A stretch of DNA of 64,000 nucleotides from Nocardioides sp. CER19 (GTDB taxonomy: Bacteria; Actinomycetota; Actinomycetes; Propionibacteriales; Nocardioidaceae). Both the position numbers and the translations under genes were made by a program. Positions 1 to 64,000 of this stretch are shown here, piece by piece. The stretch covers positions 1,116,001 through 1,180,000 of the forward strand of contig NZ_JARVWS010000001.1 in the NCBI RefSeq assembly GCF_029846275.1, given 5' to 3'. Within the stretch, counting starts at the first letter, position 1. Each line of letters opens with the position of its first letter. Under the pieces are notes generated by a model, which saw nothing but the letters and a program-made list of their open reading frames with translations, was not told where the DNA came from and ran no database searches.

Positions 1-722
1 GCGCCTCCGTGCTGCCGTACGGCGGCTTCGCCGACGTCGCGCTCATGGACGTCGCGACCACCTTCCCCGCGCCCGCGTCCCTCGACGACGCCCAGGCGGC
101 GTCCCTCTACATCGGCTACCAGACCGGCTGGTTCGGCCTGCACCGGCGAGCCGGCCTGCGCGCCGGTGAGACGCTGCTCGTCCATGCCGCGGCGGGCGGT
201 GTCGGCAGCGCGGCCGTCCAGCTCGGCAAGGCGGCGGGCGCGACGGTGATCGGGGTCGTCGGCGGCCCCGAGAAGGCGGCGGTCGCCCGCGAGCTCGGCT
301 CCGACGTCGTGGTCGACCGGCACACCGAGGACTTCGTCCAGGTGGTCAAGGAGCACACCGGCGGCCGCGGCGCCGACGTCGTCTACGACCCGGTCGGCGG
401 TGACACCTACCAGCGGTCCACCAAGTGCGTGGCGTTCGAGGGCCGCATCCTCGTGATCGGCTTCGCCGGCGGCGAGATCCAGTCGGCCGCGCTCAACCAC
501 GCGCTGATCAAGAACTACTCGATCGTCGGGCTGCACTGGGGCCTCTACAACGTCGTCGACCCGGCCGCCGTGGCGGAGTGCCACCGGGCGCTCACCGACC
601 TCGCCGACCGGGGCCTGGTGCGACCGCTGGTGAGCGAGCGGATCTCCCTCGAGCGCGCGGCGGACGGCGTACAGCGGCTTGCCGACGGGGCCACGGTCGG
701 TCGCGTGGTGGTCACGCCGTGA
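1..722 (+). CDS. NADPH:quinone oxidoreductase-like zinc-independent alcohol dehydrogenase family protein (5' partial)
   Basis: The reading frame is open from the left edge, so the N-terminal GroES-like domain is partly missing. The visible 239 codons hold the Rossmann domain of the MDR superfamily: the nucleotide-binding segment HAAAGGVGSAAVQLGKAAGA, then a typical quinone-reductase stretch (GGRGADVVYDPVGGD) and the C-terminal VGRVVV strand. Members reduce quinones or enals with NADPH. Its stop codon overlaps the GTG start of the next gene, so it probably belongs to the acyl-CoA operon that follows, perhaps handling an unsaturated intermediate. The exact substrate cannot be read from sequence. 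Confidence 0.85.
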   Translation, partial: ASVLPYGGFADVALMDVATTFPAPASLDDAQAASLYIGYQTGWFGLHRRAGLRAGETLLVHAAAGGVGSAAVQLGKAAGATVIGVVGGPEKAAVARELGSDVVVDRHTEDFVQVVKEHTGGRGADVVYDPVGGDTYQRSTKCVAFEGRILVIGFAGGEIQSAALNHALIKNYSIVGLHWGLYNVVDPAAVAECHRALTDLADRGLVRPLVSERISLERAADGVQRLADGATVGRVVVTP

Positions 723-1378
723 GCGAGGTCGAGGCGGTCGTCTTCGACTACGGCGGCGTGATGACGACCCCGGTCCGCGACTCGATCGCCGCGTGGCTCG
801 CGGCCGACGGCATCGACCCGGAGTCGTTCAGCCGCACGCTCAAGGCGTGGCTGTCCCGGGGCGCGCCGGCCGGCACGCCGGTCCACCGGCTGGAGACCGG
901 TGAGCTGACACCGGACGAGTTCGGCACGCTGCTCGCCGCCGAGCTGGTGACCCACCACGGCGACCCGGTCGTCGCCGACGGCGTCGTGGCCCGGCTCTTC
1001 GCGGGCATGCGCGCGGAGCCGGCCATGTTCGACCTGGTCACCGAGCTGCGCGGTCTCGGGGTGCGGACCGCGATGCTGTCCAACAGCTGGGGCAACACCT
1101 ACCCGCGCGAGCGGATCGCCGAGGTCTTCGACGAGATCGTGATCTCCGGCGAGGTCGGGCTCCGCAAGCCGCAGGCCGAGATCTACCGGCTCGTCCTCGA
1201 CGGCCTGGAGGTCGCGCCGGAGCGCGCCGTCTTCGTCGACGACGCCGAGCCGAACCTCGCGGGCGCGCGCGACGTCGGGCTCCGCACCGTCCTGCACACC
1301 GACCCGGCCGGCACCCGCGCGGCGCTCGCCGCGCTCGTCCCGGGCCTGCGCGCCCATCTGGAGGGAAACGATGACTGA
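719..1378 (+). CDS. HAD-IA family hydrolase, ACAD10 N-terminal-domain-like
   Basis: 219 aa from a GTG that overlaps the previous stop (GTGA). HAD motif I reads VFDYGGV (Asp10). The usual second Asp of DxD is Gly, as I recall is also typical of the soluble epoxide hydrolase/ACAD10-type HAD domains. Motif II is AMLSNSW, motif III the Lys of GLRKPQAEIY, and motif IV VFVDDAEPN. The DxD change makes ordinary phosphatase activity uncertain. The gene overlaps the kinase gene downstream by 8 nt. HAD, kinase and acyl-CoA dehydrogenase in this order mirror the fused ACAD10 protein, so a role with the kinase on hydroxyacyl-CoA is inferred. Confidence 0.85.
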   Translation: MSEVEAVVFDYGGVMTTPVRDSIAAWLAADGIDPESFSRTLKAWLSRGAPAGTPVHRLETGELTPDEFGTLLAAELVTHHGDPVVADGVVARLFAGMRAEPAMFDLVTELRGLGVRTAMLSNSWGNTYPRERIAEVFDEIVISGEVGLRKPQAEIYRLVLDGLEVAPERAVFVDDAEPNLAGARDVGLRTVLHTDPAGTRAALAALVPGLRAHLEGNDD

Positions 1379-2390
1379 CGTCCCCGGCCTCGACCTGCCC
1401 CGGCTCGGCGCCTGGTTCGCCGGGCACGTGGTCCCGACCGGCGAGGTACGCCTGACCGCCCGGCACATCAGCGGCGGCAAGTCCAACCTCACCTACGAGG
1501 TGTCCGACGGCACCCGCGCGTGGATCGTACGGCGGCCCCCGCTCGGCCACGTCCTGGCGACCGCGCACGACATGGCCCGCGAGTACCGCGTGATGACCGC
1601 GCTCCGGAACACCGCCGTTCCCGTCCCGCTCACCTACGCGCTGTGCGAGGACGCCGAGGTCGTCGGGGCGCCGTTCTACGTGATGGAGCTGGTCGACGGC
1701 GTGCCCTACCGCCGGCGCTCGGAGCTCGAGGCGCTCGGGCCCGACCGGACCCGCGCCATCAGCGAGCGCCTGGTCGACACGCTGGTCGCGCTGCACGCCG
1801 TGGACCCGGTCGCGGTCGGGCTGGCCGACTTCGGACGCCCCGAGGGCTTCCTGGCCCGTCAGGTCGGCCGCTGGAAGAAGCAGATGGACGCGTCGTACCA
1901 CCGCGACCTCCCGGCCGCCGGCGAGCTGCACGCCCGCCTCGCCGAGAGCGTGCCGGCGGAGGGCGCCGCCGGCATCGTGCACGGCGACTTCCGGCTCGAC
2001 AACGTGCTGGTCGGCGCCGAGACCGACCGGATCAACGCCGTCGTCGACTGGGAGATGGCCACGCTCGGCGACCCGCTCACCGACCTGGCGCTGATGCTGC
2101 TCTACCAGCGGCTCGCCGCCTTCGGTGGCTCCGTCGTGAGCGACGTCAGCACCGCACCCGGCTACCTGTCGGAGTCGGAGATCCTGGCGCGCTACGACGC
2201 GGCGAGCCACCGCGACCTCGGTCGGTTCGGCTTCTACCTGGGACTCGCGGCCTACAAGCTCGCCGCGATCCTCGAAGGCATCCACTACCGCTACCTCCAG
2301 GGCCAGACGGTCGGGGAGGGCTTCGACACCATCGGCGACGCCATCCACCCGCTGCTGGAGGCCGGGCTGAAGGCACTCAAGGAGGACTGA
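1371..2390 (+). CDS. APH-fold phosphotransferase, ACAD10/11 kinase-domain-like
   Basis: 339 aa with an aminoglycoside phosphotransferase/choline kinase fold. The catalytic loop is IVHGDFRLDNVLV (about residues 201-213) and the metal-binding motif is VVDWEMATLGDPLTDLALM (about 223-241). This subgroup lies next to acyl-CoA dehydrogenases. In ACAD10/11 and in the Pseudomonas levulinate pathway the equivalent kinase phosphorylates 4-hydroxyacyl-CoA, and the dehydrogenase then removes phosphate. Here it overlaps the HAD gene upstream and the dehydrogenase downstream (TGATG), which supports that role over antibiotic resistance. The substrate is inferred. Confidence 0.88.
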   Translation: MTDVPGLDLPRLGAWFAGHVVPTGEVRLTARHISGGKSNLTYEVSDGTRAWIVRRPPLGHVLATAHDMAREYRVMTALRNTAVPVPLTYALCEDAEVVGAPFYVMELVDGVPYRRRSELEALGPDRTRAISERLVDTLVALHAVDPVAVGLADFGRPEGFLARQVGRWKKQMDASYHRDLPAAGELHARLAESVPAEGAAGIVHGDFRLDNVLVGAETDRINAVVDWEMATLGDPLTDLALMLLYQRLAAFGGSVVSDVSTAPGYLSESEILARYDAASHRDLGRFGFYLGLAAYKLAAILEGIHYRYLQGQTVGEGFDTIGDAIHPLLEAGLKALKED

Positions 2391-3610
2391 TGGACTTCTC
2401 GTTCGACGAGCGCACCGAGGAGCTGCGCGCCACCCTGCTCGACTTCATGAAGACCCAGGTCGAGCCCGCCGAGGCGGTCTTCTCCGACCAGCTCGGGTCC
2501 TCGGGCGACCGATGGGCCTGGGACGCGGTGCCTGTGATGGCGCAGCTGCGCGAGGAGGCCCGCCGCCGCGGGCTCTGGAACCTCTTCCTGCCCGGGGACG
2601 CGGGCGCCGGGCTGACGAACCTGCAGTACGCCCCGCTCGCGGAGATCAGCGGGCGCAGCCACCTCGCGCCGGCGGCGATGAACTGCGCCGCGCCCGACAC
2701 CGGCAACATGGAGGTGCTGCACCAGTTCGGGAGCGAGGACCACCAGAAGGAGTGGCTCCAGCCGCTCCTCGACGGCCGGATCCGCTCGGCCTTCGCGATG
2801 ACCGAGCCCGACGTGGCCTCCTCGGACGCGACCAACATCCAGCTCAGCATCGTCCGCGACGGCGACTCCTACGTGCTCAACGGGCGCAAGTGGTGGATCA
2901 CCGGCGCGATGAACCCGAACTGCCGCGTCTTCATCGTGATGGGGAAGACCGACCCGTCCGCCGAGCGGCACCGCCAGCAGTCGATGATCCTCGTCCCGCG
3001 CGACGCCCCCGGGCTCGAGGTCGTGCGCGCCATGCACGTCCTCGGGTACGACGACCACGACCACGGCGGCCACGCCGAGCTGTCCTTCACCGACGTCCGC
3101 GTGCCGGTCAGCAACCTGATCGGCGAGGAGGGCGCCGGCTTCGCGATCGCCCAGGCCCGGCTCGGCCCTGGCCGCATCCACCACTGCATGCGGTCGATCG
3201 GCGTTGCCGAGCGCGCGATCGAGCTGATGTGTGCGCGGGCGGCGAGCCGGGTGGCGTTCGGTCGACCGATCGCCGACCAGGGCGTCGTACGCGACTGGAT
3301 CGCGGAGTCCCGGGTGCGCATCGAGCAGCTCCGGCTGCTGGTCCTCAAGACCGCGTGGCTGATGGACACCGTCGGCAACCGCGGCGCGCACACCGAGATC
3401 CAGGCGATCAAGATCGCCACGCCGGCCACGGTGCAGTGGATCCTCGACAAGGCCATCCAGGTGCACGGCGCCGGGGGTCTCTCACAGGACTTCCCGCTGG
3501 CCGCCGCGTACGCCGGCATCCGCACGCTGCGCTTCGCCGACGGTCCCGACGAGGTGCACAAGAACGCGCTCGCCAAGGCCGAGCTGCGCCGCCAGGAGGC
3601 CGCCCGATGA
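2390..3610 (+). CDS. Acyl-CoA dehydrogenase, ACAD10/11-like
   Basis: 406 aa, the usual length. It has the flavin and substrate signatures AMTEPDVASSDATN and WWITGAMNPNC, and the C-terminal helix region QVHGAGGLSQDFPLA. Near the C-terminus RFADGPDEVHKNALAKAEL puts Asp where medium-chain dehydrogenases have the catalytic Glu (YEGT). The ADGPDEVH form is characteristic of the ACAD10/11 branch. The start ATG shares its A with the kinase stop codon, so the two are translationally coupled. I infer that it acts on the phosphorylated acyl-CoA made by the kinase. Confidence 0.92.
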   Translation: MDFSFDERTEELRATLLDFMKTQVEPAEAVFSDQLGSSGDRWAWDAVPVMAQLREEARRRGLWNLFLPGDAGAGLTNLQYAPLAEISGRSHLAPAAMNCAAPDTGNMEVLHQFGSEDHQKEWLQPLLDGRIRSAFAMTEPDVASSDATNIQLSIVRDGDSYVLNGRKWWITGAMNPNCRVFIVMGKTDPSAERHRQQSMILVPRDAPGLEVVRAMHVLGYDDHDHGGHAELSFTDVRVPVSNLIGEEGAGFAIAQARLGPGRIHHCMRSIGVAERAIELMCARAASRVAFGRPIADQGVVRDWIAESRVRIEQLRLLVLKTAWLMDTVGNRGAHTEIQAIKIATPATVQWILDKAIQVHGAGGLSQDFPLAAAYAGIRTLRFADGPDEVHKNALAKAELRRQEAAR

Positions 3611-4794
3611 CGCCCGCGGAGCTCCGCGGCCGGGTCGAGGCGTTCCTCGCCGAGCACCCGCCCGCCACCACGGAGCGCAGCGTGTTCCTCCACGCCCGCT
3701 ACGCCGCCGGGCTGGCCTGGGTCCACTTCCCGGAGGGCCACGGCGGCCTCGGGCTGTCGCGCGGCCTGCACCCGATGGTCGAGGCACTGTTCGCGGCGGC
3801 CGGTGCCCCGGACAACAACCCGCGCGCCAACGGCATCGGGCTGGGCATGGTGGCGCCGACGCTGCTCGCTTACGGCAGCGAGGAGCAGTGCCGCCGCTAC
3901 CTGGAGCCGCTGTGGTGCGGCGAGGAGATCTGGTGCCAGCTCTTCTCCGAGCCGGGCGCCGGCTCGGACCTGGCCGGGCTCGCCACCCGGGCGGTCCCCG
4001 ACGGCGACTCGTGGGTCGTCAACGGGCAGAAGGTGTGGACCTCCGGCGCCCACAACGCCGACCTCGCGATCCTGGTCGCCCGCACCGATCCCGACGTACC
4101 CAAGCACCGCGGCATCACCTACTTCCTGGTGGACATGAAGGAGCCGGGCGTCGACGTCCGGCCGCTGCGCCAGATCACCGGCGAGGCGGAGTTCAACGAG
4201 GTGTTCCTGACCGACGTACGCATCCCGGACGCGATGCGGGTGGGCGACGTCGGGGACGGCTGGCGGGTCGCCAACGGCACCCTCAACAACGAGCGGGTCG
4301 CCATCGGCGGCCATGCGGTGCCGCGCGAGGGCGGCATGCTCGGCGTGGTGGCGCGGTCGTGGCGCGACCGCCCCGAGCAGCACACCCCCGAGCTGCACGA
4401 CCGGCTGATGCGGTTGTGGGTCGAGACCGAGGTCGCCCGGCTCACCGGTCAGCGGCTCCGCCAGCAGCTCGCCGCGGGCCAGCCCGGCCCGGCCGGCGCG
4501 GCCATGAAGCTCACCTTCGCGCGGCTCCACCAGCAGCTCACCGGCCTCGACCTGGAGATCCGGGGCGAGGAGGGGCTGCGCTACGAGAGCGAACCCGGCT
4601 GGGACATGGTCCGGCCATCGCACGTCGACTTCACCGGTCGCGACGCCGTCTACCGCTACCTGCGCGCCAAGGGGAACTCCATCGAGGGCGGCACCTCGGA
4701 GATCCTCCGCAACATCGTGGCCGAGCGGGTGCTGGGCCTTCCGGCCGAGCCCCGCGTCGACAAGGACGTCCCCTGGAAGGAGGTGCCGCGATGA
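3607..4794 (+). CDS. Acyl-CoA dehydrogenase
   Basis: 395 aa, full length. FAD/substrate motifs are FSEPGAGSDLAGLATRA and GQKVWTSGAHNADLAI. The C-terminal segment SIEGGTSEILRNIVAERVLG is typical of actinobacterial FadE proteins. The ATG overlaps the preceding stop (ATGA), and its own stop overlaps the next dehydrogenase in the same way. Adjacent FadE genes of about 395 and 370 aa often encode the two subunits of an alpha2beta2 dehydrogenase, as in steroid side-chain degradation. That is a plausible reading of this pair, with an unknown substrate. Confidence 0.92.
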   Translation: MTPAELRGRVEAFLAEHPPATTERSVFLHARYAAGLAWVHFPEGHGGLGLSRGLHPMVEALFAAAGAPDNNPRANGIGLGMVAPTLLAYGSEEQCRRYLEPLWCGEEIWCQLFSEPGAGSDLAGLATRAVPDGDSWVVNGQKVWTSGAHNADLAILVARTDPDVPKHRGITYFLVDMKEPGVDVRPLRQITGEAEFNEVFLTDVRIPDAMRVGDVGDGWRVANGTLNNERVAIGGHAVPREGGMLGVVARSWRDRPEQHTPELHDRLMRLWVETEVARLTGQRLRQQLAAGQPGPAGAAMKLTFARLHQQLTGLDLEIRGEEGLRYESEPGWDMVRPSHVDFTGRDAVYRYLRAKGNSIEGGTSEILRNIVAERVLGLPAEPRVDKDVPWKEVPR

Positions 4795-5903
4795 ACGACG
4801 CGACCACCGGTGCCGACCTCGACGAGCTCGAGCTGCTCGACTCCGACGACGACCGCGACCTGCGCGCCGCGGTCGCCGGCTTCCTCGCCGACCGGTGCCC
4901 GTCGGGCGGCGTCGCCGCGATCTACGACGGGGACCGCGCCCTGGTCGAGCCGCTGTGGCGCGGGCTCGCCACGGAGCTCGGGCTGGCGGGCCTGCTCGTC
5001 CCGGAGGAGTACGGCGGCGCCGGTGCCGGCTCGCGAGACGCCGCCGTGGTCCTCGAGGAGCTCGGCCGGTCCGTGGCGCCGGTGCCGTTCCTGACGAGTG
5101 CCGTCGTCGCGACCACCGTGCTGGCGCAGGCGCCGACCGACGCCGGCCGCGAGCTGCTCGCCGATCTCGCCGAGGGCCGGCGCACCGCCGCGCTCGTGGT
5201 CCCGCTCTCCACGAGCCTGTCGGGCGCGCGCCCGGTCGCTGGCACCGTCCGCAGCGTGGCCGGAGCGCTCGAGGCCGACACCCTGCTGGTGCCGGTCGCG
5301 TCCGCCGTCGGGCTCGAGCTGCGCGCCGTCCCGGCGGCCGAGGCCACCACGGACCCGGTGGTCTCGCTCGACATGAGCCGACAGCTCGCGGACGTCACCG
5401 CCGACCCGGCGGCCGGAACGGTCGTCGTCACGGGGGACGCGACGGCCGCCGTACGGGCCGGGCTGCTCGCGGGCACCGCCCTGCTCGCCTCCGAGCAGCT
5501 CGGGGTCGCGCAGTGGTGCCTGGCGACGACCGTCGGCTACCTCAAGGAGCGACGTCAGTTCGGCCGCGTCGTGGGCGGCTTCCAGGCGCTCAAGCACCGC
5601 CTCGCCGACCTCTACACCTCGGTGGAGGGCGCGACCGCGGCGGCGCGCTACGCCGCGGCCGTGCTGGCCGTCGACCCGGCGGGCGACGAGACGGAGATCG
5701 CGACGCGCATCGCGGCGGCGTGGTGCTCCGACCTGGCGGTGCTGGCCGCGGAGGAGGCGGTCCAGCTGCACGGCGGCATCGGCATGACGTGGGAGCACCC
5801 CGCCCACCTCTACCTCAAGCGCGCCAAGGCCGACCAGCTCGCGCTGGGCCTGCCGGGTCATCACCGGGCGCGGCTGGGGGAGCTGGTCGGGCTCGTGCCG
5901 TGA
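4791..5903 (+). CDS. Acyl-CoA dehydrogenase, probable partner subunit
   Basis: 370 aa, shorter and Ala/Val-rich, with a weakly conserved central beta domain. N-terminal helices (LAGLLVPEEYGGAGAG) and the C-terminal bundle (ERRQFGRVVGGFQALKHRLA, QLHGGIGMTWEHPAHLYLKR) identify the family. The middle lacks the clear TEP..GSD flavin/substrate motif seen in the gene upstream. This is the pattern of the second subunit in heteromeric FadE enzymes. It is the last gene of the overlapping run; 62 bp separate it from glpD, which has its own promoter. Confidence 0.9.
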   Translation: MNDATTGADLDELELLDSDDDRDLRAAVAGFLADRCPSGGVAAIYDGDRALVEPLWRGLATELGLAGLLVPEEYGGAGAGSRDAAVVLEELGRSVAPVPFLTSAVVATTVLAQAPTDAGRELLADLAEGRRTAALVVPLSTSLSGARPVAGTVRSVAGALEADTLLVPVASAVGLELRAVPAAEATTDPVVSLDMSRQLADVTADPAAGTVVVTGDATAAVRAGLLAGTALLASEQLGVAQWCLATTVGYLKERRQFGRVVGGFQALKHRLADLYTSVEGATAAARYAAAVLAVDPAGDETEIATRIAAAWCSDLAVLAAEEAVQLHGGIGMTWEHPAHLYLKRAKADQLALGLPGHHRARLGELVGLVP

Positions 5904-5953
5904 GTGGGAGCGCGCACTGGTCCCCGTAGGCCCGCACTCACGACCCGCCCTGA

Positions 5954-5959
5954 CAGACT
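5954..5959 (+). promoter_or_regulatory. -10 box of a probable leaderless glpD promoter
   Basis: CAGACT followed by 6 nt and the ATG of glpD. No Shine-Dalgarno sequence is present. The spacing equals that at many other genes here, so transcription probably starts at or next to the start codon. Confidence 0.45.
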
Positions 5960-5965
5960 GGCGGT

Positions 5966-7717
5966 ATGAGCCAGCCCCCGCTGACGCCCGGTGTGCTCGG
6001 ACCCGCCGCCCGTGACGCCGCCCTCGCGGCGATGAGCGGGGCCGCGGGCGAGGCCGAGCTCGACGTCCTCGTCGTGGGCGGCGGTGTCGTCGGTGCCGGC
6101 GTCGCGCTCGACGCGGTCACCCGCGGGCTGTCCACGGGGCTGCTCGAGCAGCGCGACCTCGCCTCCGGCACCAGCAGTCGCAGCAGCAAGCTGATCCATG
6201 GCGGCCTGCGCTACCTCGAGATGATGGACTTCGCGCTGGTCCGCGAGGCCCTCACCGAGCGCGGTCTGCTGCTCACCCGCCTGGCGCCGCACCTCGTGCG
6301 GCCGGTGCCGTTCCTCTACCCGCTCACCCACAAGGGCTGGGAGCGTCCCTACGTCGGGGCCGGCCTCGCCCTCTACGACGGCATGGCGGCCGTCGGCGGC
6401 ATGAAGGCGGGCGGGGGCTCGGGGCTGCCCCGCCACCGCCACCTCACGCGGCGCGGCGTCGCCCGGATCGCTCCTGACTTCAGGTCCGAGACGGTCTCGG
6501 GTGCGATCAAGTACTACGACTGCCAGGTCGACGACGCCCGCCTGGTCACCACGATCGCCCGGACGGCCGCCCGGCACGGTGCCCACGTCGCCACCCGCGT
6601 CCGGGTCACCGGCTTCCTCCGCGAGGGCGAGCGGGTGGTCGGCGTGACGGCGCGCGACCTGGAGCACGGCCGTGACCTCGAGGTGAGGGCACGCGTGGTC
6701 GTCAACGCGGCCGGCGTCTGGACCGACGAGATCCAGGAGATGGTCGGCGGCCGCGGCGCCCTGCACGTGCAGGCGTCGAAGGGCGTCCACCTCGTCGTAC
6801 CCCGCGACCGGATCCGCAGCGACTCCGGCTTCATCGTGCGCACCGAGACGTCGGTGCTCTTCGTGATCCCGTGGGGCCGGCACTGGATCATCGGCACCAC
6901 CGACACCGACTGGAACCTCGACAAGGCGCACCCGGCCGCCTCGAAGGCCGACATCGACTACATCCTCACCCACGTCAACGCGATCCTGCGCGAGCCGCTC
7001 GACCACGAAGACGTCGAGGGTGTGTACGCCGGCCTGCGACCGCTGCTGGCCGGGGAGTCGGAGCCGAGCAGCAAGATCAGCCGCGAGCACACCGTCGTCA
7101 CCCCCGTGCCGGGCCTGGTGATGATCGCGGGCGGCAAGCTGACGACCTACCGCGTCATGGCGAAGGACGCCGTCGACGCCGCCGCGCACAGCCTGCGCGC
7201 CATCGCGAACCTGAGCCTGCGCGAGTCGATCACTGACAAGGTGCGGCTGCTAGGCGCCGACGCCTACGAGACCCGCGCCAACCAGCGCGTCCTGCTGGCC
7301 CGGCGCTCCGGGCTGCACGTCGCGCGGATCGACCACCTGCTCGGGCGCTACGGCGGCCTCGTCGACGACATCCTCGACCTCGTCGCGGAGCGCCGCTCGC
7401 TCGGCGCACCGCTCCAGGGCGCCGAGGACTACCTCGCCGCCGAGGTGGTCTACGCGGTCACCCACGAGGGTGCGCGCCACCTCGACGACGTGCTCACCCG
7501 CCGGACCCGGATCTCGATCGAGACCTTCGACCGCGGCGTCACGGCGGCACCCTGCGCCGCCCGGTTGATGGCGGCCGAGCTCGGCTGGTCGACGGAGACC
7601 GTGCGCGAGGAGGTCGACCACTACCTGCGCCGGGTCGAGGCGGAGCGTCAGTCGCAGCTGATGCCGACCGACCAGGAGGCCGACGAGGCGCGGATCCAGG
7701 TCACCGACATCGTGTGA
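5966..7717 (+). CDS. glpD: Aerobic glycerol-3-phosphate dehydrogenase
   Basis: 583 aa, full length for GlpD. It oxidises sn-glycerol 3-phosphate to dihydroxyacetone phosphate and passes electrons to the quinone pool at the membrane. The FAD-binding motif is VLVVGGGVVGAGVALDAVTR (about residues 33-52). The hallmark SSRSSKLIHGGLRYLE follows, and the second nucleotide-contact region is VPGLVMIAGGKLTTYRVMAK. The C-terminal DAO_C domain follows to residue 583. No glpF or glpK lies beside it. A GDPD gene at 44485 could also feed glycerol 3-phosphate to this enzyme. Confidence 0.95.
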   Translation: MSQPPLTPGVLGPAARDAALAAMSGAAGEAELDVLVVGGGVVGAGVALDAVTRGLSTGLLEQRDLASGTSSRSSKLIHGGLRYLEMMDFALVREALTERGLLLTRLAPHLVRPVPFLYPLTHKGWERPYVGAGLALYDGMAAVGGMKAGGGSGLPRHRHLTRRGVARIAPDFRSETVSGAIKYYDCQVDDARLVTTIARTAARHGAHVATRVRVTGFLREGERVVGVTARDLEHGRDLEVRARVVVNAAGVWTDEIQEMVGGRGALHVQASKGVHLVVPRDRIRSDSGFIVRTETSVLFVIPWGRHWIIGTTDTDWNLDKAHPAASKADIDYILTHVNAILREPLDHEDVEGVYAGLRPLLAGESEPSSKISREHTVVTPVPGLVMIAGGKLTTYRVMAKDAVDAAAHSLRAIANLSLRESITDKVRLLGADAYETRANQRVLLARRSGLHVARIDHLLGRYGGLVDDILDLVAERRSLGAPLQGAEDYLAAEVVYAVTHEGARHLDDVLTRRTRISIETFDRGVTAAPCAARLMAAELGWSTETVREEVDHYLRRVEAERQSQLMPTDQEADEARIQVTDIV

Positions 7718-7762
7718 CGCCAGCGTCTCCGGCGTTCGCCTGACGAGCACGAGATCCGCCTC

Positions 7763-7768
7763 TAGGGT
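7763..7768 (+). promoter_or_regulatory. -10 box of a probable leaderless promoter
   Basis: TAGGGT followed by 6 nt and GTG at 7775. This decides for the GTG at 7775 over the one at 7769, which would lie too close to the box. Confidence 0.45.
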
Positions 7769-7774
7769 GTGCCG

Positions 7775-9295
7775 GTGCGCACGTCCCGGTGGTCAAGGGG
7801 ACCGTTGTCTCCCGACACCTGGGCACGCCGGTGTGTCGCCCTGCTGATGCTGGTCGGCACGCTGATCCGGCTGCCGCAGCTGAGCCACTCGCTCAACGAG
7901 ATGCACGGCTTCCGGCAGGCGCAGACCGCCTACGTCGTCAGGGAGTACGCCGCGCACGGGATCGACCTGCGGCACACGCCCTTGCCGATCTTCGGGCCGC
8001 GGAGCGACGTTCCTCTCGAGCTTCCCCTCCCGCAGGCGCTCGCGGCGCTGATCGCCCGGCTGGGAGTGGCGCCGGAGGCCGCCATGCGGGTCGTCGGACT
8101 GGTCGGCTTCCAGTGCGCCGCGCTGTTCCTGTTCCTCCTCGCCGTGCGCTGGCACGGGCGACGCGTCGCGCTCATCGGCCTGGTGCTGTTCGAGTTCCTC
8201 CCGTTCGGTCTCGCCTGGGGTGCGGCGTCGCTGATCGAGTTCCCGGCCGCCGCCGCCGGGCTGGGGATGGTCGTCGCTCTCGAGCGGTGGTGGCGCGGCG
8301 GCAGCGCATGGTGGCTCGCGGTGGCGGGTGTCGCCGCCGTCCTGCTGGGCGCTGTCAAGGCCACCACGGCTCCCGGCTACCTGGTGCTGGCCGGCTTCGC
8401 CGCGATCGGCTGCGTGGTCGAGCGGGGTCGGGGCGGTGCCGGGCGCGCGCTGTCAGGCCTACTCGTCAGCGGGGCCGCCGGCCTGGTCGCGGCCCTCACC
8501 TGGACGTCGTACGCCGACTCCGTCAAGGCGCGCGAGCCGCTGGTCCGCTTCCTGCTCAGCAAGAACCTGACGGCGTGGAACTTCGGGACGGGGGAGCAGC
8601 GACGCGACCCAGTCACGTACGCGCGGATCCTCACGCGCGTCGGTGAGGAGATCGCCGCGCCCTTAGGGCTCCTCCTGCTGCTCGGTGCGGTGTTCGCGTT
8701 GCTCTGCTCGCGTGGCAGGGCCGACCTCGTCCGCCGCGGCGGCTGGACGGCCGCCGCGGTGACCTCGCCGCTCATCTGCCTCAACCTCTACTTCGTCCAC
8801 AACTACTACCTCTGCGCGGTCTTCCCGCTCCTGGCCATGGTCGTTGCGCTCGGCGTCGACGCCGTGGTCCAGGCCGTCGCCCCGCTCCTCCGCCACCGAC
8901 CGATCGGGAAGGCGGCACTGGGAGCGCTCCTCGCCACCGGTGTGGTCGTCGCCTGCTGCGCCACGACGCTCGGACGCATCGACGTGCACCAGTGGGGGCA
9001 CGACGGCGGCGTCCCGCCGAGCGCCCAGGCGATCCGGGCGGCCACGCGACCGACGGACCGGATCGTCACCGTGGGCTGCGACTGGGACCCGCTCATGCCC
9101 TACTACGTGCATCGCAGCGTCTTGATGCTGCGACCGGACGAAGAGGCCGCGGCCTGGGCTGAGGTGGGTGGTCTGGCGGGCTACTCATACGTGTACCGCT
9201 GCGATCCGAGCGCTGACCCGCTCCACTACCTGCCGACCGGCATCGCGCTGACCCCCTCGGATGTCGACGGGCTGTGGCGCGTAGACGGGGCCTGA
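7775..9295 (+). CDS. Multipass membrane protein, glycosyltransferase family 39/ArnT-like
   Basis: 506 aa with about ten hydrophobic segments. The N-terminal part resembles GT-C fold mannosyl/arabinosyl transferases: first membrane helix, then an acidic loop (LSHSLNEMHGFRQAQTAYVV) where these enzymes bind the polyprenyl-phosphate sugar. A C-terminal soluble part of about 100 aa (CDWDPLMPYYVHRSVLML) follows. The likely job is transfer of a lipid-linked sugar outside the membrane. The usual D/E-rich motif is incomplete, so only the fold-level assignment is safe. It stands alone between glpD and an aldehyde dehydrogenase. Confidence 0.65.
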   Translation: MRTSRWSRGPLSPDTWARRCVALLMLVGTLIRLPQLSHSLNEMHGFRQAQTAYVVREYAAHGIDLRHTPLPIFGPRSDVPLELPLPQALAALIARLGVAPEAAMRVVGLVGFQCAALFLFLLAVRWHGRRVALIGLVLFEFLPFGLAWGAASLIEFPAAAAGLGMVVALERWWRGGSAWWLAVAGVAAVLLGAVKATTAPGYLVLAGFAAIGCVVERGRGGAGRALSGLLVSGAAGLVAALTWTSYADSVKAREPLVRFLLSKNLTAWNFGTGEQRRDPVTYARILTRVGEEIAAPLGLLLLLGAVFALLCSRGRADLVRRGGWTAAAVTSPLICLNLYFVHNYYLCAVFPLLAMVVALGVDAVVQAVAPLLRHRPIGKAALGALLATGVVVACCATTLGRIDVHQWGHDGGVPPSAQAIRAATRPTDRIVTVGCDWDPLMPYYVHRSVLMLRPDEEAAAWAEVGGLAGYSYVYRCDPSADPLHYLPTGIALTPSDVDGLWRVDGA

Positions 9296-9385
9296 TGCGC
9301 TGTCTCTGCGGCGTCGCCGAGTTTCTGCGACACGTGTGACGGATAAATCGCTACCAACGGGTAGCAACTGGAGACGGCGGTCACA

Positions 9386-9391
9386 TACCCT
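9386..9391 (+). promoter_or_regulatory. -10 box of a probable leaderless promoter
   Basis: TACCCT, then 6 nt, then the ATG of the aldehyde dehydrogenase gene at 9398. No Shine-Dalgarno sequence precedes this ATG. Confidence 0.45.
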
Positions 9392-9397
9392 CGGTAC

Positions 9398-11014
9398 ATG
9401 CCCGCTTCGAACCCCGAGAACCGCCCGCTCGTCGACGGTCCCCGCGACCCCGAGCACGACGCCACGGCGTCGTACGCCCTGGAGCCGGGGTACGTCTCGG
9501 CGCTGACCGACCGCGTGACCGCCTCGTCGGGTCAGGCCGCCGAAGTCCGCTCTCCGATCGACGGCGCGCCGCTGGCGCACATCCCACAGTCGAGCGAGGA
9601 GGACGTGGTCGACGCGTTCGCGCGGGCGCGTCGCGCGCAGGAGCGGTGGGCGCGGACGTCGTACGCCCAGCGGCAGACAGCGCTGCTGCGCCTGCACGAC
9701 CTCGTCCTCGACCGGCAGGACGAGATCATGGACCTGATCGTCCTCGAGTCGGGCAAGGCGCGGAAGCACGCCTTCGACGAGCCGCTGCACATCGCGCTGA
9801 CCGCCCGCTACTACGGCCGCACGCTCGCAACGTACCTCGCGACCGAGCGCAAGCCGGGCGTGCTGCCCGGCCTGACCCGGATCGACGTCAACCACGTGCC
9901 GAAGGGCGTCGTCGGCGTCATCTCGCCGTGGAACTACCCGTTCACGATGGCCCTGTGTGACGGGCTCGCCGCGATCGCGGCCGGCAACGCGGTCGTCGCC
10001 AAGCCCGACGCACAGACCATGCTCAGCGCCCTCCTGGGCGCACAGCTGCTCGAGGAGGCGGGCTTCCCGCGCGACCTGTGGCAGGTCGTCGCCGGTCCCG
10101 GGTCGCGGGTCGGCACCAGCATCATCGAGAAGGCCGACTACATCTGCTTCACCGGCTCCACCGCGACCGGCAAGCTCGTCGCCCAGGGCTGCGCGGATCG
10201 GCTGATCGGCTGCTCGCTCGAGCTCGGCGGAAAGAACCCGATGCTCGTCCTCGCCGACGCCGACATCGAGCGCGCGGCCGAGGGCGCGGTCCGCGCCGTC
10301 TACTCCAACGGCGGCCAGCTGTGCGTCTCGATCGAGCGGATGTACGTCGCCGACGCGATCTACGACCGCTTCGTCGAGCGCTTCGTCTCGCGGGTGCAGG
10401 CGCTGTCGCTGGGCGCCGGCCTGTCGTGGGACATCGACATGGGCACGCTGATCAGCCAGGACCAGGTCGACACCGCGGCGGCGCACGTCGACGACGCCGT
10501 CGCCAAGGGCGCGCGGCTGCTCACCGGCGGCAACGCGAGGCCCGACCTGGCGCCGTACTTCTTCGAGCCGACGGTGCTCGAGGGCGTCACCCCGGACATG
10601 ACCTGCTTCGGCAACGAGACCTTCGGCCCGGTGGTCAGCCTCTACCGCTTCCACGACGAGGCCGACGCGATCTCGCGGGCCAACGAGGGGCAGTACGGCC
10701 TCAACGCGTCGATCTACAGCCGGGACGGCCACCGCGCCCGGGCGATCGCGCGGTACATCAAGGCCGGCACGGTGAACATCAACGAGGCGTTCGGCGCGAC
10801 CTTCGCCAGTCTCGCCGCGCCGATGGGGGGCATGCGCTCCTCCGGCATGGGCCGCCGCCAGGGCCCGGAGGGTCTCCTGCGCTACACCGAGACCCAGGCG
10901 GTCGCGACCCAGCGCGTCATGCGGCTGGCGCCCATGCTCGGCATGTCGGACCGCGCCTACGCGACGTCGATGACGGCCGGCCTGCGCCTGCTGAAGAAGC
11001 TCGGTCGGGCATGA
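9398..11014 (+). CDS. gabD2: Succinate-semialdehyde dehydrogenase (aldehyde dehydrogenase family)
   Basis: 538 aa. The ALDH fold is complete: VGVISPWNYPFTMALCDGLA (cofactor region), FTGSTATGKLV, the catalytic Glu in LELGGKNPMLV and the catalytic Cys in NGGQLCVSIERM. It most resembles the actinobacterial GabD2-type succinic semialdehyde dehydrogenases, which oxidise the aldehyde with NAD(P)+. The stop overlaps the start of the GMC oxidoreductase (ATGA). The pair could instead oxidise an alcohol to the aldehyde and then to the acid, so the true substrate may be a sterol- or lipid-derived aldehyde. The gene symbol is tentative. Confidence 0.85.
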   Translation: MPASNPENRPLVDGPRDPEHDATASYALEPGYVSALTDRVTASSGQAAEVRSPIDGAPLAHIPQSSEEDVVDAFARARRAQERWARTSYAQRQTALLRLHDLVLDRQDEIMDLIVLESGKARKHAFDEPLHIALTARYYGRTLATYLATERKPGVLPGLTRIDVNHVPKGVVGVISPWNYPFTMALCDGLAAIAAGNAVVAKPDAQTMLSALLGAQLLEEAGFPRDLWQVVAGPGSRVGTSIIEKADYICFTGSTATGKLVAQGCADRLIGCSLELGGKNPMLVLADADIERAAEGAVRAVYSNGGQLCVSIERMYVADAIYDRFVERFVSRVQALSLGAGLSWDIDMGTLISQDQVDTAAAHVDDAVAKGARLLTGGNARPDLAPYFFEPTVLEGVTPDMTCFGNETFGPVVSLYRFHDEADAISRANEGQYGLNASIYSRDGHRARAIARYIKAGTVNINEAFGATFASLAAPMGGMRSSGMGRRQGPEGLLRYTETQAVATQRVMRLAPMLGMSDRAYATSMTAGLRLLKKLGRA

Positions 11015-12774
11015 GCCGCACCCACTACGACGTGCTCGTCGTCGGTTCGGGGTTCGGTGGCTCGGTCAGCGCGCTGCGGCTGACGGAGAAGGGCTACCAG
11101 GTGGGCGTCCTGGAGGCCGGCGCGCGGCTGGCCGACAGCGACTTCGCCGACACCTCGTGGGACCTCAAGCGGTTCCTCTTCAACCCGGCCCTCGGCTGCT
11201 ACGGCATCCAGCGGATCGACATGGTCAGGGACTGCCTGATCCTCGCCGGGGCCGGTGTGGGCGGTGGATCGCTGGTCTACGCCAACACGCTGTACGAGCC
11301 GCTCGACCCGTTCTACGACGACCATTCCTGGTCGCACATCACCGACTGGAAGTCGGAGCTGGCGCCCTACTACGACCAGGCGAAGCGGATGCTCGGCGTC
11401 GTCGAGAACCCGTTCGTCACGCCCGCCGACGAGGTGATGAAGCGGGTCGCCGAGGACATGGGCGTCGGTGACACCTACCACCAGGCTCCGGTCGGCGTCT
11501 TCTTCGGCACCGACGGCGTCGCGCCCGGCACCGCCGTGCCCGACCCCTACTTCGGCGGGGTCGGGCCGACCCGCAACGCGTGCACGCAGTGCGGCGAGTG
11601 CATGGTGGGTTGCCGTCACAACGCCAAGAACACCCTCGTCAAGAACTACCTCTACCTCGCCGAGCAGAACGGGGCCGACGTACATCCGCTCACCACGGTG
11701 ACGCGGGTGATCCCGCGCGCCGGTGGCGGCTACGAGGTGCACGCCCGCTGGACGAAGGCGAAGCTGCGGCGCCGGTCGGCGACCAAGGTGTTCACCGCCG
11801 ACCAGGTCGTCTTCAGCGCCGCCGCGATCGGCACCCAGAAGCTGCTGCACAAGCTCAAGGCCACCGGCGACCTCCCGGCGATCTCCGACCGGCTCGGCGA
11901 GCTGACGCGCACGAACTCGGAGGCGATCCTCGGCGCGATCGCCCCCGACCTCAGCATCGACTACACCGAGGGCGTCGCGATCACCTCCTCGATCCACCCG
12001 GACGAGAGCACCCACTTCGAGCCGGTCCGCTACGGCAAGGGCTCGAACTCGATGTCGCTGCTGCAGACGGTGCTCACCGATGGCGGCCCTGACCGCAAGA
12101 AGCGGTGGCTCAAGGAGCTGTGGGCCCAGCGCGCCAACATCACCAGGCTCTACGACTTCAAGCACTGGTCGGAGCGCATGGTCGTGCTGCTGGTCATGCA
12201 GGCGCTCGACAACTCGATCACCGTCTTCCCGAAGAAGACGCCGTTCGGCTGGCGGCTCTCGTCCAAGCAGGGCCACGGCCGGCCGAACCCGTCGTGGATC
12301 CCCGCCGCCAACGACGGCGCGCGGCTGATGGCGAAGGCCATGTCCAACGAGTCGGGGGAGGGGTACGCCGGCGGCACCATCGGCGAGCCGTTCGACGTCC
12401 CGATGACGGCGCACTTCATCGGCGGCTGTGCGATCGGCGACTCGCCCGAGACCGGCGTGGTCGACCCCTACCAGCGCCTCTACGGCTACGACGGCCTGCA
12501 CGTCGTCGACGGGTCGGCGATCTCCGCCAACCTGGGTGTGAACCCGTCGCTGACGATCACCGCCCAGGCCGAGCGCGCCATGGCCTTCTGGCCCAACAAG
12601 GGCCAGCCCGACGCTCGGCCGCGGATGGGGTCGACGTACGTGCCCGTCGCGCCCGTCAAGCCGCTCCGGCCGGCCGTCCCGGAGGCCGCTCCGGGTGCCC
12701 TCCGGCTGCCCGTCGTGGGCGTCACCCAGGGCGGGTCGGGAAAAAGCAAAAGAACTTCAGAGATTTCTTCCTGA
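11011..12774 (+). CDS. GMC family oxidoreductase, ChoD/cholesterol oxidase-like
   Basis: 587 aa. The N-terminal FAD motif is VLVVGSGFGGSVSALRL. The C-terminal GMC block contains HFIGGCAIG and ANLGVNPSLTITAQAERAM. At about residues 191-201 CTQCGECMVGC gives C-x2-C-x2-C-x3-C, the spacing of a 4Fe-4S site. It is followed by RHNAKNTLVKNYLY, and the whole region is conserved in mycobacterial ChoD-like proteins. Members oxidise hydroxyl groups of sterols or other lipids. Translational overlap with the aldehyde dehydrogenase upstream suggests a two-step alcohol-to-acid oxidation. The last 20 residues are a basic tail. Confidence 0.88.
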   Translation: MSRTHYDVLVVGSGFGGSVSALRLTEKGYQVGVLEAGARLADSDFADTSWDLKRFLFNPALGCYGIQRIDMVRDCLILAGAGVGGGSLVYANTLYEPLDPFYDDHSWSHITDWKSELAPYYDQAKRMLGVVENPFVTPADEVMKRVAEDMGVGDTYHQAPVGVFFGTDGVAPGTAVPDPYFGGVGPTRNACTQCGECMVGCRHNAKNTLVKNYLYLAEQNGADVHPLTTVTRVIPRAGGGYEVHARWTKAKLRRRSATKVFTADQVVFSAAAIGTQKLLHKLKATGDLPAISDRLGELTRTNSEAILGAIAPDLSIDYTEGVAITSSIHPDESTHFEPVRYGKGSNSMSLLQTVLTDGGPDRKKRWLKELWAQRANITRLYDFKHWSERMVVLLVMQALDNSITVFPKKTPFGWRLSSKQGHGRPNPSWIPAANDGARLMAKAMSNESGEGYAGGTIGEPFDVPMTAHFIGGCAIGDSPETGVVDPYQRLYGYDGLHVVDGSAISANLGVNPSLTITAQAERAMAFWPNKGQPDARPRMGSTYVPVAPVKPLRPAVPEAAPGALRLPVVGVTQGGSGKSKRTSEISS

Positions 12775-12783
12775 CTCGCGTAA

Positions 12784-12821
12784 CCGGGTCCGAGCGCCTT
12801 CGTTGAGGAGGGCGGACCCGG
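12784..12821 (+). terminator. Stem-loop after the GMC gene
   Basis: CCGGGTCCG (12784-12792) pairs perfectly with CGGACCCGG (12813-12821) around a 20-nt loop, starting 10 nt after the GMC stop codon. No clear U run follows. Confidence 0.5.
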
Positions 12822-12879
12822 GACTTGCTCCCTCCCTTTGATTTCCGGGTCTTCTCGGTCCGTGCGATGCGCGGACGAT

Positions 12880-12916
12880 CAGGGCCCGGCCACCCTCCCT
12901 CCCCGGCCGGGCCCTG
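12880..12916. terminator. Strong GC hairpin, probable terminator
   Basis: CAGGGCCCGGCC (12880-12891) and GGCCGGGCCCTG (12905-12916) form a perfect 12-bp stem with a 13-nt loop. It is the second hairpin in the 289-bp gap between the GMC and chemoreceptor genes. Confidence 0.6.
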
Positions 12917-13005
12917 GTGCATTTCGGGGCCGGTGGTGCACGCCGAGGGACGATCCGATCAGGACGGTGTGAGCAGCGCCACCTCGGTGGTCGGGCCTTG
13001 ACCTT

Positions 13006-13032
13006 TTAGGCGCGCCCCGGGGCAGTCGATGG
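13006..13032 (+). promoter_or_regulatory. Possible sigma-28 (FliA/WhiG)-type promoter
   Basis: TTAG (13006-13009), exactly 15 nt, then GTCGATGG (13025-13032), compared with the consensus TAAA-N15-GCCGATAA. Five of eight -10 positions match. It lies 31 nt upstream of a chemoreceptor gene, a usual target of this sigma class. It is a weak match judged by eye. Confidence 0.35.
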
Positions 13033-13063
13033 GCAGGGTCCTGCCCACTCGAGAGGACCCCGC

Positions 13064-14713
13064 GTGACCGCCGTACCCGTCTCTTCAACCTCTGCTGCGC
13101 CGACCGTGGTTCCTGCCGCGCTGAGCCGCTGGTGGTCCGACCGCGGGCTGCGCACCAAGGTCATGGTCCCCGCCTCGCTGGCCGCGGTCGTGGCGCTCGT
13201 CGTGGGCCTGGTGGGCCTCAACAGCCTGTCCGAGACGGCGGCGTCCAGTCAGCGGATCTACGACAACAACCTGCGCGCGGTGAAGGTGCTCGGCCAGATC
13301 GCCGTGACGCGCAAGAGCATCTCGCTGAGCATCCGCGACATCCTGCTGGTCGGGGACGGGCCCGACCGCCAGGCGACCATCGACGAGTACAAGGGCCTCC
13401 AGGACACCTTCCGCCAGCAGCTCGACGCCTACGCGGCGACCGGCATGACGCCCGCGGACGAGGCCCGTGTCACCAAGATCCGCGCCGACTTCGAGAGCTA
13501 CCTGGCCGCCGTCGACAAGCTCGCGACGCCGTATGTCGCCCGCGGCGACATGGCGGGCTGGCTGACGATGAACAACACCCGGCTCGCACCGATCGCGGAA
13601 GGCATCAGCGCCGACCTGAGCAAGATCGCGGACAGCGAGGACGCCCAGGCGGCGGCCGCCGCACGGGAGGCCGAGACCTCCTACCGTGCCGACCGCCGGC
13701 TCTCGCTGATCCTGCTGGTCGTCGGCCTGCTCGTCGCACTCGGCTTCGCCCTGGTGGTGGCCCGCGGTGTGCGCGTGTCGATCGGACGGCTTCAGGCGGG
13801 CCTGCGTGCCCTCGCCGTCGGCGACCTGACCGTCGGGGCCGGGGTCACCTCCCGTGACGAGGTCGGACAGATGGCCGCGGACCTCGAGACGGCTCGCGAG
13901 AGCCTGCGGACCTCGCTCGCGGCGATCGGGGACAACTCCGTCGTGCTGGCCTCGGCCGCCGCGGAGATGTCCGCCGTGTCGACCCAGCTCGGGGCCTCCG
14001 CCCTGCAGTCGTCCTCCCAGGCCCACCTGGTCTCGACGGCGGCCGAGGAGGTCTCGGTCAACGTGCAGACCGTGGCCGCCGGGACCGAGCAGATGGGCGC
14101 GTCGATCCGCGAGATCGCCCAGAACGCCTCCAACGCCGCCGGGGTGGCGAGCCGGGCCGTCGGGAGCGCCAGGAGCACCACCGCGACCGTCTCCAAGCTG
14201 GGGGAGTCCTCGGCCGAGATCGGCAGCGTCGTCAAGACGATCACCTCCATCGCCGAGCAGACCAACCTCCTCGCCCTCAACGCCACCATCGAGGCTGCCC
14301 GCGCGGGTGACGCCGGCAAGGGGTTCGCCGTCGTCGCGAGCGAGGTCAAGGAGCTCGCTGTCCAGACCTCCAAGGCCACGGAGGACATCGCCCGGCGGGT
14401 GGAGACGATCCAGACCGACACCGCCGGCGCGGTCACCGCGATCGGCGAGATCGTCGAGATCATCGACCGGATCAGCGACTTCCAGCAGACCATCGCCGCC
14501 GCCGTGGAGGAGCAGACGGCGGCGACCAACGAGATCGCGCGCAACGTCGCCGACGCCGCCACCGGCGCAACCGACATCGCCCGCAACGTGGGTGCGGTGT
14601 CCTCGGCCGCGGAGCAGACCACCACGGCGGCCGACAACACGACCGCCGCCGCGGGCGACCTCAGCAGGATGGCGACCCAGATGCGCGACCTCGTCGGCCA
14701 CTTCCGCCTCTGA
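13064..14713 (+). CDS. Methyl-accepting chemotaxis protein
   Basis: 549 aa. Cytoplasmic N-tail, TM1 at about 33-55, a four-helix-bundle-type extracellular sensor (about 56-210), TM2 at about 212-233, HAMP (about 235-285), then a long coiled-coil signalling domain. Its tip [20 protein letters not shown], about 20 residues before [17 protein letters not shown], is the CheA/CheW-contact hairpin. It senses an external signal and controls the CheA kinase. The GTG start is preceded by GAGAGGAC. No che or flagellar genes are adjacent, so it is an orphan receptor here. Confidence 0.93.
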
Positions 14714-14808
14714 CGTCTCGACCCCTTCGGGCGCGCGGCGACGGAGGGGCGTGGAGCGGCGGTGGTCCACGCGTGCCCGCCGATCGAGGGCGGGCGGACC
14801 AGCGCCGA

Positions 14809-14814
14809 TAGACT
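14809..14814 (+). promoter_or_regulatory. -10 box of the guaA promoter (leaderless type)
   Basis: TAGACT, 6 nt, then the ATG of guaA. This is one of the clearest examples of the leaderless arrangement in the window. Confidence 0.55.
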
Positions 14815-14820
14815 CCCGCC

Positions 14821-16398
<1,578 letters not shown>

Positions 16399-16401
16399 CC
16401 C

Positions 16402-16422
16402 GCCGCTGGGTCGATCAGCGGC
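16402..16422. terminator. Short hairpin between convergent guaA and the exporter
   Basis: GCCGCTG (16402-16408) and CAGCGGC (16416-16422) form a 7-bp perfect stem with a 7-nt loop. It overlaps the stop codon of the leftward permease gene. Confidence 0.4.
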
Positions 16423-17233
16423 TGGCGGCGCGCTGGTAGAGCCTGATCGAGAGCGGCACGAACACGATCAGGATGATCGCCACCCAGATCAGGGTGTAGA
16501 TCACCGGGTGCTGGATCGACCACGCGTCGGCGACCGGCGCCTGCGGGTCGACGTTGCCGAAGAGCTCGCGAGCGGCCTGGGTCACCGACGAGACCGGGTT
16601 CCAGTTGGCGAACGTCTCGAGCGGACCGGGCAGGGTGCTGGTCGACACGAACGTGTTGGCGATGAAGGTCAGCGGGAAGATGACGACGAACGAGGCGTTG
16701 TTGACGACCTCCGGCGTGCGCACGGTGAGCGCGACCGCGGCCATGATCCAGGAGATCGCGAACGCGAAGAGCAGGATCAGCAGGTAGGCGCCGATCGCCT
16801 CCAGCACCGACGACCGGATCCGCCACCCGACCACGAGCCCGGTCAGGCTCATCACGCACAGGCTCACCACGTTGATGCCGATGTCGGCGACCGTGCGCCC
16901 GACGACGACCGACGACGTCGACATGGGGAGCGAGCGGAACCGGTCGACGATGCCCTTCTGGAGGTCCTCCGCGAGGCTGTAGCCGGTGAACGTGGCGCCG
17001 AAGACGACGGTCTGGACGAACACCCCGGCGATGAGGAACTCCCGGTAGTCGATGCCGGTGTCCTGGGTGCCGATCGCCCCGCCGAACACGTAGGCGAACA
17101 GCAGCACGAACATGATCGGCGACAGCGTCGTGAACACCAGCACGTCGGGGACCCGGAGGATCTTGCGCAGGTTGCGGCGGGTGATGACGGCGGAGTCGCT
17201 CACAGCCTCCGAGAACGCGGTCATCGCGGCCAT
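16415..17233 (-). CDS. ABC-2 type transporter permease, DrrB-like
   Basis: 272 aa with six hydrophobic segments and the ABC2_membrane pattern: N-terminal SAVITRRNLRKILRVPDVLV, central FSGYS-like FTGYSLAEDLQKGIVDRFRS (the coupling helix) and a long re-entrant segment. It forms the membrane part of an exporter for a hydrophobic compound. The ATG overlaps the stop of the ATPase gene (ATGA), so the two subunits are coupled. The cargo is unknown; drug or lipid export is the usual role. Confidence 0.9.
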   Translation of the reverse strand: MAAMTAFSEAVSDSAVITRRNLRKILRVPDVLVFTTLSPIMFVLLFAYVFGGAIGTQDTGIDYREFLIAGVFVQTVVFGATFTGYSLAEDLQKGIVDRFRSLPMSTSSVVVGRTVADIGINVVSLCVMSLTGLVVGWRIRSSVLEAIGAYLLILLFAFAISWIMAAVALTVRTPEVVNNASFVVIFPLTFIANTFVSTSTLPGPLETFANWNPVSSVTQAARELFGNVDPQAPVADAWSIQHPVIYTLIWVAIILIVFVPLSIRLYQRAASR

Positions 17234-18249
17234 CAGGCCACCCCTTCCTGATCATCGGGATCCTGACCGTCGGGATCCCGGTCGTCGGGATCCCGGGCGG
17301 CTGACTTCGCCTCGGCATGGTGTCCGGTGAGGGACATGAACACGTCGTCGAGCGTCGGCCGCCGCAGCCCTGCCTCGAGCACCTCGATGCCTGCGGCGTC
17401 GAGACGGCCGAGCAGCGCCACGAGATCCTTGGTGCCGCCCTTCACCGGCACCGTGACGCGGCGGTCGCGCTGGTCGACGGATGGCTCCTCGATGCAGAGC
17501 AGCGCGGCCTCGCGCCGCGTGGGCTCGAGATCGGCCGCCGTCGGTACGACGACCTCGATCCGCTCCCCACCGACCTGCGACTTGAGCTCGTCGGCGGTGC
17601 CGATCGCGATCACCCGGCCGTGGTCGATGACCGCGATCCGGTCGGCCAGCCGGTCCGCCTCCTCGAGGTACTGCGTCGTGAGCAGCAGCGTCGTGCCCTC
17701 GCGCACCAAGTCCTCGATCACGTCCCACATGCCGACCCTCCCGCGCGGGTCGAGCCCCGTGGTCGGCTCGTCGAGGAACAGCACCGGTGGGCGCGCGACC
17801 AGCGCCCCGGCGAGGTCGAGCCGCCGACGCATCCCGCCGGACCAGCCCTTCACGACGCGATCGGCCGCGTGCGCCAGGTCGAACTGCGCAAGCAGCTCGC
17901 GGGCCCGGGACCGGCTCGCCTCCGCACCGAGGTGGTAGAGACGACCGACCATGTCGAGGTTCTCGAATCCGGTGAGGTGCTCGTCGACCGCGGCGTACTG
18001 CCCCGACGCACCGATGCGCCGGCGCAGCTCGCGCGGCTGGCGCAGCACGTCGACGCCCGCGACCTCCGCGCTGCCCGCATCGGGCTTGATCAGCGTGGTC
18101 AGCACCCGAACCGTCGTCGTCTTGCCGGCGCCGTTGGGGCCCAGCAGGCCCATCACGGTGCCGCCCTCGACCTCGAGGTCCAGGCCGTCGAGGGCGGTCA
18201 CCTGGCCGTACCTCTTCGTCAGGCCGGTGGCTCGGATCGCGGGCGGCAT
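17233..18249 (-). CDS. ABC transporter ATP-binding protein, DrrA-like
   Basis: 338 aa. Walker A GPNGAGKTTTVRVL, signature WSGGMRRRLDLAGAL, Walker B PVLFLDEPTTGLDPRG and the switch His in TTQYLEEADRLADRI. The C-terminal 100 aa match the DrrA extension that contacts the permease. I chose the ATG at 18249 because an upstream in-frame extension would translate the 12-bp tandem repeat, and because CACAGT lies 6 nt before this ATG. The protein powers export through the permease encoded just downstream. Confidence 0.93.
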   Translation of the reverse strand: MPPAIRATGLTKRYGQVTALDGLDLEVEGGTVMGLLGPNGAGKTTTVRVLTTLIKPDAGSAEVAGVDVLRQPRELRRRIGASGQYAAVDEHLTGFENLDMVGRLYHLGAEASRSRARELLAQFDLAHAADRVVKGWSGGMRRRLDLAGALVARPPVLFLDEPTTGLDPRGRVGMWDVIEDLVREGTTLLLTTQYLEEADRLADRIAVIDHGRVIAIGTADELKSQVGGERIEVVVPTAADLEPTRREAALLCIEEPSVDQRDRRVTVPVKGGTKDLVALLGRLDAAGIEVLEAGLRRPTLDDVFMSLTGHHAEAKSAARDPDDRDPDGQDPDDQEGVA

Positions 18250-18298
18250 GAGACCACTGTGACTCAGGTCACCGACAATCGCGACCGGGTTAGCCGCT

Positions 18299-18353
18299 CG
18301 CCAGGACAACCGCCAGGACAGCCGCCAGGACAGCCGCCAGGACAGCCGCCAGC
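18299..18353. repeat. 12-bp tandem repeat, about 4.5 copies
   Basis: The unit CGCCAGGACAGC (first copy ends AAC) is repeated head to tail. It lies 50 bp upstream of the drrA-like start, in the divergent promoter region shared with the DUF4334 gene. No spacers, so it is not a CRISPR array. Confidence 0.85.
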
Positions 18354-18449
18354 ACGGTGCGCGACGCGCGCGGGCCTGGCCGGGGCGAGCGCGGACGTGC
18401 ATCATGGCTGACCGGTCGACACTGCTCGGGCGTCGACGAGAGGAGAGCC

Positions 18450-18980
18450 ATGACCGTGGACGCGCTCGCAGCGCTGGAGCCGGCGTGTACGTCGGCCGAG
18501 GCCCTCGCCTTCTACGACGGTCTCGACCCGCTGCTGGCCGAGCACCTCACCGGGCGCTGGCGCGGCCGGGAGCTCGCGACCGGGCATCCCCTGGACGGCC
18601 GGCTGGCGGCCTCCGGGTGGTACGGCAAGCAGTTCGACGACGTCGACCACGTCCATCCGCTGCTCTTCTCCACGCCCGACGGCGAGATCTTCCCCGTGGA
18701 CCCGAGGCGCGTCCCGCTGGGGCTCGTCGACAAGATCCCGCCCGCGGTGGTCAGCCGGGGGCGGGAGGCGCTCGGCGTGCTGAGGCCCGCGCTGCGCACG
18801 AGCAAGCACCGGGCCCGGTTGCGGGAGGTGCGGCACCGCGGCGTGGTGACAGCGGCGATGGTCTACGACCACCTGCCGATCATCGACGTGTTCCGTCGCG
18901 TGGACGACAGCACGGTGCTCGGCATGATGGACCTGCGGGGCGTTCCGCAGCCCTACTTCTTCATCCTGCAGCGGGACTGA
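18450..18980 (+). CDS. GXWXG and DUF4334 domain protein
   Basis: 176 aa. An N-terminal GXWXG domain (LTGRWRGRELATGHPLDG, about 31-48) is followed by a DUF4334 domain (about 105-173: VRHRGVVTAAMVYDHLPIID to PYFFILQRD). The two domains occur together in actinobacteria and proteobacteria; the biochemical role is unknown, and a small lipocalin-like barrel has been proposed. The ATG is preceded by the strong ribosome site GAGAGGAGA, which rules out the longer upstream frame. It is divergent from the ABC exporter. Confidence 0.85.
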   Translation: MTVDALAALEPACTSAEALAFYDGLDPLLAEHLTGRWRGRELATGHPLDGRLAASGWYGKQFDDVDHVHPLLFSTPDGEIFPVDPRRVPLGLVDKIPPAVVSRGREALGVLRPALRTSKHRARLREVRHRGVVTAAMVYDHLPIIDVFRRVDDSTVLGMMDLRGVPQPYFFILQRD

Positions 18981-19004
18981 CCCCGTATGCCGCCTCCCGC
19001 GGCT

Positions 19005-19010
19005 GGGTAC
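19005..19010 (+). promoter_or_regulatory. Possible stress-sigma -10 box (GGGTAC) before the CsbD gene
   Basis: GGGTAC, 51 nt before the ATG, with GTAT 16 nt upstream as a poor -35. Actinobacterial SigB/F/H-type promoters read GTTT-N14-17-GGGTA(T/C). The same hexamer precedes two other small genes (20512 and 27640). Confidence 0.35.
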
Positions 19011-19060
19011 GGAACGCACAGGAGGTCGCCGTACCTCCGCACAGGTGAGGGAGGCCCACG

Positions 19061-19234
19061 ATGGGTGCTGGAGACAAGGCCCGCCACGCCGCCGAGAAGG
19101 CGAAGGGCAAGGCGGAGGAGGCCGTCGGGAAGGCGACCGACAACCCGACCAGGACCGGACACGGTCAGCGCAAGCAGACCAAGGCCGACCTGAAGCAGGC
19201 CGCCGAGAAGACGAAGGACGCCTTCAAGGACTGA
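19061..19234 (+). CDS. CsbD family general stress protein
   Basis: 57 aa, Lys/Ala/Glu-rich and helical, with the CsbD pattern of alternating charged residues (AEKAKGKAEEAVGKATDN, later KADLKQAAEKTKDAFKD). CsbD proteins are sigma-B-dependent in Bacillus and accumulate under stress; their molecular function is unknown. The ATG is preceded by GAGGGAGG at good spacing. A small hairpin (GGAGGT/ACCTCC, 19021-19038) precedes it in the 5' region. Confidence 0.88.
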   Translation: MGAGDKARHAAEKAKGKAEEAVGKATDNPTRTGHGQRKQTKADLKQAAEKTKDAFKD

Positions 19235-19282
19235 GGCGCGCTGACGCCGCGGCCGTCCCCGGAGGGCGGCTGCGGGCTCCTC

Positions 19283-19302
19283 ATGCGTACATTTGTACAC
19301 AT
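19283..19302. promoter_or_regulatory. TetR-type operator overlapping a leaderless promoter
   Basis: ATGCGTACATTTGTACACAT: 9-bp arms (ATGCGTACA/TGTACACAT) around TT with one mismatch. The -10 box TACATT (19288-19293) lies inside it, 7 nt before the ATG at 19301, so a bound repressor would block transcription. Two genes on, a TetR regulator is encoded on the same strand. Confidence 0.6.
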
Positions 19303-19861
19303 GAGGGACAAGACGATGCGCGACCGGATGCTCGCGGGTGAGCTCTACATCGCCGACGACGCGGAGCTGGCCGCGGAGTCCGGCCGCGCGCAGCGCCTGA
19401 CCCACCGCATCAACTCCGTGGATCCGACCTCCACGGAGGAGCTGCGGGCGCTCTTCGGCGAGTTGCTCGGAGAGTTCGGCGACGGGGCGGAGATCCGCCC
19501 GCCCTTCCGCTGCGACTATGGCTACCAGACCCGGTTCGGCGCGCGCTCGTTCGCCAACTTCGGCCTCGTCGTCCTCGATGTCGCCCAGGTCTTGATCGGC
19601 GAGGACGTCCAGATCGGGCCCCACGTCCAGCTCCTCACCGCGACGCACCCGCTCGAGCCGGGGCCGCGCCGCGACAAGTGGGAGGCCGCTGAGCCCATCA
19701 CCATCGGCGACAACGTGTGGCTCGGGGGCGGGGTCATCGTGTGCCCGGGCGTGACCATCGGCGAGAACACCGTGGTCGGCGCCGGATCCGTCGTCACGCG
19801 CAGCCTGCCTGCGGACGTCGTCGCGGTCGGCAGCCCGGCCCGCGTCGTCCGCGAGCTCTGA
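19301..19861 (+). CDS. Sugar O-acetyltransferase (maltose/galactoside acetyltransferase family)
   Basis: 186 aa, left-handed beta-helix acetyltransferase. The N-terminal Mac domain (KTMRDRMLAGELYIADD) is followed by hexapeptide repeats: TATHPLEPGPRRDKWEAAEP carries the catalytic His, then GDNVWLGGGVIVCPGVTIGE and GAGSVVTRSLPADVVAVG. It transfers acetyl from acetyl-CoA to sugars; the in vivo substrate is unknown. I prefer the ATG at 19301 to that at 19283, because the latter lies inside the operator. The TetR gene starts 16 nt after its stop, suggesting an autoregulated two-gene operon. Confidence 0.9.
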   Translation: MRDKTMRDRMLAGELYIADDAELAAESGRAQRLTHRINSVDPTSTEELRALFGELLGEFGDGAEIRPPFRCDYGYQTRFGARSFANFGLVVLDVAQVLIGEDVQIGPHVQLLTATHPLEPGPRRDKWEAAEPITIGDNVWLGGGVIVCPGVTIGENTVVGAGSVVTRSLPADVVAVGSPARVVREL

Positions 19862-19877
19862 GCGCGGGACAGAGGTC

Positions 19878-20435
19878 GTGACGGCAGCGCGCCCTCGGCG
19901 CTTCGACCCCCAACGGCGACAGCGGATCATCGACGCCGCCCTCGCCGTCATCGCGGAGCACGGTCTGGCCCACACCACGCATCGCCTGATCGCGGCCCGG
20001 GCCGACGTACCGCTCGGCTCCCTCACCTACCACTTCACGGGTCTCGACGACCTGTGCCGGCAGGCGTTCGAGCAGCATGCGTCGCGGCTCTCGGAGGTGT
20101 ACGCCGCACACTTCGCCCGCGTCTCCGGCCACGACGGGTTCGTCGACGCGGTCACCGACCTCATCACCGGGAACGCCGGAGCGGACCAGGACGACTGGGC
20201 CGTCGCCCTGGAGCTCTATCTCGCCGCGCTCCGCGACCCCAGCCTGCGCGAGCTCACCCAACGGTGGATGGAGGCGAGCCGGGACACCCTGCAGCGCTTC
20301 GTCAGCCCCGGCGCGGCGGTCGGGCTCGATGCGCTCGTGGAAGGAATGGTCATCCATCGCTTGCTGGGCACGGACGCTCCGAGCGGTGACCACGTACGCG
20401 AGCTCGTCGACCGACTCTGCCCGTCCGGCGAGTGA
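19878..20435 (+). CDS. TetR family transcriptional regulator
   Basis: 185 aa from GTG. The HTH domain spans residues 10-56: RQRIIDAALAVIAEHGLAHT, then HRLIAARADVPLGSLTYHF with the usual recognition helix. The C-terminal half is helical and includes the TetR_C motif ALELYLAALRDPSLRELTQR. It probably represses the acetyltransferase gene just upstream, and thus itself, through the palindrome at 19283. The ligand is unknown. Confidence 0.92.
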   Translation: MTAARPRRFDPQRRQRIIDAALAVIAEHGLAHTTHRLIAARADVPLGSLTYHFTGLDDLCRQAFEQHASRLSEVYAAHFARVSGHDGFVDAVTDLITGNAGADQDDWAVALELYLAALRDPSLRELTQRWMEASRDTLQRFVSPGAAVGLDALVEGMVIHRLLGTDAPSGDHVRELVDRLCPSGE

Positions 20436-20511
20436 CGCCGGCTCGCGACGGCCGCAGCTGCACGACCTGAAGCCCCGGAGGGGGACGTCCTGTGCGGCGC
20501 GTGCGCCGGAC

Positions 20512-20517
20512 GGGTAC
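20512..20517 (+). promoter_or_regulatory. Possible stress-sigma -10 box (GGGTAC)
   Basis: GGGTAC 9 nt before the ATG of the 64-aa gene, which lacks a ribosome site. If real, the transcript would be nearly leaderless. Confidence 0.3.
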
Positions 20518-20526
20518 CGCCCCGGA

Positions 20527-20721
20527 ATGAACGACACCCCTGACGACGAGCACGTGACCTCGCGCGCCGAGCTGCTGCCCGAGGAGGTCGCCGCCGGCAG
20601 CGACGACCCCCGGGAGCAGGCCGAGGCGATCCTGGAGGAGTCCGAGGAGCGAACGGACGACCCGGCCGGCACCGGCGCGGAGTCCGAGCAGACCAGCACC
20701 CCCGACCAACGGCCGTCCTGA
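20527..20721 (+). CDS. Small acidic conserved hypothetical protein
   Basis: 64 aa, about one quarter Asp/Glu, without hydrophobic segments. The central stretch SDDPREQAEAILEESEERTD is the conserved core of a short protein found widely in actinobacteria, with unknown function. It is probably soluble and partly disordered. No Shine-Dalgarno sequence precedes it. It stands alone between the TetR gene and arr, with GGGTAC just upstream. Confidence 0.7.
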   Translation: MNDTPDDEHVTSRAELLPEEVAAGSDDPREQAEAILEESEERTDDPAGTGAESEQTSTPDQRPS

Positions 20722-20768
20722 CGCCGTACGTCGACCGTCGGCTGAGACCCGACGCGGTCCTCTCCCCG

Positions 20769-20774
20769 TAGGCT
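20769..20774 (+). promoter_or_regulatory. -10 box of the arr promoter (leaderless type)
   Basis: TAGGCT, 6 nt, then ATG at 20781. It decides against the in-frame GTG at 20775. Confidence 0.5.
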
Positions 20775-20780
20775 GTGGCC

Positions 20781-21191
20781 ATGCCTGATGTGCCGGACGA
20801 GGGGCCGTTCTTCCACGGCACCAAGGCCGATCTCCGGGTGGGCGACTTCCTGACGGCGGGCTTCCGGTCGAACTACCGGCCCGAGGTCGTGATGAACCAC
20901 ATCTACTTCACGGCGCTGCCCGACGGTGCCGGGCTCGCTGCAGAGCTCGCCCCGGGCGACGGGGCGCCGCGGGTCTACCTCGTGAGGCCGACGGGCGTGT
21001 TCGAGGACGACCCGAATGTGACCGACAAGAAGTTCCCGGGCAACCCCACCCGGTCCTACCGCAGCACGGAGCCGCTCGAGGTCGTCGGCGAGGTGACCGA
21101 CTGGACACGGCTGAGTCCCGACGCGCTCCAGGCCTGGCGTGACCGGTTGGCGGCGATTCGCGCGGACGAGCGGGCCGAGATCATCAACTGA
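20781..21191 (+). CDS. arr: NAD(+)--rifampin ADP-ribosyltransferase
   Basis: 136 aa, matching Arr enzymes of about 140 aa. Arr inactivates rifamycins by ADP-ribosylating the C23 hydroxyl with NAD+. Family landmarks are FFHGTKADLRVGDFL near the N-terminus (catalytic-site His), GFRSNYRPEVVMNHIYFTA, and the acidic site region GVFEDDPNVTDKKFPGNPTR followed by SYRSTEPLEVVGEV. It is a single gene with its own leaderless-type promoter and no mobile element beside it, so it is probably chromosomal intrinsic resistance. Confidence 0.93.
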   Translation: MPDVPDEGPFFHGTKADLRVGDFLTAGFRSNYRPEVVMNHIYFTALPDGAGLAAELAPGDGAPRVYLVRPTGVFEDDPNVTDKKFPGNPTRSYRSTEPLEVVGEVTDWTRLSPDALQAWRDRLAAIRADERAEIIN

Positions 21192-21252
21192 GCGGCACCG
21201 GAGTGCCGGCCGCGGACTCCGCCGTTCTCCTTCGCTGCGGCGCTCGCCCCTC

Positions 21253-21258
21253 TAGCAT
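21253..21258 (+). promoter_or_regulatory. -10 box upstream of the leader ORF and GGDEF gene
   Basis: TAGCAT lies 9 nt before the ATG at 21268. Confidence 0.35.
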
Positions 21259-21267
21259 GGAGCGGCG

Positions 21268-21324
21268 ATGGCGGACTCGGCAGCAGTCATCGAGACGGTC
21301 GAGATCGAGTTGCGGGTGTGGTGA
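21268..21324 (+). CDS. Possible 18-aa leader peptide of the GGDEF gene
   Basis: ATG-initiated ORF of 18 codons whose product ends in VEIELRVW. Its TGA overlaps a GTG of the GGDEF gene (GTGA), the usual geometry of translational coupling. It is preceded by TAGCAT. There are no runs of regulatory amino acids as in attenuators, so coupling is the likeliest role if it is translated. Confidence 0.4.
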   Translation: MADSAAVIETVEIELRVW

Positions 21325-22307
21325 GGGCGTTGCAGGCTGGCTGGGCGCCCGCTGCACCGGTCGGACGCACGTCACCGTGGGGCAGGCCGACCGCCCTGGT
21401 GGCGGTGACGGCGCTGATCTACCTCATCGACGCGGTCGCCCTGACGTGCGGTGCTCTCCTGCGCACGCCCGGAACCAACGCACCGCAGAAGCTCGGCGCG
21501 CTCGCCGTGCTCGCAGTGGCGATGGCGGCGTACACCGTCGCCCGCGGACCCCGCTTCCGCCAGCCGGAGGCGACGGTCATGCTCGCCGTCCAGCTGCTCG
21601 GCATCGCCTCGATGACTCGGACCACGCACCTGGACCTCGCGGCCCTGAGCAACGGCTTCGGGCTGTCGATGCTGGGCGCGTACGCGAGCTGGCTGCTCGC
21701 CCGGCCCGCGGTGGCGGTGTTCTATGCCGGCCTGTCGCTCTGGGTCACCGCGATCGTCTGGCGCGACAACCTCTACCTGACCGTCGCCGCCGTGCTCCTC
21801 GCCGGGCAGGCGATGGTGACCGCGGAGATCGTGCACACCTTGCGCCGACGGGTGCGGCGACTCACTGACGTCGACCCGCTCACCGACGTCCTGAACCGCC
21901 GGGGCGTCGAGGACGCCGCCCGCGAGCTGATGGCACGCCAGGGCGAGCGCGGCGCCCCGATCTGCGTCGCCCTGATCGACCTCGACGACCTGAGACAGGT
22001 CAACAACGCGCACGGTCACCGCGCCGGTGACGCGCTGCTGGTGGCCGCGGCGGACGAGTGGCGCCTGGCCTTCAGGCGTACGCCGGTCAAGGTCGGCCGG
22101 ATCGGCGGCGATGAGTTCGTGCTGCTCTTCGACGGCGTCGACGAGGTCGCCGCGCGGGACACGGTGGCAGCGCTCAGGGCGACCTCCGGGGTGAGCTGGA
22201 CCGCCGGTCTGACCCAGCTGCGGCCGCGCGAGACCTTCAGCGAGGCGCTCGCCAGAGCCGACGCCGAGATGTACGCCAACAAGGAGTACAAGGCGTCCCG
22301 CGCCTGA
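21321..22307 (+). CDS. Membrane-bound diguanylate cyclase (GGDEF)
   Basis: 328 aa. Five or six transmembrane segments occupy about residues 20-165. A GGDEF domain (about 180-325) starts at LTDVDPLTDVLNRRG. The active-site loop is intact (RIGGDEFVLLF), as is the substrate region LIDLDDLRQVNNAHGHRAGD. It should make cyclic di-GMP from two GTP at the inner face of the membrane. The RxxD inhibitory site is not obvious. Start GTG at 21321 (alternative 21318) overlaps the stop of an 18-codon ORF. Confidence 0.88.
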   Translation: MRALQAGWAPAAPVGRTSPWGRPTALVAVTALIYLIDAVALTCGALLRTPGTNAPQKLGALAVLAVAMAAYTVARGPRFRQPEATVMLAVQLLGIASMTRTTHLDLAALSNGFGLSMLGAYASWLLARPAVAVFYAGLSLWVTAIVWRDNLYLTVAAVLLAGQAMVTAEIVHTLRRRVRRLTDVDPLTDVLNRRGVEDAARELMARQGERGAPICVALIDLDDLRQVNNAHGHRAGDALLVAAADEWRLAFRRTPVKVGRIGGDEFVLLFDGVDEVAARDTVAALRATSGVSWTAGLTQLRPRETFSEALARADAEMYANKEYKASRA

Positions 22308-22449
22308 GCCAACAGGGTCCGGGCGGGGGCGGAGGCTCGCGGGTCTTCGGTGCGGCTGCGTGCGGCAGGACTTCACCGGTCCTGGCGATTGTCAGTGGCC
22401 GATCGCCGTGGTGGACTGCCCGAACCACCAACGGGGAGGGATGTTCTCG

Positions 22450-23283
22450 ATGCAGAAGATTCGACCGGCTCGCGTGGGCGCCGTGCTCACCGGCCTCTTT
22501 CTCGTCACCGCACTCCTGGCGACCGCACCGTCGGCGTCGGCGATCACCGCCGGTCAGCGCGACGAGGTGCACACCAACGTCGGCGTCATCCGCTTCACCA
22601 CGTCCGAGGGACGGTTCCGCTGCTCCGGCACGCTGATCTCGCCCACCGTCGTCCTGACGGCGGGGCACTGCACCGGCGATGACGGGGCCCACCCCGCGAC
22701 CAACGTCTACGTCTCCTTCGACACCGACCTGCCCGGTGATCCGTTGGCCGCCAACATCAGCGCCGCGGAGCGTGCCGCGCGTGCCACCCACTACATCACC
22801 GGCACCGCCCACCCCGACCCCGGATGGACGGGCAAGCTGGGCATCTCGAAGCAGCACGACCAAGGTGTCGTCGTGCTGGATGCGCCGGCGACGACCAAGT
22901 GGCCGGCGATCTCTCCCGCCCCGCTGCTCCCGGTCGGCACCCTCGACGCCAACCAGGGCGCGCTCAAGAGGGAGACCTTCACCTTGGTGGGCTACGGCGT
23001 CGAGATCGGTGACAAGAAGGCCCAGGTCGTCATCACCGAGCGGCGCTCGACCACGTCGTTCCTCAAGAACGTCCAGACCGAGGTGGTCGTCTTCCAGATC
23101 AACGACCGCGACTCGAAGGCCGGCGGCGGATCCTGCTTCGGAGACTCCGGCGGAGGGGCGTTCCTCGGACCGTACGTGATCGGCGATGCGTCGTACGTGA
23201 ACTCGTTGACGTGCAACGCGACCGGTAGCTACCAGCGCGTCGATACGGCCTACTCGCGGGCGTTCCTGAACCAGTTCATCTGA
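22450..23283 (+). CDS. Secreted trypsin-like serine protease
   Basis: 277 aa. Signal peptide: MQKIRPARVG, then a hydrophobic core and a likely cleavage after PSASA (about residue 31). The chymotrypsin-fold triad is visible: His in VLTAGHC, Asp in QGVVVLD and Ser in CFGDSGGGAFLG. The Cys pair of the His loop and further Cys near the C-terminus suggest disulfides. I chose the ATG at 22450 because the ribosome site GGAGG is 10 nt upstream; the ATG at 22441 is too close. It acts outside the cell, with unknown substrate. Confidence 0.88.
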   Translation: MQKIRPARVGAVLTGLFLVTALLATAPSASAITAGQRDEVHTNVGVIRFTTSEGRFRCSGTLISPTVVLTAGHCTGDDGAHPATNVYVSFDTDLPGDPLAANISAAERAARATHYITGTAHPDPGWTGKLGISKQHDQGVVVLDAPATTKWPAISPAPLLPVGTLDANQGALKRETFTLVGYGVEIGDKKAQVVITERRSTTSFLKNVQTEVVVFQINDRDSKAGGGSCFGDSGGGAFLGPYVIGDASYVNSLTCNATGSYQRVDTAYSRAFLNQFI

Positions 23284-23321
23284 GACCGCGGTCGCCACGA
23301 CGGCGCCACGGCCCGCTGACC

Positions 23322-24100
23322 TCAGCAGCGCCGGTGGATGCGAAGGCGTCCGGGCCGCAGTCGTCCGACCTGGAAGTCGGGATGGTCGGCGTACGTGTGG
23401 TGGCGCTGGCACAGGAGCACGCCGTGGGTCAGGTCGGTCGGCCCGTCCTTGCTCCAGGCGGTGAGGTGGTGAGCCTCGCCCCAGGACGCCGATCGGGTCG
23501 GCAGGCCGGTGGAGGGGACGCGGTCGAGAAGCTCGATGAAGGCCTGGCCGCGTCGCTCGTCGCCGGAGAGGCGGGCGCCGGTGTGCGGGTCGTCCGTGGG
23601 GATGGGGTCGGTTCGGTCGGGGTTGAGCAGTGACTCCAGCATCCGCTGCAGCTTGACCCCGGAGAGCAGCGGCAGGCGGAAGACGCCCTCGGTCGTGGCG
23701 GTCGGCTCGTCGTGCCACAGGTGCACGAACGCGGCCCGCTGCGCCTTCGCTTCGGCGCGGGCGAGCTGGGCGGCGAGTCGGGCGTCCGCCCCTCGGGGTT
23801 GCTCACCTCCTCGAGGTGGTCGGCGAGGCGGCGCAGCGCCTGGGTGTCGTGGGCGTGGGCCTCGCCGGTGAGGTACTGCTCGGCCTGCTCGCCCAGGGCG
23901 GGGTCCAGGTCGGCGGGCAGCGCGTCGAGTGCGCGGGTGACGACTGCGGCCGAGGCGGCCCGGATGCCGCCCGCCGCGAGCGCGACCCGGGTGAGCGGAT
24001 GGTCGGCCAACGCGCGTGCGAGGGCGACCTGGCGCTTGCCCTCGGCCGGCGCCAGCCGCACTCGGTCACGCAGCGAGGCGACCAGGTCGGCCGCCGTCAT
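23322..24100 (-). pseudogene. DUF222-HNH endonuclease gene, frameshifted and truncated
   Basis: The N-terminal frame (24100 to about 23790) encodes DUF222 sequence ending ADHLEEVSNPEG. The C-terminal frame begins ADARLAAQLARAEAKAQRAA and runs through an intact HNH motif (AHHLTAWSKDGPTDLTHG, LCQRHH) to 23322. Adding one G to the run of four G (minus strand, about 23792-23795) joins them. About 80-100 residues usual at the N-terminus of DUF222 proteins are also absent. The 13E12-type family is abundant in actinobacteria and often SOS-regulated. A sequencing error in the G run could mimic the frameshift, but it would not explain the short N-terminus. Confidence 0.8.
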
Positions 24101-24194
24101 CAGGTCTCCACGGATGCGTGACAGGAGGTCAGCAGATCGACGTGGAGGGGCCGCGAGATCCGGCGCGTGGAGACGACTTACGATCTACCCCCGA

Positions 24195-24210
24195 TAGTAC
24201 ACCTGTTCGA
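24195..24210 (-). promoter_or_regulatory. SOS (LexA) box-like palindrome
   Basis: TAGTACACCTGTTCGA, compared with the actinobacterial consensus TCGAACNNNNGTTCGA: 10 of 12 defined positions match. It lies about 95 nt upstream of the DUF222-HNH remnant, with TACTAT as a possible -10 on the minus strand. Confidence 0.5.
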
Positions 24211-24344
24211 ATATCACTGCAAGGCTGCTTCGGGTCCGGCCGGCGTACGTCGCCCCGTTGACAGCGCCACCGGGGCGAGGACCATGATTTCGCATGCAAC
24301 CACCCCGGCTGCAGGCTGTGCATCGATCGGGTCGGGAGGCCGCG

Positions 24345-24476
24345 ATGAGCGCATGGAGCTTCATGGACTTCGCCAGCAAGGCGAACCGGCTGGACGCGGT
24401 GAGACGGCGGCACGATCCACGGCGACCGCGACCTCGCGCACCGCTTCCTGGCCAGCTTCTCGCGGATCTGAGGTGA
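24345..24476 (+). CDS. Small ORF of unknown function
   Basis: 43 codons beginning MSAWSFMDFASKANRLDAV. The ATG has a strong ribosome site (GGGAGG, 5-nt spacing). The second half is Arg/Pro-rich and looks unnatural. In another frame the same bases read GTIHGDRDLAHRFLASFSRI before a stop, which looks more protein-like. It may be a small gene with a frameshift or a remnant. It ends 8 nt before the VOC gene. I do not recognise it. Confidence 0.35.
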   Translation: MSAWSFMDFASKANRLDAVRRRHDPRRPRPRAPLPGQLLADLR

Positions 24477-24483
24477 TGACGTC

Positions 24484-24978
24484 ATGACCCTCGACCTCGC
24501 CGGGATCGCCGCGGAGCGGGAGCGGATCCGCGCCGAGTACCTCCGGCCGCCTGGCGACCGGGCCGCCACCAGCGGCAGCGGACTGCACCACTTCGCGCTC
24601 CTCTGCTCCGACGTGCGGCGCACGATCGACTTCTACCAGGGGGTCCTCGAGTTCCCGCTCACCGAGATCTTCGAGAACCGCGACTATGCCGGCTCCAACC
24701 ACTTCTTCTTCGACATCGGCAACGGCAACCTGCTCGCGTTCTTCGACCTCCCCGGCCTCGACCTCGGCCCGTACGCCGAGGTGCTGGGTGGTCTGCACCA
24801 CCTGGCCATCTCCGTGACGCCCGACCGGTGGCGGCACCTGCAGGAGAAGCTCGACGAGGCGGGCGTCGACTACCTGGTCGAGAGCGGGACGTCGCTCTAC
24901 TTCCGCGACCCGGACGGTGCCCGCCTGGAGCTCCTCGCCGATCCGCTGGGGGAGATGTACGGCGCCACGGTGCTCTGA
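24484..24978 (+). CDS. VOC family (glyoxalase/dioxygenase-like) protein
   Basis: 164 aa. The second part has a vicinal-oxygen-chelate fold: GLHHFALLCSDVRRTIDFYQ opens the first beta-alpha-beta module, GGLHHLAISVTPDRWRHLQ the second, and the last strand ends LYFRDPDGARLELLADP. Candidate metal ligands are His of LHHFAL, His of LHHLAI and Glu of RLELL. Members include ring-cleavage dioxygenases, glyoxalases and resistance proteins, so the reaction is undefined. The acyl-CoA ligase gene follows 57 bp later with its own promoter. Confidence 0.85.
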   Translation: MTLDLAGIAAERERIRAEYLRPPGDRAATSGSGLHHFALLCSDVRRTIDFYQGVLEFPLTEIFENRDYAGSNHFFFDIGNGNLLAFFDLPGLDLGPYAEVLGGLHHLAISVTPDRWRHLQEKLDEAGVDYLVESGTSLYFRDPDGARLELLADPLGEMYGATVL

Positions 24979-25023
24979 GCTCCGCGCTGCGCCCGACCCC
25001 TTCCGCACGACCGACCGCGCTGG

Positions 25024-25029
25024 CAGGCT
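25024..25029 (+). promoter_or_regulatory. -10 box of a probable leaderless promoter
   Basis: CAGGCT, 6 nt, then the ATG of the acyl-CoA ligase gene. Confidence 0.4.
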
Positions 25030-25035
25030 CCTGGC

Positions 25036-26562
25036 ATGTACCCGGGAACCTGGGCGCTCCAGACGCCCGACAAGCCAGCGCTGGTCATGGCGGGGAGCGG
25101 CCGCACGCTCACCTACGCCGAGCTCGACGACCGCAGCCTGCGGCTCGCTCGGCACCTGCGGGCCGCCGGGCTGCGGGTCGGCGACGTGGTCGCGATGATC
25201 AGCGACAACCGCCCCGAGACCTACGAGGTCTACTGGGCGGTCATGCGCTCGGGGCTCTACGTCACCGCCGTCAACAGTCACCTGTCAGCGGCCGAGGCGT
25301 CCTACATCGTGCGCGACTGCGGCGCCAAGGCGCTGGTCGTCTCCGCCGCGCTCGCCGACACCGTGGCCGGTCTCGACGTCGACGTCGCCGAGCGGCTCGC
25401 GTACGGCGGCGAGGTCCCCGGGTACGCCGACTACGGGGCGGCGCTCGCCGCCGCCGGCGACGAGCCGCTGCCCGAGCAGCCGCACGGCGACGACCTGCTC
25501 TACTCCAGCGGCACGACCGGCCGCCCGAAGGGCATCAAGCCACCGCTGCCGGCGATCGCCGTCGACGAGCCCGGCTACCTCTACCCGGCCGTGTTCGGCA
25601 AGGTCTACGGCTTCGGCCAGGACACGGTCTACCTCTCGCCGGCGCCGGTCTACCACGCCGCGCCGCTGCGGTTCATGGGCGCTGTCCACTCGGCCGGTGG
25701 GACCGTGGTGATGATGGAGCGCTTCGACGCCGAGGGCGCCCTGGCCGCGATCGAGAGGTACGGCGCGACCCATGCCCAGATGGTGCCGACGATGTTCGTC
25801 CGGATGCTCAAGCTGCCCGACGACGTGCGCGAGCGCTACGACGTCTCGACGCTGCGGTGCGTGGTGCACGCCGCCGCGCCCTGTCCGGTCGACGTGAAGC
25901 GCCGGATGATCGACTGGATGGGCCCGGTCATCGAGGAGTACTACGCCTCCACCGAGGCCAACGGCTCGACGATGATCGACTCCACCACCTGGCTCGAGCA
26001 CCCGGGATCGGTCGGGCGGCCGCTGCTCGGCATCCCGCACATCGTGGCGGAGGACGGGCGCGAGCTGCCGCCCGGCGAGGTCGGCGCCATCTACTTCGAG
26101 CGCGAGGTCCGCAACTTCAGCTATCACAACGACGACGCCAAGACGTCGGCCGCCGAGCACCCGGACCACCCGAACTGGACCACCGTCGGCGACCTCGGCT
26201 ACCTCGACGAGGAGGGCTTCCTCTACCTCACGGACCGCAAGGCCTTCGTGATCATCAGCGGTGGCGTGAACATCTACCCGCAGGAGATCGAGGACCTCTT
26301 CACGCTCCACCCGGCCGTCGGCGACATCGCCGTGATCGGTGTACCGGACGAGGACATGGGGGAGCGGGTGGTCGCCTTCGTCGAGCCCGCGCCGGGCGCC
26401 GAGCCGGGGGAGGGGCTTGCGGCCGAGCTGACGGCGTACGCCCGCGAGCGGATCGCCCACTTCAAGGTGCCGCAGGAGTTCCACTTCCGCGACGACCTGC
26501 CGCGTACGCCGACCGGGAAGATGGTCAAGGGCCGGCTGCGCGACCTCTACGCGACCCTCTGA
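25036..26562 (+). CDS. Acyl-CoA synthetase (AMP-binding, FadD-like)
   Basis: 508 aa, ANL superfamily. P-loop YSSGTTGRPKGIK (about 156-168), core motif EEYYASTEANGSTM (A5), hinge YLTDRKAFVIISGGVNIYPQ and the catalytic Lys in PRTPTGKMVKGRL near the C-terminus. It activates a carboxylic acid to the acyl-AMP and then the CoA thioester. The SGGVNIYP form is common in fatty-acid and bile-acid/steroid CoA ligases of actinobacteria. It meets the PaiB-like gene tail to tail with 9 bp between. The substrate is unassigned. Confidence 0.92.
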   Translation: MYPGTWALQTPDKPALVMAGSGRTLTYAELDDRSLRLARHLRAAGLRVGDVVAMISDNRPETYEVYWAVMRSGLYVTAVNSHLSAAEASYIVRDCGAKALVVSAALADTVAGLDVDVAERLAYGGEVPGYADYGAALAAAGDEPLPEQPHGDDLLYSSGTTGRPKGIKPPLPAIAVDEPGYLYPAVFGKVYGFGQDTVYLSPAPVYHAAPLRFMGAVHSAGGTVVMMERFDAEGALAAIERYGATHAQMVPTMFVRMLKLPDDVRERYDVSTLRCVVHAAAPCPVDVKRRMIDWMGPVIEEYYASTEANGSTMIDSTTWLEHPGSVGRPLLGIPHIVAEDGRELPPGEVGAIYFEREVRNFSYHNDDAKTSAAEHPDHPNWTTVGDLGYLDEEGFLYLTDRKAFVIISGGVNIYPQEIEDLFTLHPAVGDIAVIGVPDEDMGERVVAFVEPAPGAEPGEGLAAELTAYARERIAHFKVPQEFHFRDDLPRTPTGKMVKGRLRDLYATL

Positions 26563-26571
26563 CCGCGTCCC

Positions 26572-27198
26572 TCAGTCGCCGGCCAGCCGATCCATCGCGT
26601 CGGCGACCTGGAGGTCGCGGGGCCGGCCGGTGGCGCGCAACCCGGCGACGACGCCGGCCTGGTCGGCCGCGGAGCGGTTCTGGCTGAGCTTCGCCTTGCC
26701 CGCGACCTGCTCGACGGCGAGCTCGAGGCCGACGATCGCCTTCAGCTGCTGGTCGACGTACGTCGCCGGGGCGTCGTCGACCGCCCACGGCTCCGTGCGT
26801 CCGGCCTCCATCGTGTCGGTGAGCAGCGCGACCTGTGCGCGCTTCCACGCCGGGTCGGTGTGCACGGTGAGCCGCCCGGCGATCTGCACCGCGCTGTAGT
26901 TCCAGGTCGGGACCACGCGCCCGTGCTCCGCCTTGGACGGGTAGAAGGCGGGGGAGACGTAGGCCTCGGGGGCCGTCACGACGAGCAGAGCCGGGCTGTC
27001 CGGCTCCACCGAGCGCCAGTGCGGGTTGGCCAGCGCCATGTGGAGCAGCACCCGGTCGCCGTCCCAGACCAGCGGCAGGCGGGTCGCCAGCGGATAGCCG
27101 TCAGGGCCGGTGGTGATCAGCTCGCCGGCGCCGACGGTGGCCACCAGCCGCCGGATCTCGGCGTCGTCGGCGACCGCGTTGAACCGGGGCACGTACAC
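26572..27198 (-). CDS. FMN-binding negative transcriptional regulator, PaiB family
   Basis: 208 aa, starting GTG-TAC (MYVPRFNAVADD), the usual PaiB N-terminus. The split-barrel flavin fold is seen in GAGELITTGPDGYPLATRLP, and the family signature HGRVVPTWNYSAVQIAGRL is intact. In Bacillus PaiB represses sporulation and protease genes; in most species its role is untested and an FMN-dependent enzyme activity is possible. Only 42 bp separate its start from the divergent RidA gene. Confidence 0.88.
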   Translation of the reverse strand: MYVPRFNAVADDAEIRRLVATVGAGELITTGPDGYPLATRLPLVWDGDRVLLHMALANPHWRSVEPDSPALLVVTAPEAYVSPAFYPSKAEHGRVVPTWNYSAVQIAGRLTVHTDPAWKRAQVALLTDTMEAGRTEPWAVDDAPATYVDQQLKAIVGLELAVEQVAGKAKLSQNRSAADQAGVVAGLRATGRPRDLQVADAMDRLAGD

Positions 27199-27205
27199 GA
27201 CCCCG

Positions 27206-27233
27206 ATCCTCGCACGCCGGATCTCGCTACGCT
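27206..27233. promoter_or_regulatory. Back-to-back -10 boxes of the paiB-ridA divergent promoters
   Basis: Minus strand GAGGAT (27211-27206) lies 7 nt before the paiB GTG. Plus strand TACGCT (27228-27233) lies 7 nt before the ridA GTG. The two -10 boxes are 16 bp apart, so the -35 regions must overlap the opposite transcription unit. Confidence 0.45.
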
Positions 27234-27240
27234 CGCCCGC

Positions 27241-27624
27241 GTGACGAGGCAGACGATCTCCAGCGGCTCTCCGTTCGAGGAGCAGATCGGCTACGCCCGC
27301 GCCGTCGTCGACGGCGGCTGGGTGCACGTGTCGGGCACCACCGGGTTCGACTACGCGACGATGACGATCCCGGACGGCGTCGTCGCGCAGGCCGAGCAGG
27401 CGCTGCGCAACGTGGCCGCCGCCCTGGCCGAGGCCGGCTGCGGGTTCGCGGACGTCGTCCGGGTGCGCTACCTGCTGCCCGACCGCGACGACTTCGAGCC
27501 GTGCTGGCCGGTGCTGCGCGAGGCCTTCGGGGCCCATCCGCCGGCGGCGACGATGCAGATGTGCGAGCTGCTCGACCCGCGGATGCTCATCGAGATCGAG
27601 GTGACGGCGCGCCGGCCGGGGTGA
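27241..27624 (+). CDS. RidA family protein
   Basis: 127 aa with the YjgF/RidA fold: FEEQIGYARAVVDGGWVHVSG at the N-terminus, QAEQALRNVAAALAEAGCGF in the middle helix, and the C-terminal PPAATMQMCELLDPRMLIEIE with the trimer-interface strand. RidA enzymes hydrolyse reactive enamines/imines from PLP enzymes. The archetypal catalytic Arg near position 105 is not clear here (LLDPRMLIEIE offers one Arg), so it could be a related Rid subgroup. Leaderless GTG start. Confidence 0.88.
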   Translation: MTRQTISSGSPFEEQIGYARAVVDGGWVHVSGTTGFDYATMTIPDGVVAQAEQALRNVAAALAEAGCGFADVVRVRYLLPDRDDFEPCWPVLREAFGAHPPAATMQMCELLDPRMLIEIEVTARRPG

Positions 27625-27639
27625 GCCCTCGCGCGCGGT

Positions 27640-27645
27640 GGGTAC
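27640..27645 (+). promoter_or_regulatory. Possible stress-sigma -10 box (GGGTAC)
   Basis: GGGTACGG lies 36 nt before the DUF3140 ATG; the same GGGTAC hexamer precedes the CsbD gene and the 64-aa acidic gene. No convincing -35 is visible. Confidence 0.3.
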
Positions 27646-27681
27646 GGGAGCAGTCCACCCGACCGACGAGAGGGGACAGGC

Positions 27682-28017
27682 ATGGCCGACACCGTCGTCG
27701 ACGAGATCACCTGGGAGAACTTCCACCGCGTCGTCAACATGACGTCGCGCGAGCTGCAGGAGTGGCTCGCGGTCGAGGGCGCCGGTGAGGAGACCGAGGC
27801 ATTGCCCGACCAGGCCGGGCCGCCGCTCGGCCACCGGGTCCTGGAGATCCTGGGCAAGCGCAAGGCCGACCTGACCCACGACGACGTGGCCGTGATGCGC
27901 CGCGTCGTCGACAAGGTCGTCGGCAAGCGCGGCGAGGAGCTGGACGCACCGGTCGCGGACGACCGTGGCCGGCGCCGGCTGATGGACCTGGGGCATGACC
28001 CGCTCAGGCCGGAGTGA
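27682..28017 (+). CDS. DUF3140 domain protein
   Basis: 111 aa. The core ITWENFHRVVNMTSRELQEW and the later GKRKADLTHDDVAVMRRVVD are diagnostic of DUF3140, a small helical protein family of unknown function common in actinobacteria and some proteobacteria. A ribosome site (GAGAGGGGA) precedes the ATG. The next gene, a UdgX-type glycosylase, starts 23 nt before its end, so the two are cotranscribed. A link to DNA stress is therefore possible. Confidence 0.88.
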   Translation: MADTVVDEITWENFHRVVNMTSRELQEWLAVEGAGEETEALPDQAGPPLGHRVLEILGKRKADLTHDDVAVMRRVVDKVVGKRGEELDAPVADDRGRRRLMDLGHDPLRPE

Positions 28018-28669
28018 CCCCGAGGGTGCCGAGGAGCGTCCGGGCGCCGAGCAGTGGGTCCCCGCCCGGCCCACGCTCGGCGCTCTGCGTGACGCCCTGC
28101 CGGCCTGCCGCGGCTGCGAGCTCTACGCACCCGCGACGCAGGCCGTCATGGGCGAGGGTGCTGCTCACGCCGACCTCATGCTGGTCGGCGAGCAGCCCGG
28201 CGATCGCGAGGACCGCGAGGGCCGTCCTTTCGTCGGGCCCGCCGGTGGCGTGCTCGAGCGGGCGCTGGCCGACGCCGGCATCGATCCGGGCCGGGTCTAC
28301 ACGACCAACGTGGTCAAGCACTTCCGCTTCACCACCCGTGGCAAGCGGCGCATCCACGAGTCGCCGGGGCGCGAGCACGTCGTCGCGTGCCTGCCCTGGC
28401 TGGAGGCGGAGCTGACGGTCGTGCGGCCGGACGGGGTCGTCCTGCTCGGCGGCACCGCCGGCAAGGCGCTCTACGGCTCCGGGTTCAAGGTGGGCGAGCG
28501 TCGGGGCGTGCTGGACAGCTGGCCTCGGGAGTCCGAGGCCGCGCCCGCCTGGGTGCTCGCCACGACCCATCCGTCGGCGGTGCTGCGGGCGCGTGAGGCG
28601 CGGGGGGCCACGTACGACGGACTCGTCGCCGACCTGCGAGTGGCGGCGTCGTCCCTCACCGGCCCATGA
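27995..28669 (+). CDS. udgX: UdgX family uracil-DNA binding protein/glycosylase
   Basis: 224 aa, uracil-DNA glycosylase superfamily. Motif A is VGEQPGDREDREGRPFVGPA (64-83). The signature loop KRRIH (117-121), not found in family 4 or 5 enzymes, identifies UdgX, which in Mycobacterium forms a covalent bond with abasic DNA through the His of this loop after excising uracil. Motif B is THPSAVLRAR. Fe-S ligands: Cys38 and Cys41 (CRGC) and Cys132; His109 sits where family-4 enzymes have a third Cys, so a Cys3His site is inferred. Overlaps the DUF3140 gene. Confidence 0.9.
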   Translation: MTRSGRSDPEGAEERPGAEQWVPARPTLGALRDALPACRGCELYAPATQAVMGEGAAHADLMLVGEQPGDREDREGRPFVGPAGGVLERALADAGIDPGRVYTTNVVKHFRFTTRGKRRIHESPGREHVVACLPWLEAELTVVRPDGVVLLGGTAGKALYGSGFKVGERRGVLDSWPRESEAAPAWVLATTHPSAVLRAREARGATYDGLVADLRVAASSLTGP

Positions 28670-28677
28670 CACTGTCC

Positions 28678-28743
28678 CGACACGGGGGACGCCCCCGGCG
28701 TCCACCGTTGCCAGTGGTCGCCGGGGGCGTCCCCGTCGTGTCG
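28678..28743. terminator. Long bidirectional hairpin
   Basis: CGACACGGGGGACGCC... (28678-28700) pairs with its complement at 28719-28743, a stem of more than 20 bp with one bulge. The loop contains CCAC/GTGG. It lies between the convergent udgX and GPGG genes and can serve both. Confidence 0.75.
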
Positions 28744-28754
28744 ATCCGCGCGGT

Positions 28755-28898
28755 CTAGGTGAAGATGCTGACTCCACCCGGGCCGACCAGCAGGCCGACG
28801 ATGATCAGCACGATGCCCCACAGGATCTGCCCGCGAACGAGGCTCACGATGCCTGCGATCACGAGGATGACCGCCAGGATCCACAACAGAAACTCCAT
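28755..28898 (-). CDS. GPGG-motif small membrane protein
   Basis: 47 aa, too short for usual ORF cut-offs. Two hydrophobic helices (MEFLLWILAVILVIAGIVSL and WGIVLIIVGLLV) flank a short RGQ turn, and the end GPGGVSIFT is the family hallmark. Ribosome site GGAGGG lies just before the ATG, and a 7-bp hairpin (28917-28936) precedes that. Such two-helix proteins are widespread in actinobacteria; function unknown. Confidence 0.82.
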   Translation of the reverse strand: MEFLLWILAVILVIAGIVSLVRGQILWGIVLIIVGLLVGPGGVSIFT

Positions 28899-28986
28899 GG
28901 TTCCCTCCATGTCCAGGCCCCGCCAGGAAGCGGGGCTCCGTTGCGCTTAGGTAACCGAGCGCAGGAGCGGACATGCGCGCTGTGAG

Positions 28987-29412
28987 CTACTGCTCCCACT
29001 CGTCGTCCGGCACGACGTGCACCGCCGCCTCCTCGGCAGAGGCGCCTGCACCGTCGATGCCGACGTCCTCGCCGACCATGTCCTTCTCGGTGTCCTCGCC
29101 GGACCCCTGGTCCGGATCGACCAGGCGCCCGGCGCGCTGGTCGCCGACCTCGCCGTCGTCGACGTCCTCGTCGTTCCAGCCGTCGTCGTAGGGGTCCTTC
29201 TCCGGGACCTCCTGCCGCATGCGCTGGTCGATGGTCTCGCGGTGCTCCTCCTCCCACGGCGTGTTGCCGTAGTCGGTCGAGTAGCGCTCCGGCGGGGAGT
29301 AGCCGCGATCCAGCTCGTCCTCGACGTCGTCGGGCGTGCCGTCGTCCTCGGCGCCCGGCTGGTCCTCGTCGTCGACGCTGTAGTCGCCGTACGACTCGCG
29401 CTCTTCGGTCAT
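28987..29412 (-). CDS. DUF5709 domain protein
   Basis: 141 aa, strongly acidic (about one third Asp/Glu) and probably disordered. The conserved core is LDRGYSPPERYS, GNTPWEEEHRETIDQRMRQE and a downstream EKDPYDDGW. The family is confined to actinobacteria and has no known function. The ATG at 29412 is chosen because the site GAGAGGA sits at better spacing than for the GTG at 29415. It is divergent from xylB across 149 bp. Confidence 0.85.
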   Translation of the reverse strand: MTEERESYGDYSVDDEDQPGAEDDGTPDDVEDELDRGYSPPERYSTDYGNTPWEEEHRETIDQRMRQEVPEKDPYDDGWNDEDVDDGEVGDQRAGRLVDPDQGSGEDTEKDMVGEDVGIDGAGASAEEAAVHVVPDDEWEQ

Positions 29413-29525
29413 CACGGTGTCCTCTCGTCATCAGTTGCGTCGGGGTCTTCTCGTGCGGTCCCCATCATGGCCTGCCGCATGCACCGTGTCGCGGGTCGGG
29501 CCTCGGGTCTGTGCGTGGCCACCAG

Positions 29526-29555
29526 TTGACTTTCGTTTGAGACTCGTACTTAATA
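29526..29555 (+). promoter_or_regulatory. xylB promoter
   Basis: TTGACT (29526-29531), 18 nt, TTAATA (29550-29555), in an AT-rich patch unusual for this DNA. The -10 ends 6 nt before the GTG at 29562. Confidence 0.5.
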
Positions 29556-29561
29556 GTGATT

Positions 29562-30926
29562 GTGACGCACGTCCTAGGCGTGGACTCCTCCACGCAGTCC
29601 ACCAAGGCCCTCCTCGTCGACGCCTCCGACGGCACCGTCGTCGAGCAGCGCAGCGCCCCCCACCCGGCCGGCACCGAGGTCGACCCGCGGGCCTGGCTGG
29701 CCGCGTTCGACGAGGCCGCCGGGCCCCTGCTCGGCCGCGCCGCGGCGATCTCCGTCGGCGGCCAGCAGCACGGCATGGTCGCTCTCGACGCCGCCGGCGA
29801 GCCGGTGCGCGACGCGCTCCTCTGGAACGACACCCGCTCCGCCCAGGAGGCCCGTGACCTCATCGAGGAGCTGGGCGGCCCGCAGGCCTGCGCCGACGTG
29901 ATCGGCAGCGTCATGGTCGCGTCGTTCACGGCGAGCAAGCTGCGCTGGGTGCGCGACCACGAGCAGGACAACGCTGCACGTGTCACCGAGGTGCTGCTCC
30001 CGCACGACTACGTCTCGCGTCACGTCGCGGCGCCGGGTACGACGGCGTTCACCGACCGCGGTGACGCCTCGGGCACCGGCTACTTCGCGACCGCCAAGGG
30101 CGAGTGGCGCCCCGACCTCGCGGCCGCCGCGATCGGCCACGAGATCGACCTCCCGCGGCTGGTCGAGCCGGGCACGGCCGGCGCCGAGATGGCCGGCGGC
30201 GCTCCGATCGCGGGCGGAACCGGCGACAACGCCGCCGCCGCGCTCGGGATGGGCCTCGAGCCCGGCGACGTGCTGATCTCGATCGGGACCTCGGGCGTCG
30301 CGTCCACCATCAGCGCCGTCCCGGTCGCCGACGGCAGCGGCGCGATCACCGGCTTCGCCGACGCCGCGTTCGGCTACCTCCCCATGGCCACGACCATCAA
30401 CGCCGCGCAGATCCTCGACCTCCAGGCGAAGTGGCTCGGGGTGGACCACGACGAGCTCGCCCGCCTCGCGCTCCAGGCGCCGGCCGGGTCCCGCGGGGTG
30501 ACCTTCCTGCCCTACTACGGCGGCGAGCGCACCCCCAACCGTCCCGACGCCACCGGAACCTGGGTCGGCCTCACGCCGCGCACCACGCGCGAGGACCTCG
30601 CCCGGGCTGCCTTCGAGGCGCTGCTCTGCTCCCTCGCCGACGCCGTCGACCTCGTCGTCGGCGCGACCGGGCAGGAGCCGCGGCGGATCCTCATGGTCGG
30701 TGGCGCCACCAAGTCGGCCGCCGTACGTGCCCTCGCACCGGCGATCCTCGGCCGTCCCGTCGTCCTTCCGCCGTCGGGGGAGTACGTCGCCCTCGGCGCC
30801 GCCCGCCAGGCCGCGTGGGCGCTCACCGGGTCGCTGCCGCAGTGGCAGCTGCCCGACACCGAGACCCTCGAGGCCGACCCGACTCCCGGCGTGCGCGAGG
30901 CCTACGCGGCGCTGCGCGACGCCTGA
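29562..30926 (+). CDS. xylB: Xylulokinase
   Basis: 454 aa, FGGY carbohydrate kinase. It phosphorylates D-xylulose to xylulose 5-phosphate for the pentose phosphate pathway. Phosphate-binding loop [17 protein letters not shown] at the N-terminus, substrate loop [13 protein letters not shown] with the catalytic Asp in [12 protein letters not shown], second ATP domain [15 protein letters not shown] and adenosine motif [18 protein letters not shown]. The GTG at 29562 fits the -10 spacing better than the one at 29556. The xylose isomerase gene follows 47 bp downstream. Confidence 0.95.
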
Positions 30927-30973
30927 CCCAGCTCCAGATCTACGCAAGACCCACCACAAGAGAGGCACCCACG

Positions 30974-32140
30974 ATGAGCATCGAGATCCCCGCTCCGACC
31001 AAGGAAGACAAGTTCTCCTTCGGTCTCTGGACCGTCGGCTGGCAGGGCGTCGACCCGTTCGGCACCGCCACCCGCCCGCACATGGACACCGTCCACGCGC
31101 TGGAGAAGCTGGCCGAGATCGGCACCTACGGCGTCAACTTCCACGACGACGACGTCATCCCGTTCGGCTCCTCCAACGCTGAGCGCGACGCCATCATCGA
31201 GCGGTTCAAGAAGGGCCTGGCCGACACCGGCCTGGTCGTCACCACCGCGACCACCAACCTCTTCTCGCAGCCGATCTTCAAGGCCGGCGCGATGAGCAAC
31301 AACAACCGCGACATCCGTCGCTACGCGCTCCGCAAGGTCATGCGCAACATCGACCTGGCCGCCGAGCTCGGCGCCGAGGTCTACGTCGCGTGGGGCGGTC
31401 GTGAGGGTGCCGAGTACGGCGCCTCGCAGGACACCCGCGTCGCCCTGGACCGGATGAAGGAGGCCTTCGACATCCTGGGCCAGTACGTCACCGACAAGGG
31501 CTACAACATGCGCTTCGCCATCGAGCCGAAGCCCAACGAGCCCCGCGGCGACATCCTGCTCCCGACGATCGGCCACGCCCTCGCGTTCATCAACGAGCTC
31601 GAGCGTCCCGAGCTGGTCGGCGTCAACCCGGAGATCGGCCACGAGGAGATGGCCGGCCTCAACGCCGCCGCCGGCTACGCCCAGGCGCTGTGGTCCGGCA
31701 AGCTCTACCACATCGACCTCAACGGCCAGAACGGTCCGAAGTACGACCAGGACCTGCGCTTCGGCGCCGGCAACGTCCGCGGCGCCTTCTGGGTCGTCGA
31801 CACCCTGCTCGCCGGTGGCTACGACGGCGTCGTCCACTTCGACTACAAGCCGTCGCGCGTCGAGGACGAGGACGGCGTCTGGGTGACCGCCGAGGCGAAC
31901 ATCCGCAACTACCTCATCCTGCGCGAGAAGGTGAAGGCGTTCCGCGCCGACCCCGAGGTCCAGGCCGCGCTCGAGGCCGCCAAGCTGCCCGAGCTCGCCC
32001 AGCCGACCCTCGCCGCCGGCGAGGGCTGGGAGCAGTTCCTCGAGTGGGAGCTCCCCGACCCGGAGGTCCTCGGCGCCCAGGGCGCGGCGGTCGAGAAGCT
32101 CGACCAGCTCGCGCTCGAGCACCTCTACGGCGTTCGCTGA
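30974..32140 (+). CDS. xylA: Xylose isomerase
   Basis: 388 aa, the short actinobacterial class I type. It interconverts D-xylose and D-xylulose (also glucose and fructose), with two divalent metals, in the cytoplasm. The catalytic His57 lies in [11 protein letters not shown] with Asp60 nearby. Metal ligands lie in [22 protein letters not shown] and the [13 protein letters not shown] loop, and the subunit arm is at the C-terminus. Ribosome site AGAGGCACC is moderate. The 47-bp gap from xylB and 16-bp gap to the ROK regulator indicate one operon. Confidence 0.97.
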
Positions 32141-32144
32141 GCCG

Positions 32145-32150
32145 TACCCT
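32145..32150 (+). promoter_or_regulatory. -10 box of a possible internal promoter before the ROK gene
   Basis: TACCCT, 6 nt, ATG. It lies between xylA and the regulator gene, so the regulator may also be made on its own leaderless mRNA. Confidence 0.4.
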
Positions 32151-32156
32151 CCGCCC

Positions 32157-33341
32157 ATGACGACGACGGCTGACCGCGCTGGCAGTCCGAGCTCCACCGA
32201 GGGGCTGCGGCGGCGCAACACGTCGATCGTCCTGCGCAGTCTGCGCCAGCTCGGCCCGGCCACCCGGGCCGAGCTGGCCAAGCGCACCGGCCTCGCGAAG
32301 GCCACCGTCGGGGTCATCGTCGCCGGCCTGGAGGCCGTGGGCGCGGTCTCCGAGTCCGAGTCGGTCGTCACCGGTCGCGGCCGCCCCGGCACTCCCGTCG
32401 CGCTCTCGGGCGAGCGCTACCTCGGCCTCGGTCTGGAGCTGAACGTCGACTACGTCGCTGTCGCCGTGCTCGACCTCGCCGGCGAGGTCCGGCTCAGCGC
32501 CACCCGACCCGTCGACTCCTCCGGTGACGTCGAGGCCCTCCTCGCGCTCGCCGCGTGGGCGCGCCGCGAGGTCACCGGGCACGGTGAGGTGCTCGTCTCC
32601 GGCACCGTCGCCGTCCCCGGGCTCGTCCGCGGCGACAACCGCACCATCGACTGGGCCCCCAACATCGGCCTCTCGGGCGACGGTCTCGTCGCCGACGTGG
32701 AGCGGGTCCTCGGCTGCCCGGTCCGTGTCCTCAACGACGCCAACTGCGCGGCGTACGCCGAGGCCCACCACGGTGCCGCCACCGACACCGACCACGCGCT
32801 CTACCTGACCGGAACCGTCGGCATCGGCGCCGGCATCGTCGACGGCGGCGAGCTGATGCGCGGTGCCGTCGGCTTCGCCGGCGAGGTCGGCCACATGCCG
32901 ATCGGCGACTCCACGGCCCTGTGCGGCTGCGGCCGTCGCGGATGCTGGGAGGCCTCGATCGGTCTCCACGCGGTGCTCGCCAAGGTCGGCCTGCCGGAGC
33001 TCGACACGCCGCTGGCCACGGCCACCTCGGTCGCCGCTGCGGCCGCGTTCGACGCCCGCGTCGCCGGCGCCCTCGACACCGTGGGGCGCGACGTCGGCCT
33101 CGGGCTGGCCATGCTCACGTCCGTGCTCGACCCGGCCGTGGTCGTGCTCGGCGGCTACTTCGTCCCGCTCGGGGAGCTCGTCCTCGGCCCCGCGCGCGAG
33201 GCCCTCGACGCCCGGCTCGCCTCGCCCTCGCAGCACCGCCCCGAGCTGCGCCTCTCCACCCTCGGCATCGAGGCCGCCGCGATCGGCGCAGCCGAGCAGT
33301 CGTTCAGCGACGTGTTCTCCGGGGCGCTCGACCTGGCGTGA
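32157..33341 (+). CDS. ROK family transcriptional regulator, probable xylose repressor
   Basis: 394 aa. A winged HTH (LRRRNTSIVLRSLRQLGPAT, RAELAKRTGLAKATVGVIVA) is followed by a ROK sugar-binding domain: DxGxT-like stretch LGLELNVDYVAVAVLDLAG, signature TGTVGIGAGIVDGGELMRGA and zinc site CGCGRRGCWE. In the xylAB operon it is the likely XylR, releasing DNA when xylose binds. It faces a second ROK regulator gene tail to tail, so the division of labour between the two is open. Confidence 0.9.
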   Translation: MTTTADRAGSPSSTEGLRRRNTSIVLRSLRQLGPATRAELAKRTGLAKATVGVIVAGLEAVGAVSESESVVTGRGRPGTPVALSGERYLGLGLELNVDYVAVAVLDLAGEVRLSATRPVDSSGDVEALLALAAWARREVTGHGEVLVSGTVAVPGLVRGDNRTIDWAPNIGLSGDGLVADVERVLGCPVRVLNDANCAAYAEAHHGAATDTDHALYLTGTVGIGAGIVDGGELMRGAVGFAGEVGHMPIGDSTALCGCGRRGCWEASIGLHAVLAKVGLPELDTPLATATSVAAAAAFDARVAGALDTVGRDVGLGLAMLTSVLDPAVVVLGGYFVPLGELVLGPAREALDARLASPSQHRPELRLSTLGIEAAAIGAAEQSFSDVFSGALDLA

Positions 33342-33368
33342 GCGCGCCGTACTACTCGACCACCGTCG

Positions 33369-33385
33369 ACCGGCGCGCCGCCGGT
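33369..33385. terminator. Hairpin between the convergent ROK genes
   Basis: ACCGGCG (33369-33375) pairs with CGCCGGT (33379-33385), a perfect 7-bp stem with a 3-nt loop, touching the stop codon of the leftward gene. Confidence 0.45.
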
Positions 33386-34620
33386 CAGCCCGCGAGCCGG
33401 GCCGGGACGTCGAGCAGTGCCGCGCCGACGGATCCGACCGGGTCGACGAGGAGCGGCTCGAGCGCGGCCTCGGCGGCACCGAGCAGCACCGAGTCGTCGC
33501 CGAGGCAGGGGAGTGAGACGGTGACGGACTCGACGGTCGCCGTCATCGCCGCGCCGGACAGCCCGCTCATGATGTCGTCTCGCACGAGGGGGAACAGCGA
33601 GCTGAAGTAGCCACCGAGGACCACCAGCTGCGGGTTGAACGCGTTGACGATGGAGGCCAGACCCCGTCCGATGTCGCTGCCGATCAGACGCAGCTCCGGT
33701 GGGGCCGAGGTGAGCGCCATCAGGTGCTCGGGAAGCTGGGCGACCTTCTCGGCCGAGCAGCCGATCGCCTCGGCGATGGCGTGACCACCGACCGCCGTCT
33801 CCCAGCAGCCCACGCTGCCACAGTGGCAAGGACGTCCGGAGGGGTCGAAGCGGAGGTGGCCGATCTCGCCGGCGTACCCGCCGACGCCCTCGAGCGGGTG
33901 GCCGCCGGCGATGATGCCGGCGCCGACGCCGACCTGGCCGGAGATGTAGACGAGGTCGTCGATGCCGACGCCCGCACCGCGCTCGTGCTCGGCCAGCGCG
34001 CCGAGGTCGGCGTCGTTGGCGACGACGATCGGGATGTCGACGCCGAGGGCGGCCAGGACCACCGAGCTGAACGACACGTCGTGCCACTCGAGGTTGGGCG
34101 CGAGCCGGATCAGCCCGTCGCTACGACGGACCAGGCCGGGCACCGCGATGCCGATGCCCACCAGGGGAGCGGCGGGGGCGGCGTCGGCGACGACCTGCCG
34201 GATCAGCGTCGCGACGGCTGCGCCGACCTGCCAGGCCTCGGCGAGGCCGGCGGTGGTCGCGTGCGCCCGCTGCTGGATCCGGCCGCCGAGGCCGACGCGG
34301 GCGACGGTCGCGTGGTCGACCGTGAGGTCGACGGCGATGACGTAGGGGCCGGTCTCGGCCAGCCGTACGCCGGTCGAGGGGCGTCCGGCGCCCTGCCGCT
34401 CCCCGGGTTCCTGGGCCGGGCCGGTGCGCTCGGTGATGCCGAGCGTCTCCAGCTCCCCGGTGAGAGCGGCGATGGTGGAGCGGTTCAGGCCCATCCGGCG
34501 GGTCAGCTCCGCACGCGAGAGCTGACCCGACCGGTGGACGTGGCGCAGCACCGTCCCGAGATTGTGACGGCGGACGGCCTCCTGGTTGGTACCCGTCCCG
34601 ACCCGCCGCGGCGCGCGCAT
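33385..34620 (-). CDS. ROK family transcriptional regulator (transporter operon)
   Basis: 411 aa. HTH segment NLGTVLRHVHRSGQLSRAEL and MGLNRSTIAALTGELETLG, ROK signature SGQVGVGAGIIAGGHPLEGV and zinc motif CHCGSVGCWE. It is the last gene of the leftward xylF-xylG-xylH block, 31 bp after the permease. The ATG at 34620 is the first in-frame ATG inside that gap; a longer frame would run into the permease gene. It likely represses the transporter genes in the absence of sugar, perhaps at the shared palindromes at 36788 and 38055. Confidence 0.9.
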   Translation of the reverse strand: MRAPRRVGTGTNQEAVRRHNLGTVLRHVHRSGQLSRAELTRRMGLNRSTIAALTGELETLGITERTGPAQEPGERQGAGRPSTGVRLAETGPYVIAVDLTVDHATVARVGLGGRIQQRAHATTAGLAEAWQVGAAVATLIRQVVADAAPAAPLVGIGIAVPGLVRRSDGLIRLAPNLEWHDVSFSSVVLAALGVDIPIVVANDADLGALAEHERGAGVGIDDLVYISGQVGVGAGIIAGGHPLEGVGGYAGEIGHLRFDPSGRPCHCGSVGCWETAVGGHAIAEAIGCSAEKVAQLPEHLMALTSAPPELRLIGSDIGRGLASIVNAFNPQLVVLGGYFSSLFPLVRDDIMSGLSGAAMTATVESVTVSLPCLGDDSVLLGAAEAALEPLLVDPVGSVGAALLDVPARLAG

Positions 34621-34651
34621 CGTGGTCGTCCTGTGCGTCTCCGCCGGCGCC

Positions 34652-35947
34652 TCAGACGCCCGACGCCGAGCGGCGGCGGCGAGAGATGGCGTCGACGCTC
34701 GCGGCGAGCAGGAGCACGCCACCGGTGACGAGGAAGTTGATGTAGGCCGCCTGGTTGAGCAGGCCCAGCCCGTTGGCGATCGTCGCGATCACCACGCCAC
34801 CGATGACGGCGTCCACGGCCCGACCGCGACCACCGAAGAGCGAGGTGCCGCCGATGACCGCCGCCGCGACGGCGTACAGCAGGGTGTTGCCGCCACCGGA
34901 GGAGGGCGAGACCTTGCCCGCGTAGGACGCGGCCATGATTCCGCTGACGGCAGCCATCGAGGACGCGATCACGAAGGCGCTGATCTTCATGAGGCCGACG
35001 TTGATACCGGCACGGCGGGCCGCCTCGGCGTTGCCGCCGACGGCGTAGAGGTGACGACCGTACGACGTCCTGGTGAGGACGAACGTCCAGAAGATCAGGA
35101 GCACGGCGACGACCGGCAGCACCCACGGGATGCCCTCGATCGGGAAGACCGGGTTGAGCGAGCGGTTGGCGTTGAGCAGCGCGGTGACGCCGAGGATGAT
35201 GGCCGCGAAGACGACGATCTTGATGATGACCAGCACGAACGGGTCGTGGGCGAGGTTCTTGGCCACCTGGACGCGGTGCCGGTTGAGCGAGATGCCGGCG
35301 AAGACGAGGACGAGCAGGACCGCGAGGATCCAGCCCAGCGTGACGGGCACGTTCTTGATGGTCATGCCGCGGATCACGTTGTCGTCGATGCCGATCGCGC
35401 CGCCCTGCCCGATGAGCTTGAGGATGACGCCCTGGAGGGCCAGGAAGAACGCCAGCGTCACCACGAAGGACGGGATGCCCAGCTTGGAGACCAGGGTGCC
35501 GATCACGAGGCCGATGACGGCGCCGGCTGCGATGCCGATGATGACGCCGAAGTACCACGGCTGGCCGTGGTCGGTCATCATCAGGCCGGTGATCGACGCG
35601 GCGACACCGCCTGCGACACCCGCGGAGAGGTCGATCTCTCCGAGCAGCAGCACGAAGACGAGGCCCATGGCGAGCACGCAGATGGAGCCCGACTGGGTGA
35701 TGAGGTTGGCGAGGTTCAGCGTCGAGAGGAACTTGTCGTTGGCGAAGCTGAAGATGATGAAGAGCACGACGAGCCCGAGGATCGCGGGCAGCGAGCCGAT
35801 GTCACCGCCACGTACGCGGTTCCGGTAGTCGCGCAGCGCGTCGCCGAGCGTGGCGGCCTGGCGGTTGTCGCCGGCGAAGTCGGTGTCGGCGAGGCTGCCG
35901 CCGGTCGGCCGCGGCGTCGGGGTCGTGTCGTTGGAGTCGACGGTCAT
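34652..35947 (-). CDS. xylH: Xylose/ribose-type ABC transporter permease
   Basis: 431 aa with 10-12 membrane segments and the BPD_transp_2 fold. The EAA-like loop is GGNAEAARRAGINVGLMKIS, and GGTSLFGGRGRAVDAVIGGV is the family signature near the C-terminus. The N-terminal 50 aa are a soluble tail with Thr/Pro-rich segments. It forms the membrane channel with the XylG ATPase. Ribosome site AGGAG is 6 nt before the ATG. Gene order and the neighbouring xylA/xylB point to D-xylose. Confidence 0.92.
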   Translation of the reverse strand: MTVDSNDTTPTPRPTGGSLADTDFAGDNRQAATLGDALRDYRNRVRGGDIGSLPAILGLVVLFIIFSFANDKFLSTLNLANLITQSGSICVLAMGLVFVLLLGEIDLSAGVAGGVAASITGLMMTDHGQPWYFGVIIGIAAGAVIGLVIGTLVSKLGIPSFVVTLAFFLALQGVILKLIGQGGAIGIDDNVIRGMTIKNVPVTLGWILAVLLVLVFAGISLNRHRVQVAKNLAHDPFVLVIIKIVVFAAIILGVTALLNANRSLNPVFPIEGIPWVLPVVAVLLIFWTFVLTRTSYGRHLYAVGGNAEAARRAGINVGLMKISAFVIASSMAAVSGIMAASYAGKVSPSSGGGNTLLYAVAAAVIGGTSLFGGRGRAVDAVIGGVVIATIANGLGLLNQAAYINFLVTGGVLLLAASVDAISRRRRSASGV

Positions 35948-35975
35948 GGAAGTCTCCTGCGTGTGTCGCGGGTGG

Positions 35976-36752
35976 TCAGACGGCGGCGGTGTCGGCGCTC
36001 TCGGCGATGCCGAGGTTGCCGGAGCGTCCGGCCGTGATGAGCTCGACCACCTGCTGGTGGGTGACGTCCTTCGCCGGGACGTCGGCTGCGACGCGGCCGA
36101 GGTAGAGCGCCGTGATCCGGTCGGCCACCTCGAAGACGTCGGTCATGTTGTGGGAGATCAGGACGACGCCGAGGCCGTGGTCGGCCAGCCGTCGTACGAG
36201 GTCGAGGACCTGGCGGGTCTGGGCGACGCCCAGGGCGGCGGTCGGCTCGTCGAGCAGGACGATCCGCGAGTTCCACAGCACCGCCTTGGCGATGGCCACC
36301 GTCTGGCGCTGGCCGCCGGAGAGGCTGGCCACGCTCTGGCGCACCGACTTGACGGTGCGGACGGACAGCGAGGCGAGGGTCTCGCGGGCGCGGGACTCCA
36401 TGGTGACCTCGTCGAGCGCCACGCCCTTCTTGGCCTCGCGGCCGAGGAACATGTTCTGGACGATGTCGAGGTTGTCGCACAGCGCGAGGTCCTGGTAGAC
36501 GACCTCGACGCCGAGGTCGGCGACGTCCTTCGGGCTGTGCACCGTGACGGGCTTGCCGTCGAAGAGGAAGTCCCCGCTGTCGCGGCCGTAGATGCCCGCG
36601 ATGATCTTCACGAGGGTGGACTTGCCCGCGCCGTTGTCACCGACGAGCGCGGTGACCTGACCGGGGTAGACGGCGAAGTCGACGTCGTGGAGGACGTGGA
36701 CCACACCGAAGCTCTTGTTGACACCGCGGAGCTCGAGCAGCGGCTGCGTCAT
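35976..36752 (-). CDS. xylG: Sugar ABC transporter ATP-binding protein
   Basis: 258 aa: one nucleotide-binding domain only, while classical XylG/RbsA carry two in about 500 aa. Walker A VGDNGAGKSTLVKII, signature SLSGGQRQTVAIAKA, Walker B RIVLLDEPTAALG. It would work as a dimer, as in FrcA-type transporters. Start ATG at 36752 (MTQPLLELRGV) is the natural N-terminus. It lies between the binding protein and the permease in the leftward block and has its own promoter region with two palindromes. Confidence 0.92.
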   Translation of the reverse strand: MTQPLLELRGVNKSFGVVHVLHDVDFAVYPGQVTALVGDNGAGKSTLVKIIAGIYGRDSGDFLFDGKPVTVHSPKDVADLGVEVVYQDLALCDNLDIVQNMFLGREAKKGVALDEVTMESRARETLASLSVRTVKSVRQSVASLSGGQRQTVAIAKAVLWNSRIVLLDEPTAALGVAQTRQVLDLVRRLADHGLGVVLISHNMTDVFEVADRITALYLGRVAADVPAKDVTHQQVVELITAGRSGNLGIAESADTAAV

Positions 36753-36776
36753 GGGAGACCTCTTCGGAGTTGTTGG

Positions 36777-36802
36777 AAAACGTTTTAGTTGTTCGGGACA
36801 AC
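36777..36802 (-). promoter_or_regulatory. Operator region before xylG: two palindromes
   Basis: AAAACGTTTT (36777-36786, LacI-like) abuts GTTGTTCGGGACAAC (36788-36802). The second matches the palindrome at 38055 in 12 of 15 positions. Both lie between the xylF terminator hairpin and the xylG start, so xylGH and the ROK gene can be regulated apart from xylF. Confidence 0.55.
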
Positions 36803-36826
36803 GAATCAGCTGTCCTGCCATGCCGA

Positions 36827-36858
36827 CACCCGGGCCGCCGTCACCGACGGCCCGGGTG
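36827..36858 (-). terminator. Hairpin after xylF
   Basis: CACCCGGGCCG (36827-36837) and CGGCCCGGGTG (36848-36858) form a perfect 11-bp stem. Such partial terminators often make the binding-protein mRNA more abundant than the rest of the operon. Confidence 0.65.
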
Positions 36859-36876
36859 CCCTGCATGTGGCGTGGG

Positions 36877-37965
36877 TCAGCTGATGCCGGCCTTCTGGCA
36901 CAGCGAGGCGTACTTGCCGGCGCAGACGTCGGCGGCCTTCTGGCCACCGTCGTCGATGACGGCCTTGACGTTGTCCTTCGTGATCGACTGCGGGTCGAGG
37001 AGGATCGACGGGACCTCACGGCCACTGGTCGAGTCCTTCGTGGTGCCCGTGGTCTGAGCCTTCTGGCCCTTGGTGAGCGCGATGGCGGCGTCGGCCAGTG
37101 CGCCGGCCTCCTGCTTGGCGGACTTGTAGACCGTCATGCACTGGGTGCCCGCGAGGACGTTCTGCAGACCGGTGACGGTCGCGTCCTGGCCGGTGACCGG
37201 AACCTTGCCCGCGCGGCCGTTCTTCTCGAGGATCGAGATGGCCGCGCCGCCCAGGCCGTCGTTGGCGGCGAGAACGCCGTCGACCTTGCCGCCGGCAGCG
37301 GTGTAGAGCTGCTCGAAGATCGTGACGGCCTTGTCGTTGTCCCAGTCCGGGACGGCCTGCTCGCCGACGTTCTTGTAGGTCGAGACCTTGTCCAGGACGC
37401 TGTGCGCGCCCTGCGCGAACAGGGTGGCGTTGTTGTCCGTGGGCGAGCCGTTGAGGAAGATGATGTTCTTGTTGCCGGCACCGAGGCAGGTCTGCAGACC
37501 CTGGCCCTGCAGCTCGCCGACCTTGGTGTTGTCGAACGAGACGTAGTAGTCAGCCGAGCCGCCGAGGGTGAGGCGGTCGTAGTCGATCGTCTTGACGCCC
37601 TGCGAGGCCGCCTTCTGCTCGATGGCCTTGCCCGACGCGGAGTCGAGGTTGACGATCGCGAGAACCGTGACGCCCGACGTGATCATGCTGTCGGCGATCT
37701 GCGTCATCTTGTCCGCGTCGCCCTCGGCGTTCTGGATCTCGTACTTGACGCCGGCGGCCTTGAACGCGGCCGCGAGCGCCGGCCGGTCAGCCGTCTCCCA
37801 ACGCACCGAGGACTGCGTGTCGGGCAGGATGACGCCGATCTTGCCGGCCTTGGACGAGTCGCCGCCACTGGCCTTGCTTCCGTCGCTGTCGCTGGAGCCA
37901 CAGGCGCTCAGCGAAAGAGCGGCACCGAGGGCGCCGACGAGTACCAAGCTGTGCATTCGCTTCAC
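36877..37965 (-). CDS. xylF: D-xylose ABC transporter substrate-binding lipoprotein
   Basis: 362 aa. Lipoprotein signal: VKRMHSLVLV, a hydrophobic core and lipobox LSAC with the lipid-modified Cys at about residue 22. Mature part is a periplasmic-binding type 1 fold (KIGVILPDTQSSVRWETADR, DGVLAANDGLGGAAI, PVTGQDATVTGLQNVLAGTQ), best matching xylose-binding XylF. It should be anchored outside the membrane and deliver sugar to the permease. Start GTG at 37965 has a perfect ribosome site AAGGAGG 8 nt upstream. Confidence 0.93.
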   Translation of the reverse strand: MKRMHSLVLVGALGAALSLSACGSSDSDGSKASGGDSSKAGKIGVILPDTQSSVRWETADRPALAAAFKAAGVKYEIQNAEGDADKMTQIADSMITSGVTVLAIVNLDSASGKAIEQKAASQGVKTIDYDRLTLGGSADYYVSFDNTKVGELQGQGLQTCLGAGNKNIIFLNGSPTDNNATLFAQGAHSVLDKVSTYKNVGEQAVPDWDNDKAVTIFEQLYTAAGGKVDGVLAANDGLGGAAISILEKNGRAGKVPVTGQDATVTGLQNVLAGTQCMTVYKSAKQEAGALADAAIALTKGQKAQTTGTTKDSTSGREVPSILLDPQSITKDNVKAVIDDGGQKAADVCAGKYASLCQKAGIS

Positions 37966-38054
37966 GCGAACCGCCTCCTTGCGGGTGGGGCCCAGCCGTG
38001 CATCCGCGGTAGCGCCGCCCGTTCGGCACGCTGAGGTCACGGTGGGGTCCGTTT

Positions 38055-38069
38055 GTTGTCCGCGGCAAC
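38055..38069 (-). promoter_or_regulatory. Palindromic operator upstream of xylF
   Basis: GTTGTCCGCGGCAAC: 12 of 15 bases match the palindrome before xylG on the same transcription strand (consensus GTTGYCSCGRACAAC). It is 90 nt upstream of the start codon, where a repressor site is expected. A ROK regulator from this locus is the best candidate. Confidence 0.55.
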
Positions 38070-38140
38070 TTATCGAGTGATCGCGGTCACGTCTAGTACC
38101 GCATCAGGGTGATTTCCGAATCGTTACCAGCGGGTATGCG

Positions 38141-38173
38141 CGAGGCCCGGGATCCGTCGGATCCCGGGCCTCG
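38141..38173. terminator. Perfect 15-bp hairpin terminator
   Basis: CGAGGCCCGGGATCC (38141-38155), GTC loop, GGATCCCGGGCCTCG (38159-38173). It lies between the xylF promoter and the end of the MMPL gene. Confidence 0.7.
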
Positions 38174-38194
38174 GTCAGGAGGTCGACCAGCCGG

Positions 38195-40339
38195 CTAGAC
38201 GATCTCCCGGGCCGGCTCCTTCGGGGTCGGTTCGACTGCTTCCGACCGGTCGAGCTTGCTCGGCCACCAGATCACGCCACCTAGGTCGAGGTTGATCGCG
38301 GTGACCAGCACCGAGCGGACGATCAGCGTGTCGATGAGGACGCCGAGCGCGACGGCCGTGGCCAGCTCGGCGAGGAACACCAGTGGCAGCGTGCCCAGCA
38401 CCGCGAAGGTGCCGGCCAGCACCAGCCCGGCCGACGTGATCACGCCACCGGTCGATGCCAGCGCCACGAGCGAGCCGGTGCGGGTGCCCTTCGTCGCCGT
38501 CTCCTCGCGGACCCGCGTCATCAGGAAGATGTTGTAGTCGATCCCGAGTGCGACCAGGAAGACGAAGACGAACAGCGGGAACGACGAGTCGGCCATGTCG
38601 AACCCGTAGATGTAGCGCGAGATCAGCGTCGCGATGCCCAGGGCGGCGCCGAAGGACAGCACCACGGTGAGCACGAGGATCACCGGCGACAGCACCGCCC
38701 GCAACAGCACGAGCAGGATCATCAGGACCACGAGCAGGATCAGCGGGATGATCACGAGGTTGTCCCGTTGGGACGCCTTCGACGTGTCGAGGTAGATCGC
38801 CGCCGAGCCACCGACGAGGGCGTCGGCCCCTGGCACCTTGTGGACGGCGGCGCGCAGGGCCCGCACTTGGTCGGCCGCCTTAGCGGTGGCCGGGTCGAGC
38901 CCTTGCTCGATCTCGATGTACTTCACGCCCCCGACCGCCGGGATGGCGGTGTTGACGGTCCCGAGGCCGGGCACCGTCTTGATCGCGGCGACGACCGCAT
39001 CGGTCTCCGAGTCGTTGGCCACCACCTGCAGGGGCGTCGAGTTGTCGACCAGGCCGTGGTCGATGAGCATCTGCTGGCCCGTGGTCGAGTCGACCGTCTT
39101 GGTGTACTGCTCGTCGCTCGGGATGTTGCCGGTGTTGAGCGCCAGCAGCCCCAGGCAGGCGACGGCGAGCACGCCGGCCGTGAAGGTCCACACCCGGCGC
39201 GGCTTGGGCGCGATCCGGTTGCCGACCTTGGCCCAGAACCCCGTCGACGTGGGCTCGGCCGAGCCGTACGACGGCCGGGCCGGCCAGAAGATCCACCGGC
39301 CGAAGATGACCAGCAGCGCCGGGAGCAGCGTCAGCATGACGACGAGCGTCACGACGATGCCGATCGCGGCGACCGGTCCGAGGCCGGCCGTGGAGTTCAT
39401 CTGGGCGAACAGCAGCACGAGCATGCCGATCGCGACGGTCGACGCGCTGGCGATGATGGCCGGCGCGGCGCGGTGGAGCGCGAACGCCATCGCCTCGTGG
39501 CGGTTCTCGTGGCGGCGCAGCTCCTCGCGGTAGCGGGCGACCAGCAGCAGCGCGTAGTCCGTGCCGGCACCGATGACGAGCACGCTGAGGATCGCCTGAC
39601 TCTGGCCGTTGACCGTCAGGTCGGCGTACTTGGCGAGGAAGTAGATGATCGCCTCGGCCGTCTGCAGGGACACCACCGCCGAGAAGATCGGGAGGATCCA
39701 CAGCACGGGACTGCGGTAGGTGAACAGCAGGATCACGATGACGACGGCGAGCGCTGAGAACAGCAGCGTCCCGTCGATGCCGCCGAAGACCTCGGCCGCA
39801 TCGGCGGCCTGCCCGCCGGGTCCGGCGAGGTGGACGTCGACGCCGTCGATCGTGGCGATCGCGCGCATCTTGTCGGCGACGTCCGGCAGCTTGTTCCAGC
39901 CGTCCGCGCCGAAGTTGAACGTCAGCGCGGTGGTGGCCACGGTCCCGTCGGAGGACACCAGGCCCGCCTGCTGGCCGCTGGCGACGTCGGTCGGGAAGGC
40001 GACCGTGGGCCGGCCGTTGGTGCCCGGCACGACGCCGTTGATGTCGCCGAGCCGGTTGGCCTGGTCGGCGATGGCGGAGAAGTCGGCGGCGGTCAGCCCG
40101 CTCGCCCGGTGGTAGACGACGATGGTGGGGATGTCGTTCTGGTCCTGGAAGGGGGCCAGCTTGGCGAGCGCCTTCGTCGATTCCGCGGTGTCGGGGAGCC
40201 ACGACGAGGCCTCGTTGTTCTGGACGTCGGTCAGCTTCATCGCGAAGCCCGACGCCACGGCAACGATCAGCAGCCAGGCCGCGAGGACCAGCCACTTCGT
40301 GATGGGGCCGGTGAGCTTTCCGGCGACGGCTCGGTGCAT
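38195..40339 (-). CDS. MMPL family transporter
   Basis: 714 aa with the RND/MMPL plan: TM1 near residue 15-35, a large extracellular loop to about 170, five clustered helices, a second large loop (about 370-520) and five more helices. Conserved features are VLVIGAGTDYALLLVARYRE in the first half and VALGIDYNIFLMTRVREE in the second, the proton-relay Asp-Tyr pairs. It exports lipids or drugs using the proton gradient. The ATG at 40339 (MHRAVAGKLTG) is chosen. No partner genes adjoin. Confidence 0.92.
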   Translation of the reverse strand: MHRAVAGKLTGPITKWLVLAAWLLIVAVASGFAMKLTDVQNNEASSWLPDTAESTKALAKLAPFQDQNDIPTIVVYHRASGLTAADFSAIADQANRLGDINGVVPGTNGRPTVAFPTDVASGQQAGLVSSDGTVATTALTFNFGADGWNKLPDVADKMRAIATIDGVDVHLAGPGGQAADAAEVFGGIDGTLLFSALAVVIVILLFTYRSPVLWILPIFSAVVSLQTAEAIIYFLAKYADLTVNGQSQAILSVLVIGAGTDYALLLVARYREELRRHENRHEAMAFALHRAAPAIIASASTVAIGMLVLLFAQMNSTAGLGPVAAIGIVVTLVVMLTLLPALLVIFGRWIFWPARPSYGSAEPTSTGFWAKVGNRIAPKPRRVWTFTAGVLAVACLGLLALNTGNIPSDEQYTKTVDSTTGQQMLIDHGLVDNSTPLQVVANDSETDAVVAAIKTVPGLGTVNTAIPAVGGVKYIEIEQGLDPATAKAADQVRALRAAVHKVPGADALVGGSAAIYLDTSKASQRDNLVIIPLILLVVLMILLVLLRAVLSPVILVLTVVLSFGAALGIATLISRYIYGFDMADSSFPLFVFVFLVALGIDYNIFLMTRVREETATKGTRTGSLVALASTGGVITSAGLVLAGTFAVLGTLPLVFLAELATAVALGVLIDTLIVRSVLVTAINLDLGGVIWWPSKLDRSEAVEPTPKEPAREIV

Positions 40340-40359
40340 GTCTAAACTCCAGCACTTTT

Positions 40360-40392
40360 TGCACTCGAAGTGCATCGGGGTTTTCCCCGATG
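40360..40392. promoter_or_regulatory. Overlapping palindromes upstream of the MMPL gene
   Basis: TGCACTCGAAGTGCA (40360-40374) is a perfect operator-like palindrome 20 nt before the MMPL start. CATCGGGG-TTTT-CCCCGATG (40373-40392) is a perfect 8-bp hairpin sharing its CA, and probably ends the LLM transcript. Confidence 0.5.
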
Positions 40393-40434
40393 CCCATCGG
40401 ACACCGCCGCCGGGGTGCGTGTGACGCCTCCGGG

Positions 40435-41466
40435 CTAGGAGATCCACTCCTTGACCTGCTCGACGATCGCCGCCGGGTTCTCGCCCACGGGCAGGATCTG
40501 GAGCGAGGTCACGCCCGCCTCCTTGAACGCAGCGATCCGTTCCTTGACGTAGGACGCCGGTCCGACGAGGTTGCCCTTGTCGAGCCACTCGAGCGGCACC
40601 TTGGCCTCCGCGTCGCGCTTGTTGCCGCCGAGGTAGAGGTCCTGGATCTCCTGGGCCTCCTGCTCGAAGCCGTAGTCCCGGGCGAGCTGGTTGTAGAAGT
40701 TCTTGCCGCGCGCGCCCATGCCGCCGACATAGAGCGCGTACGTCGGCCGGGCGAAGTCGAGCAGGCCCTTGACGTCCTCGCCGATGGCCACCATGCCGCC
40801 CGCGCTGATCTCGAGGGGCTTCAGGTCCGCGCTCCGCTTGGCCGCACCGCGGGCGAGGGCCGCGCCCCAGACGTCGGTCGCCTTCTCCGGGAGGAAGAGG
40901 AACGGCAGCCAGCCGTCGGCGATCTCGGCGGTCATCGCGACGTTGTTGTCGCCGAGGGCGGCCACGTAGAGCGGCAGGTCGGCGCGCTCGGGCTTGTTGA
41001 GCAGCTTGAGCGGCTTGCCGAGGCCGAGCCCCTGGTCGTCCGGGAGTGGCAGGGTGAAGATCTTGCCGTCGTACTTCAGGGTCTCGCGACGCAGGCCCAT
41101 CCGCAGGATCTCGATGAGCTCCCGAGTGCGGGCGAGCGGCTTGTCGTAGGGCATGCCGTGGAAGCCCTCGATCACCTGCGGCCCGCTCGCCCCGAGACCG
41201 AGGATCGCGCGTCCGCTCGAGACGTTGTCGAGTCCGGCCGCGGTCTGCAGCAGCGCACCAGGGGTGCGGCTGTAGACGTTGAGGATGCCGGCGCCGATCT
41301 CGACGGTCTCGGTCTTCGCCGCGAGGTAGCCCATGAGGCTCACGGCGTCGAAGCCGTACGGCTCGGCGACCCAGACCTGGTCGAGCCCGGCCTTCTCGAG
41401 CGTCGCGACCTGGTCGGCCGTCTCGCGCGGGTTGCCGGCGTACTGCAGGGGCATCGAGAGCTTCAT
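40435..41466 (-). CDS. LLM class F420-dependent oxidoreductase
   Basis: 343 aa, luciferase-like (beta/alpha)8 barrel. VWVAEPYGFDAVSLMGYLAA (substrate/cofactor region), GLGASGPQVIEGFHGMPYD (conserved GxSGPQ.IEG motif of F420-dependent reductases), and later LYVAALGDNNVAMTAEIADG, where the conserved Gly-Asp/Asn pair contacts the cofactor phosphate. The substrate is unknown. The TIM-barrel length and the F420-type motif favour F420 over FMN. Minus strand TAGGTT lies 7 nt before the ATG. Confidence 0.88.
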   Translation of the reverse strand: MKLSMPLQYAGNPRETADQVATLEKAGLDQVWVAEPYGFDAVSLMGYLAAKTETVEIGAGILNVYSRTPGALLQTAAGLDNVSSGRAILGLGASGPQVIEGFHGMPYDKPLARTRELIEILRMGLRRETLKYDGKIFTLPLPDDQGLGLGKPLKLLNKPERADLPLYVAALGDNNVAMTAEIADGWLPFLFLPEKATDVWGAALARGAAKRSADLKPLEISAGGMVAIGEDVKGLLDFARPTYALYVGGMGARGKNFYNQLARDYGFEQEAQEIQDLYLGGNKRDAEAKVPLEWLDKGNLVGPASYVKERIAAFKEAGVTSLQILPVGENPAAIVEQVKEWIS

Positions 41467-41473
41467 GGGCGCG

Positions 41474-41479
41474 AACCTA
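41474..41479 (-). promoter_or_regulatory. -10 box of a probable leaderless promoter
   Basis: TAGGTT on the minus strand, 7 nt before the ATG of the LLM gene. Confidence 0.45.
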
Positions 41480-41681
41480 TCGTCCGGTGCCGGCGCATCC
41501 CGGCAGGGGAACGCCGACGGGAGCTGCGGCTGGAGGCCCCCGGGCGACCGACGGTCTCGGTCTCCGTACCGTTGTCGTCGGACGGGCCCCTTGTCGTCCA
41601 CGGGGGCGGCGCCGGCAAGGGTCGTGCACAGGCTGTGGCGCGCGCGGCCGGGTGTCGGAGCCGACCCGCCGGGCCACGAGC

Positions 41682-42545
41682 TCAGCCGCCGCCGACCTCC
41701 GCCAGCACGTCGGCGACCATCCGGTGCCCCTGCCGCTCGAAGGCCTCGTCGCCGACCTTGTAGGCCCACCCGGCGGTGGCGACGGCCTCCCGGACGCGCA
41801 GGCGCAGCCAGGCGGAGGGTTCGCGCGGGTCGCGGCCGTAGCCGGAGAGGAACGCCTGCTCGAGGGCGGGGTCGGTGCGGAACTGCTGGACAGAGAGCCG
41901 GCCGAGGTCGGTGTGCGCCGGGCGGAGGTCGGCGCGGCCGAAGTCGATGACGCTCACGACGCCGTCCTCCATGAGCCAGTTCCGCGGTTGCCAGTCCCCG
42001 TGGGTGGGGACGAGGACCGACGGTGGAGTCGGCCACGCCTCCGCCACGTCGGTCAGGACGGCGACCGCCTCGGGTCGGATCCGGTGCCGTGCCTGCAGCC
42101 ACGCGAGGGTCTCCTGCTTCTGCCGACTCTCGAACTCGCCCTCGTCCGCCAGCGCCGACTGACCGTGCAGGAGGGCCAGCAGCTCGCCGGCCTGCCGGTA
42201 GGTCTCGACCGCTGCCTCGGCGCCGGTCCCCTCGACCAGGCGCCCGGGCAGCCAGCGCGTCACGAGGAGCTTGGCCGCTTCGTCCGCCTCGACGAGCTCG
42301 GGTGCCCGGCCGAGCGACGTCAACGGCTGCAGCCATCGGCGGTGGGCGTTGATCTCGCGGGCCAGCTGGTGGTCCGCGTCGTCGCCGGCCTTCGCGACGT
42401 ACGACGCGCCGTCGGGTGTCCGGAGCTCGAGCACCGTGGTGCCGACCAGTCCCCAGCTGTGGTCGCCGACCACCACGGCGCCGGGAAGCCACGACCCGAG
42501 CAGGTCCCGCTGGTGTGGAGTGAGCTGGTCGGGCAGCGCGGACAC
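41682..42545 (-). CDS. APH-type aminoglycoside phosphotransferase family protein
   Basis: 287 aa. Catalytic loop VPTHGDWQPRNWL (about 179-191), metal motif VSVIDFGRADLRPAHTDLGR and the P-loop-like N-terminal lobe. Homologues phosphorylate aminoglycosides, choline or metabolites. Nothing in the context suggests a substrate. GTG start with TACGCT 6 nt upstream. The gene lies 18 bp downstream of the DUF6328 gene. The 215-bp gap to the LLM gene on its other side shows nothing. Confidence 0.85.
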   Translation of the reverse strand: MSALPDQLTPHQRDLLGSWLPGAVVVGDHSWGLVGTTVLELRTPDGASYVAKAGDDADHQLAREINAHRRWLQPLTSLGRAPELVEADEAAKLLVTRWLPGRLVEGTGAEAAVETYRQAGELLALLHGQSALADEGEFESRQKQETLAWLQARHRIRPEAVAVLTDVAEAWPTPPSVLVPTHGDWQPRNWLMEDGVVSVIDFGRADLRPAHTDLGRLSVQQFRTDPALEQAFLSGYGRDPREPSAWLRLRVREAVATAGWAYKVGDEAFERQGHRMVADVLAEVGGG

Positions 42546-42551
42546 CGGGTC

Positions 42552-42557
42552 AGCGTA
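42552..42557 (-). promoter_or_regulatory. -10 box of a probable leaderless promoter
   Basis: TACGCT on the minus strand, 6 nt before the GTG of the phosphotransferase gene. Confidence 0.45.
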
Positions 42558-42563
42558 GGAGCC

Positions 42564-43055
42564 TCACCCGAGCCGCCGCAGCCGCTCGGGAACCACGAGC
42601 AGCAGCGTGGCCAGGACCACCGCGGCGACGATGCCGGCGATGATGGCCGGCGCACGGTCCAGGACCACGTCGAAGACGAACACGGTGATGCCGACGAGGA
42701 TGAGCGCGAGCATCAGGAGCACGAGCCGGATGACGCCGCGGCCCATGGCCACGACACGGTCCTTCACGTGGCGGCCGGTCAGCCTCTGGTGGGTGGCGAC
42801 GGCGGTCATCACCAGGGCCGTGGTGACGACGGTGAGGGCGACGAGCGTGAGGTAGAGCGTCTTGCCGAAGCCGTCGAGGTCCTTGAACGTGCTCTGGAAC
42901 GGCAGCGTCAGCAGGAAGCCGGAGAGCAGCTGCGCACCGGTCTGCATCACCCGGAGCTCCTGCAGGATGTCGCCCCACAGCCGGTCCATCCGCTCGGCGG
43001 CCGTCTCGTCGCGTCCGTTGCCGCCCGAGGACTGCGGCACGTCATCCAGGGTCAT
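42564..43055 (-). CDS. DUF6328 membrane protein
   Basis: 163 aa. The conserved N-terminal block is RMDRLWGDILQELRVMQTGA, followed by four hydrophobic helices (LSGFLLTLPFQSTF, LTLVALTVVTTALVMTAVAT, LVLLMLALILVGITVFVFDV and AIIAGIVAAVVLATLLLVV). The family is actinobacterial and of unknown role. Only 39 bp separate it from a divergent transferase gene. A promoter-like TACAGGTT lies just upstream on the minus strand. Confidence 0.82.
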   Translation of the reverse strand: MTLDDVPQSSGGNGRDETAAERMDRLWGDILQELRVMQTGAQLLSGFLLTLPFQSTFKDLDGFGKTLYLTLVALTVVTTALVMTAVATHQRLTGRHVKDRVVAMGRGVIRLVLLMLALILVGITVFVFDVVLDRAPAIIAGIVAAVVLATLLLVVPERLRRLG

Positions 43056-43082
43056 GGAGGAACCTGTACCACCCTCGACTGG

Positions 43083-43088
43083 TAGAAA
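43083..43088 (+). promoter_or_regulatory. -10 box of a probable leaderless promoter
   Basis: TAGAAA, 6 nt, then the ATG of the hexapeptide transferase gene. Confidence 0.35.
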
Positions 43089-43094
43089 CACTCC

Positions 43095-43832
43095 ATGCCC
43101 GCCCAGCCCTGGTCCCTCGGTGGTCCGCTCGCCGAGGACCACCGGACCCGGCTCCGGGCGCTCGGAGTCCCGGCGGAAGCCCTCGACGCGCTCGACCTGC
43201 GGGCCGTGAGCGGCGGGCCGCTGCCCGAGTGGTGGGAGGACTACGGCAACGCCCTCTATGCCCGGCCCGGGTTCGCGATCCCCGAGAAGCTGCTCGAGAC
43301 GATGGTCTACTACCCGTTCTCCGGGGCGCTGATCGTCCTCGGGACCGACATCTCCGCCGTGTCGTCGTTCCTGCTCGGCGGCGACGATGCGACGGTCTTC
43401 ATCGGCCCGGACTCGTTCATGTCGTGCGCCGAGCTCTACTGCGGCCCCGCGTCGTCGATCGTCCTGGTGGGCGGCGTCGTCGCCACCTCCCGCGCGGTCG
43501 TCGACGCGCGCAACGGCGGCTCGGTCTTCGCCGAGCGGGACCAGCTCTGGGCCGCCGACGTCTACATCGCGACCGACGACATGCACCGGCTCGAGGACCT
43601 GGAGACGGGGGAGCGGCTCAACCCGTACGGCGCCCACATCCGTCTCGGCTCGCACGTCTGGCTCTGCCGTGACGCCGTCGTCGCCGGGCACGCCGAGATC
43701 GGCGACGGCTGCGTGGTCGGCCTCCGCTCGGTCGTCCGCGGCCAGAAGGTGCCGCCGCACACCGCCGTGGCCGGCACGCCGGCGCGGGTCATCCGCGAGG
43801 GGATCACCTGGCGCGGGGAGGACACCCCGTAG
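43095..43832 (+). CDS. Hexapeptide-repeat (left-handed beta-helix) acyltransferase
   Basis: 245 aa. The N-terminal 80 residues are alpha-helical and unassigned. The rest shows beta-helix turns (GDDATVFIGPDSFMSCAELY, GPASSIVLVGGVVATS, then IRLGSHVWLCRDAVVAGHAE) and ends in the standard hexapeptide tail TAVAGTPARVIRE. The best functional guess is a polysaccharide or amino-sugar O/N-acetyltransferase using acetyl-CoA. It is a single gene convergent with the YbaK gene, 7 bp apart. Confidence 0.82.
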   Translation: MPAQPWSLGGPLAEDHRTRLRALGVPAEALDALDLRAVSGGPLPEWWEDYGNALYARPGFAIPEKLLETMVYYPFSGALIVLGTDISAVSSFLLGGDDATVFIGPDSFMSCAELYCGPASSIVLVGGVVATSRAVVDARNGGSVFAERDQLWAADVYIATDDMHRLEDLETGERLNPYGAHIRLGSHVWLCRDAVVAGHAEIGDGCVVGLRSVVRGQKVPPHTAVAGTPARVIREGITWRGEDTP

Positions 43833-43839
43833 GCGCGAG

Positions 43840-44382
43840 CTAGCCCGCGAGCCCCTCGACGACCTCGGCCCGCGGCAGCTCGGCGAGCAGCTGCCCCGGC
43901 ACCAGCAGCTTCGAGCGCCGTACGCCGGACCCGATGACCGCGACGTCGATGTCGGTCACCCGGGCGTCGACGAGCAGCCGCCACTCCGCGGGCAGCCCGA
44001 GCGGCGTGATACCGCCGTACTCCATCCCCGACTCCGCGGTCGCCCGGTCCGTCGACAAGAACGACGCCTTGCGCACGTCGAGCAGCCGCTTGACGACGTT
44101 GTTGACGTCGAGCCTGGTGTCGGCCCGCACCAGGCAGGCGGCGATCCGCTCGACGCCGTCGCGGCGGCCCGCCACCACGATGCAGTTGGCGCCGGTCTCG
44201 AGCGAGAGCCCGTAGGCCTCGCTCATCGCCGCCGTGTCGGCGATCGCCGGGTCGATCTCGACGACAGCGACGTCGTCGGCGTGCGGCCAGTCCGCGAGCG
44301 CGGCCGCCACGGGAGGGGCCAGGAGGTCCGGCCGATCGGACGGCGGCAGTGACTGGAGAGAGGCGAGGGACGGCAGTGTCAC
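43840..44382 (-). CDS. YbaK/EbsC family aminoacyl-tRNA deacylase-like protein
   Basis: 180 aa. The YbaK core is TGANCIVVAGRRDGVERIAA (substrate pocket), then DVRKASFLSTDRATAESGME and YGGITPLGLPAEWRLLVDAR, matching the ProX/YbaK fold. Family enzymes remove misacylated Cys or Ala from tRNA. The catalytic Lys is plausibly the one in DVRKASFLS. Leaderless GTG start with GACACT 6 nt upstream. Confidence 0.85.
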   Translation of the reverse strand: MTLPSLASLQSLPPSDRPDLLAPPVAAALADWPHADDVAVVEIDPAIADTAAMSEAYGLSLETGANCIVVAGRRDGVERIAACLVRADTRLDVNNVVKRLLDVRKASFLSTDRATAESGMEYGGITPLGLPAEWRLLVDARVTDIDVAVIGSGVRRSKLLVPGQLLAELPRAEVVEGLAG

Positions 44383-44484
44383 CCCCGCAGTGTCGCAGGA
44401 GTCCGCACAAGGCTTGCCGGAAGCGTCACCGGGGGTTCAGGTCGAGGGGGCCGTCTGGTCACCCCGGATGCGGACGGTGTGGCC

Positions 44485-45321
44485 ATGAGCCCCCTCGTCA
44501 TCGGACACCGTGGCGCACCCAGCCACCTGCCCGAGAACACGCTCGCGTCCTTCCGCCTCGCCGCCCGGCTCGGCGCGGACGCCCTCGAGGCCGACCTCGT
44601 CATGAGCCGGGACGGCGTCCTGGTCGTGAGCCACGACCCGGAGCTCAGCCGGACGACCGACGTACCGTTCCGGGCGGAGTTCGCCGACCGGCGTACGCGC
44701 AAGGTGATCGACGGGCGGCTGATGGAGGGCTGGTTCGTCGACGACTTCACCCTCGCCGAGCTCCACACGCTCCACGCGCCGGCGTTCGGCGACCGGATCC
44801 CGACCTTCGACGAGCTGCTCCTCCTGGTCGCCGAGGAGTCGGCCCGGGCCGGCCGCCGGCTCGGCCTGCACATCGAGATCAAGCACCCGTCCTACTTCGC
44901 CTCTGTCGGCCTCCCGATGGCGGCCCAGGTGCTCGGCACGCTCGCCGACCACGGGATCGACCGGCCGGGTCAGCGGGTGTGGCTGCAGTCGTTCGACGAC
45001 TCCTTCGTGCGGGCGATCTCGCCGATGACCGTGCTGCCGCTGGTGCAGCTCGTCGACGTCGGACAGGCCTTCACCTGCCACGGCGTCGCGGCGTACGCCG
45101 ACGCGATCGGCCCGGCCCGTCAGATGGTGCTCGAGAGCGACACGACCGCGACCGGCCTGGTGGCCGAGGCGCACCGGGCCGGTCTCCAGGTCTTCGTCTG
45201 GACCCTGCGGGGGAGCGTCGCGCAGGCCCGCGCCTTCCTCGACGCCGGGGTCGACGGGGTCTTCAGCGACGACCCGTCGGTCGGCGTCGAGGCGCGGGCC
45301 ATGCTCGCGCCGATCGCCTAG
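44485..45321 (+). CDS. Glycerophosphodiester phosphodiesterase
   Basis: 278 aa, TIM-barrel GDPD. Catalytic and metal residues sit in VIGHRGAPSHLPENTLASF (His-Arg and Glu), DALEADLVMSRDGVLVVSHD (Glu-x-Asp, His-Asp) and the later LHIEIKHP. It hydrolyses glycerophosphodiesters to sn-glycerol 3-phosphate and an alcohol. No signal peptide, so cytoplasmic. The start ATG at 44485 is preferred to the GTG at 44479 (GACGGT 6 nt upstream). The product could feed GlpD. Stop codons of this and the leftward gene overlap. Confidence 0.92.
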   Translation: MSPLVIGHRGAPSHLPENTLASFRLAARLGADALEADLVMSRDGVLVVSHDPELSRTTDVPFRAEFADRRTRKVIDGRLMEGWFVDDFTLAELHTLHAPAFGDRIPTFDELLLLVAEESARAGRRLGLHIEIKHPSYFASVGLPMAAQVLGTLADHGIDRPGQRVWLQSFDDSFVRAISPMTVLPLVQLVDVGQAFTCHGVAAYADAIGPARQMVLESDTTATGLVAEAHRAGLQVFVWTLRGSVAQARAFLDAGVDGVFSDDPSVGVEARAMLAPIA

Positions 45322-45557
45322 CGGCGGACCCCGTGCCGCCGGGCGCCGGTGATCGCGACGGCGCCGAGCCCGACTACGCCGGCGACCAGCCAGGGGATCG
45401 GCAGCAGCCACCGGATGTCGTCGCCCGTGACGACGTCGGCCTGCACCAGCGCCCAGCCTCCGACGAAGCACAGGAACGCCAGCCCCATCACCAGGTGGCC
45501 GATGTTGATCGGGTGCCACCCGGACTCGATCTTGTGCTCCAGCGTCTCGTCGGTCAT
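45318..45557 (-). CDS. Small two-helix membrane protein
   Basis: 79 aa with two membrane helices (about residues 18-38 and 51-70) and a basic C-terminus (ITGARRHGVRR). I do not recognise the family. The ATG overlaps the stop of the PspC gene (ATGA), so the two are coupled, and it may assist the PspC protein in the membrane. The GTG three bases upstream is the alternative start. Confidence 0.7.
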   Translation of the reverse strand: MTDETLEHKIESGWHPINIGHLVMGLAFLCFVGGWALVQADVVTGDDIRWLLPIPWLVAGVVGLGAVAITGARRHGVRR

Positions 45558-46780
45558 CACTCGCTCCTCACGGCGATCTTGCCGACGCCGAGCTCGGCGT
45601 CGATGGTCAGGGTGGGTGCGTCGGGACCGGCGACGCGGGTGCGGTCCATCGTGGTGTCGATGCCGCCGTGGCCGTCGCCGAAGAACTCGATCTGGCCGGG
45701 GCCGTGGACGTCTCCGTTGAAGCTCACGGTCACGTCGTCGGGGATCGTCACCAGGATGGTGCCGACTCCGCCGTTGAGGTCGAGGCGGCGTCCGTCGAGG
45801 TTCTGGAGGTCGCTCACCCGGGTCAGGTCGACCTTCAGCTCGCCGGCGCCCATCTTGTAGCTGTCGTGCAGGTCGGCCGCCACGACGGGGACCGCGTGGA
45901 TGTGGTCGCCGTCGCCGTCGTACTCCTGCGCACCGACGCTCCCGACGAGCGTGAGGGTGGACAGCAGGCCGACCAGGATGAGGCCGCCGGCGCGGCCCCA
46001 GAACGCCCCGAGAACGAGCATCGCGCCGCTGATGCCGACCGCAACGGCCGGGTAGGCCGAGCCGGGGATCGAGGCGCCGGCACCGTCGACGATGCCGAGC
46101 GTGCCGAGGGAGAGGGCGATGAGCCCCAGCGTGAACCAGAAGAGGATCGGGCCGCGGCGACGCGGGTTCGGCGGCGGCACGTACGCCGGCGGCGCGGGCG
46201 CCCAGGGCGGGACGACCGACGCCTCGGGAGCGGCCGGTGCTTCGTGGCCGGGCGCCGTGGTCGCGTACGTCGTCGTCCCGTACGTCGTCGTCGGCTGCTC
46301 GGTCGGCGACCCGGAGAACGGCCGCCAGTCCGACGCCTTCACCCGGTCACGACTGCCGAGGACGGCCAGCAGCACCAGGACGATGATCGCGAGCGGCCAC
46401 GGGAAGTGGAAGCTGCCGATCGTGTCGCCCAGCAGGGCGAGGGCGGCGAGGCCGGCGGCGACGTAGAGCGCGAGGGACCGGTTCCGCTCGTCGAGTGGGA
46501 TGGTGCTCTGCTCGGAGCCCTCCTCCGGGATGAACAGCCAACCCGCGCCGTAGATGAGCAGGCCGGCGCCACCGAAGAACACCAGCACGGCCAGCAGCAC
46601 CCGGACCACCACCGGGTCGATGTCGAAGTGGCGCGCCAGGCCGCCGGCGACGCCGGCGATGTAGCGGCCCTCGGGGCTGGCCTTGGTCGTGCGGCGCAGG
46701 CCGCGCAGGTCGCGGGCCTCCTGACCAGAGATCCGTGGGCCCTGGTCGGTGGGAGGCGGAGGGGAGTCGGTCGTGCTCAT
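45557..46780 (-). CDS. PspC domain-containing membrane protein
   Basis: 407 aa. A PspC domain (about 40-100: SPEGRYIAGVAGGLARHFDI, RVLLAVLVFFGGAGLLIYGA) is followed by several membrane helices, a Pro/Thr-rich linker, more helices, and a C-terminal soluble beta-rich part like the toast_rack or DUF2154 domain (GAGELKVDLTRVSDLQNLDG, VGTILVTIPDDVTVS, AELGVGKIAV). It is divergent from a PspC-type histidine kinase (144-bp gap). Known PspC proteins sense envelope stress. The first ATG (46780) follows CAGAGT by 7 nt. Confidence 0.88.
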   Translation of the reverse strand: MSTTDSPPPPTDQGPRISGQEARDLRGLRRTTKASPEGRYIAGVAGGLARHFDIDPVVVRVLLAVLVFFGGAGLLIYGAGWLFIPEEGSEQSTIPLDERNRSLALYVAAGLAALALLGDTIGSFHFPWPLAIIVLVLLAVLGSRDRVKASDWRPFSGSPTEQPTTTYGTTTYATTAPGHEAPAAPEASVVPPWAPAPPAYVPPPNPRRRGPILFWFTLGLIALSLGTLGIVDGAGASIPGSAYPAVAVGISGAMLVLGAFWGRAGGLILVGLLSTLTLVGSVGAQEYDGDGDHIHAVPVVAADLHDSYKMGAGELKVDLTRVSDLQNLDGRRLDLNGGVGTILVTIPDDVTVSFNGDVHGPGQIEFFGDGHGGIDTTMDRTRVAGPDAPTLTIDAELGVGKIAVRSE

Positions 46781-46924
46781 GGCAACAACTCTGGCCGTCG
46801 GGCGCCCGCTGCACCATCGGGGACAGCCCTGATTCGGTGCGCACCCACCCGGGTGTGGTTCAGGGTCGCGTCGGGGTCGAACCTCATGGCCCGCGCGCAT
46901 CCCGCATGTGACGATTGACCTGTC

Positions 46925-48211
46925 ATGACAAGCACCACTCCTCATCCGGCGCCCCGGGTCTCGCCCGCCGTACGCAGGGCCGTCCGCGACACCGAGAGCC
47001 CCGCCCTCGGTGGCGTCGCCGCCGGCCTGGCGCGCCATCTCGGGCTGCCGGTGCTGTGGGTGCGCGCCGCGTTCGTGCTCGGCGCCTGCCTGCACGGCTT
47101 CGGCTTCTTCGTCTACGCCGGCCTCTGGCTGATGCTGCCCGGCGACTCCGCCTTCGAGACGTCCACGCCGGGCGGGGAGAGCGCCACCCGCGGAGGCCGC
47201 CGGCCACGCCGGATCAGGCGGCTGGCCGACGCGGGACCGGCCGTCGCGCTGGCCGCGCTCGGGTTCGGCGGGCTGCTCGTCGTCGAGGCGATCTTCGGGC
47301 AGGGCTTCGTGCTGGTCCCGATCGCCCTCGGCGTCGCGGGTGTGACGCTGCTGTGGCGGCAGGCCGACGAGTCCCAGCGCGAGCGCTGGCTCGACACGAC
47401 GGGGCGGATCGACCCCCGCCGGGTCGTCTTCGGCAGCGGCGGCTGGGCGTCGTACGCGCGGGTCGCCGCCGGCGTCGTGCTGGTCGTCTCGGCCTTCGGC
47501 TTCTTCGCCCTGCGCGGCGGGTCGCTCAACATGGCGCGCGACCTCACGGTGGCGGGCCTGCTCGGCGTGGCCGGCCTGGTGGTCGTGATCGGGCCGTGGA
47601 TCCACCGGCTCGGGTCGGACCTGGCCGCCGAGCGCGCGGAGCGGGTGCGCAGCCAGGAGCGGGCGGACGTCGCCGCGCACCTGCACGACTCGGTGCTGCA
47701 GACCCTCGCGCTGATCCAGAAGAACTCCACCGACGGCCCGACCGTCGCGCGCCTGGCCCGGTCGCAGGAGCGCGACCTGCGCGCCTGGCTCTACGCCGGC
47801 GAGTCGACCACCGCCGACACGGTGGCGGCCGCCCTGCGGGCCGCCGCGGCGGAGGTCGAGGACAGCCACGGCGTCGCCGTCGACGTCGTGGTGGTCGGCG
47901 ACCATCCCTACGCCGACTCCGCCCGTCCGGTCGTCGCGGCCGCGCGCGAGGCGATCGTCAACGCCGCCAAGCACGCAGGCGTGGACCGGGTCGACGTCTA
48001 TGCGGAGATCATGCCGTCGGTCGTGGAGGTCTTCGTCCGTGACCGCGGCGTCGGGTTCGACCCTGACGACATCCCCGGCGACCGGCACGGGGTCGCCGAC
48101 TCGATCGTCGACCGCATGAAGCGACACGGCGGCTCGGCCGACGTACGCTCCACCCCCGGCGAGGGCACCGAGGTGCGCCTCTCCCTTCCCCTCCAGGAGG
48201 ACGAGCAATGA
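46925..48211 (+). CDS. PspC-domain sensor histidine kinase (NarL/DesK-type)
   Basis: 428 aa. N-terminal PspC domain (TESPALGGVAAGLARHLGL-like, residues about 22-75), four or five membrane helices to about 220, then HisKA_3 (ERADVAAHLHDSVLQTLALI, phosphorylated His in AHLHDS) and HATPase_c (AREAIVNAAKHAGVDRVDVY; FVRDRGVGFDPDDIPGDRHG). It autophosphorylates upon envelope signals and passes phosphate to the regulator encoded by the overlapping next gene. Confidence 0.92.
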   Translation: MTSTTPHPAPRVSPAVRRAVRDTESPALGGVAAGLARHLGLPVLWVRAAFVLGACLHGFGFFVYAGLWLMLPGDSAFETSTPGGESATRGGRRPRRIRRLADAGPAVALAALGFGGLLVVEAIFGQGFVLVPIALGVAGVTLLWRQADESQRERWLDTTGRIDPRRVVFGSGGWASYARVAAGVVLVVSAFGFFALRGGSLNMARDLTVAGLLGVAGLVVVIGPWIHRLGSDLAAERAERVRSQERADVAAHLHDSVLQTLALIQKNSTDGPTVARLARSQERDLRAWLYAGESTTADTVAAALRAAAAEVEDSHGVAVDVVVVGDHPYADSARPVVAAAREAIVNAAKHAGVDRVDVYAEIMPSVVEVFVRDRGVGFDPDDIPGDRHGVADSIVDRMKRHGGSADVRSTPGEGTEVRLSLPLQEDEQ

Positions 48212-48846
48212 CCGAGCCCGTCAAGGTGCTGATCGTCGACGACCACGCCATGTTCCGCCGCGGCGTGCGTGCCGAGCTCGACGCCGACCCGACCGTCACC
48301 GTCGTCGCCGACGCGGAGGACGTCGACACGGCCGTGGCCGCGATCGGTGCGGGTACGCCGGACGTGGTGCTGCTCGACGTGCACCTGCCCGGCGGAGGTG
48401 GTGTGGAGGTGATGCGCCGGGCGCCCGGGCCGCTGTTCCTCGCCCTCTCGGTCTCGGATGCGGCGGAGGACGTCATCGGGACCATCCGGGGCGGCGCGCG
48501 CGGCTACGTCACCAAGACCATCACCGGGCCCGAGCTCGTCGCGGCGATCCACCGCGTCGCGACCGGCGACGCGGTCTTCAGCCCGCGGCTGGCCGGCTTC
48601 GTGCTCGACGCCTTCGCCGGCGCGATCGACGTCGCCAGCGTCGACGAGGACCTCGACCGGCTCACCGAGCGGGAGCGCGAGGTCATGCGGTTGATCGCCC
48701 GCGGCTACTCCTACAAGGAGGTCGCCCGCGAGCTCTTCATCTCGATCAAGACCGTCGAGACCCACATGTCGAGCGTGCTGCGCAAGCTGCAGCTCTCCTC
48801 GCGGCACGAGCTCACCCGCTGGGCGAGCGACCGGCGACTGCTCTGA
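48208..48846 (+). CDS. LuxR/NarL-family response regulator
   Basis: 212 aa. Receiver domain: acidic pair in VLIVDDHAMFRRG, phosphoacceptor Asp in VVLLDVHLPGGGG, Lys in GYVTKTITGPELV. GerE-type HTH at the C-terminus: LTEREREVMRLIARGYSYKE, SIKTVETHMSSVLRKLQLSS. ATG overlaps the kinase stop (ATGA). It probably activates the divergent PspC gene and its own operon. Its last 35 bases overlap the 3' end of the leftward LysR gene. Confidence 0.93.
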   Translation: MTEPVKVLIVDDHAMFRRGVRAELDADPTVTVVADAEDVDTAVAAIGAGTPDVVLLDVHLPGGGGVEVMRRAPGPLFLALSVSDAAEDVIGTIRGGARGYVTKTITGPELVAAIHRVATGDAVFSPRLAGFVLDAFAGAIDVASVDEDLDRLTEREREVMRLIARGYSYKEVARELFISIKTVETHMSSVLRKLQLSSRHELTRWASDRRLL

Positions 48847-49684
48847 GCCCCGTCCGGGCCGCCGACCGGACCGCCTCGGTGACGCGCCCCAAGAGCTCCG
48901 AGTCGAGGCGCCACCGCTGCCAGTGCAGGGGTACGTCGACGTGCTCGCGGCCCAGCCGCACCAGCTCGCCCGACGCCAGTCCGGGCGCCGCCTGGGCCTC
49001 CGGGAGCAGCGCCCAGCCGAGACCCAGCCGGACCGCCTCGGCGAAGTCGGCCGAGGTCGGCACCCGGTGGACGACCGCTGGTGCTGAGGTGCCGCGGCGC
49101 TCGAGCAGGTCGTGCTGGAGCCGGTCCTTCTCGTTGAAGACGACCATCGGCCGGCGCGCCCAGGGCACCGCGGCGAGCGCCGGCACCGCCACCGCCACGT
49201 AGCGCATCGCACCGAGCGGCTCGACGGTGCAGCCCTGCACCGGCTCCGGATCGCTGGTGACCGCTGCGAGCACCTCACCGCTGCGCAGCAGGCCCTGCGA
49301 CCACGCCTGGTCCTCGACGCGCAGCTGCAGCGCGCTGAGCTCCCACGTGGCCGCGGCCGCGAGCACACCCCGGAACCACGTCGCCAGCGAGTCGGCGTTG
49401 ACGGCGACGCGCACGTCGACGGGAACACCGGTCGTGAGCTCGCGGCGGGCCTCGTCGTAGACCAGCCGGAGCTGTCGGCCCAGCCGCACGAGCGGCTCAC
49501 CGGCCGGGGTCGGGCGGCACGGCGTCCCTCGGCTGACCAGGACCTGCCCCGCGGTCCGCTCGAGGGCGCGGATCCGTTGGCTGATCGCGCTGGCCGTCAC
49601 GTGCAGCTCGCGGGCGGCGGCCTCGAAGCTCCCCAGCTCGGCGATCGCGACGAGAGCGGCCAGCTGCGCGGGATCCGGCTCCAT
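48812..49684 (-). CDS. lysG: LysR family regulator of amino-acid export (ArgP/LysG-like)
   Basis: 290 aa. HTH domain LAALVAIAELGSFEAAAREL, HVTASAISQRIRALERTAGQ at the N-terminus; the remainder is the LysR effector domain. The ArgP branch controls LysE/ArgO exporters, and an exporter gene is divergent 80 bp away, which supports lysG. It likely activates lysE when lysine or arginine accumulates. Minus strand TTAACT lies 6 nt before the ATG at 49684, which I prefer to an ATG 24 nt farther up. Confidence 0.88.
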   Translation of the reverse strand: MEPDPAQLAALVAIAELGSFEAAARELHVTASAISQRIRALERTAGQVLVSRGTPCRPTPAGEPLVRLGRQLRLVYDEARRELTTGVPVDVRVAVNADSLATWFRGVLAAAATWELSALQLRVEDQAWSQGLLRSGEVLAAVTSDPEPVQGCTVEPLGAMRYVAVAVPALAAVPWARRPMVVFNEKDRLQHDLLERRGTSAPAVVHRVPTSADFAEAVRLGLGWALLPEAQAAPGLASGELVRLGREHVDVPLHWQRWRLDSELLGRVTEAVRSAARTGLRAVAGRSPSG

Positions 49685-49690
49685 GGCTCC

Positions 49691-49696
49691 AGTTAA
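49691..49696 (-). promoter_or_regulatory. -10 box of a probable leaderless lysG promoter
   Basis: TTAACT on the minus strand, 6 nt before the ATG. Confidence 0.45.
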
Positions 49697-49764
49697 GCAT
49701 CGCTTCACGATCCTGAGGAAGATTCGTTGGGCTACGCGGCGCTGAGCCTCTACCGTCTCCCCAC

Positions 49765-50355
49765 GTGAGTGCCGTCCTCCCCGGCCTGCTGACCGGGCTG
49801 TCGCTGATCGTCGCCATCGGGGCGCAGAACGCGTTCGTGCTGCGCCAGGGTCTGCGCCGCGACCGCGTGGGCGCGGTCGTGCTGGTCTGCGCGCTGTCCG
49901 ACCTCGTGCTCATCGCCGCCGGCGTGGCCGGCATCGGCGTGATCGTCGACCGGGCGGGCTTCGTGCTCGACGTGGTGCGCTGGCTCGGCGTCGCCTTCCT
50001 GCTCTGGTACGGCGTCGGCTCGCTGCGTCGCGCCGCCCACCCGGGCGCCCTGGCCGCGGAGGAGCGCGGCTCGCGGCGGGTCGTCATGACAGCGGTGCTG
50101 CTCACCTGGCTCAACCCGCACGTCTACCTCGACACCGTCCTCCTGCTGGGCTCGATCGCCAACACGCACGGTGCGGGCGGCCGCTGGTGGTTCGCCCTCG
50201 GCGCCGGCATCGCGAGCGTCGTCTGGTTTACCGGTCTCGGCTACGGCGCCCGCCTGGCCGGGCCGCTGCTCTCGCGGCCGGCGGCCTGGCGGGTGCTCGA
50301 CGTGCTGATCGGGCTGACCATGCTCGCCATCGCCGCGCGCCTCGCGCTCGGCTGA
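49765..50355 (+). CDS. lysE: LysE/ArgO family amino acid exporter
   Basis: 196 aa with six membrane helices. N-terminal signature LTGLSLIVAIGAQNAFVLRQ (the GAQNA motif) and conserved VMTAVLLTWLNPHVYLDTVL in the centre (TWLNPHVYLD). It exports basic amino acids (lysine/arginine). It is divergent from the LysR-type regulator gene. GTG start, with TACCGT 8 nt upstream. Confidence 0.93.
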   Translation: MSAVLPGLLTGLSLIVAIGAQNAFVLRQGLRRDRVGAVVLVCALSDLVLIAAGVAGIGVIVDRAGFVLDVVRWLGVAFLLWYGVGSLRRAAHPGALAAEERGSRRVVMTAVLLTWLNPHVYLDTVLLLGSIANTHGAGGRWWFALGAGIASVVWFTGLGYGARLAGPLLSRPAAWRVLDVLIGLTMLAIAARLALG

Positions 50356-50364
50356 GCGGCACCG

Positions 50365-51006
50365 TCAGTAGGCGACCGACAGGTGCGTCCGGTGGTGCTC
50401 GGGGTGCTCGATCTCGTTGACGATCGCATCGGCGAAGTCGGGACCGGAGATCTCCGACCTGCCCTCCGCGTCGAAGAGGGCGACCTCGCCGCCCACCCGG
50501 TAGACGCCTGCCTTCTCGCCGGCCGCCCAGGAGCCGTAGCCGCCGGCCGGGCTGACGAAGACCCAGTCCAGCCCCTCCGGCGCCGAGCCGGCCAGCCAGG
50601 CGCGGATCGACTCACCCTCGAGCGCCTCCTCGCGGAACTGCTCCGGGATCTCGCCCTCGGCGAAGCGCGGCTCGTCCGGGGCCGGCCGCAGCGACGAGAA
50701 GCCGCCCACCACGATCAGTCGGGCGCCGGTCTCGGCCGCGCTGGCGGCGTACTCCTGGTAGAGGCCCAGCTGCGTGCCCTTGCCGGCGAGCTCGCCGCGC
50801 GGCGAGAGGGTGAGCACGACGACGTCGGCGCCGGGGATGATCGCGGCGGCGTCGGCGGCGGCGCCGGTCTCGTAGCGGACCCCGCCGACGGGCGCGGCCG
50901 GCAGGTGGCGGCTCCACGACACGACACCGTGGCCCCGGGAGGCCGCCTCCCGGGCGATGTTGGTGCCGGTGTAGCCGGTGCCTCCGATGACTGCGATGGT
51001 GGACAC
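50365..51006 (-). CDS. NAD(P)-dependent oxidoreductase (NAD(P)H-binding, atypical SDR)
   Basis: 213 aa, Rossmann fold: GxxGxxG reads AVIGGTGYTGTNIAREAASR at the N-terminus; later VVLTLSPRGEL and LIVVGGFSSLRPAPDEPR follow the atypical-SDR/NmrA pattern. Substrate unknown. Ribosome site GGAAGGAG precedes the GTG at 7 nt. It lies just downstream (19 bp) of an LLM oxidoreductase, so the two are cotranscribed. Confidence 0.85.
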   Translation of the reverse strand: MSTIAVIGGTGYTGTNIAREAASRGHGVVSWSRHLPAAPVGGVRYETGAAADAAAIIPGADVVVLTLSPRGELAGKGTQLGLYQEYAASAAETGARLIVVGGFSSLRPAPDEPRFAEGEIPEQFREEALEGESIRAWLAGSAPEGLDWVFVSPAGGYGSWAAGEKAGVYRVGGEVALFDAEGRSEISGPDFADAIVNEIEHPEHHRTHLSVAY

Positions 51007-51025
51007 GCGATGACTCCTTCCAGGA

Positions 51026-52045
51026 TCAGCGCCAGCCGAGCCCGGGCGCGACGTGCTTGACGATGTTCTCCAGCAGCTGGGCGTTGTAGTCGACGCCGAG
51101 CTGGTTCGGGACGGTCAGCAGGACCGTGTCGGACGCCGCGATGGCCTCGTCCTCGCGGAGCTGCTCGATGAGCTGGTCGGGCTCGGCCGCGTAGGTGCGC
51201 CCGAAGATCGCCCGGTAGTCGTCGAGGTGGCCGACCTGGTCGCGCGACTCGCCCTCGCCGCCGAAGTACATCGCATCGACGTCGCTCACGATCGGCATGA
51301 TCGAGCGGCTCACCGAGACCCGCGGCTCGCGGTCGTGGCCGGCCGCCTTCCAGGCCTCGCGGAAGACCTCGATCTGCTTGCGTTGCTGGACGTGGAACGG
51401 CTCGCCCGACTCGTCCTCCTTGAGGGTGGAGGACATCAGGTTCATGCCCAGCTCGGCGGCCCAGCGGGCCGTCGAGTCGGACCCGGCGCCCCACCAGATG
51501 CGGTCGCGCAGGCCCTCGGAGTGCGGCTCGATCCGCAGCAGCCCCGGCGGGTTGGCGAACATCGGGCGCGGGTTCGGCCGTGCGAAGCCCTCGCCCTTCA
51601 GCACCTCGAGGAGGACCTCCGTGTGGCGGCGGCCCATGTCGGCGTCGGTCTCGCCCTCGGCGGGGGAGTAGCCGAAGTAGCGCCAGCCGTCGATGACCTG
51701 CTCCGGGCTGCCCCGGCTCACGCCGAGCTGCAGCCTGCCGCCGGCGATGAGGTCGGCGGCGCCGGCGTCCTCGGCCATGTACATCGGGTTCTCATAGCGC
51801 ATGTCGATCACGCCGGTCCCGATCTCGATCCGCGAGGTGCGCGCGCCGATCGCCGCCAGCAGCGGGAACGGGCTCGACAGCTGCCGCGCGTAGTGGTGCA
51901 CCCGGAAGTAGGCGCCGTCGGCACCGACCTCCTCGGCCGCGACGGCCAGGTCGATCGACTGCGCGAGTACGTCGGCCGCCGACCGCGTCTGGGAGTGCGG
52001 TGACGGCGTCCAGTGACCGAAGGACAGGAACCCGATCTTCTTCAC
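51026..52045 (-). CDS. LLM class flavin-dependent oxidoreductase
   Basis: 339 aa bacterial-luciferase-like barrel. AQSIDLAVAAEEVGADGAYF near the N-terminus; LGVSRGSPEQVIDGWRYFGY carries the GxSRGSP motif of FMN-dependent LLM monooxygenases; the C-terminal half is well conserved (FGRTYAAEPDQLIEQLRED). It uses reduced flavin, with substrate unknown. Start GTG at 52045 with AAGGTT 8 nt upstream. The SDR-like gene 19 bp downstream may supply or use the product. Confidence 0.87.
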   Translation of the reverse strand: MKKIGFLSFGHWTPSPHSQTRSAADVLAQSIDLAVAAEEVGADGAYFRVHHYARQLSSPFPLLAAIGARTSRIEIGTGVIDMRYENPMYMAEDAGAADLIAGGRLQLGVSRGSPEQVIDGWRYFGYSPAEGETDADMGRRHTEVLLEVLKGEGFARPNPRPMFANPPGLLRIEPHSEGLRDRIWWGAGSDSTARWAAELGMNLMSSTLKEDESGEPFHVQQRKQIEVFREAWKAAGHDREPRVSVSRSIMPIVSDVDAMYFGGEGESRDQVGHLDDYRAIFGRTYAAEPDQLIEQLREDEAIAASDTVLLTVPNQLGVDYNAQLLENIVKHVAPGLGWR

Positions 52046-52100
52046 GGCTGTTGAACCTTCAATCTCCTACGGGCATTCCCCGGGGGTCGGTCCGGCCACC

Positions 52101-52106
52101 TAGGCT
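52101..52106 (+). promoter_or_regulatory. -10 box of the pcrA promoter
   Basis: TAGGCT 10 nt before the ATG. The spacing is longer than at the other leaderless genes, so a very short 5' leader is likely. Confidence 0.45.
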
Positions 52107-52116
52107 GGAGACCAGC

Positions 52117-54519
52117 ATGAGCATCATCCCCGGTCTCGAGTCCTTCGCCACCCAGCGCCCGGAGCCGCCTGCCCGCAAGGGGCCGACCCCGGAGGAGCTG
52201 CTCGAGGGTCTCAACGAGCCCCAGCGAGCGGCCGTCGTCCACGAGGGCGCGCCGCTGCTCGTCGTGGCGGGCGCCGGCTCCGGCAAGACCCGGGTGCTGA
52301 CGCGTCGCATCGCCTGGCTGATCAGCCAGCGCAAGGCCCATCCCGGCAGCATCCTCGCGATCACGTTCACGAACAAGGCCGCCGCCGAGATGAAGGAGCG
52401 CGTCGAGCAGCTCGTCGGGGGCCGGGCCCGGATCATGTGGGTGTCGACGTTCCACTCCGCGTGCGTGCGCATCCTGCGCAAGGAGGTCGAGCGGATCGGC
52501 TACAAGTCGAGCTTCACGATCTACGACGCGGCCGACTCCAAGCGCCTGATGACACTGGTGTGCGGCGACCTCGACCTCGACCCGAAGCGCTACCAGCCGG
52601 CGCAGGTCCTCAACTGGGTGAGCGACCAGAAGAACGAGCTGCGCGACCCCGACGACGCCGAGAAGGACGCGCGCAACGGGCTCGAGGAGACCTACGCGGC
52701 GGCCTACAAGCTCTATCAGCGGCGGCTGCGTGAGGCCAACGCCTTCGACTTCGACGACCTGATCATGACGACCGTGCACCTGATGCGGCAGTTCCCCGAG
52801 GTCCGGGAGACCTACCGGCGGCGGTTCCGGCACGTGCTCGTCGACGAGTACCAGGACACCAACCACGCGCAGTACGCGCTGGTCCACGAGCTGTGCGCCG
52901 ACAACCCGGAGGACCTCGACGGCGAGCGGGTCGAGCCGGCCGAGCTGATGGTGGTCGGCGACGCCGACCAGTCGATCTACGCCTTCCGCGGCGCCAACAT
53001 CCGCAACATCCTCGACTTCGAGCAGGACTTCCCCAACGCGACGACGATCCTCCTCGAGCAGAACTACCGGTCGACCCAGACGATCCTCACCGCGGCCAAC
53101 GCGGTCATCGACCACAACAAGGGCCGCCCGCCCAAGCGGCTCTGGAGCGACGCCGGGCAGGGCGACCGGATCGTCGGCTACGTCGCCGACGACGAGCACG
53201 ACGAGGCGCGGTTCGTCTCCGACGAGATCGACAAGCTGGTCGACGGCGGCCGGGCCGCCTCGGACGTCGCGGTGTTCTACCGGACGAACGCCCAGTCGCG
53301 TGTCTACGAGGAGGTGTTCATCCGGACCGGCCAGCCCTACAAGGTCGTCGGCGGGGTGCGCTTCTACGAGCGGCGCGAGGTCCGCGACGCGCTCGCCTAC
53401 CTGCGCGCGCTGGCCAACCCGGCCGACCAGGTCTCGCTGCGCCGGATCGTCAACACCCCCAAGCGCGGCATCGGCGACCGCGCCGTCGCCTGCGTCAACG
53501 CGCTCGCCGAGCGCGACGGACTGACGTTCTGGGAGGGCCTGCGCCACGCCGAGGAGGCCCCCGGCCTCGCGACCCGGTCGCTCACCAACATCCGCGGCTT
53601 CGTCGCGATGATGGAGGAGCTGATGTCGATGGTCGACGCGGGCGAGCGCGCCGACGTCATCCTCGAGTCGGTGCTGGCCCGGTCGGGCTACCTCGAGGAG
53701 CTCGAGGCCTCCGACGACCCGCAGGACGCCACCCGCGTCGAGAACCTCGCCGAGCTCGTCGCCGTCGCCCGCGAGTTCTCCGACGACCCGGTCGCCGGAC
53801 CGTCGGCCGACCCCGCCGACGTCGACGCCGGCACCGTGGCGCCCGGCCTGACCGACTTCCTCGAGCGGGTCGCCCTGGTGGCCGACTCCGACCAGATCCC
53901 CGAGGACGGCGAAGGTGTCGTCACCCTGATGACATTGCACACCGCGAAGGGGCTGGAGTTCCCGGTCGTCTTCCTCACCGGCCTCGAGGACGGTGTGTTC
54001 CCGCACTCGCGGGCGCTCGGCGACGGCACGGAGCTCGAGGAGGAGCGTCGCCTGGCGTACGTCGGCATCACCCGCGCCCGGGAGCGGCTCTTCCTCTCCC
54101 ACGCGCTGGTGCGCTCGGCGTGGGGCGCGCCGATGCACAACCCGCCCAGCCGCTTCCTCAACGAGCTGCCGGTCGACCTGGTCGACTGGAAGCGCACGGC
54201 GGCCGACCAGACCCGCTGGTCGCGGCCCGACGTGTCGTCCTCGTCCTCGTGGTCGTCCGGCGGCCTGGGTACTCCCACCGACCGTGGCCGACGCAACTTC
54301 TCGTCGGCCGCGCTCCGCGCCGACGCGGCGGCCAAGTCGAAGCCGTCGCGCGAGGTCCCGTCGCTGGAGCCGGGCGACCGGGTCACCCACAACTCCTTCG
54401 GCCTCGGCACGGTCGTGACCGTGGAGGGTGTCGCCGACAAGGCGGTCGCCTCGATCGACTTCGGCTCCTCGGGCGTCAAGCGGCTGCTGCTGCGCTACGC
54501 GCCGGTCGAGAAGCTCTGA
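52117..54519 (+). CDS. pcrA: ATP-dependent DNA helicase UvrD/PcrA
   Basis: 800 aa superfamily 1A helicase. Q motif LNEPQRAAVVHEGAPLLVVA, Walker A AGAGSGKT (51-58), motif II FRHVLVDEYQDTNHAQYA, motif III GDADQSIYAFRGANIRNILD, motif V/VI VVTLMTLHTAKGLEFPVVFL and YVGITRARERLFLSHALVR. C-terminal 50 aa form a Tudor-like RNA-polymerase-binding domain (PGDRVTHNSFGLGTVV). It unwinds DNA in nucleotide-excision and recombination repair. The ATG at 52117 is chosen because a longer frame would enter the divergent gene and lacks a ribosome site. Confidence 0.96.
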   Translation: MSIIPGLESFATQRPEPPARKGPTPEELLEGLNEPQRAAVVHEGAPLLVVAGAGSGKTRVLTRRIAWLISQRKAHPGSILAITFTNKAAAEMKERVEQLVGGRARIMWVSTFHSACVRILRKEVERIGYKSSFTIYDAADSKRLMTLVCGDLDLDPKRYQPAQVLNWVSDQKNELRDPDDAEKDARNGLEETYAAAYKLYQRRLREANAFDFDDLIMTTVHLMRQFPEVRETYRRRFRHVLVDEYQDTNHAQYALVHELCADNPEDLDGERVEPAELMVVGDADQSIYAFRGANIRNILDFEQDFPNATTILLEQNYRSTQTILTAANAVIDHNKGRPPKRLWSDAGQGDRIVGYVADDEHDEARFVSDEIDKLVDGGRAASDVAVFYRTNAQSRVYEEVFIRTGQPYKVVGGVRFYERREVRDALAYLRALANPADQVSLRRIVNTPKRGIGDRAVACVNALAERDGLTFWEGLRHAEEAPGLATRSLTNIRGFVAMMEELMSMVDAGERADVILESVLARSGYLEELEASDDPQDATRVENLAELVAVAREFSDDPVAGPSADPADVDAGTVAPGLTDFLERVALVADSDQIPEDGEGVVTLMTLHTAKGLEFPVVFLTGLEDGVFPHSRALGDGTELEEERRLAYVGITRARERLFLSHALVRSAWGAPMHNPPSRFLNELPVDLVDWKRTAADQTRWSRPDVSSSSSWSSGGLGTPTDRGRRNFSSAALRADAAAKSKPSREVPSLEPGDRVTHNSFGLGTVVTVEGVADKAVASIDFGSSGVKRLLLRYAPVEKL

Positions 54520-54523
54520 CACC

Positions 54524-54922
54524 GTGCGCCGCGGGCCGGAGTGGGCGCGGGAGCGCTTCGCCACGGCCCGGGTCGCCCGGCTGGCCACCGTCGCACCCGA
54601 CGGGTCGCCGTACGTCGTCCCGGTGGTCTTCGCCGTCGACGGCGACGCCCTCCTCACCGCCGTCGACCACAAGCCGAAGTCGACGACGCGCCTGCGCCGC
54701 CTGGCGAACATCGCCGCGAACCCCCGCGTCAGCCTGCTCGTCGACGTCTACGACGACGACTGGTCGCAGCTCTGGTGGGCCCGCGCCGACGGGACCGCGC
54801 AGGTGCACGAGTCCTACGACCTCGCCCCGCTCGTCGCGAGGTACGACGCCTACCGAGCCACTCCGCCGACCGGGCCGGTGATCGTGGTCAGCGTCGAGCG
54901 TTGGTCGGGCTGGTCCTTCTAG
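54524..54922 (+). CDS. PPOX class F420-dependent oxidoreductase-like protein
   Basis: 132 aa split barrel. RVARLATVAPDGSPYVVPVV then KSTTRLRRLANIAANPRVSL match the TIGR03668/F420-dependent PPOX group, and WWARADGTAQV the dimer region. It starts 5 nt after the pcrA stop, so it is cotranscribed. Members reduce enals or biliverdin with F420H2; the substrate is unassigned. GTG start, no clear ribosome site. Confidence 0.85.
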   Translation: MRRGPEWARERFATARVARLATVAPDGSPYVVPVVFAVDGDALLTAVDHKPKSTTRLRRLANIAANPRVSLLVDVYDDDWSQLWWARADGTAQVHESYDLAPLVARYDAYRATPPTGPVIVVSVERWSGWSF

Positions 54923-55016
54923 CGCCGAGATCGGTGTTGTTGCCCATTGAGATCGGAGTTCCGGCCTCAGCGAGCGCGGTCGAGCCGCGGGTGCGGGGCC
55001 AGAACCCGGATGTCGA

Positions 55017-55110
55017 AGGGCAGAAACGGCGATCTCGACGGGTCTCGAAACGCCGTTCGCGACTTCACCTCAGTCGCGCCCGGCTACTCGACCACCGACG
55101 AGCCGATCCG
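55017..55110. repeat. Possible dispersed intergenic repeat element
   Basis: Intergenic sequence of 205 bp (54923-55126) between convergent genes. It contains GGTCTCGAAACGCC and, at the other end, CTACTCGACCACCG. The second 14-mer also occurs between the convergent ROK genes at about 33351-33364. A related CTGGTCGAG-like start lies at about 58903. Nearby GAGATCGGTGTT and GAGATCGGAGTT form a direct repeat 22 bp apart. Confidence 0.35.
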
Positions 55111-55126
55111 CTGGCGCGGTCTCGGC

Positions 55127-56443
55127 TCAGGGCTGGAGGCCGTGGGCGACGAGAGCGGGGTAGGGGTCCACCGGGTCACCGCCACCGGGGCGGACCTCGA
55201 CGTGGACGTGGGGGCCGGTGACGTGACCGGTCGAGCCGACGTAGCCGATGATGTCGCCGGCGTGGACCTCCTGGCCCGGGCTGACGCCGAACCGGACCTG
55301 GTGGCAGTACCAGAGCTCGGTGCCGTCCTCGAGCGTCTCGACGGTCTTGTTGCCGTAGGCGCCGTCGTAGGGGGTCGTCGAGGCGATCACGCCGTTGGAG
55401 ATGGCGTGGATCGGGGTGCCGGTCGGGGCGGCGAAGTCGAGGCCGGTGTGGCAGTGCGCCCACAGGCCGCAGTCGCCGAAGCGCGCGGTGAGGTGGTAGA
55501 CGCCGGCCGTGACGGGCAGCTGCCACTGGTTCTTCTTGAGAACGCTGGCCCAGCCCGAGGCCTTCTTGTTGATCGCGGCGAGCGCGCTCTCGTGGGCCTG
55601 CGCGGCCGTGTTGGCGTCGCTGCGACCGCCGCCGCGGCTCACGGCGACGCCGCGCTGTCCGACGGACGCGACGGCGCTGCTGCCGGTGAGAGCGCCGGCC
55701 TGGCGCAGCTGAGCCGCGTCCGCGCGGACCATGTCGGACTTGCCGCCGGTCAGCGCACCGAAGCCGGCGATGGCGAGCGCGGCCACGCCGACCAGAGCCG
55801 GCAACGACGGCAGGACGCTGCGGCGCGGGCGACGAGCCGCGCGCGCCCGTTTGCCGGGGGTGACCTTCGGCAGGGTCGCGGTCGTGTCGAACGTGAAGTC
55901 GGTGCCCGGCTCGGCGTCGATCCGCGGCAGGCTGCCGGTGAAGGCCTCGGTGAGCGCGAACGGGAGCTGGCCGGTGTCCTCGGGGGACTCCGCGGCGAAG
56001 ATGTTCCAGTCGTTCCACTCCGGCGCGGGTCGCGGCTCGTCGAGCAGGGCGACCGGTACGACGGGCTTCACGAACGCGACGGCGGGCTCGATGACGGGCC
56101 GTACGACGGGCTGCACGACCGGCTCGACGACCTGCTCCACCACCGTCGGCACGACCTGCTCGACGACCGGCATGGTCGGCGTCTCGGCGGGCGTCTCCAC
56201 GACGTCGCGGCGGGCGCGCTTGCCGACGTAGGGCGTGGTGGGTGCAGGGACGTGCACGACCGGAGCGGCATCGGCGGCGGGGCGGGCGGCACGGCGGCCG
56301 ACGTACGGCTGGGTCGGCTGGGCCTGCTGGATCGGCTGCTCGTCGGCGGCGACGTCGCGGCGGGCCCGCTTGCCGACGTACGGGGTCACCGACTCCGAGG
56401 GGTGTCGGTCACGACCGACGATGTCCTCTCGGGGGTCACTCAC
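55127..56443 (-). CDS. M23 family metallopeptidase with repeated N-terminal tail
   Basis: 438 aa. A cytoplasmic tail of about 210 aa carries PYVGKR/PYVGRR at residues 21, 46 and 71, an exact 25-residue period, and then a Pro/Val-rich stretch (EPVVQPVVRPVIEP). One TM helix (about 211-232) follows, and an extracellular helical linker. The M23 domain (about 315-435) has zinc ligands His332/Asp336 (HTGLD) and HVHVEV (His412/His414). It should cleave peptidoglycan stem peptides. Divergent from sucC. GTG start with GGAG 9 nt upstream. Confidence 0.9.
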   Translation of the reverse strand: MSDPREDIVGRDRHPSESVTPYVGKRARRDVAADEQPIQQAQPTQPYVGRRAARPAADAAPVVHVPAPTTPYVGKRARRDVVETPAETPTMPVVEQVVPTVVEQVVEPVVQPVVRPVIEPAVAFVKPVVPVALLDEPRPAPEWNDWNIFAAESPEDTGQLPFALTEAFTGSLPRIDAEPGTDFTFDTTATLPKVTPGKRARAARRPRRSVLPSLPALVGVAALAIAGFGALTGGKSDMVRADAAQLRQAGALTGSSAVASVGQRGVAVSRGGGRSDANTAAQAHESALAAINKKASGWASVLKKNQWQLPVTAGVYHLTARFGDCGLWAHCHTGLDFAAPTGTPIHAISNGVIASTTPYDGAYGNKTVETLEDGTELWYCHQVRFGVSPGQEVHAGDIIGYVGSTGHVTGPHVHVEVRPGGGDPVDPYPALVAHGLQP

Positions 56444-56797
56444 GTTTCATCGCTCCGCTGCTCGGGGTTCAGACGGCGAGGCCCGACATTAGCGGAAGTC
56501 CTGGGACCCCTGTAAATCGGTACCGGGTGTCGATTGTGGAAGAAGGGCACCAGATCGGGAACGGGATCAGGTCGATTCAGGACGTAGGGCCCAGGCAAAC
56601 CGAAGCCGCGGGCGCAATATGGCGTGCGTCACCTCGAGGGCCCCAGCACTCGTCCTACCGAGCAGCGACGTCTAGTGTGCCTCGAGGACATCCCACCGCC
56701 AGAGCCTGATGCCGCCGGGCCTCACCCGGGCGCGCCCCGGCTCCGACGTAGGACCGACCACGGACAATCAACGACGTCTAGAAGCATTGGTGGATCA
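56444..56797. other. Intergenic region between M23 and sucC (354 bp)
   Basis: No convincing ORF. It holds the divergent promoters: TAGTGT at 56673-56678 is a possible -10 for sucC, leaving a leader of about 115 nt. Two direct copies of CGACGTCTAG (56666-56675, 56772-56781) and two CCTCGAGG palindromes (56632, 56680) are visible. I see no known riboswitch. Confidence 0.6.
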
Positions 56798-57964
56798 GTG
56801 GATCTGATGGAGTTCCAGGCGAAGCAGCTCTTCGCCAAGCATGGTGTCGCGACCACCCTCGGCGTGGTCGTCGAGACCGCCGAGGCGGCGAAGGCTGCGG
56901 CCGAGGAGATCGGCGGCGTGACCGTCATCAAGGCCCAGGTCAAGGCCGGTGGCCGCGGCAAGGCTGGCGGCGTCAAGATCGCCAAGACCGCTGACGACGC
57001 CTTCGAGCACGCCAGCAACATCCTCGGCATGGAGATCAAGGGCCTCACGGTCAACCGTGTCCTGGTCACGCCGGCGACCCCGCCGGAGGAGGAGTACTAC
57101 TTCTCCTTCCTGCTGGACCGCTCGAACCGCCAGTACCTCTGCATCGCGTCCGTCGAGGGTGGTGTCGAGATCGAGGAGGTCGCGAAGACCAACCCCGACG
57201 CCGTCAAGCAGATCGGCATCGACCCGGGCACCGGCGTCGACGAGGCCAAGGCCCGCGAGATCGCCGCCGAGGCCAAGTTCCCGGAGGCCGTCTTCGAGCA
57301 GGCCGTGGAGATGATCCAGGCGCTCTACAAGACGTTCGTCGAGGAGGACGCCACCCTCGTCGAGGTCAACCCGCTGGCCCGTCTGGCCGGCGACAAGCTC
57401 GAGGCCCTCGACGGCAAGGTGTCGCTCGACGACAACGCCTCCGAGGTGCGCCACCCGGAGCACGCGGAGTTCGAGATCCGCGAGGAGGCCGACGCGCTCG
57501 AGTCCAAGGCCAAGGACCTCGGCCTCAACTACGTCAAGCTCGACGGCCAGGTCGGCATCATCGGCAACGGCGCGGGCCTCGTCATGAGCACCCTCGACGT
57601 CGTCGCGTACGCCGGCGAGAAGCACGGCAACGTCAAGCCGGCCAACTTCCTCGACATCGGCGGCGGCGCCAACGCGCAGGTCATGGCCAACGGCCTCGAC
57701 GTCATCCTCAACGACGACCAGGTCGCGTCCGTCTTCGTCAACGTCTTCGGCGGCATCACCGCCTGCGACGAGGTCGCGAAGGGCATCGTCGGCGCACTGG
57801 ACATCCTCGGCGACGAGGCGAGCAAGCCGCTCGTCGTACGTCTCGACGGCAACAACGTCGCGCTCGGCCGCCAGATCCTCAACGAGCGCAACCACCCGCT
57901 CGTGACCGTTGTCGACACCATGGACGGCGGCGCCGACAAGGCCGCCGAGCTGGCCAACGCCTGA
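56798..57964 (+). CDS. sucC: Succinyl-CoA synthetase (ADP-forming) beta subunit
   Basis: 388 aa, the same length as E. coli SucC. ATP-grasp nucleotide site with [13 protein letters not shown] at the N-terminus, [20 protein letters not shown] (magnesium/ATP contact) and the subunit interface [20 protein letters not shown]. With SucD it converts succinyl-CoA, ADP and phosphate to succinate, CoA and ATP in the TCA cycle. Start GTG at 56798 gives the familiar [12 protein letters not shown]; the ATG at 56807 is the alternative. sucD follows 31 bp later. Confidence 0.96.
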
Positions 57965-57995
57965 GGCCCGGGCCAAGAAGAGGACTGAGAAACAA

Positions 57996-58892
57996 GTGAG
58001 CATCTACCTCAACAAGGACAGCAAGATCATCGTCCAGGGCATCACCGGCGGCATGGGTGCGAAGCACACCGCTCTGATGCTCGACTCGGGCGCCCAGATC
58101 GTCGGCGGCGTCAACGCCCGCAAGGCCGGCACGACCGTCACCCACCAGGACCACGAGGGCAACGACGTCACCCTGCCGGTGTTCGGCACGGTCAAGGAGG
58201 CGATGGCCGAGACCGGTGCCGACGTCTCCGTCGTGTTCGTGCCGCCGGCGTTCACCAAGGACGCCTGCGTGGAGGCGATCGACGCCGGCATCGGCCTGCT
58301 CGTCGTCATCACCGAGGGCGTGCCGGTGCAGGACACCGCCGAGGTGTGGTCCTACCTGCAGGGCAAGTCGACCCGCATGATCGGTCCCAACTGCCCCGGC
58401 ATCATCACGCCCGGGGAGTCGCTGGCCGGCATCACGCCGCACACGATCACCGGCAAGGGCCCGGTCGGCCTGGTGTCGAAGTCCGGCACCCTGACCTACC
58501 AGATGATGTACGAGCTGCGTGACTTCGGCTTCTCGACCGCCATCGGCATCGGCGGCGACCCGATCGTCGGCACGACGCACATCGACGCGCTGCAGGCCTT
58601 CGAGGACGACCCGGAGACCAAGGCGATCGTGATGATCGGCGAGATCGGCGGCGACGCCGAGGAGCGTGCGGCCGCCTACATCAAGGAGCACATCACCAAG
58701 CCCGTCGTCGGGTACGTCGCGGGCTTCACCGCTCCCGAGGGCAAGACGATGGGCCACGCCGGTGCGATCGTGTCCGGCTCGGCCGGCACCGCCCAGGCGA
58801 AGAAGGACGCGCTCGAGGCTGTCGGCGTCAGGGTCGGCAAGACGCCGTCCGAGACTGCGGCGCTCATGCGGGAGATCCTGCAGAGCCTCTGA
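57996..58892 (+). CDS. sucD: Succinyl-CoA synthetase alpha subunit
   Basis: 298 aa. CoA-binding Rossmann domain ([20 protein letters not shown]), then [19 protein letters not shown] and the phosphohistidine in [20 protein letters not shown] (the GHAG motif). It is phosphorylated at this His during catalysis and pairs with SucC. GTG start, 31 bp after sucC. A strong terminator follows. Confidence 0.97.
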
Positions 58893-58928
58893 TCGGCTCC
58901 CTGGTCGAGCCCGTCGCGACCACGACCC

Positions 58929-58962
58929 AGACGCCCCGGCTGCTTCGGCAGCCGGGGCGTCT
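58929..58962. terminator. Perfect hairpin terminator after sucD
   Basis: AGACGCCCCGGCTGC (58929-58943), TTCG tetraloop, GCAGCCGGGGCGTCT (58948-58962): 15 bp with a stable UUCG loop. It lies between convergent sucD and the sigma-fusion gene, and could serve both. Confidence 0.85.
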
Positions 58963-58987
58963 GACGTCTTCGCGGTGGAGGCGCCGC

Positions 58988-60808
58988 TCAGCCGAGGCGG
59001 CGCAGCCGCTCGGCGGCGCGGTGGGTGAGCGCGTCGAAGGCGTCGTCGGAGATGGTGGCCGAGCCGGAGGGCACGAAGCCGACCTGGGCCACGTTGTCGC
59101 CCTCGCGGATGATCGCCATGAGGAACGTGACCGACGACTTGTCGGAGATCTCGATCCGCAGCCGCCAGGCAGTGAGCTCGCGCGCGGGCGTCACGGTGTT
59201 CTCGATCTGGCTGACCTTGGTGCCGAGGTCCTTCTTGGGGCAGGCGGCGAGGGCGGTCCGGGTGCCGGCGACGACCCGGGCGGCGGCCTTGGCGGTGCCG
59301 AATGACCCGACGGTCTCGGTGAGGCCGAACTGCGGCGGCAGCTTCGCCGACGGGATGACGAAGGACCGGGTGAGGTCGGCCGTCGCCCCCTTGCGGTGGA
59401 AGACCGTCTGGTCGCAGCGGGTCGCCGCCGGGTTCGTCGCGGCGGCCTTCGGGGCGGTCGCCATCCAGCCCTGCGCGACGCCGGCGACCGGGGGCAGGTC
59501 CACCAGGTCGAGCATGGCCGGGTGCTCGCCGACGGGGATCGGGGCGACCTCGCGCAGCGCCGAGCGACCGGCGCACGCGCCGCCGTCGGGGAGCCGGCAC
59601 AGCTGCCCGACCGCCTGGCCGAGCAGGCCGGTGTTGGTGCGGAGCGGCTGCTTGTCAGGGGTCGGCTGGGCGCTGACGACGGTGGTGGTCAGTACGCCGG
59701 TCCGGGCGATGCTGGCCACGACCGAGCGCTCCGGGTCGTTCCAGTCGTGCAGCTCGACGAGGGTCGCCTCGTCGCCGATGCCGGTGACCTGGCGGGTCGA
59801 GATCAGCTGGAGCCGCGACTCGCGGCAGCCGGCGTACCACGCGAGCGAGGCGGCGTAGGCCGCGTGCGCCGCGGCCGGTGTCGCCGACACCTCGGTCGAC
59901 TGTCCGACGGAGAGGGTGTCGCCGGACACGAGCGTGCGCATCAGCGCGGCCCGGGACGCGCTGTCCGCGAACCGCTGCTGCTGGCAGGGGAGGACCAGCC
60001 CGTCGCCGTCGGTGTTGTCCGACGTCATCTCGGTGGTCCACACCCCGCCGAGCGCGGCACGCGCTTGGGCCGGGCTGATGAGGTCGTCGGTCGTGAGTGG
60101 GTAGCCCGCCGCGGGGCCGGGGGGAGCCGGGGTGGTGTGCAGGCTGAGTGCGCTCAGCTTCGGCCGTACGCCGTCCGCGTCGGTCACCAGCAGCCCGGAG
60201 CCCACGAAGGCGGCCAGTGCGACCGCGCCACCGACGGCGGTGTGCATCCGGCGTCGCGCCGCGCCGGCGCGGGTGATGATGGACGCTCGCGGCCAGCGCA
60301 GGTCGCGCAGCTCGGCGGCCATGGGCTCGAAGAGGCTGAGGATGCTCGTCGTCGGCACGTCGCGCGACAGGGCGAAGGCGGCGGTGGCCGCCTGCAGCTC
60401 CTGCTCAGCCCGGGCCTGGGTGATCCCGGCCTCGCGCGCGAGCTGGTCGAGCGGCAGCGTGGTGAGGTGCGCGAGAAGCAGCACCTTCCGCTGCATGGTC
60501 GGCAGCTTCGCCAGCGACGCGAGCGTGGCGCGGATGCCCTCGTCGAAGCCCCGCTCGCGGTGGAAGGGCCGGGCCGTGTGCCGGCGCAGGGCGTGCGACC
60601 AGGCCTGCGGCCGGACGAAGCTCTCCGGGTCCTCCAACCGGCTGATCTTGCGCCAGTGGTGCCAGCCGATGACGAGCGCGTCGCGCACGGCCTTCTGGGC
60701 GGCGGGCAGGTCGCCGGTCAGTGACCAGGTCTGGAGGAGGAGGCGGCCGCGGACGTCCTTGTAGAACGTCTCGAACGCGTCGGGGTCTGGCTTCTTCCTC
60801 ATGAGCAT
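58988..60808 (-). CDS. Sigma-factor-like/membrane sensor fusion protein
   Basis: 606 aa. Residues 10-80 resemble sigma-70 region 2 of SigE-type ECF factors (AFETFYKDVRGRLLLQTWSL; RDALVIGWHHWRKISRLEDP) and 95-145 region 4 (LAKLPTMQRKVLLLAHLTTL; LAREAGITQARAEQELQAAT). A single membrane helix (about 191-208) follows, then an extracellular part of about 400 aa with two similar halves (ending ...SARTPDK- and -GSATISDDAFDAL-like segments) and four or more Cys. Whether the sigma part binds polymerase is untested. Start ATG at 60808 (or 60802); minus strand TAGCCT precedes. Confidence 0.7.
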   Translation of the reverse strand: MLMRKKPDPDAFETFYKDVRGRLLLQTWSLTGDLPAAQKAVRDALVIGWHHWRKISRLEDPESFVRPQAWSHALRRHTARPFHRERGFDEGIRATLASLAKLPTMQRKVLLLAHLTTLPLDQLAREAGITQARAEQELQAATAAFALSRDVPTTSILSLFEPMAAELRDLRWPRASIITRAGAARRRMHTAVGGAVALAAFVGSGLLVTDADGVRPKLSALSLHTTPAPPGPAAGYPLTTDDLISPAQARAALGGVWTTEMTSDNTDGDGLVLPCQQQRFADSASRAALMRTLVSGDTLSVGQSTEVSATPAAAHAAYAASLAWYAGCRESRLQLISTRQVTGIGDEATLVELHDWNDPERSVVASIARTGVLTTTVVSAQPTPDKQPLRTNTGLLGQAVGQLCRLPDGGACAGRSALREVAPIPVGEHPAMLDLVDLPPVAGVAQGWMATAPKAAATNPAATRCDQTVFHRKGATADLTRSFVIPSAKLPPQFGLTETVGSFGTAKAAARVVAGTRTALAACPKKDLGTKVSQIENTVTPARELTAWRLRIEISDKSSVTFLMAIIREGDNVAQVGFVPSGSATISDDAFDALTHRAAERLRRLG

Positions 60809-60915
60809 CGACAGGCTACCCGCCGGTTCCAGGTCACGGCGGATCCTCGCGCGATCCGGACCAGCTCCGGCGCGCCGCCCGAGCCGGGCCGACCCGCGCG
60901 GTGAAGATGGTCGGG

Positions 60916-62160
60916 ATGTCTTCTCTGCTCTCGCCACCGGCCCGCACCTCGGACCAGGTCAGCGCCGACCTGCGCCACCGTCGGCCGCTGGTCGTCGTCG
61001 CGACCCTGGGCGGCATCGGGGCGGCCGCGGCGACGCTCGTCGTCTGCCTCGCGGTCGGCGTCGTCGGCTGGTTCCTCACCGACGCGGGGGCGCACGGCGC
61101 GCCGCGCGACGCGCTGCGGACCGGCGCCCTGGCCTGGCTGATGGCCCACGGCTCCGGCGTGCACGTGAGCGGCACGGCCGTCACCGTCGTACCCCTCGGC
61201 CTGACCCTCGTCGTCGGGTGGGCGCTGTGGCGCATCGGCAACCGGGTCGGCGACTCCATCTCCGGCCACGGGCCCGACGCGGACCGGATCGGTGACGGTG
61301 AGCGGGACTGGACGGTTCCCCTGGCGACCGGCCTGTTCACCCTCGGGTACGTCGTCACCACGATCGTGACCGCCTCGGTGGCCGGCACCGCGGCGACCGC
61401 GCCCAGCGTCCCGCGGGCGACGTTCTGGGCGATCCTGCTGTCGGTCGCGGTGGGCGGCACCGGCATCGCCGTGGGATCCGGCCGCGCCGCGATCGCCGTC
61501 GCCTGGCTGCCGCCGACCATCCGCGCCGCGGCGACCGCCGCCCGGTTCACGCTGCTCGGCTGGCTGGCCGTCAGCCTCGTGGTGCTGCTCGGAAGCCTCG
61601 CCGTCGACTTCAGCACGGCGGCCAACGTGATGTCGCAGCTGCACACGGGCGCCGGCGAGAGCGTGCTCTACACGCTGCTGACCGCCACCGTGCTGCCCAA
61701 CGCCACCCTCTTCTCCGGCTCCTACCTCCTCGGCCCCGGCTTCACCGTCGGCGTCGGGACGCTGGTCAGCCCGCACGCGGTCGTGCTCGGGCCGATGCCG
61801 ATGTTCCCCCTGCTCGCCGCTCTCCCCGACGCCGGCCCGGCGCCGGCCTGGGCTCCCTGGCTGGTGCTGCTCGCCCCGCTCGCGGCCGCGCTCGGCGCCG
61901 TTCGCGCCCAGCGGCGGCACCCGACCACCCGGTGGGACGAGGGCGCCATCCGGGGCCTGGCCGGCGGCGTCTGCGCCGGGCTCGCCTTCGGCATCCTCGC
62001 CGGGTTCGCCGGCGGCGCGGTCGGGCCGGGCCGGATGGCCGACGTGGCGCCGTACGCGTTGGACGCCTGCGTGCGCGCCGTGCTGGCCTTCGGCGCCGGC
62101 GGTCTGCTGGCCGGGCTCGCGATGACCTGGCGGCAGCGCCGTTCGGAGCACGCCCAGTAG
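60916..62160 (+). CDS. PerM/DUF6350 family cell-division membrane protein
   Basis: 414 aa with about eight to ten membrane helices. Landmarks are RHRRPLVVVATLGGIGAAAA near the start, SVPRATFWAILLSVAVGG, FSGSYLLGPGFTVGVGTLVS (conserved DUF6350 block) and the C-terminal ALDACVRAVLAFGAGGLLAG. Mycobacterial PerM is needed for cell division and acid/persistence survival. GAAGAT 7 nt before the ATG at 60916 decides this start over the GTG at 60901. purN follows 11 bp later, the usual actinobacterial order perM-purN-purH. Confidence 0.88.
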   Translation: MSSLLSPPARTSDQVSADLRHRRPLVVVATLGGIGAAAATLVVCLAVGVVGWFLTDAGAHGAPRDALRTGALAWLMAHGSGVHVSGTAVTVVPLGLTLVVGWALWRIGNRVGDSISGHGPDADRIGDGERDWTVPLATGLFTLGYVVTTIVTASVAGTAATAPSVPRATFWAILLSVAVGGTGIAVGSGRAAIAVAWLPPTIRAAATAARFTLLGWLAVSLVVLLGSLAVDFSTAANVMSQLHTGAGESVLYTLLTATVLPNATLFSGSYLLGPGFTVGVGTLVSPHAVVLGPMPMFPLLAALPDAGPAPAWAPWLVLLAPLAAALGAVRAQRRHPTTRWDEGAIRGLAGGVCAGLAFGILAGFAGGAVGPGRMADVAPYALDACVRAVLAFGAGGLLAGLAMTWRQRRSEHAQ

Positions 62161-62163
62161 GAT
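62158..62163 (+). promoter_or_regulatory. -10 box of a possible purN promoter
   Basis: TAGGAT overlaps the perM stop and lies 8 nt before the purN GTG. Confidence 0.35.
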
Positions 62164-62171
62164 CGCCGCCC

Positions 62172-62777
62172 GTGCGACTGGTCGTCCTCGTCTCCGGCTC
62201 CGGCAGCAACCTGCAAGCGCTCCTCGACGCGTGCGCCGACCCGGCGTACGGCGCCGAGGTCGTCGCCGTCGGCGCCGACCGTGACGGCATCCTGGCGCTC
62301 GAGCGGGCGGAGCGGGCCGGCGTCCCGACCTTCGTGCGCCGGCTCAAGGACCACGCCACCCGCGCCGAGTGGGACGCCGCACTGACCGAGGCCGTGGCCG
62401 AGCACGAGCCTGGCCTGGTCGTGCTCGCCGGGTTCATGAAGCTGGTCGGACCGACGTTCCTCGCCCGCTTCGGCGGCCGGACGCTCAACACCCACCCCGC
62501 CCTGTCACCGTCCTTCCCCGGCACCCACGGCCCGGCTGACGCGCTGGCCTACGGCGTGAAGGTCACCGGCTGCACCCTCTTCGTCGTCGACCCCGGGATC
62601 GACACCGGCGTCATCGTCGCCCAGCGGGCGGTGCCGGTCGAGGACGACGACACGACCGAGACGCTGCACGAGCGGATCAAGGTCGCCGAGCGGGCGATGC
62701 TCGTCGACAGCGTCGGCCGGATCGCGCGGGAGGGCTTCAGCGTCGAGGGCCGCCGGGTTCGCATCGGAGGGGCCTGA
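62172..62777 (+). CDS. purN: Phosphoribosylglycinamide formyltransferase
   Basis: 201 aa. It transfers formyl from 10-formyl-THF to GAR, step three of purine synthesis. N-terminal GAR site VLVSGSGSNLQALLD; catalytic Asn-His-Asp in NTHPALSPSFPGTHGPADAL and VDPGIDTGVIVAQRAVPVED; folate-contact region VVLAGFMKLVGPTFLARFGG. GTG start without ribosome site. The purH gene follows behind a ZTP riboswitch. Confidence 0.96.
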   Translation: MRLVVLVSGSGSNLQALLDACADPAYGAEVVAVGADRDGILALERAERAGVPTFVRRLKDHATRAEWDAALTEAVAEHEPGLVVLAGFMKLVGPTFLARFGGRTLNTHPALSPSFPGTHGPADALAYGVKVTGCTLFVVDPGIDTGVIVAQRAVPVEDDDTTETLHERIKVAERAMLVDSVGRIAREGFSVEGRRVRIGGA

Positions 62778-62782
62778 ATCCC

Positions 62783-62788
62783 TACGAT
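62783..62788 (+). promoter_or_regulatory. -10 box of the purH transcript
   Basis: TACGAT ends 3 nt before the first riboswitch base, so the RNA would begin at about the riboswitch 5' end. Confidence 0.4.
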
Positions 62789-62791
62789 GAA

Positions 62792-62861
62792 CGCACACGA
62801 CTGGCGCGGGTGGGCGACCACCGGGGAGTGTGTGAGTAGGCATCGACCGCCTGGGTGCCCC
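62792..62861 (+). promoter_or_regulatory. ZTP riboswitch (pfl motif) upstream of purH
   Basis: P1: CGCACAC (62792-62798) with GTGTGTG (62828-62834). The conserved ACGACTGGCG follows, then P2 GGTGG (62809-62813) with CCACC (62818-62822) and GGGGAG. The second domain is the hairpin GGCA...TGCC with the conserved loop CCGCCTGGG (62847-62855). These are the pfl/ZTP hallmarks. It senses ZTP/ZMP, the signal of folate shortage, and here controls purH, whose product uses 10-formyl-THF. The CCCCCTC just after it can pair with the ribosome site GAGGAG (62884-62889), which suggests translational control. Confidence 0.9.
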
Positions 62862-62898
62862 CTCGTCGAAGCAGACGACCGATGAGGAGTGAGCCGCT

Positions 62899-64000
62899 GT
62901 GGCTGGCCAGCAGGACAAGATCGCGATCAAGCGGGCCCTGGTGTCCGTGTTCGACAAGACCGGCCTCGACGGGCTGGTCACGGGGCTGCACGAGGCCGGC
63001 GTCGAGCTCGTCTCGACGGGCGGCTCCGCGAAGCTGATCGCCGACCTGGGCCTCCCGGTCACCAGGGTGGAGGACCTCACCGGCTTCCCCGAGTGCCTCG
63101 ACGGCCGCGTGAAGACGCTGCACCCGCGCGTCCACGCCGGGATCCTCGCCGACCGGCGTCTCGAGAGCCACGAGCAGCAGCTCGCCGACCTCGGCGTGGA
63201 GCCGTTCGACCTCGTCGTCGTCAACCTCTACCCGTTCGTCGAGACGGTCGCCGGCGGGGGCACGCCCGAGGAGATCATCGAGAAGATCGACATCGGCGGC
63301 CCCTCGATGGTCCGCGCCGCCGCGAAGAACCACCCGAGCGTCGCGATCATCACCGACGGCGCCGACTACGGCCGGGCCCTCGAGGCGGCCCAGGGCGGCG
63401 GCTTCACCTACGAGGAGCGCAAGGCGCTGGCCGCCAAGGCGTTCGTGCACACGGCGACCTACGACGTCCACGTGGCCTCCTGGATGGGCTCCGTCCTGAC
63501 CGACAGCAGCGAGGGGACCGGCTTCCCCGCCTGGATCGGCGGCACCTACGACAAGGCGACGGTGCTGCGCTACGGCGAGAACCCGCACCAGAAGGCAGCG
63601 CTCTACCTCAACGGCTTCGGCCCGGCCGGGCTCGCCCAGGCCGAGCAGCTGCACGGCAAGGAGATGTCCTACAACAACTACGTCGACACCGACGCCGCCC
63701 GCCGCGCCGCCAACGACTTCGCGGAGCCGGCGGTCGCGATCATCAAGCACGCCAACCCGTGCGGCATCGCGGTCGGGGACGACATCGCCGAGGCGCACCG
63801 CCGTGCCCACGAGTGCGACCCGGTCAGCGCGTTCGGCGGCGTGATCGCGGCGAACCGTCCGGTGAGCGTCGAGATGGCCCGCCAGGTCGCCGAGGTCTTC
63901 ACCGAGGTCATCGTCGCCCCGGCCTACGAGGACGGCGCGGTCGAGATCCTCACACGCAAGAAGAACATCCGGATCCTGGTCGCTCCGACCGACGGTGGCT
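62899..64000 (+). CDS. purH: Bifunctional AICAR formyltransferase/IMP cyclohydrolase (3' partial)
   Basis: 367 codons visible; the gene runs off the right edge. N-terminal MGS-like IMP cyclohydrolase domain ([60 protein letters not shown]). AICAR transformylase begins near residue 205 ([53 protein letters not shown]; Lys-His pair). It catalyses the last two steps of IMP synthesis. GTG start with AGGAG 9 nt upstream, under ZTP riboswitch control. Confidence 0.97.

Follow-up and report, generated by a model that had tools for sequence, protein, structure and literature searches.

A human fatty-acid pathway was recently solved except for one part that still lacks an explanation, the HAD domain of the animal protein ACAD10. 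In Nocardioides sp. CER19, a soil-type actinobacterium, a 64,000-nucleotide stretch of DNA (the window) carries overlapping genes for a HAD protein, a kinase and an acyl-CoA dehydrogenase, in the order of the three ACAD10 domains. This raises the question of whether the locus is ACAD10 in separate pieces, and of what a free HAD protein does beside such a kinase. Here the HAD has its own gene, and its deletion, mutation or exchange would leave the kinase and the dehydrogenase intact, which makes the choice between regulator and repair phosphatase directly testable. The genes concerned are the following.

3..722, + strand: QOR, zinc-type quinone oxidoreductase, 3′ part (PF00107/PF13602); the gene starts upstream of the window
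719..1378, + strand: HAD phosphatase-fold protein, likely kinase partner (GTG start; PF00702)
1371..2390, + strand: APH-type kinase, predicted 4-hydroxyacyl-CoA 4-kinase of the ACAD10/11 kinase-domain, LvaA type (ATG start; PF01636)
2390..3610, + strand: ACAD1, ACAD11-type, predicted 4-phosphoacyl-CoA phosphate-eliminating enzyme (ATG start; PF00441/PF02770/PF02771)
3607..4794, + strand: ACAD2, acyl-CoA dehydrogenase, large-subunit-like (PF02770/PF00441/PF02771; nearest NCBIfam pimC_large, under cut-off)
4791..5903, + strand: ACAD3, acyl-CoA dehydrogenase, small-subunit-like, IpdE2/pimD-like (PF00441/PF02771; nearest NCBIfam IpdE2, under cut-off)

The QOR stop overlaps the HAD start at 719-722, the HAD and kinase frames share 8 bases (1371-1378), the kinase and ACAD1 share one (2390), and ACAD1/ACAD2 and ACAD2/ACAD3 overlap at 3607-3610 and 4791-4794. 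HAD, kinase and ACAD1 are three open reading frames with their own stops and overlapping starts, not a single fused polypeptide. Coordinates and Pfam domains agree with the original prediction of three overlapping genes in ACAD10 domain order, and a domain search gives the order found in ACAD10-type proteins such as P0159. Upstream of the HAD lie QOR and two SDRs, and downstream of ACAD1 lie the two further acyl-CoA dehydrogenases. The QOR frame extends upstream in locus L004; the fragment, scanned as such, is nearest to the PIG3 family in NCBIfam, below that model's cut-off. Bases 3-5903 form the downstream portion of a catabolic operon.

The reading favored here, with a probability of about two in three, is that this operon feeds 4-hydroxyacyl-CoAs into β-oxidation. 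The kinase would phosphorylate the 4-hydroxyl of a 4-hydroxyacyl-CoA, ACAD1 would eliminate the phosphate through FAD/Asp chemistry to give a 2-enoyl-CoA; as an accessory partner, the HAD would likely stop the phosphorylated intermediate from building up. By analogy with ACAD10/11 and Lva biochemistry, this substrate and these reactions are likely. The operon recurs in Actinobacteria, where its genes are at present annotated as phosphotransferase, acyl-CoA dehydrogenase and HAD hydrolase, and this reading would give it a predicted function.

The best solved relatives of ACAD1 are the ACAD11 entries 8v3u and 8v3v (E 1e-139; 1.2e-139 for 8v3u). Its FADGPDEVH aligns with the ACAD11 ADGPDEVH, Asp384 replacing the catalytic Glu, as had been noticed earlier; one of the two ACAD11 entries has Asn at the aligned position. 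The Asp is found in 136 of the 143 fetched loci with a match, some of which overlap one another, and the remaining seven do not cover the position. Five ACAD residues named in PMC12440821 (R626, R631, H634, R637 and D753 of ACAD11) all have equivalents in ACAD1; the R/R/H/R set comprises the phosphate and CoA contacts. The solved relatives of the kinase are 9o56, 3dxp and ACAD11 (8v3v/8v3u); its motifs HGDFRLDN and VVDWE include the APH-fold catalytic HGD and the metal-binding Asp, and of the 117 matching loci, 113 have the catalytic Asp and four do not cover it. The checked catalytic residues match those of ACAD11, and the predicted ACAD10/11/Lva-type chemistry is very likely.

The known systems differ from the window in how these parts are assembled. 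ACAD11 (8v3u/8v3v) shares the kinase and dehydrogenase but is one chain with no HAD, whereas the window has separate genes and a HAD. The Pseudomonas lva operon (LvaA kinase, LvaB, LvaC dehydrogenase), compared by description, shares a split kinase and dehydrogenase in a catabolic cluster with an SDR and a CoA ligase; where the window has a HAD, it has the small LvaB or, in P. citronellolis, a histidine phosphatase (excerpts of PMC6692424).

Motif I of the HAD reads FDYGGV, so that the nucleophile D10 is kept and Gly12 stands at the +2 position in place of the second Asp of D-x-D. The motif II Ser (S121), the Lys (K150) and the motif IV acidic pair (D174, D175) are also kept. These six active-site positions are identical in 80/80 named loci (the best 80 of at least 572, dominated by close relatives), and the DYGGV reading of the original prediction is upheld by Gly12 in all of them. 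The D-x-G, T, K, DD set is invariant in 34 animal ACAD10-type proteins, and unlinked members of the family usually have Gly at +2 as well (Cys, Tyr or Ala in three), although the motif patterns used in these comparisons mis-matched a few rows. Membership in TIGR02247 (HAD-1A3) was rejected at 89.2 bits against a curated cut-off of 125.4; the stretches fetched for the five over-cut-off members in 100 genomes of the phylum gave no kinase or ACAD1 match.

The AF2 model of the HAD (mean pLDDT 94.4) places its nearest solved folds with the phosphatase domain of soluble epoxide hydrolase (sEH) and with E. coli YihX. The N-terminal phosphatase of sEH acts on lipid phosphates and, unlike the window HAD, keeps the second Asp, while YihX shares the D-x-G motif. 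Neither is known as a kinase partner. YihX is a sugar phosphatase, with a kcat of 10.2/s on alpha-glucose 1-phosphate according to excerpts of PMC4251788, and the missing second Asp is therefore no proof that the HAD is non-catalytic.

The role of the HAD, previously called unclear, is not wholly blank. Excerpts of PMC11342911 report that 4-phosphohydroxyhexanoyl-CoA is dephosphorylated only negligibly by the ACAD10 HAD, and that the D48A substitution raises ACAD10 kinase activity. From this analogy we infer that the window HAD would keep the 4-phosphoacyl-CoA intermediate in check, a role reported for ACAD10. It would most likely engage 4-phosphoacyl-CoA at its D10/Mg site and restrain the kinase, and dephosphorylation should be slow at most because the usual general acid, the second Asp, is Gly. 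An AF2 prediction of an animal HAD-kinase protein (pTM 0.69) gave no confident fixed packing of the two domains.

Alternatively, the HAD may be a true phosphatase that clears stalled or wrong phospho-acyl products (the wrong stereoisomer, or free 4-phospho acids), which would make it a metabolite repair enzyme rather than a regulator. This is a serious but less probable account. It fits the complete conservation, in the 80 loci, of all phosphoryl-transfer residues but the second Asp, but fits poorly with the negligible activity of the ACAD10 HAD just described. The solved relatives include phosphatases, among them YihX with its D-x-G; yet YihX processes glucose 6-phosphate ~110-fold more slowly than glucose 1-phosphate (excerpts of PMC4251788), and alkyl phosphates may therefore be poor substrates for a D-x-G HAD. 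Finally, an unrelated phosphatase fold occupies the same place elsewhere and, in excerpts of PMC6692424, is suggested to remove phosphate from 4-phosphovaleryl-CoA, but all 14 aligned proteins of this fold lack the second catalytic His.

That unrelated fold is the histidine phosphatase fold. Outside Actinobacteria, such a protein stands beside the kinase in 4/11 ACAD1-anchored loci, and its second catalytic His is replaced by Ser in 14/14 aligned sequences. Of 39 plasmid records holding one, at least 26 have it beside the kinase, two (Haematobacter and C. metallidurans) have no kinase in the fetched stretch, and in one (D. aetherius) it lies 24 kb from an ACAD1-linked kinase; the other 10 fall outside the examined set. 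The hosts are some Proteobacteria, Deinococcus and others, including a Streptomyces plasmid. Among the examined loci none clearly holds both a HAD and a histidine phosphatase, the 190 HAD-search loci giving one weak match, in L118 (32% over 104 aa), and no histidine phosphatase was found beside HAD-less actinobacterial ACAD1 in 40 loci (40 of 57 such ACAD1 matches). Excerpts of PMC6692424 describe how a histidine phosphatase replaces lvaB in the P. citronellolis lva cluster and how the lvaB product binds the kinase LvaA; this was also the only literature found to link a 4-hydroxyacyl-CoA kinase with a histidine phosphatase. Apart from that known case, the presence of a histidine phosphatase-fold protein in the HAD slot outside Actinobacteria is new.

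A broader and more tentative idea is that the kinase is hazardous unless braked, and that the brake evolved several times from unrelated phosphatase folds: an actinobacterial HAD lineage, another HAD fused in ACAD10, and the histidine phosphatase-fold protein of Proteobacteria, Deinococcus and the Streptomyces plasmid. Each would keep its phosphate acceptor (the HAD Asp, the RHG His) and lack one partner residue, the second Asp being Gly in the HADs and the second His being Ser in the histidine phosphatase fold. Because the acceptor is kept and the partner is lost, such brakes might sense 4-phosphoacyl-CoA and restrain the kinase rather than act as efficient phosphatases.

The gene-neighborhood survey ties the HAD to the kinase in bacteria, as had been proposed. 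In 47/80 named loci the HAD, kinase and ACAD1 keep this order on the same strand, and in 34 of these 47 the HAD and kinase matches lie less than 150 bases apart; the kinase or ACAD1 is present in 64/80. Across 118 genomes of the class, 22 of 71 HAD matches lie within 10 kb of ACAD1 where 0.28 would be expected, which excludes a chance neighborhood. Together these counts mean that the HAD is no mere passenger of the operon. Other arrangements also occur: kinase then HAD with a divergent ACAD1, and a HAD divergent from ACAD1. The HAD is nonetheless dispensable at the genus level, since 4/4 other sampled genomes of the genus have the kinase and ACAD1 with no HAD at 1e-15. In Rhodococcus L191, conversely, the HAD and kinase lack a neighboring ACAD1. 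Of the 71 class matches, 23 are in genomes with no ACAD1 match and another 26 are not near ACAD1, some of them on short contigs. Neither kinase nor ACAD1 is present in 16/80 named loci, several being Streptomyces thiolase-SDR-HAD groups, and four kinase-less loci fall inside the window HAD's own clade in a quick tree of 83 rows.

In relatives, the locus also includes genes for thiolase, MaoC, FabG, a CoA ligase and a lactonase-like protein; these additions suggest that the operon's substrates are 4-hydroxy acids or γ-lactones. The full set in Tsukamurella is TetR-thiolase-SDR-SDR-QOR-HAD-FabG-MaoC-kinase-ACAD1-ACAD2-ACAD3-phosphotriesterase family-CoA ligase, and a second copy in the Nocardioides genome itself reads thiolase-SDR-SDR-HAD-FabG-MaoC-kinase-ACAD1. 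QOR, ACAD2 and ACAD3 occur in 18, 23 and 22 of the 80 named loci; QOR may, as suggested in the original prediction, act on the enoyl-CoA. It is rather unlikely that the operon instead degrades another substrate, such as an acyl-CoA that is branched or cyclic and bears a 4- or other hydroxyl, and that the HAD acts there on an unrelated phosphoester. ACAD2 and ACAD3 do resemble pimeloyl and IpdE-type dehydrogenase subunits, and some genomes with HADs of the wider family have no kinase or ACAD1 match, including 1.0-1.7 Mb genomes, some incomplete; against this, the three residues proposed to hold the 4-phosphate are conserved in ACAD1, and the HAD often directly adjoins the kinase.

As for descent, animal ACAD10 (PMC11342911, PMC12440821) shares with the window the three domains in order, the dehydrogenase Asp, the HAD features D-x-G, T/S, K and DD, and the same two predicted reactions. 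However, it is a fusion, while the window has separate overlapping genes in an operon with β-oxidation genes, and its kinase and HAD lie on other branches. In a kinase tree of 58 hand-chosen rows (50 of 79 quick-tree rows and eight animal ACAD10s), a 100/100 branch splits the window kinase from the ACAD10s, which group with ACAD11, 3dxp and proteobacterial kinases. A HAD tree of 55 rows, also hand-chosen (48 of 83 quick-tree rows, six ACAD10s and human sEH), splits the window HAD from the ACAD10s by a 100/99 branch. It left out 8 'other', 14/21 unlinked (including four that fell inside the window HAD clade in the quick tree), 8 upstream and 4 divergent rows; the nematode ACAD10 is absent too, as are two of the eight chosen ACAD10 HADs, which the motif search missed. 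The six ACAD10s group with TIGR02247-type HADs and human sEH. Each side of the split includes HADs for which no kinase partnership is known (sEH, TIGR02247 type, YihX).

AU tests, with groups fixed after the quick trees had been seen and with the root not inferred, reject joining ACAD10 to the HAD-upstream kinase set (p 2e-64), to both HAD sets of kinases (p 7e-5) and to the window HAD's own clade, the upstream set (p 1e-4), and weakly reject the broadest HAD grouping (p 0.038). The "split-gene counterpart of ACAD10" therefore holds for domains and their order but not for common descent, and the outcome named beforehand as refuting, kinase and HAD relatives outside the ACAD10 branch, is what the trees give. 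For all the shared domains, order, D-x-G motif and dehydrogenase Asp, a true split ortholog, from whose bacterial forebear the fused gene of animals would derive, is contradicted by both trees and the AU tests, save for a very slim chance through a single ancient HAD-kinase union followed by many losses.

Given these placements, the HAD-kinase pairing probably arose separately in Actinobacteria and in animal ACAD10. The results suggest repeated pairing of a HAD-type domain with kinases of this kind, a different phosphatase fold substituting for it elsewhere. Among 47 matches, judged by their listed Pfam domains, there is no bacterial HAD-kinase fusion, and the protein that holds both domains is a nematode ACAD10-type protein.

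The first 5.9 kb of the window, on the plus strand, form one tight operon in which, as read from the open reading frames, each gene overlaps its successor by 1–8 bases:

3–722, plus strand, quinone oxidoreductase (QOR), truncated by the window edge
719–1378, plus strand, HAD
1371–2390, plus strand, APH-type kinase
2390–3610, plus strand, ACAD1, an acyl-CoA dehydrogenase with a catalytic Asp
3607–4794, plus strand, ACAD2
4791–5903, plus strand, ACAD3

Directly 5′ of the operon, outside the window, lie two SDRs (one assigned from Pfam, the other recognised in its sequence) and a divergent TetR regulator. The same genome carries a second copy at another place (stretch L005), which reads thiolase-SDR-SDR-HAD-FabG-MaoC-kinase-ACAD1 with a divergent TetR gene; compared with the window's proteins, identity is 63% for the HAD, 67% for the kinase and 85% for ACAD1. 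The closest named proteins point to a Nocardioides-like origin of the window. A glycerol-3-phosphate dehydrogenase/oxidase-type gene (5966–7717; PF01266 and PF16901) starts on the same strand 62 bases past the operon's final stop.

By analogy with mammalian enzymes, these genes most probably constitute a 4-hydroxyacyl-CoA kinase/eliminase operon, a reading to which we give a probability of roughly 85%. The closest solved relatives of ACAD1 are the ACAD11 structures 8v3u and 8v3v (E 1e-139). PMC12440821 names the ACAD11 residues R626, H634 and R637, which contact the 4-phosphate, together with R631 and the base D753, and the ACAD1 segments RLGPGRIHHCMR and FADGPDEVH contain all five. Thus the Asp noticed in ADGPDEVH in the original prediction does occupy the place of the ACAD11 base. 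Where covered, the five residues are kept across 143 loci with a match, with the sole exception of one Lys at the R637 position. The kinase matches 9o56, 3dxp and ACAD11 among solved proteins and retains its catalytic Asp residues. In mammals, 4-phosphorylation is followed by FAD-assisted elimination of phosphate to give the 2-enoyl-CoA (PMC12440821, PMC11342911), and the same two steps would be expected of this operon.

The genes surrounding related loci suggest where such a pathway might begin and end. Loci were found with HAD alignment A1, and genes were counted as tblastn matches over set identities inside each retrieved stretch. Among the best 80 of at least 572 loci, where close relatives dominate, these were ACAD1 (59), kinase (52), SDR1 (30), MaoC (28), ACAD2 (23), SDR3/FabG (23), ACAD3 (22), SDR2 (22), thiolase (18), QOR (18), TetR (13), CoA ligase (8) and a phosphotriesterase-family gene (7; four Tsukamurella, Nocardioides phosphati and two Actinopolyspora, e.g. 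stretch L114, 14454–15434). A Tsukamurella tyrosinosolvens record has every counted gene type in one row, the final two being the phosphotriesterase-family gene and the CoA ligase. Phosphotriesterase-like proteins are often lactonases, and that of the cluster is possibly a lactonase giving the 4-hydroxy acid. If so, the route from a gamma-lactone would be complete: the 4-hydroxy acid would be converted to its CoA ester and then pass through the kinase, ACAD1, MaoC, SDR and thiolase. Predicted fusions, many of them metagenomic, join kinases of this type to CoA ligases, SDRs, a thiolase, an alpha/beta-hydrolase and ACADs, which would fit this route.

The gene-neighbourhood survey suggested in the original prediction ties the HAD to this system. 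The same-strand order HAD>kinase>ACAD1 occurs in 47 of the best 80 of at least 572 loci, 34 of these with fewer than 150 bases between HAD and kinase; other recurring layouts are kinase then HAD with a divergent ACAD1, and HAD divergent from ACAD1. Neither kinase nor ACAD1 was found in 16 of the same 80. Of 118 genomes drawn evenly from the class, 56 carry the HAD (71 matches). It lies within 10 kb of ACAD1 in 22 matches from 21 genomes, compared to 0.28 expected. Genomes also having ACAD1 (E ≤ 1e-100; 37 genomes) hold 48 of the 71 matches, and genomes lacking it hold 23. Moreover, the four other genomes of the genus in this draw have no HAD, though kinase and ACAD1 are present. The HAD is therefore a frequent yet dispensable partner of the kinase system, and the wider HAD family is used otherwise too.

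Five Streptomyces loci (L081, L082, L083, L088 and L090) read thiolase-SDR-HAD, with kinase and ACAD1 not found in the retrieved stretch (L090 stops 500 bases past the HAD), and here the HAD may be used independently of the kinase. On a Rhodococcus opacus plasmid (L191, 13983–19991), HAD-FabG-MaoC-kinase is followed by both NAD(P) transhydrogenase subunits, with no adjacent ACAD1.

The original prediction had taken these genes for a split counterpart of ACAD10, the animal HAD-kinase-ACAD fusion; as a statement of descent, this is not supported. In the unrooted kinase tree (58 rows), the window kinase groups with actinobacterial kinases, and eight animal ACAD10s (100/99), ACAD11, 3dxp and proteobacterial kinases lie across a 100/100 branch. 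In the HAD tree (55 rows), the window HAD falls inside a 97/96 clade of upstream HADs, and six ACAD10s, TIGR02247-type HADs and human soluble epoxide hydrolase (sEH) lie beyond a 100/99 branch. A larger, quick HAD tree places four kinase-less loci in the window HAD's clade as well. AU tests reject grouping ACAD10 with the HAD-upstream kinases (p 2e-64), with the kinases of both HAD groups (p 7e-5) and with the upstream HADs (p 1e-4); rejection of a broad HAD grouping with ACAD10 is weaker (p 0.038). Because HADs without known kinase partnership occur on both sides, separate bacterial and animal HAD-kinase unions appear more likely than a single ancient union followed by many losses. The bacterial HADs closest to ACAD10's in the HAD tree are TIGR02247 HADs above the cut-off in the phylum (L176–L180), and neither kinase nor ACAD1 was found in their retrieved stretches.

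The active site of the HAD bears on its role. Its AF2 model has a mean pLDDT of 94.4, and among solved structures its fold comes closest to the phosphatase domain of soluble epoxide hydrolase and to YihX. D10, G12, S121, K150, D174 and D175 are identical in all of the best 80 of at least 572 loci, and G12 confirms the predicted lack of the second Asp of DxD. Gly is also the usual residue at this position in unlinked members of the HAD family, three of which have Cys, Tyr or Ala instead. In 34 aligned animal ACAD10-type proteins, D59, G61, T166, K200, D224 and D225 are invariant; a clear D-x-G-G motif is found in 101 of 120 listed (a simple pattern was unmatched in 18 and falsely matched in one). 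Absence of the second Asp is taken in PMC11342911 as the mark of a non-catalytic HAD domain. E. coli YihX also has Gly at this position, yet it hydrolyses alpha-glucose 1-phosphate at 10.2/s and glucose 6-phosphate at 0.09/s (PMC4251788), so HADs with a D-x-G motif can be catalytically active, perhaps only with a good leaving group. There is an even chance, judged by analogy, that the HAD limits the phospho-intermediate: it would either restrain the kinase, as happens in ACAD10, or slowly dephosphorylate the intermediate. For a natural animal HAD-kinase protein, AF2 predicts good domains, but at a pTM of 0.69 the model gives no confident fixed interface.

A protein of another phosphatase fold adjoins the kinase elsewhere. 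Among 11 non-actinobacterial loci from an ACAD1 search of plasmid records, a "histidine phosphatase family protein" is next to the kinase in four (Deinococcus twice, Azoarcus and Azospirillum) and was not found in the stretch in the other seven. A query with this protein returned 39 plasmid records, at least 26 of them, one a Streptomyces, with an adjoining kinase; 2 of the 29 checked showed no kinase within the stretch, and in one record the protein is 24 kb away from an ACAD1-linked kinase. All 14 aligned sequences, two of which come from loci without a kinase match (L247 and L249), have R8, H9, R54 and E80. The superfamily's second His, which we take to be catalytic, is Ser159 here; the His itself is seen in E. 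coli YtjC (VSHG) and 9mmh. The kinase tree has five rows with this neighbour in each of its two halves. None of the 14 loci has a HAD match, and 190 HAD-search loci, some overlapping, gave one weak histidine phosphatase match.

In the Pseudomonas levulinate pathway, LvaB, a 12-kDa protein, binds the kinase LvaA and is required for growth on levulinate (as cited in PMC6692424). The same source already noted that in P. citronellolis this kind of protein takes LvaB's place; its broader occurrence and its alternation with the HAD are seen here. In the available portions of the open-licence literature, no report was found of its generality, of the alternation or of both proteins lacking a catalytic residue. 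In a second Azoarcus cluster, a DUF6285 gene lies between kinase and histidine phosphatase. The Azoarcus DUF6285 protein at 4130–4501 of stretch L253 (PF19802) has 123 residues, a size near that of LvaB.
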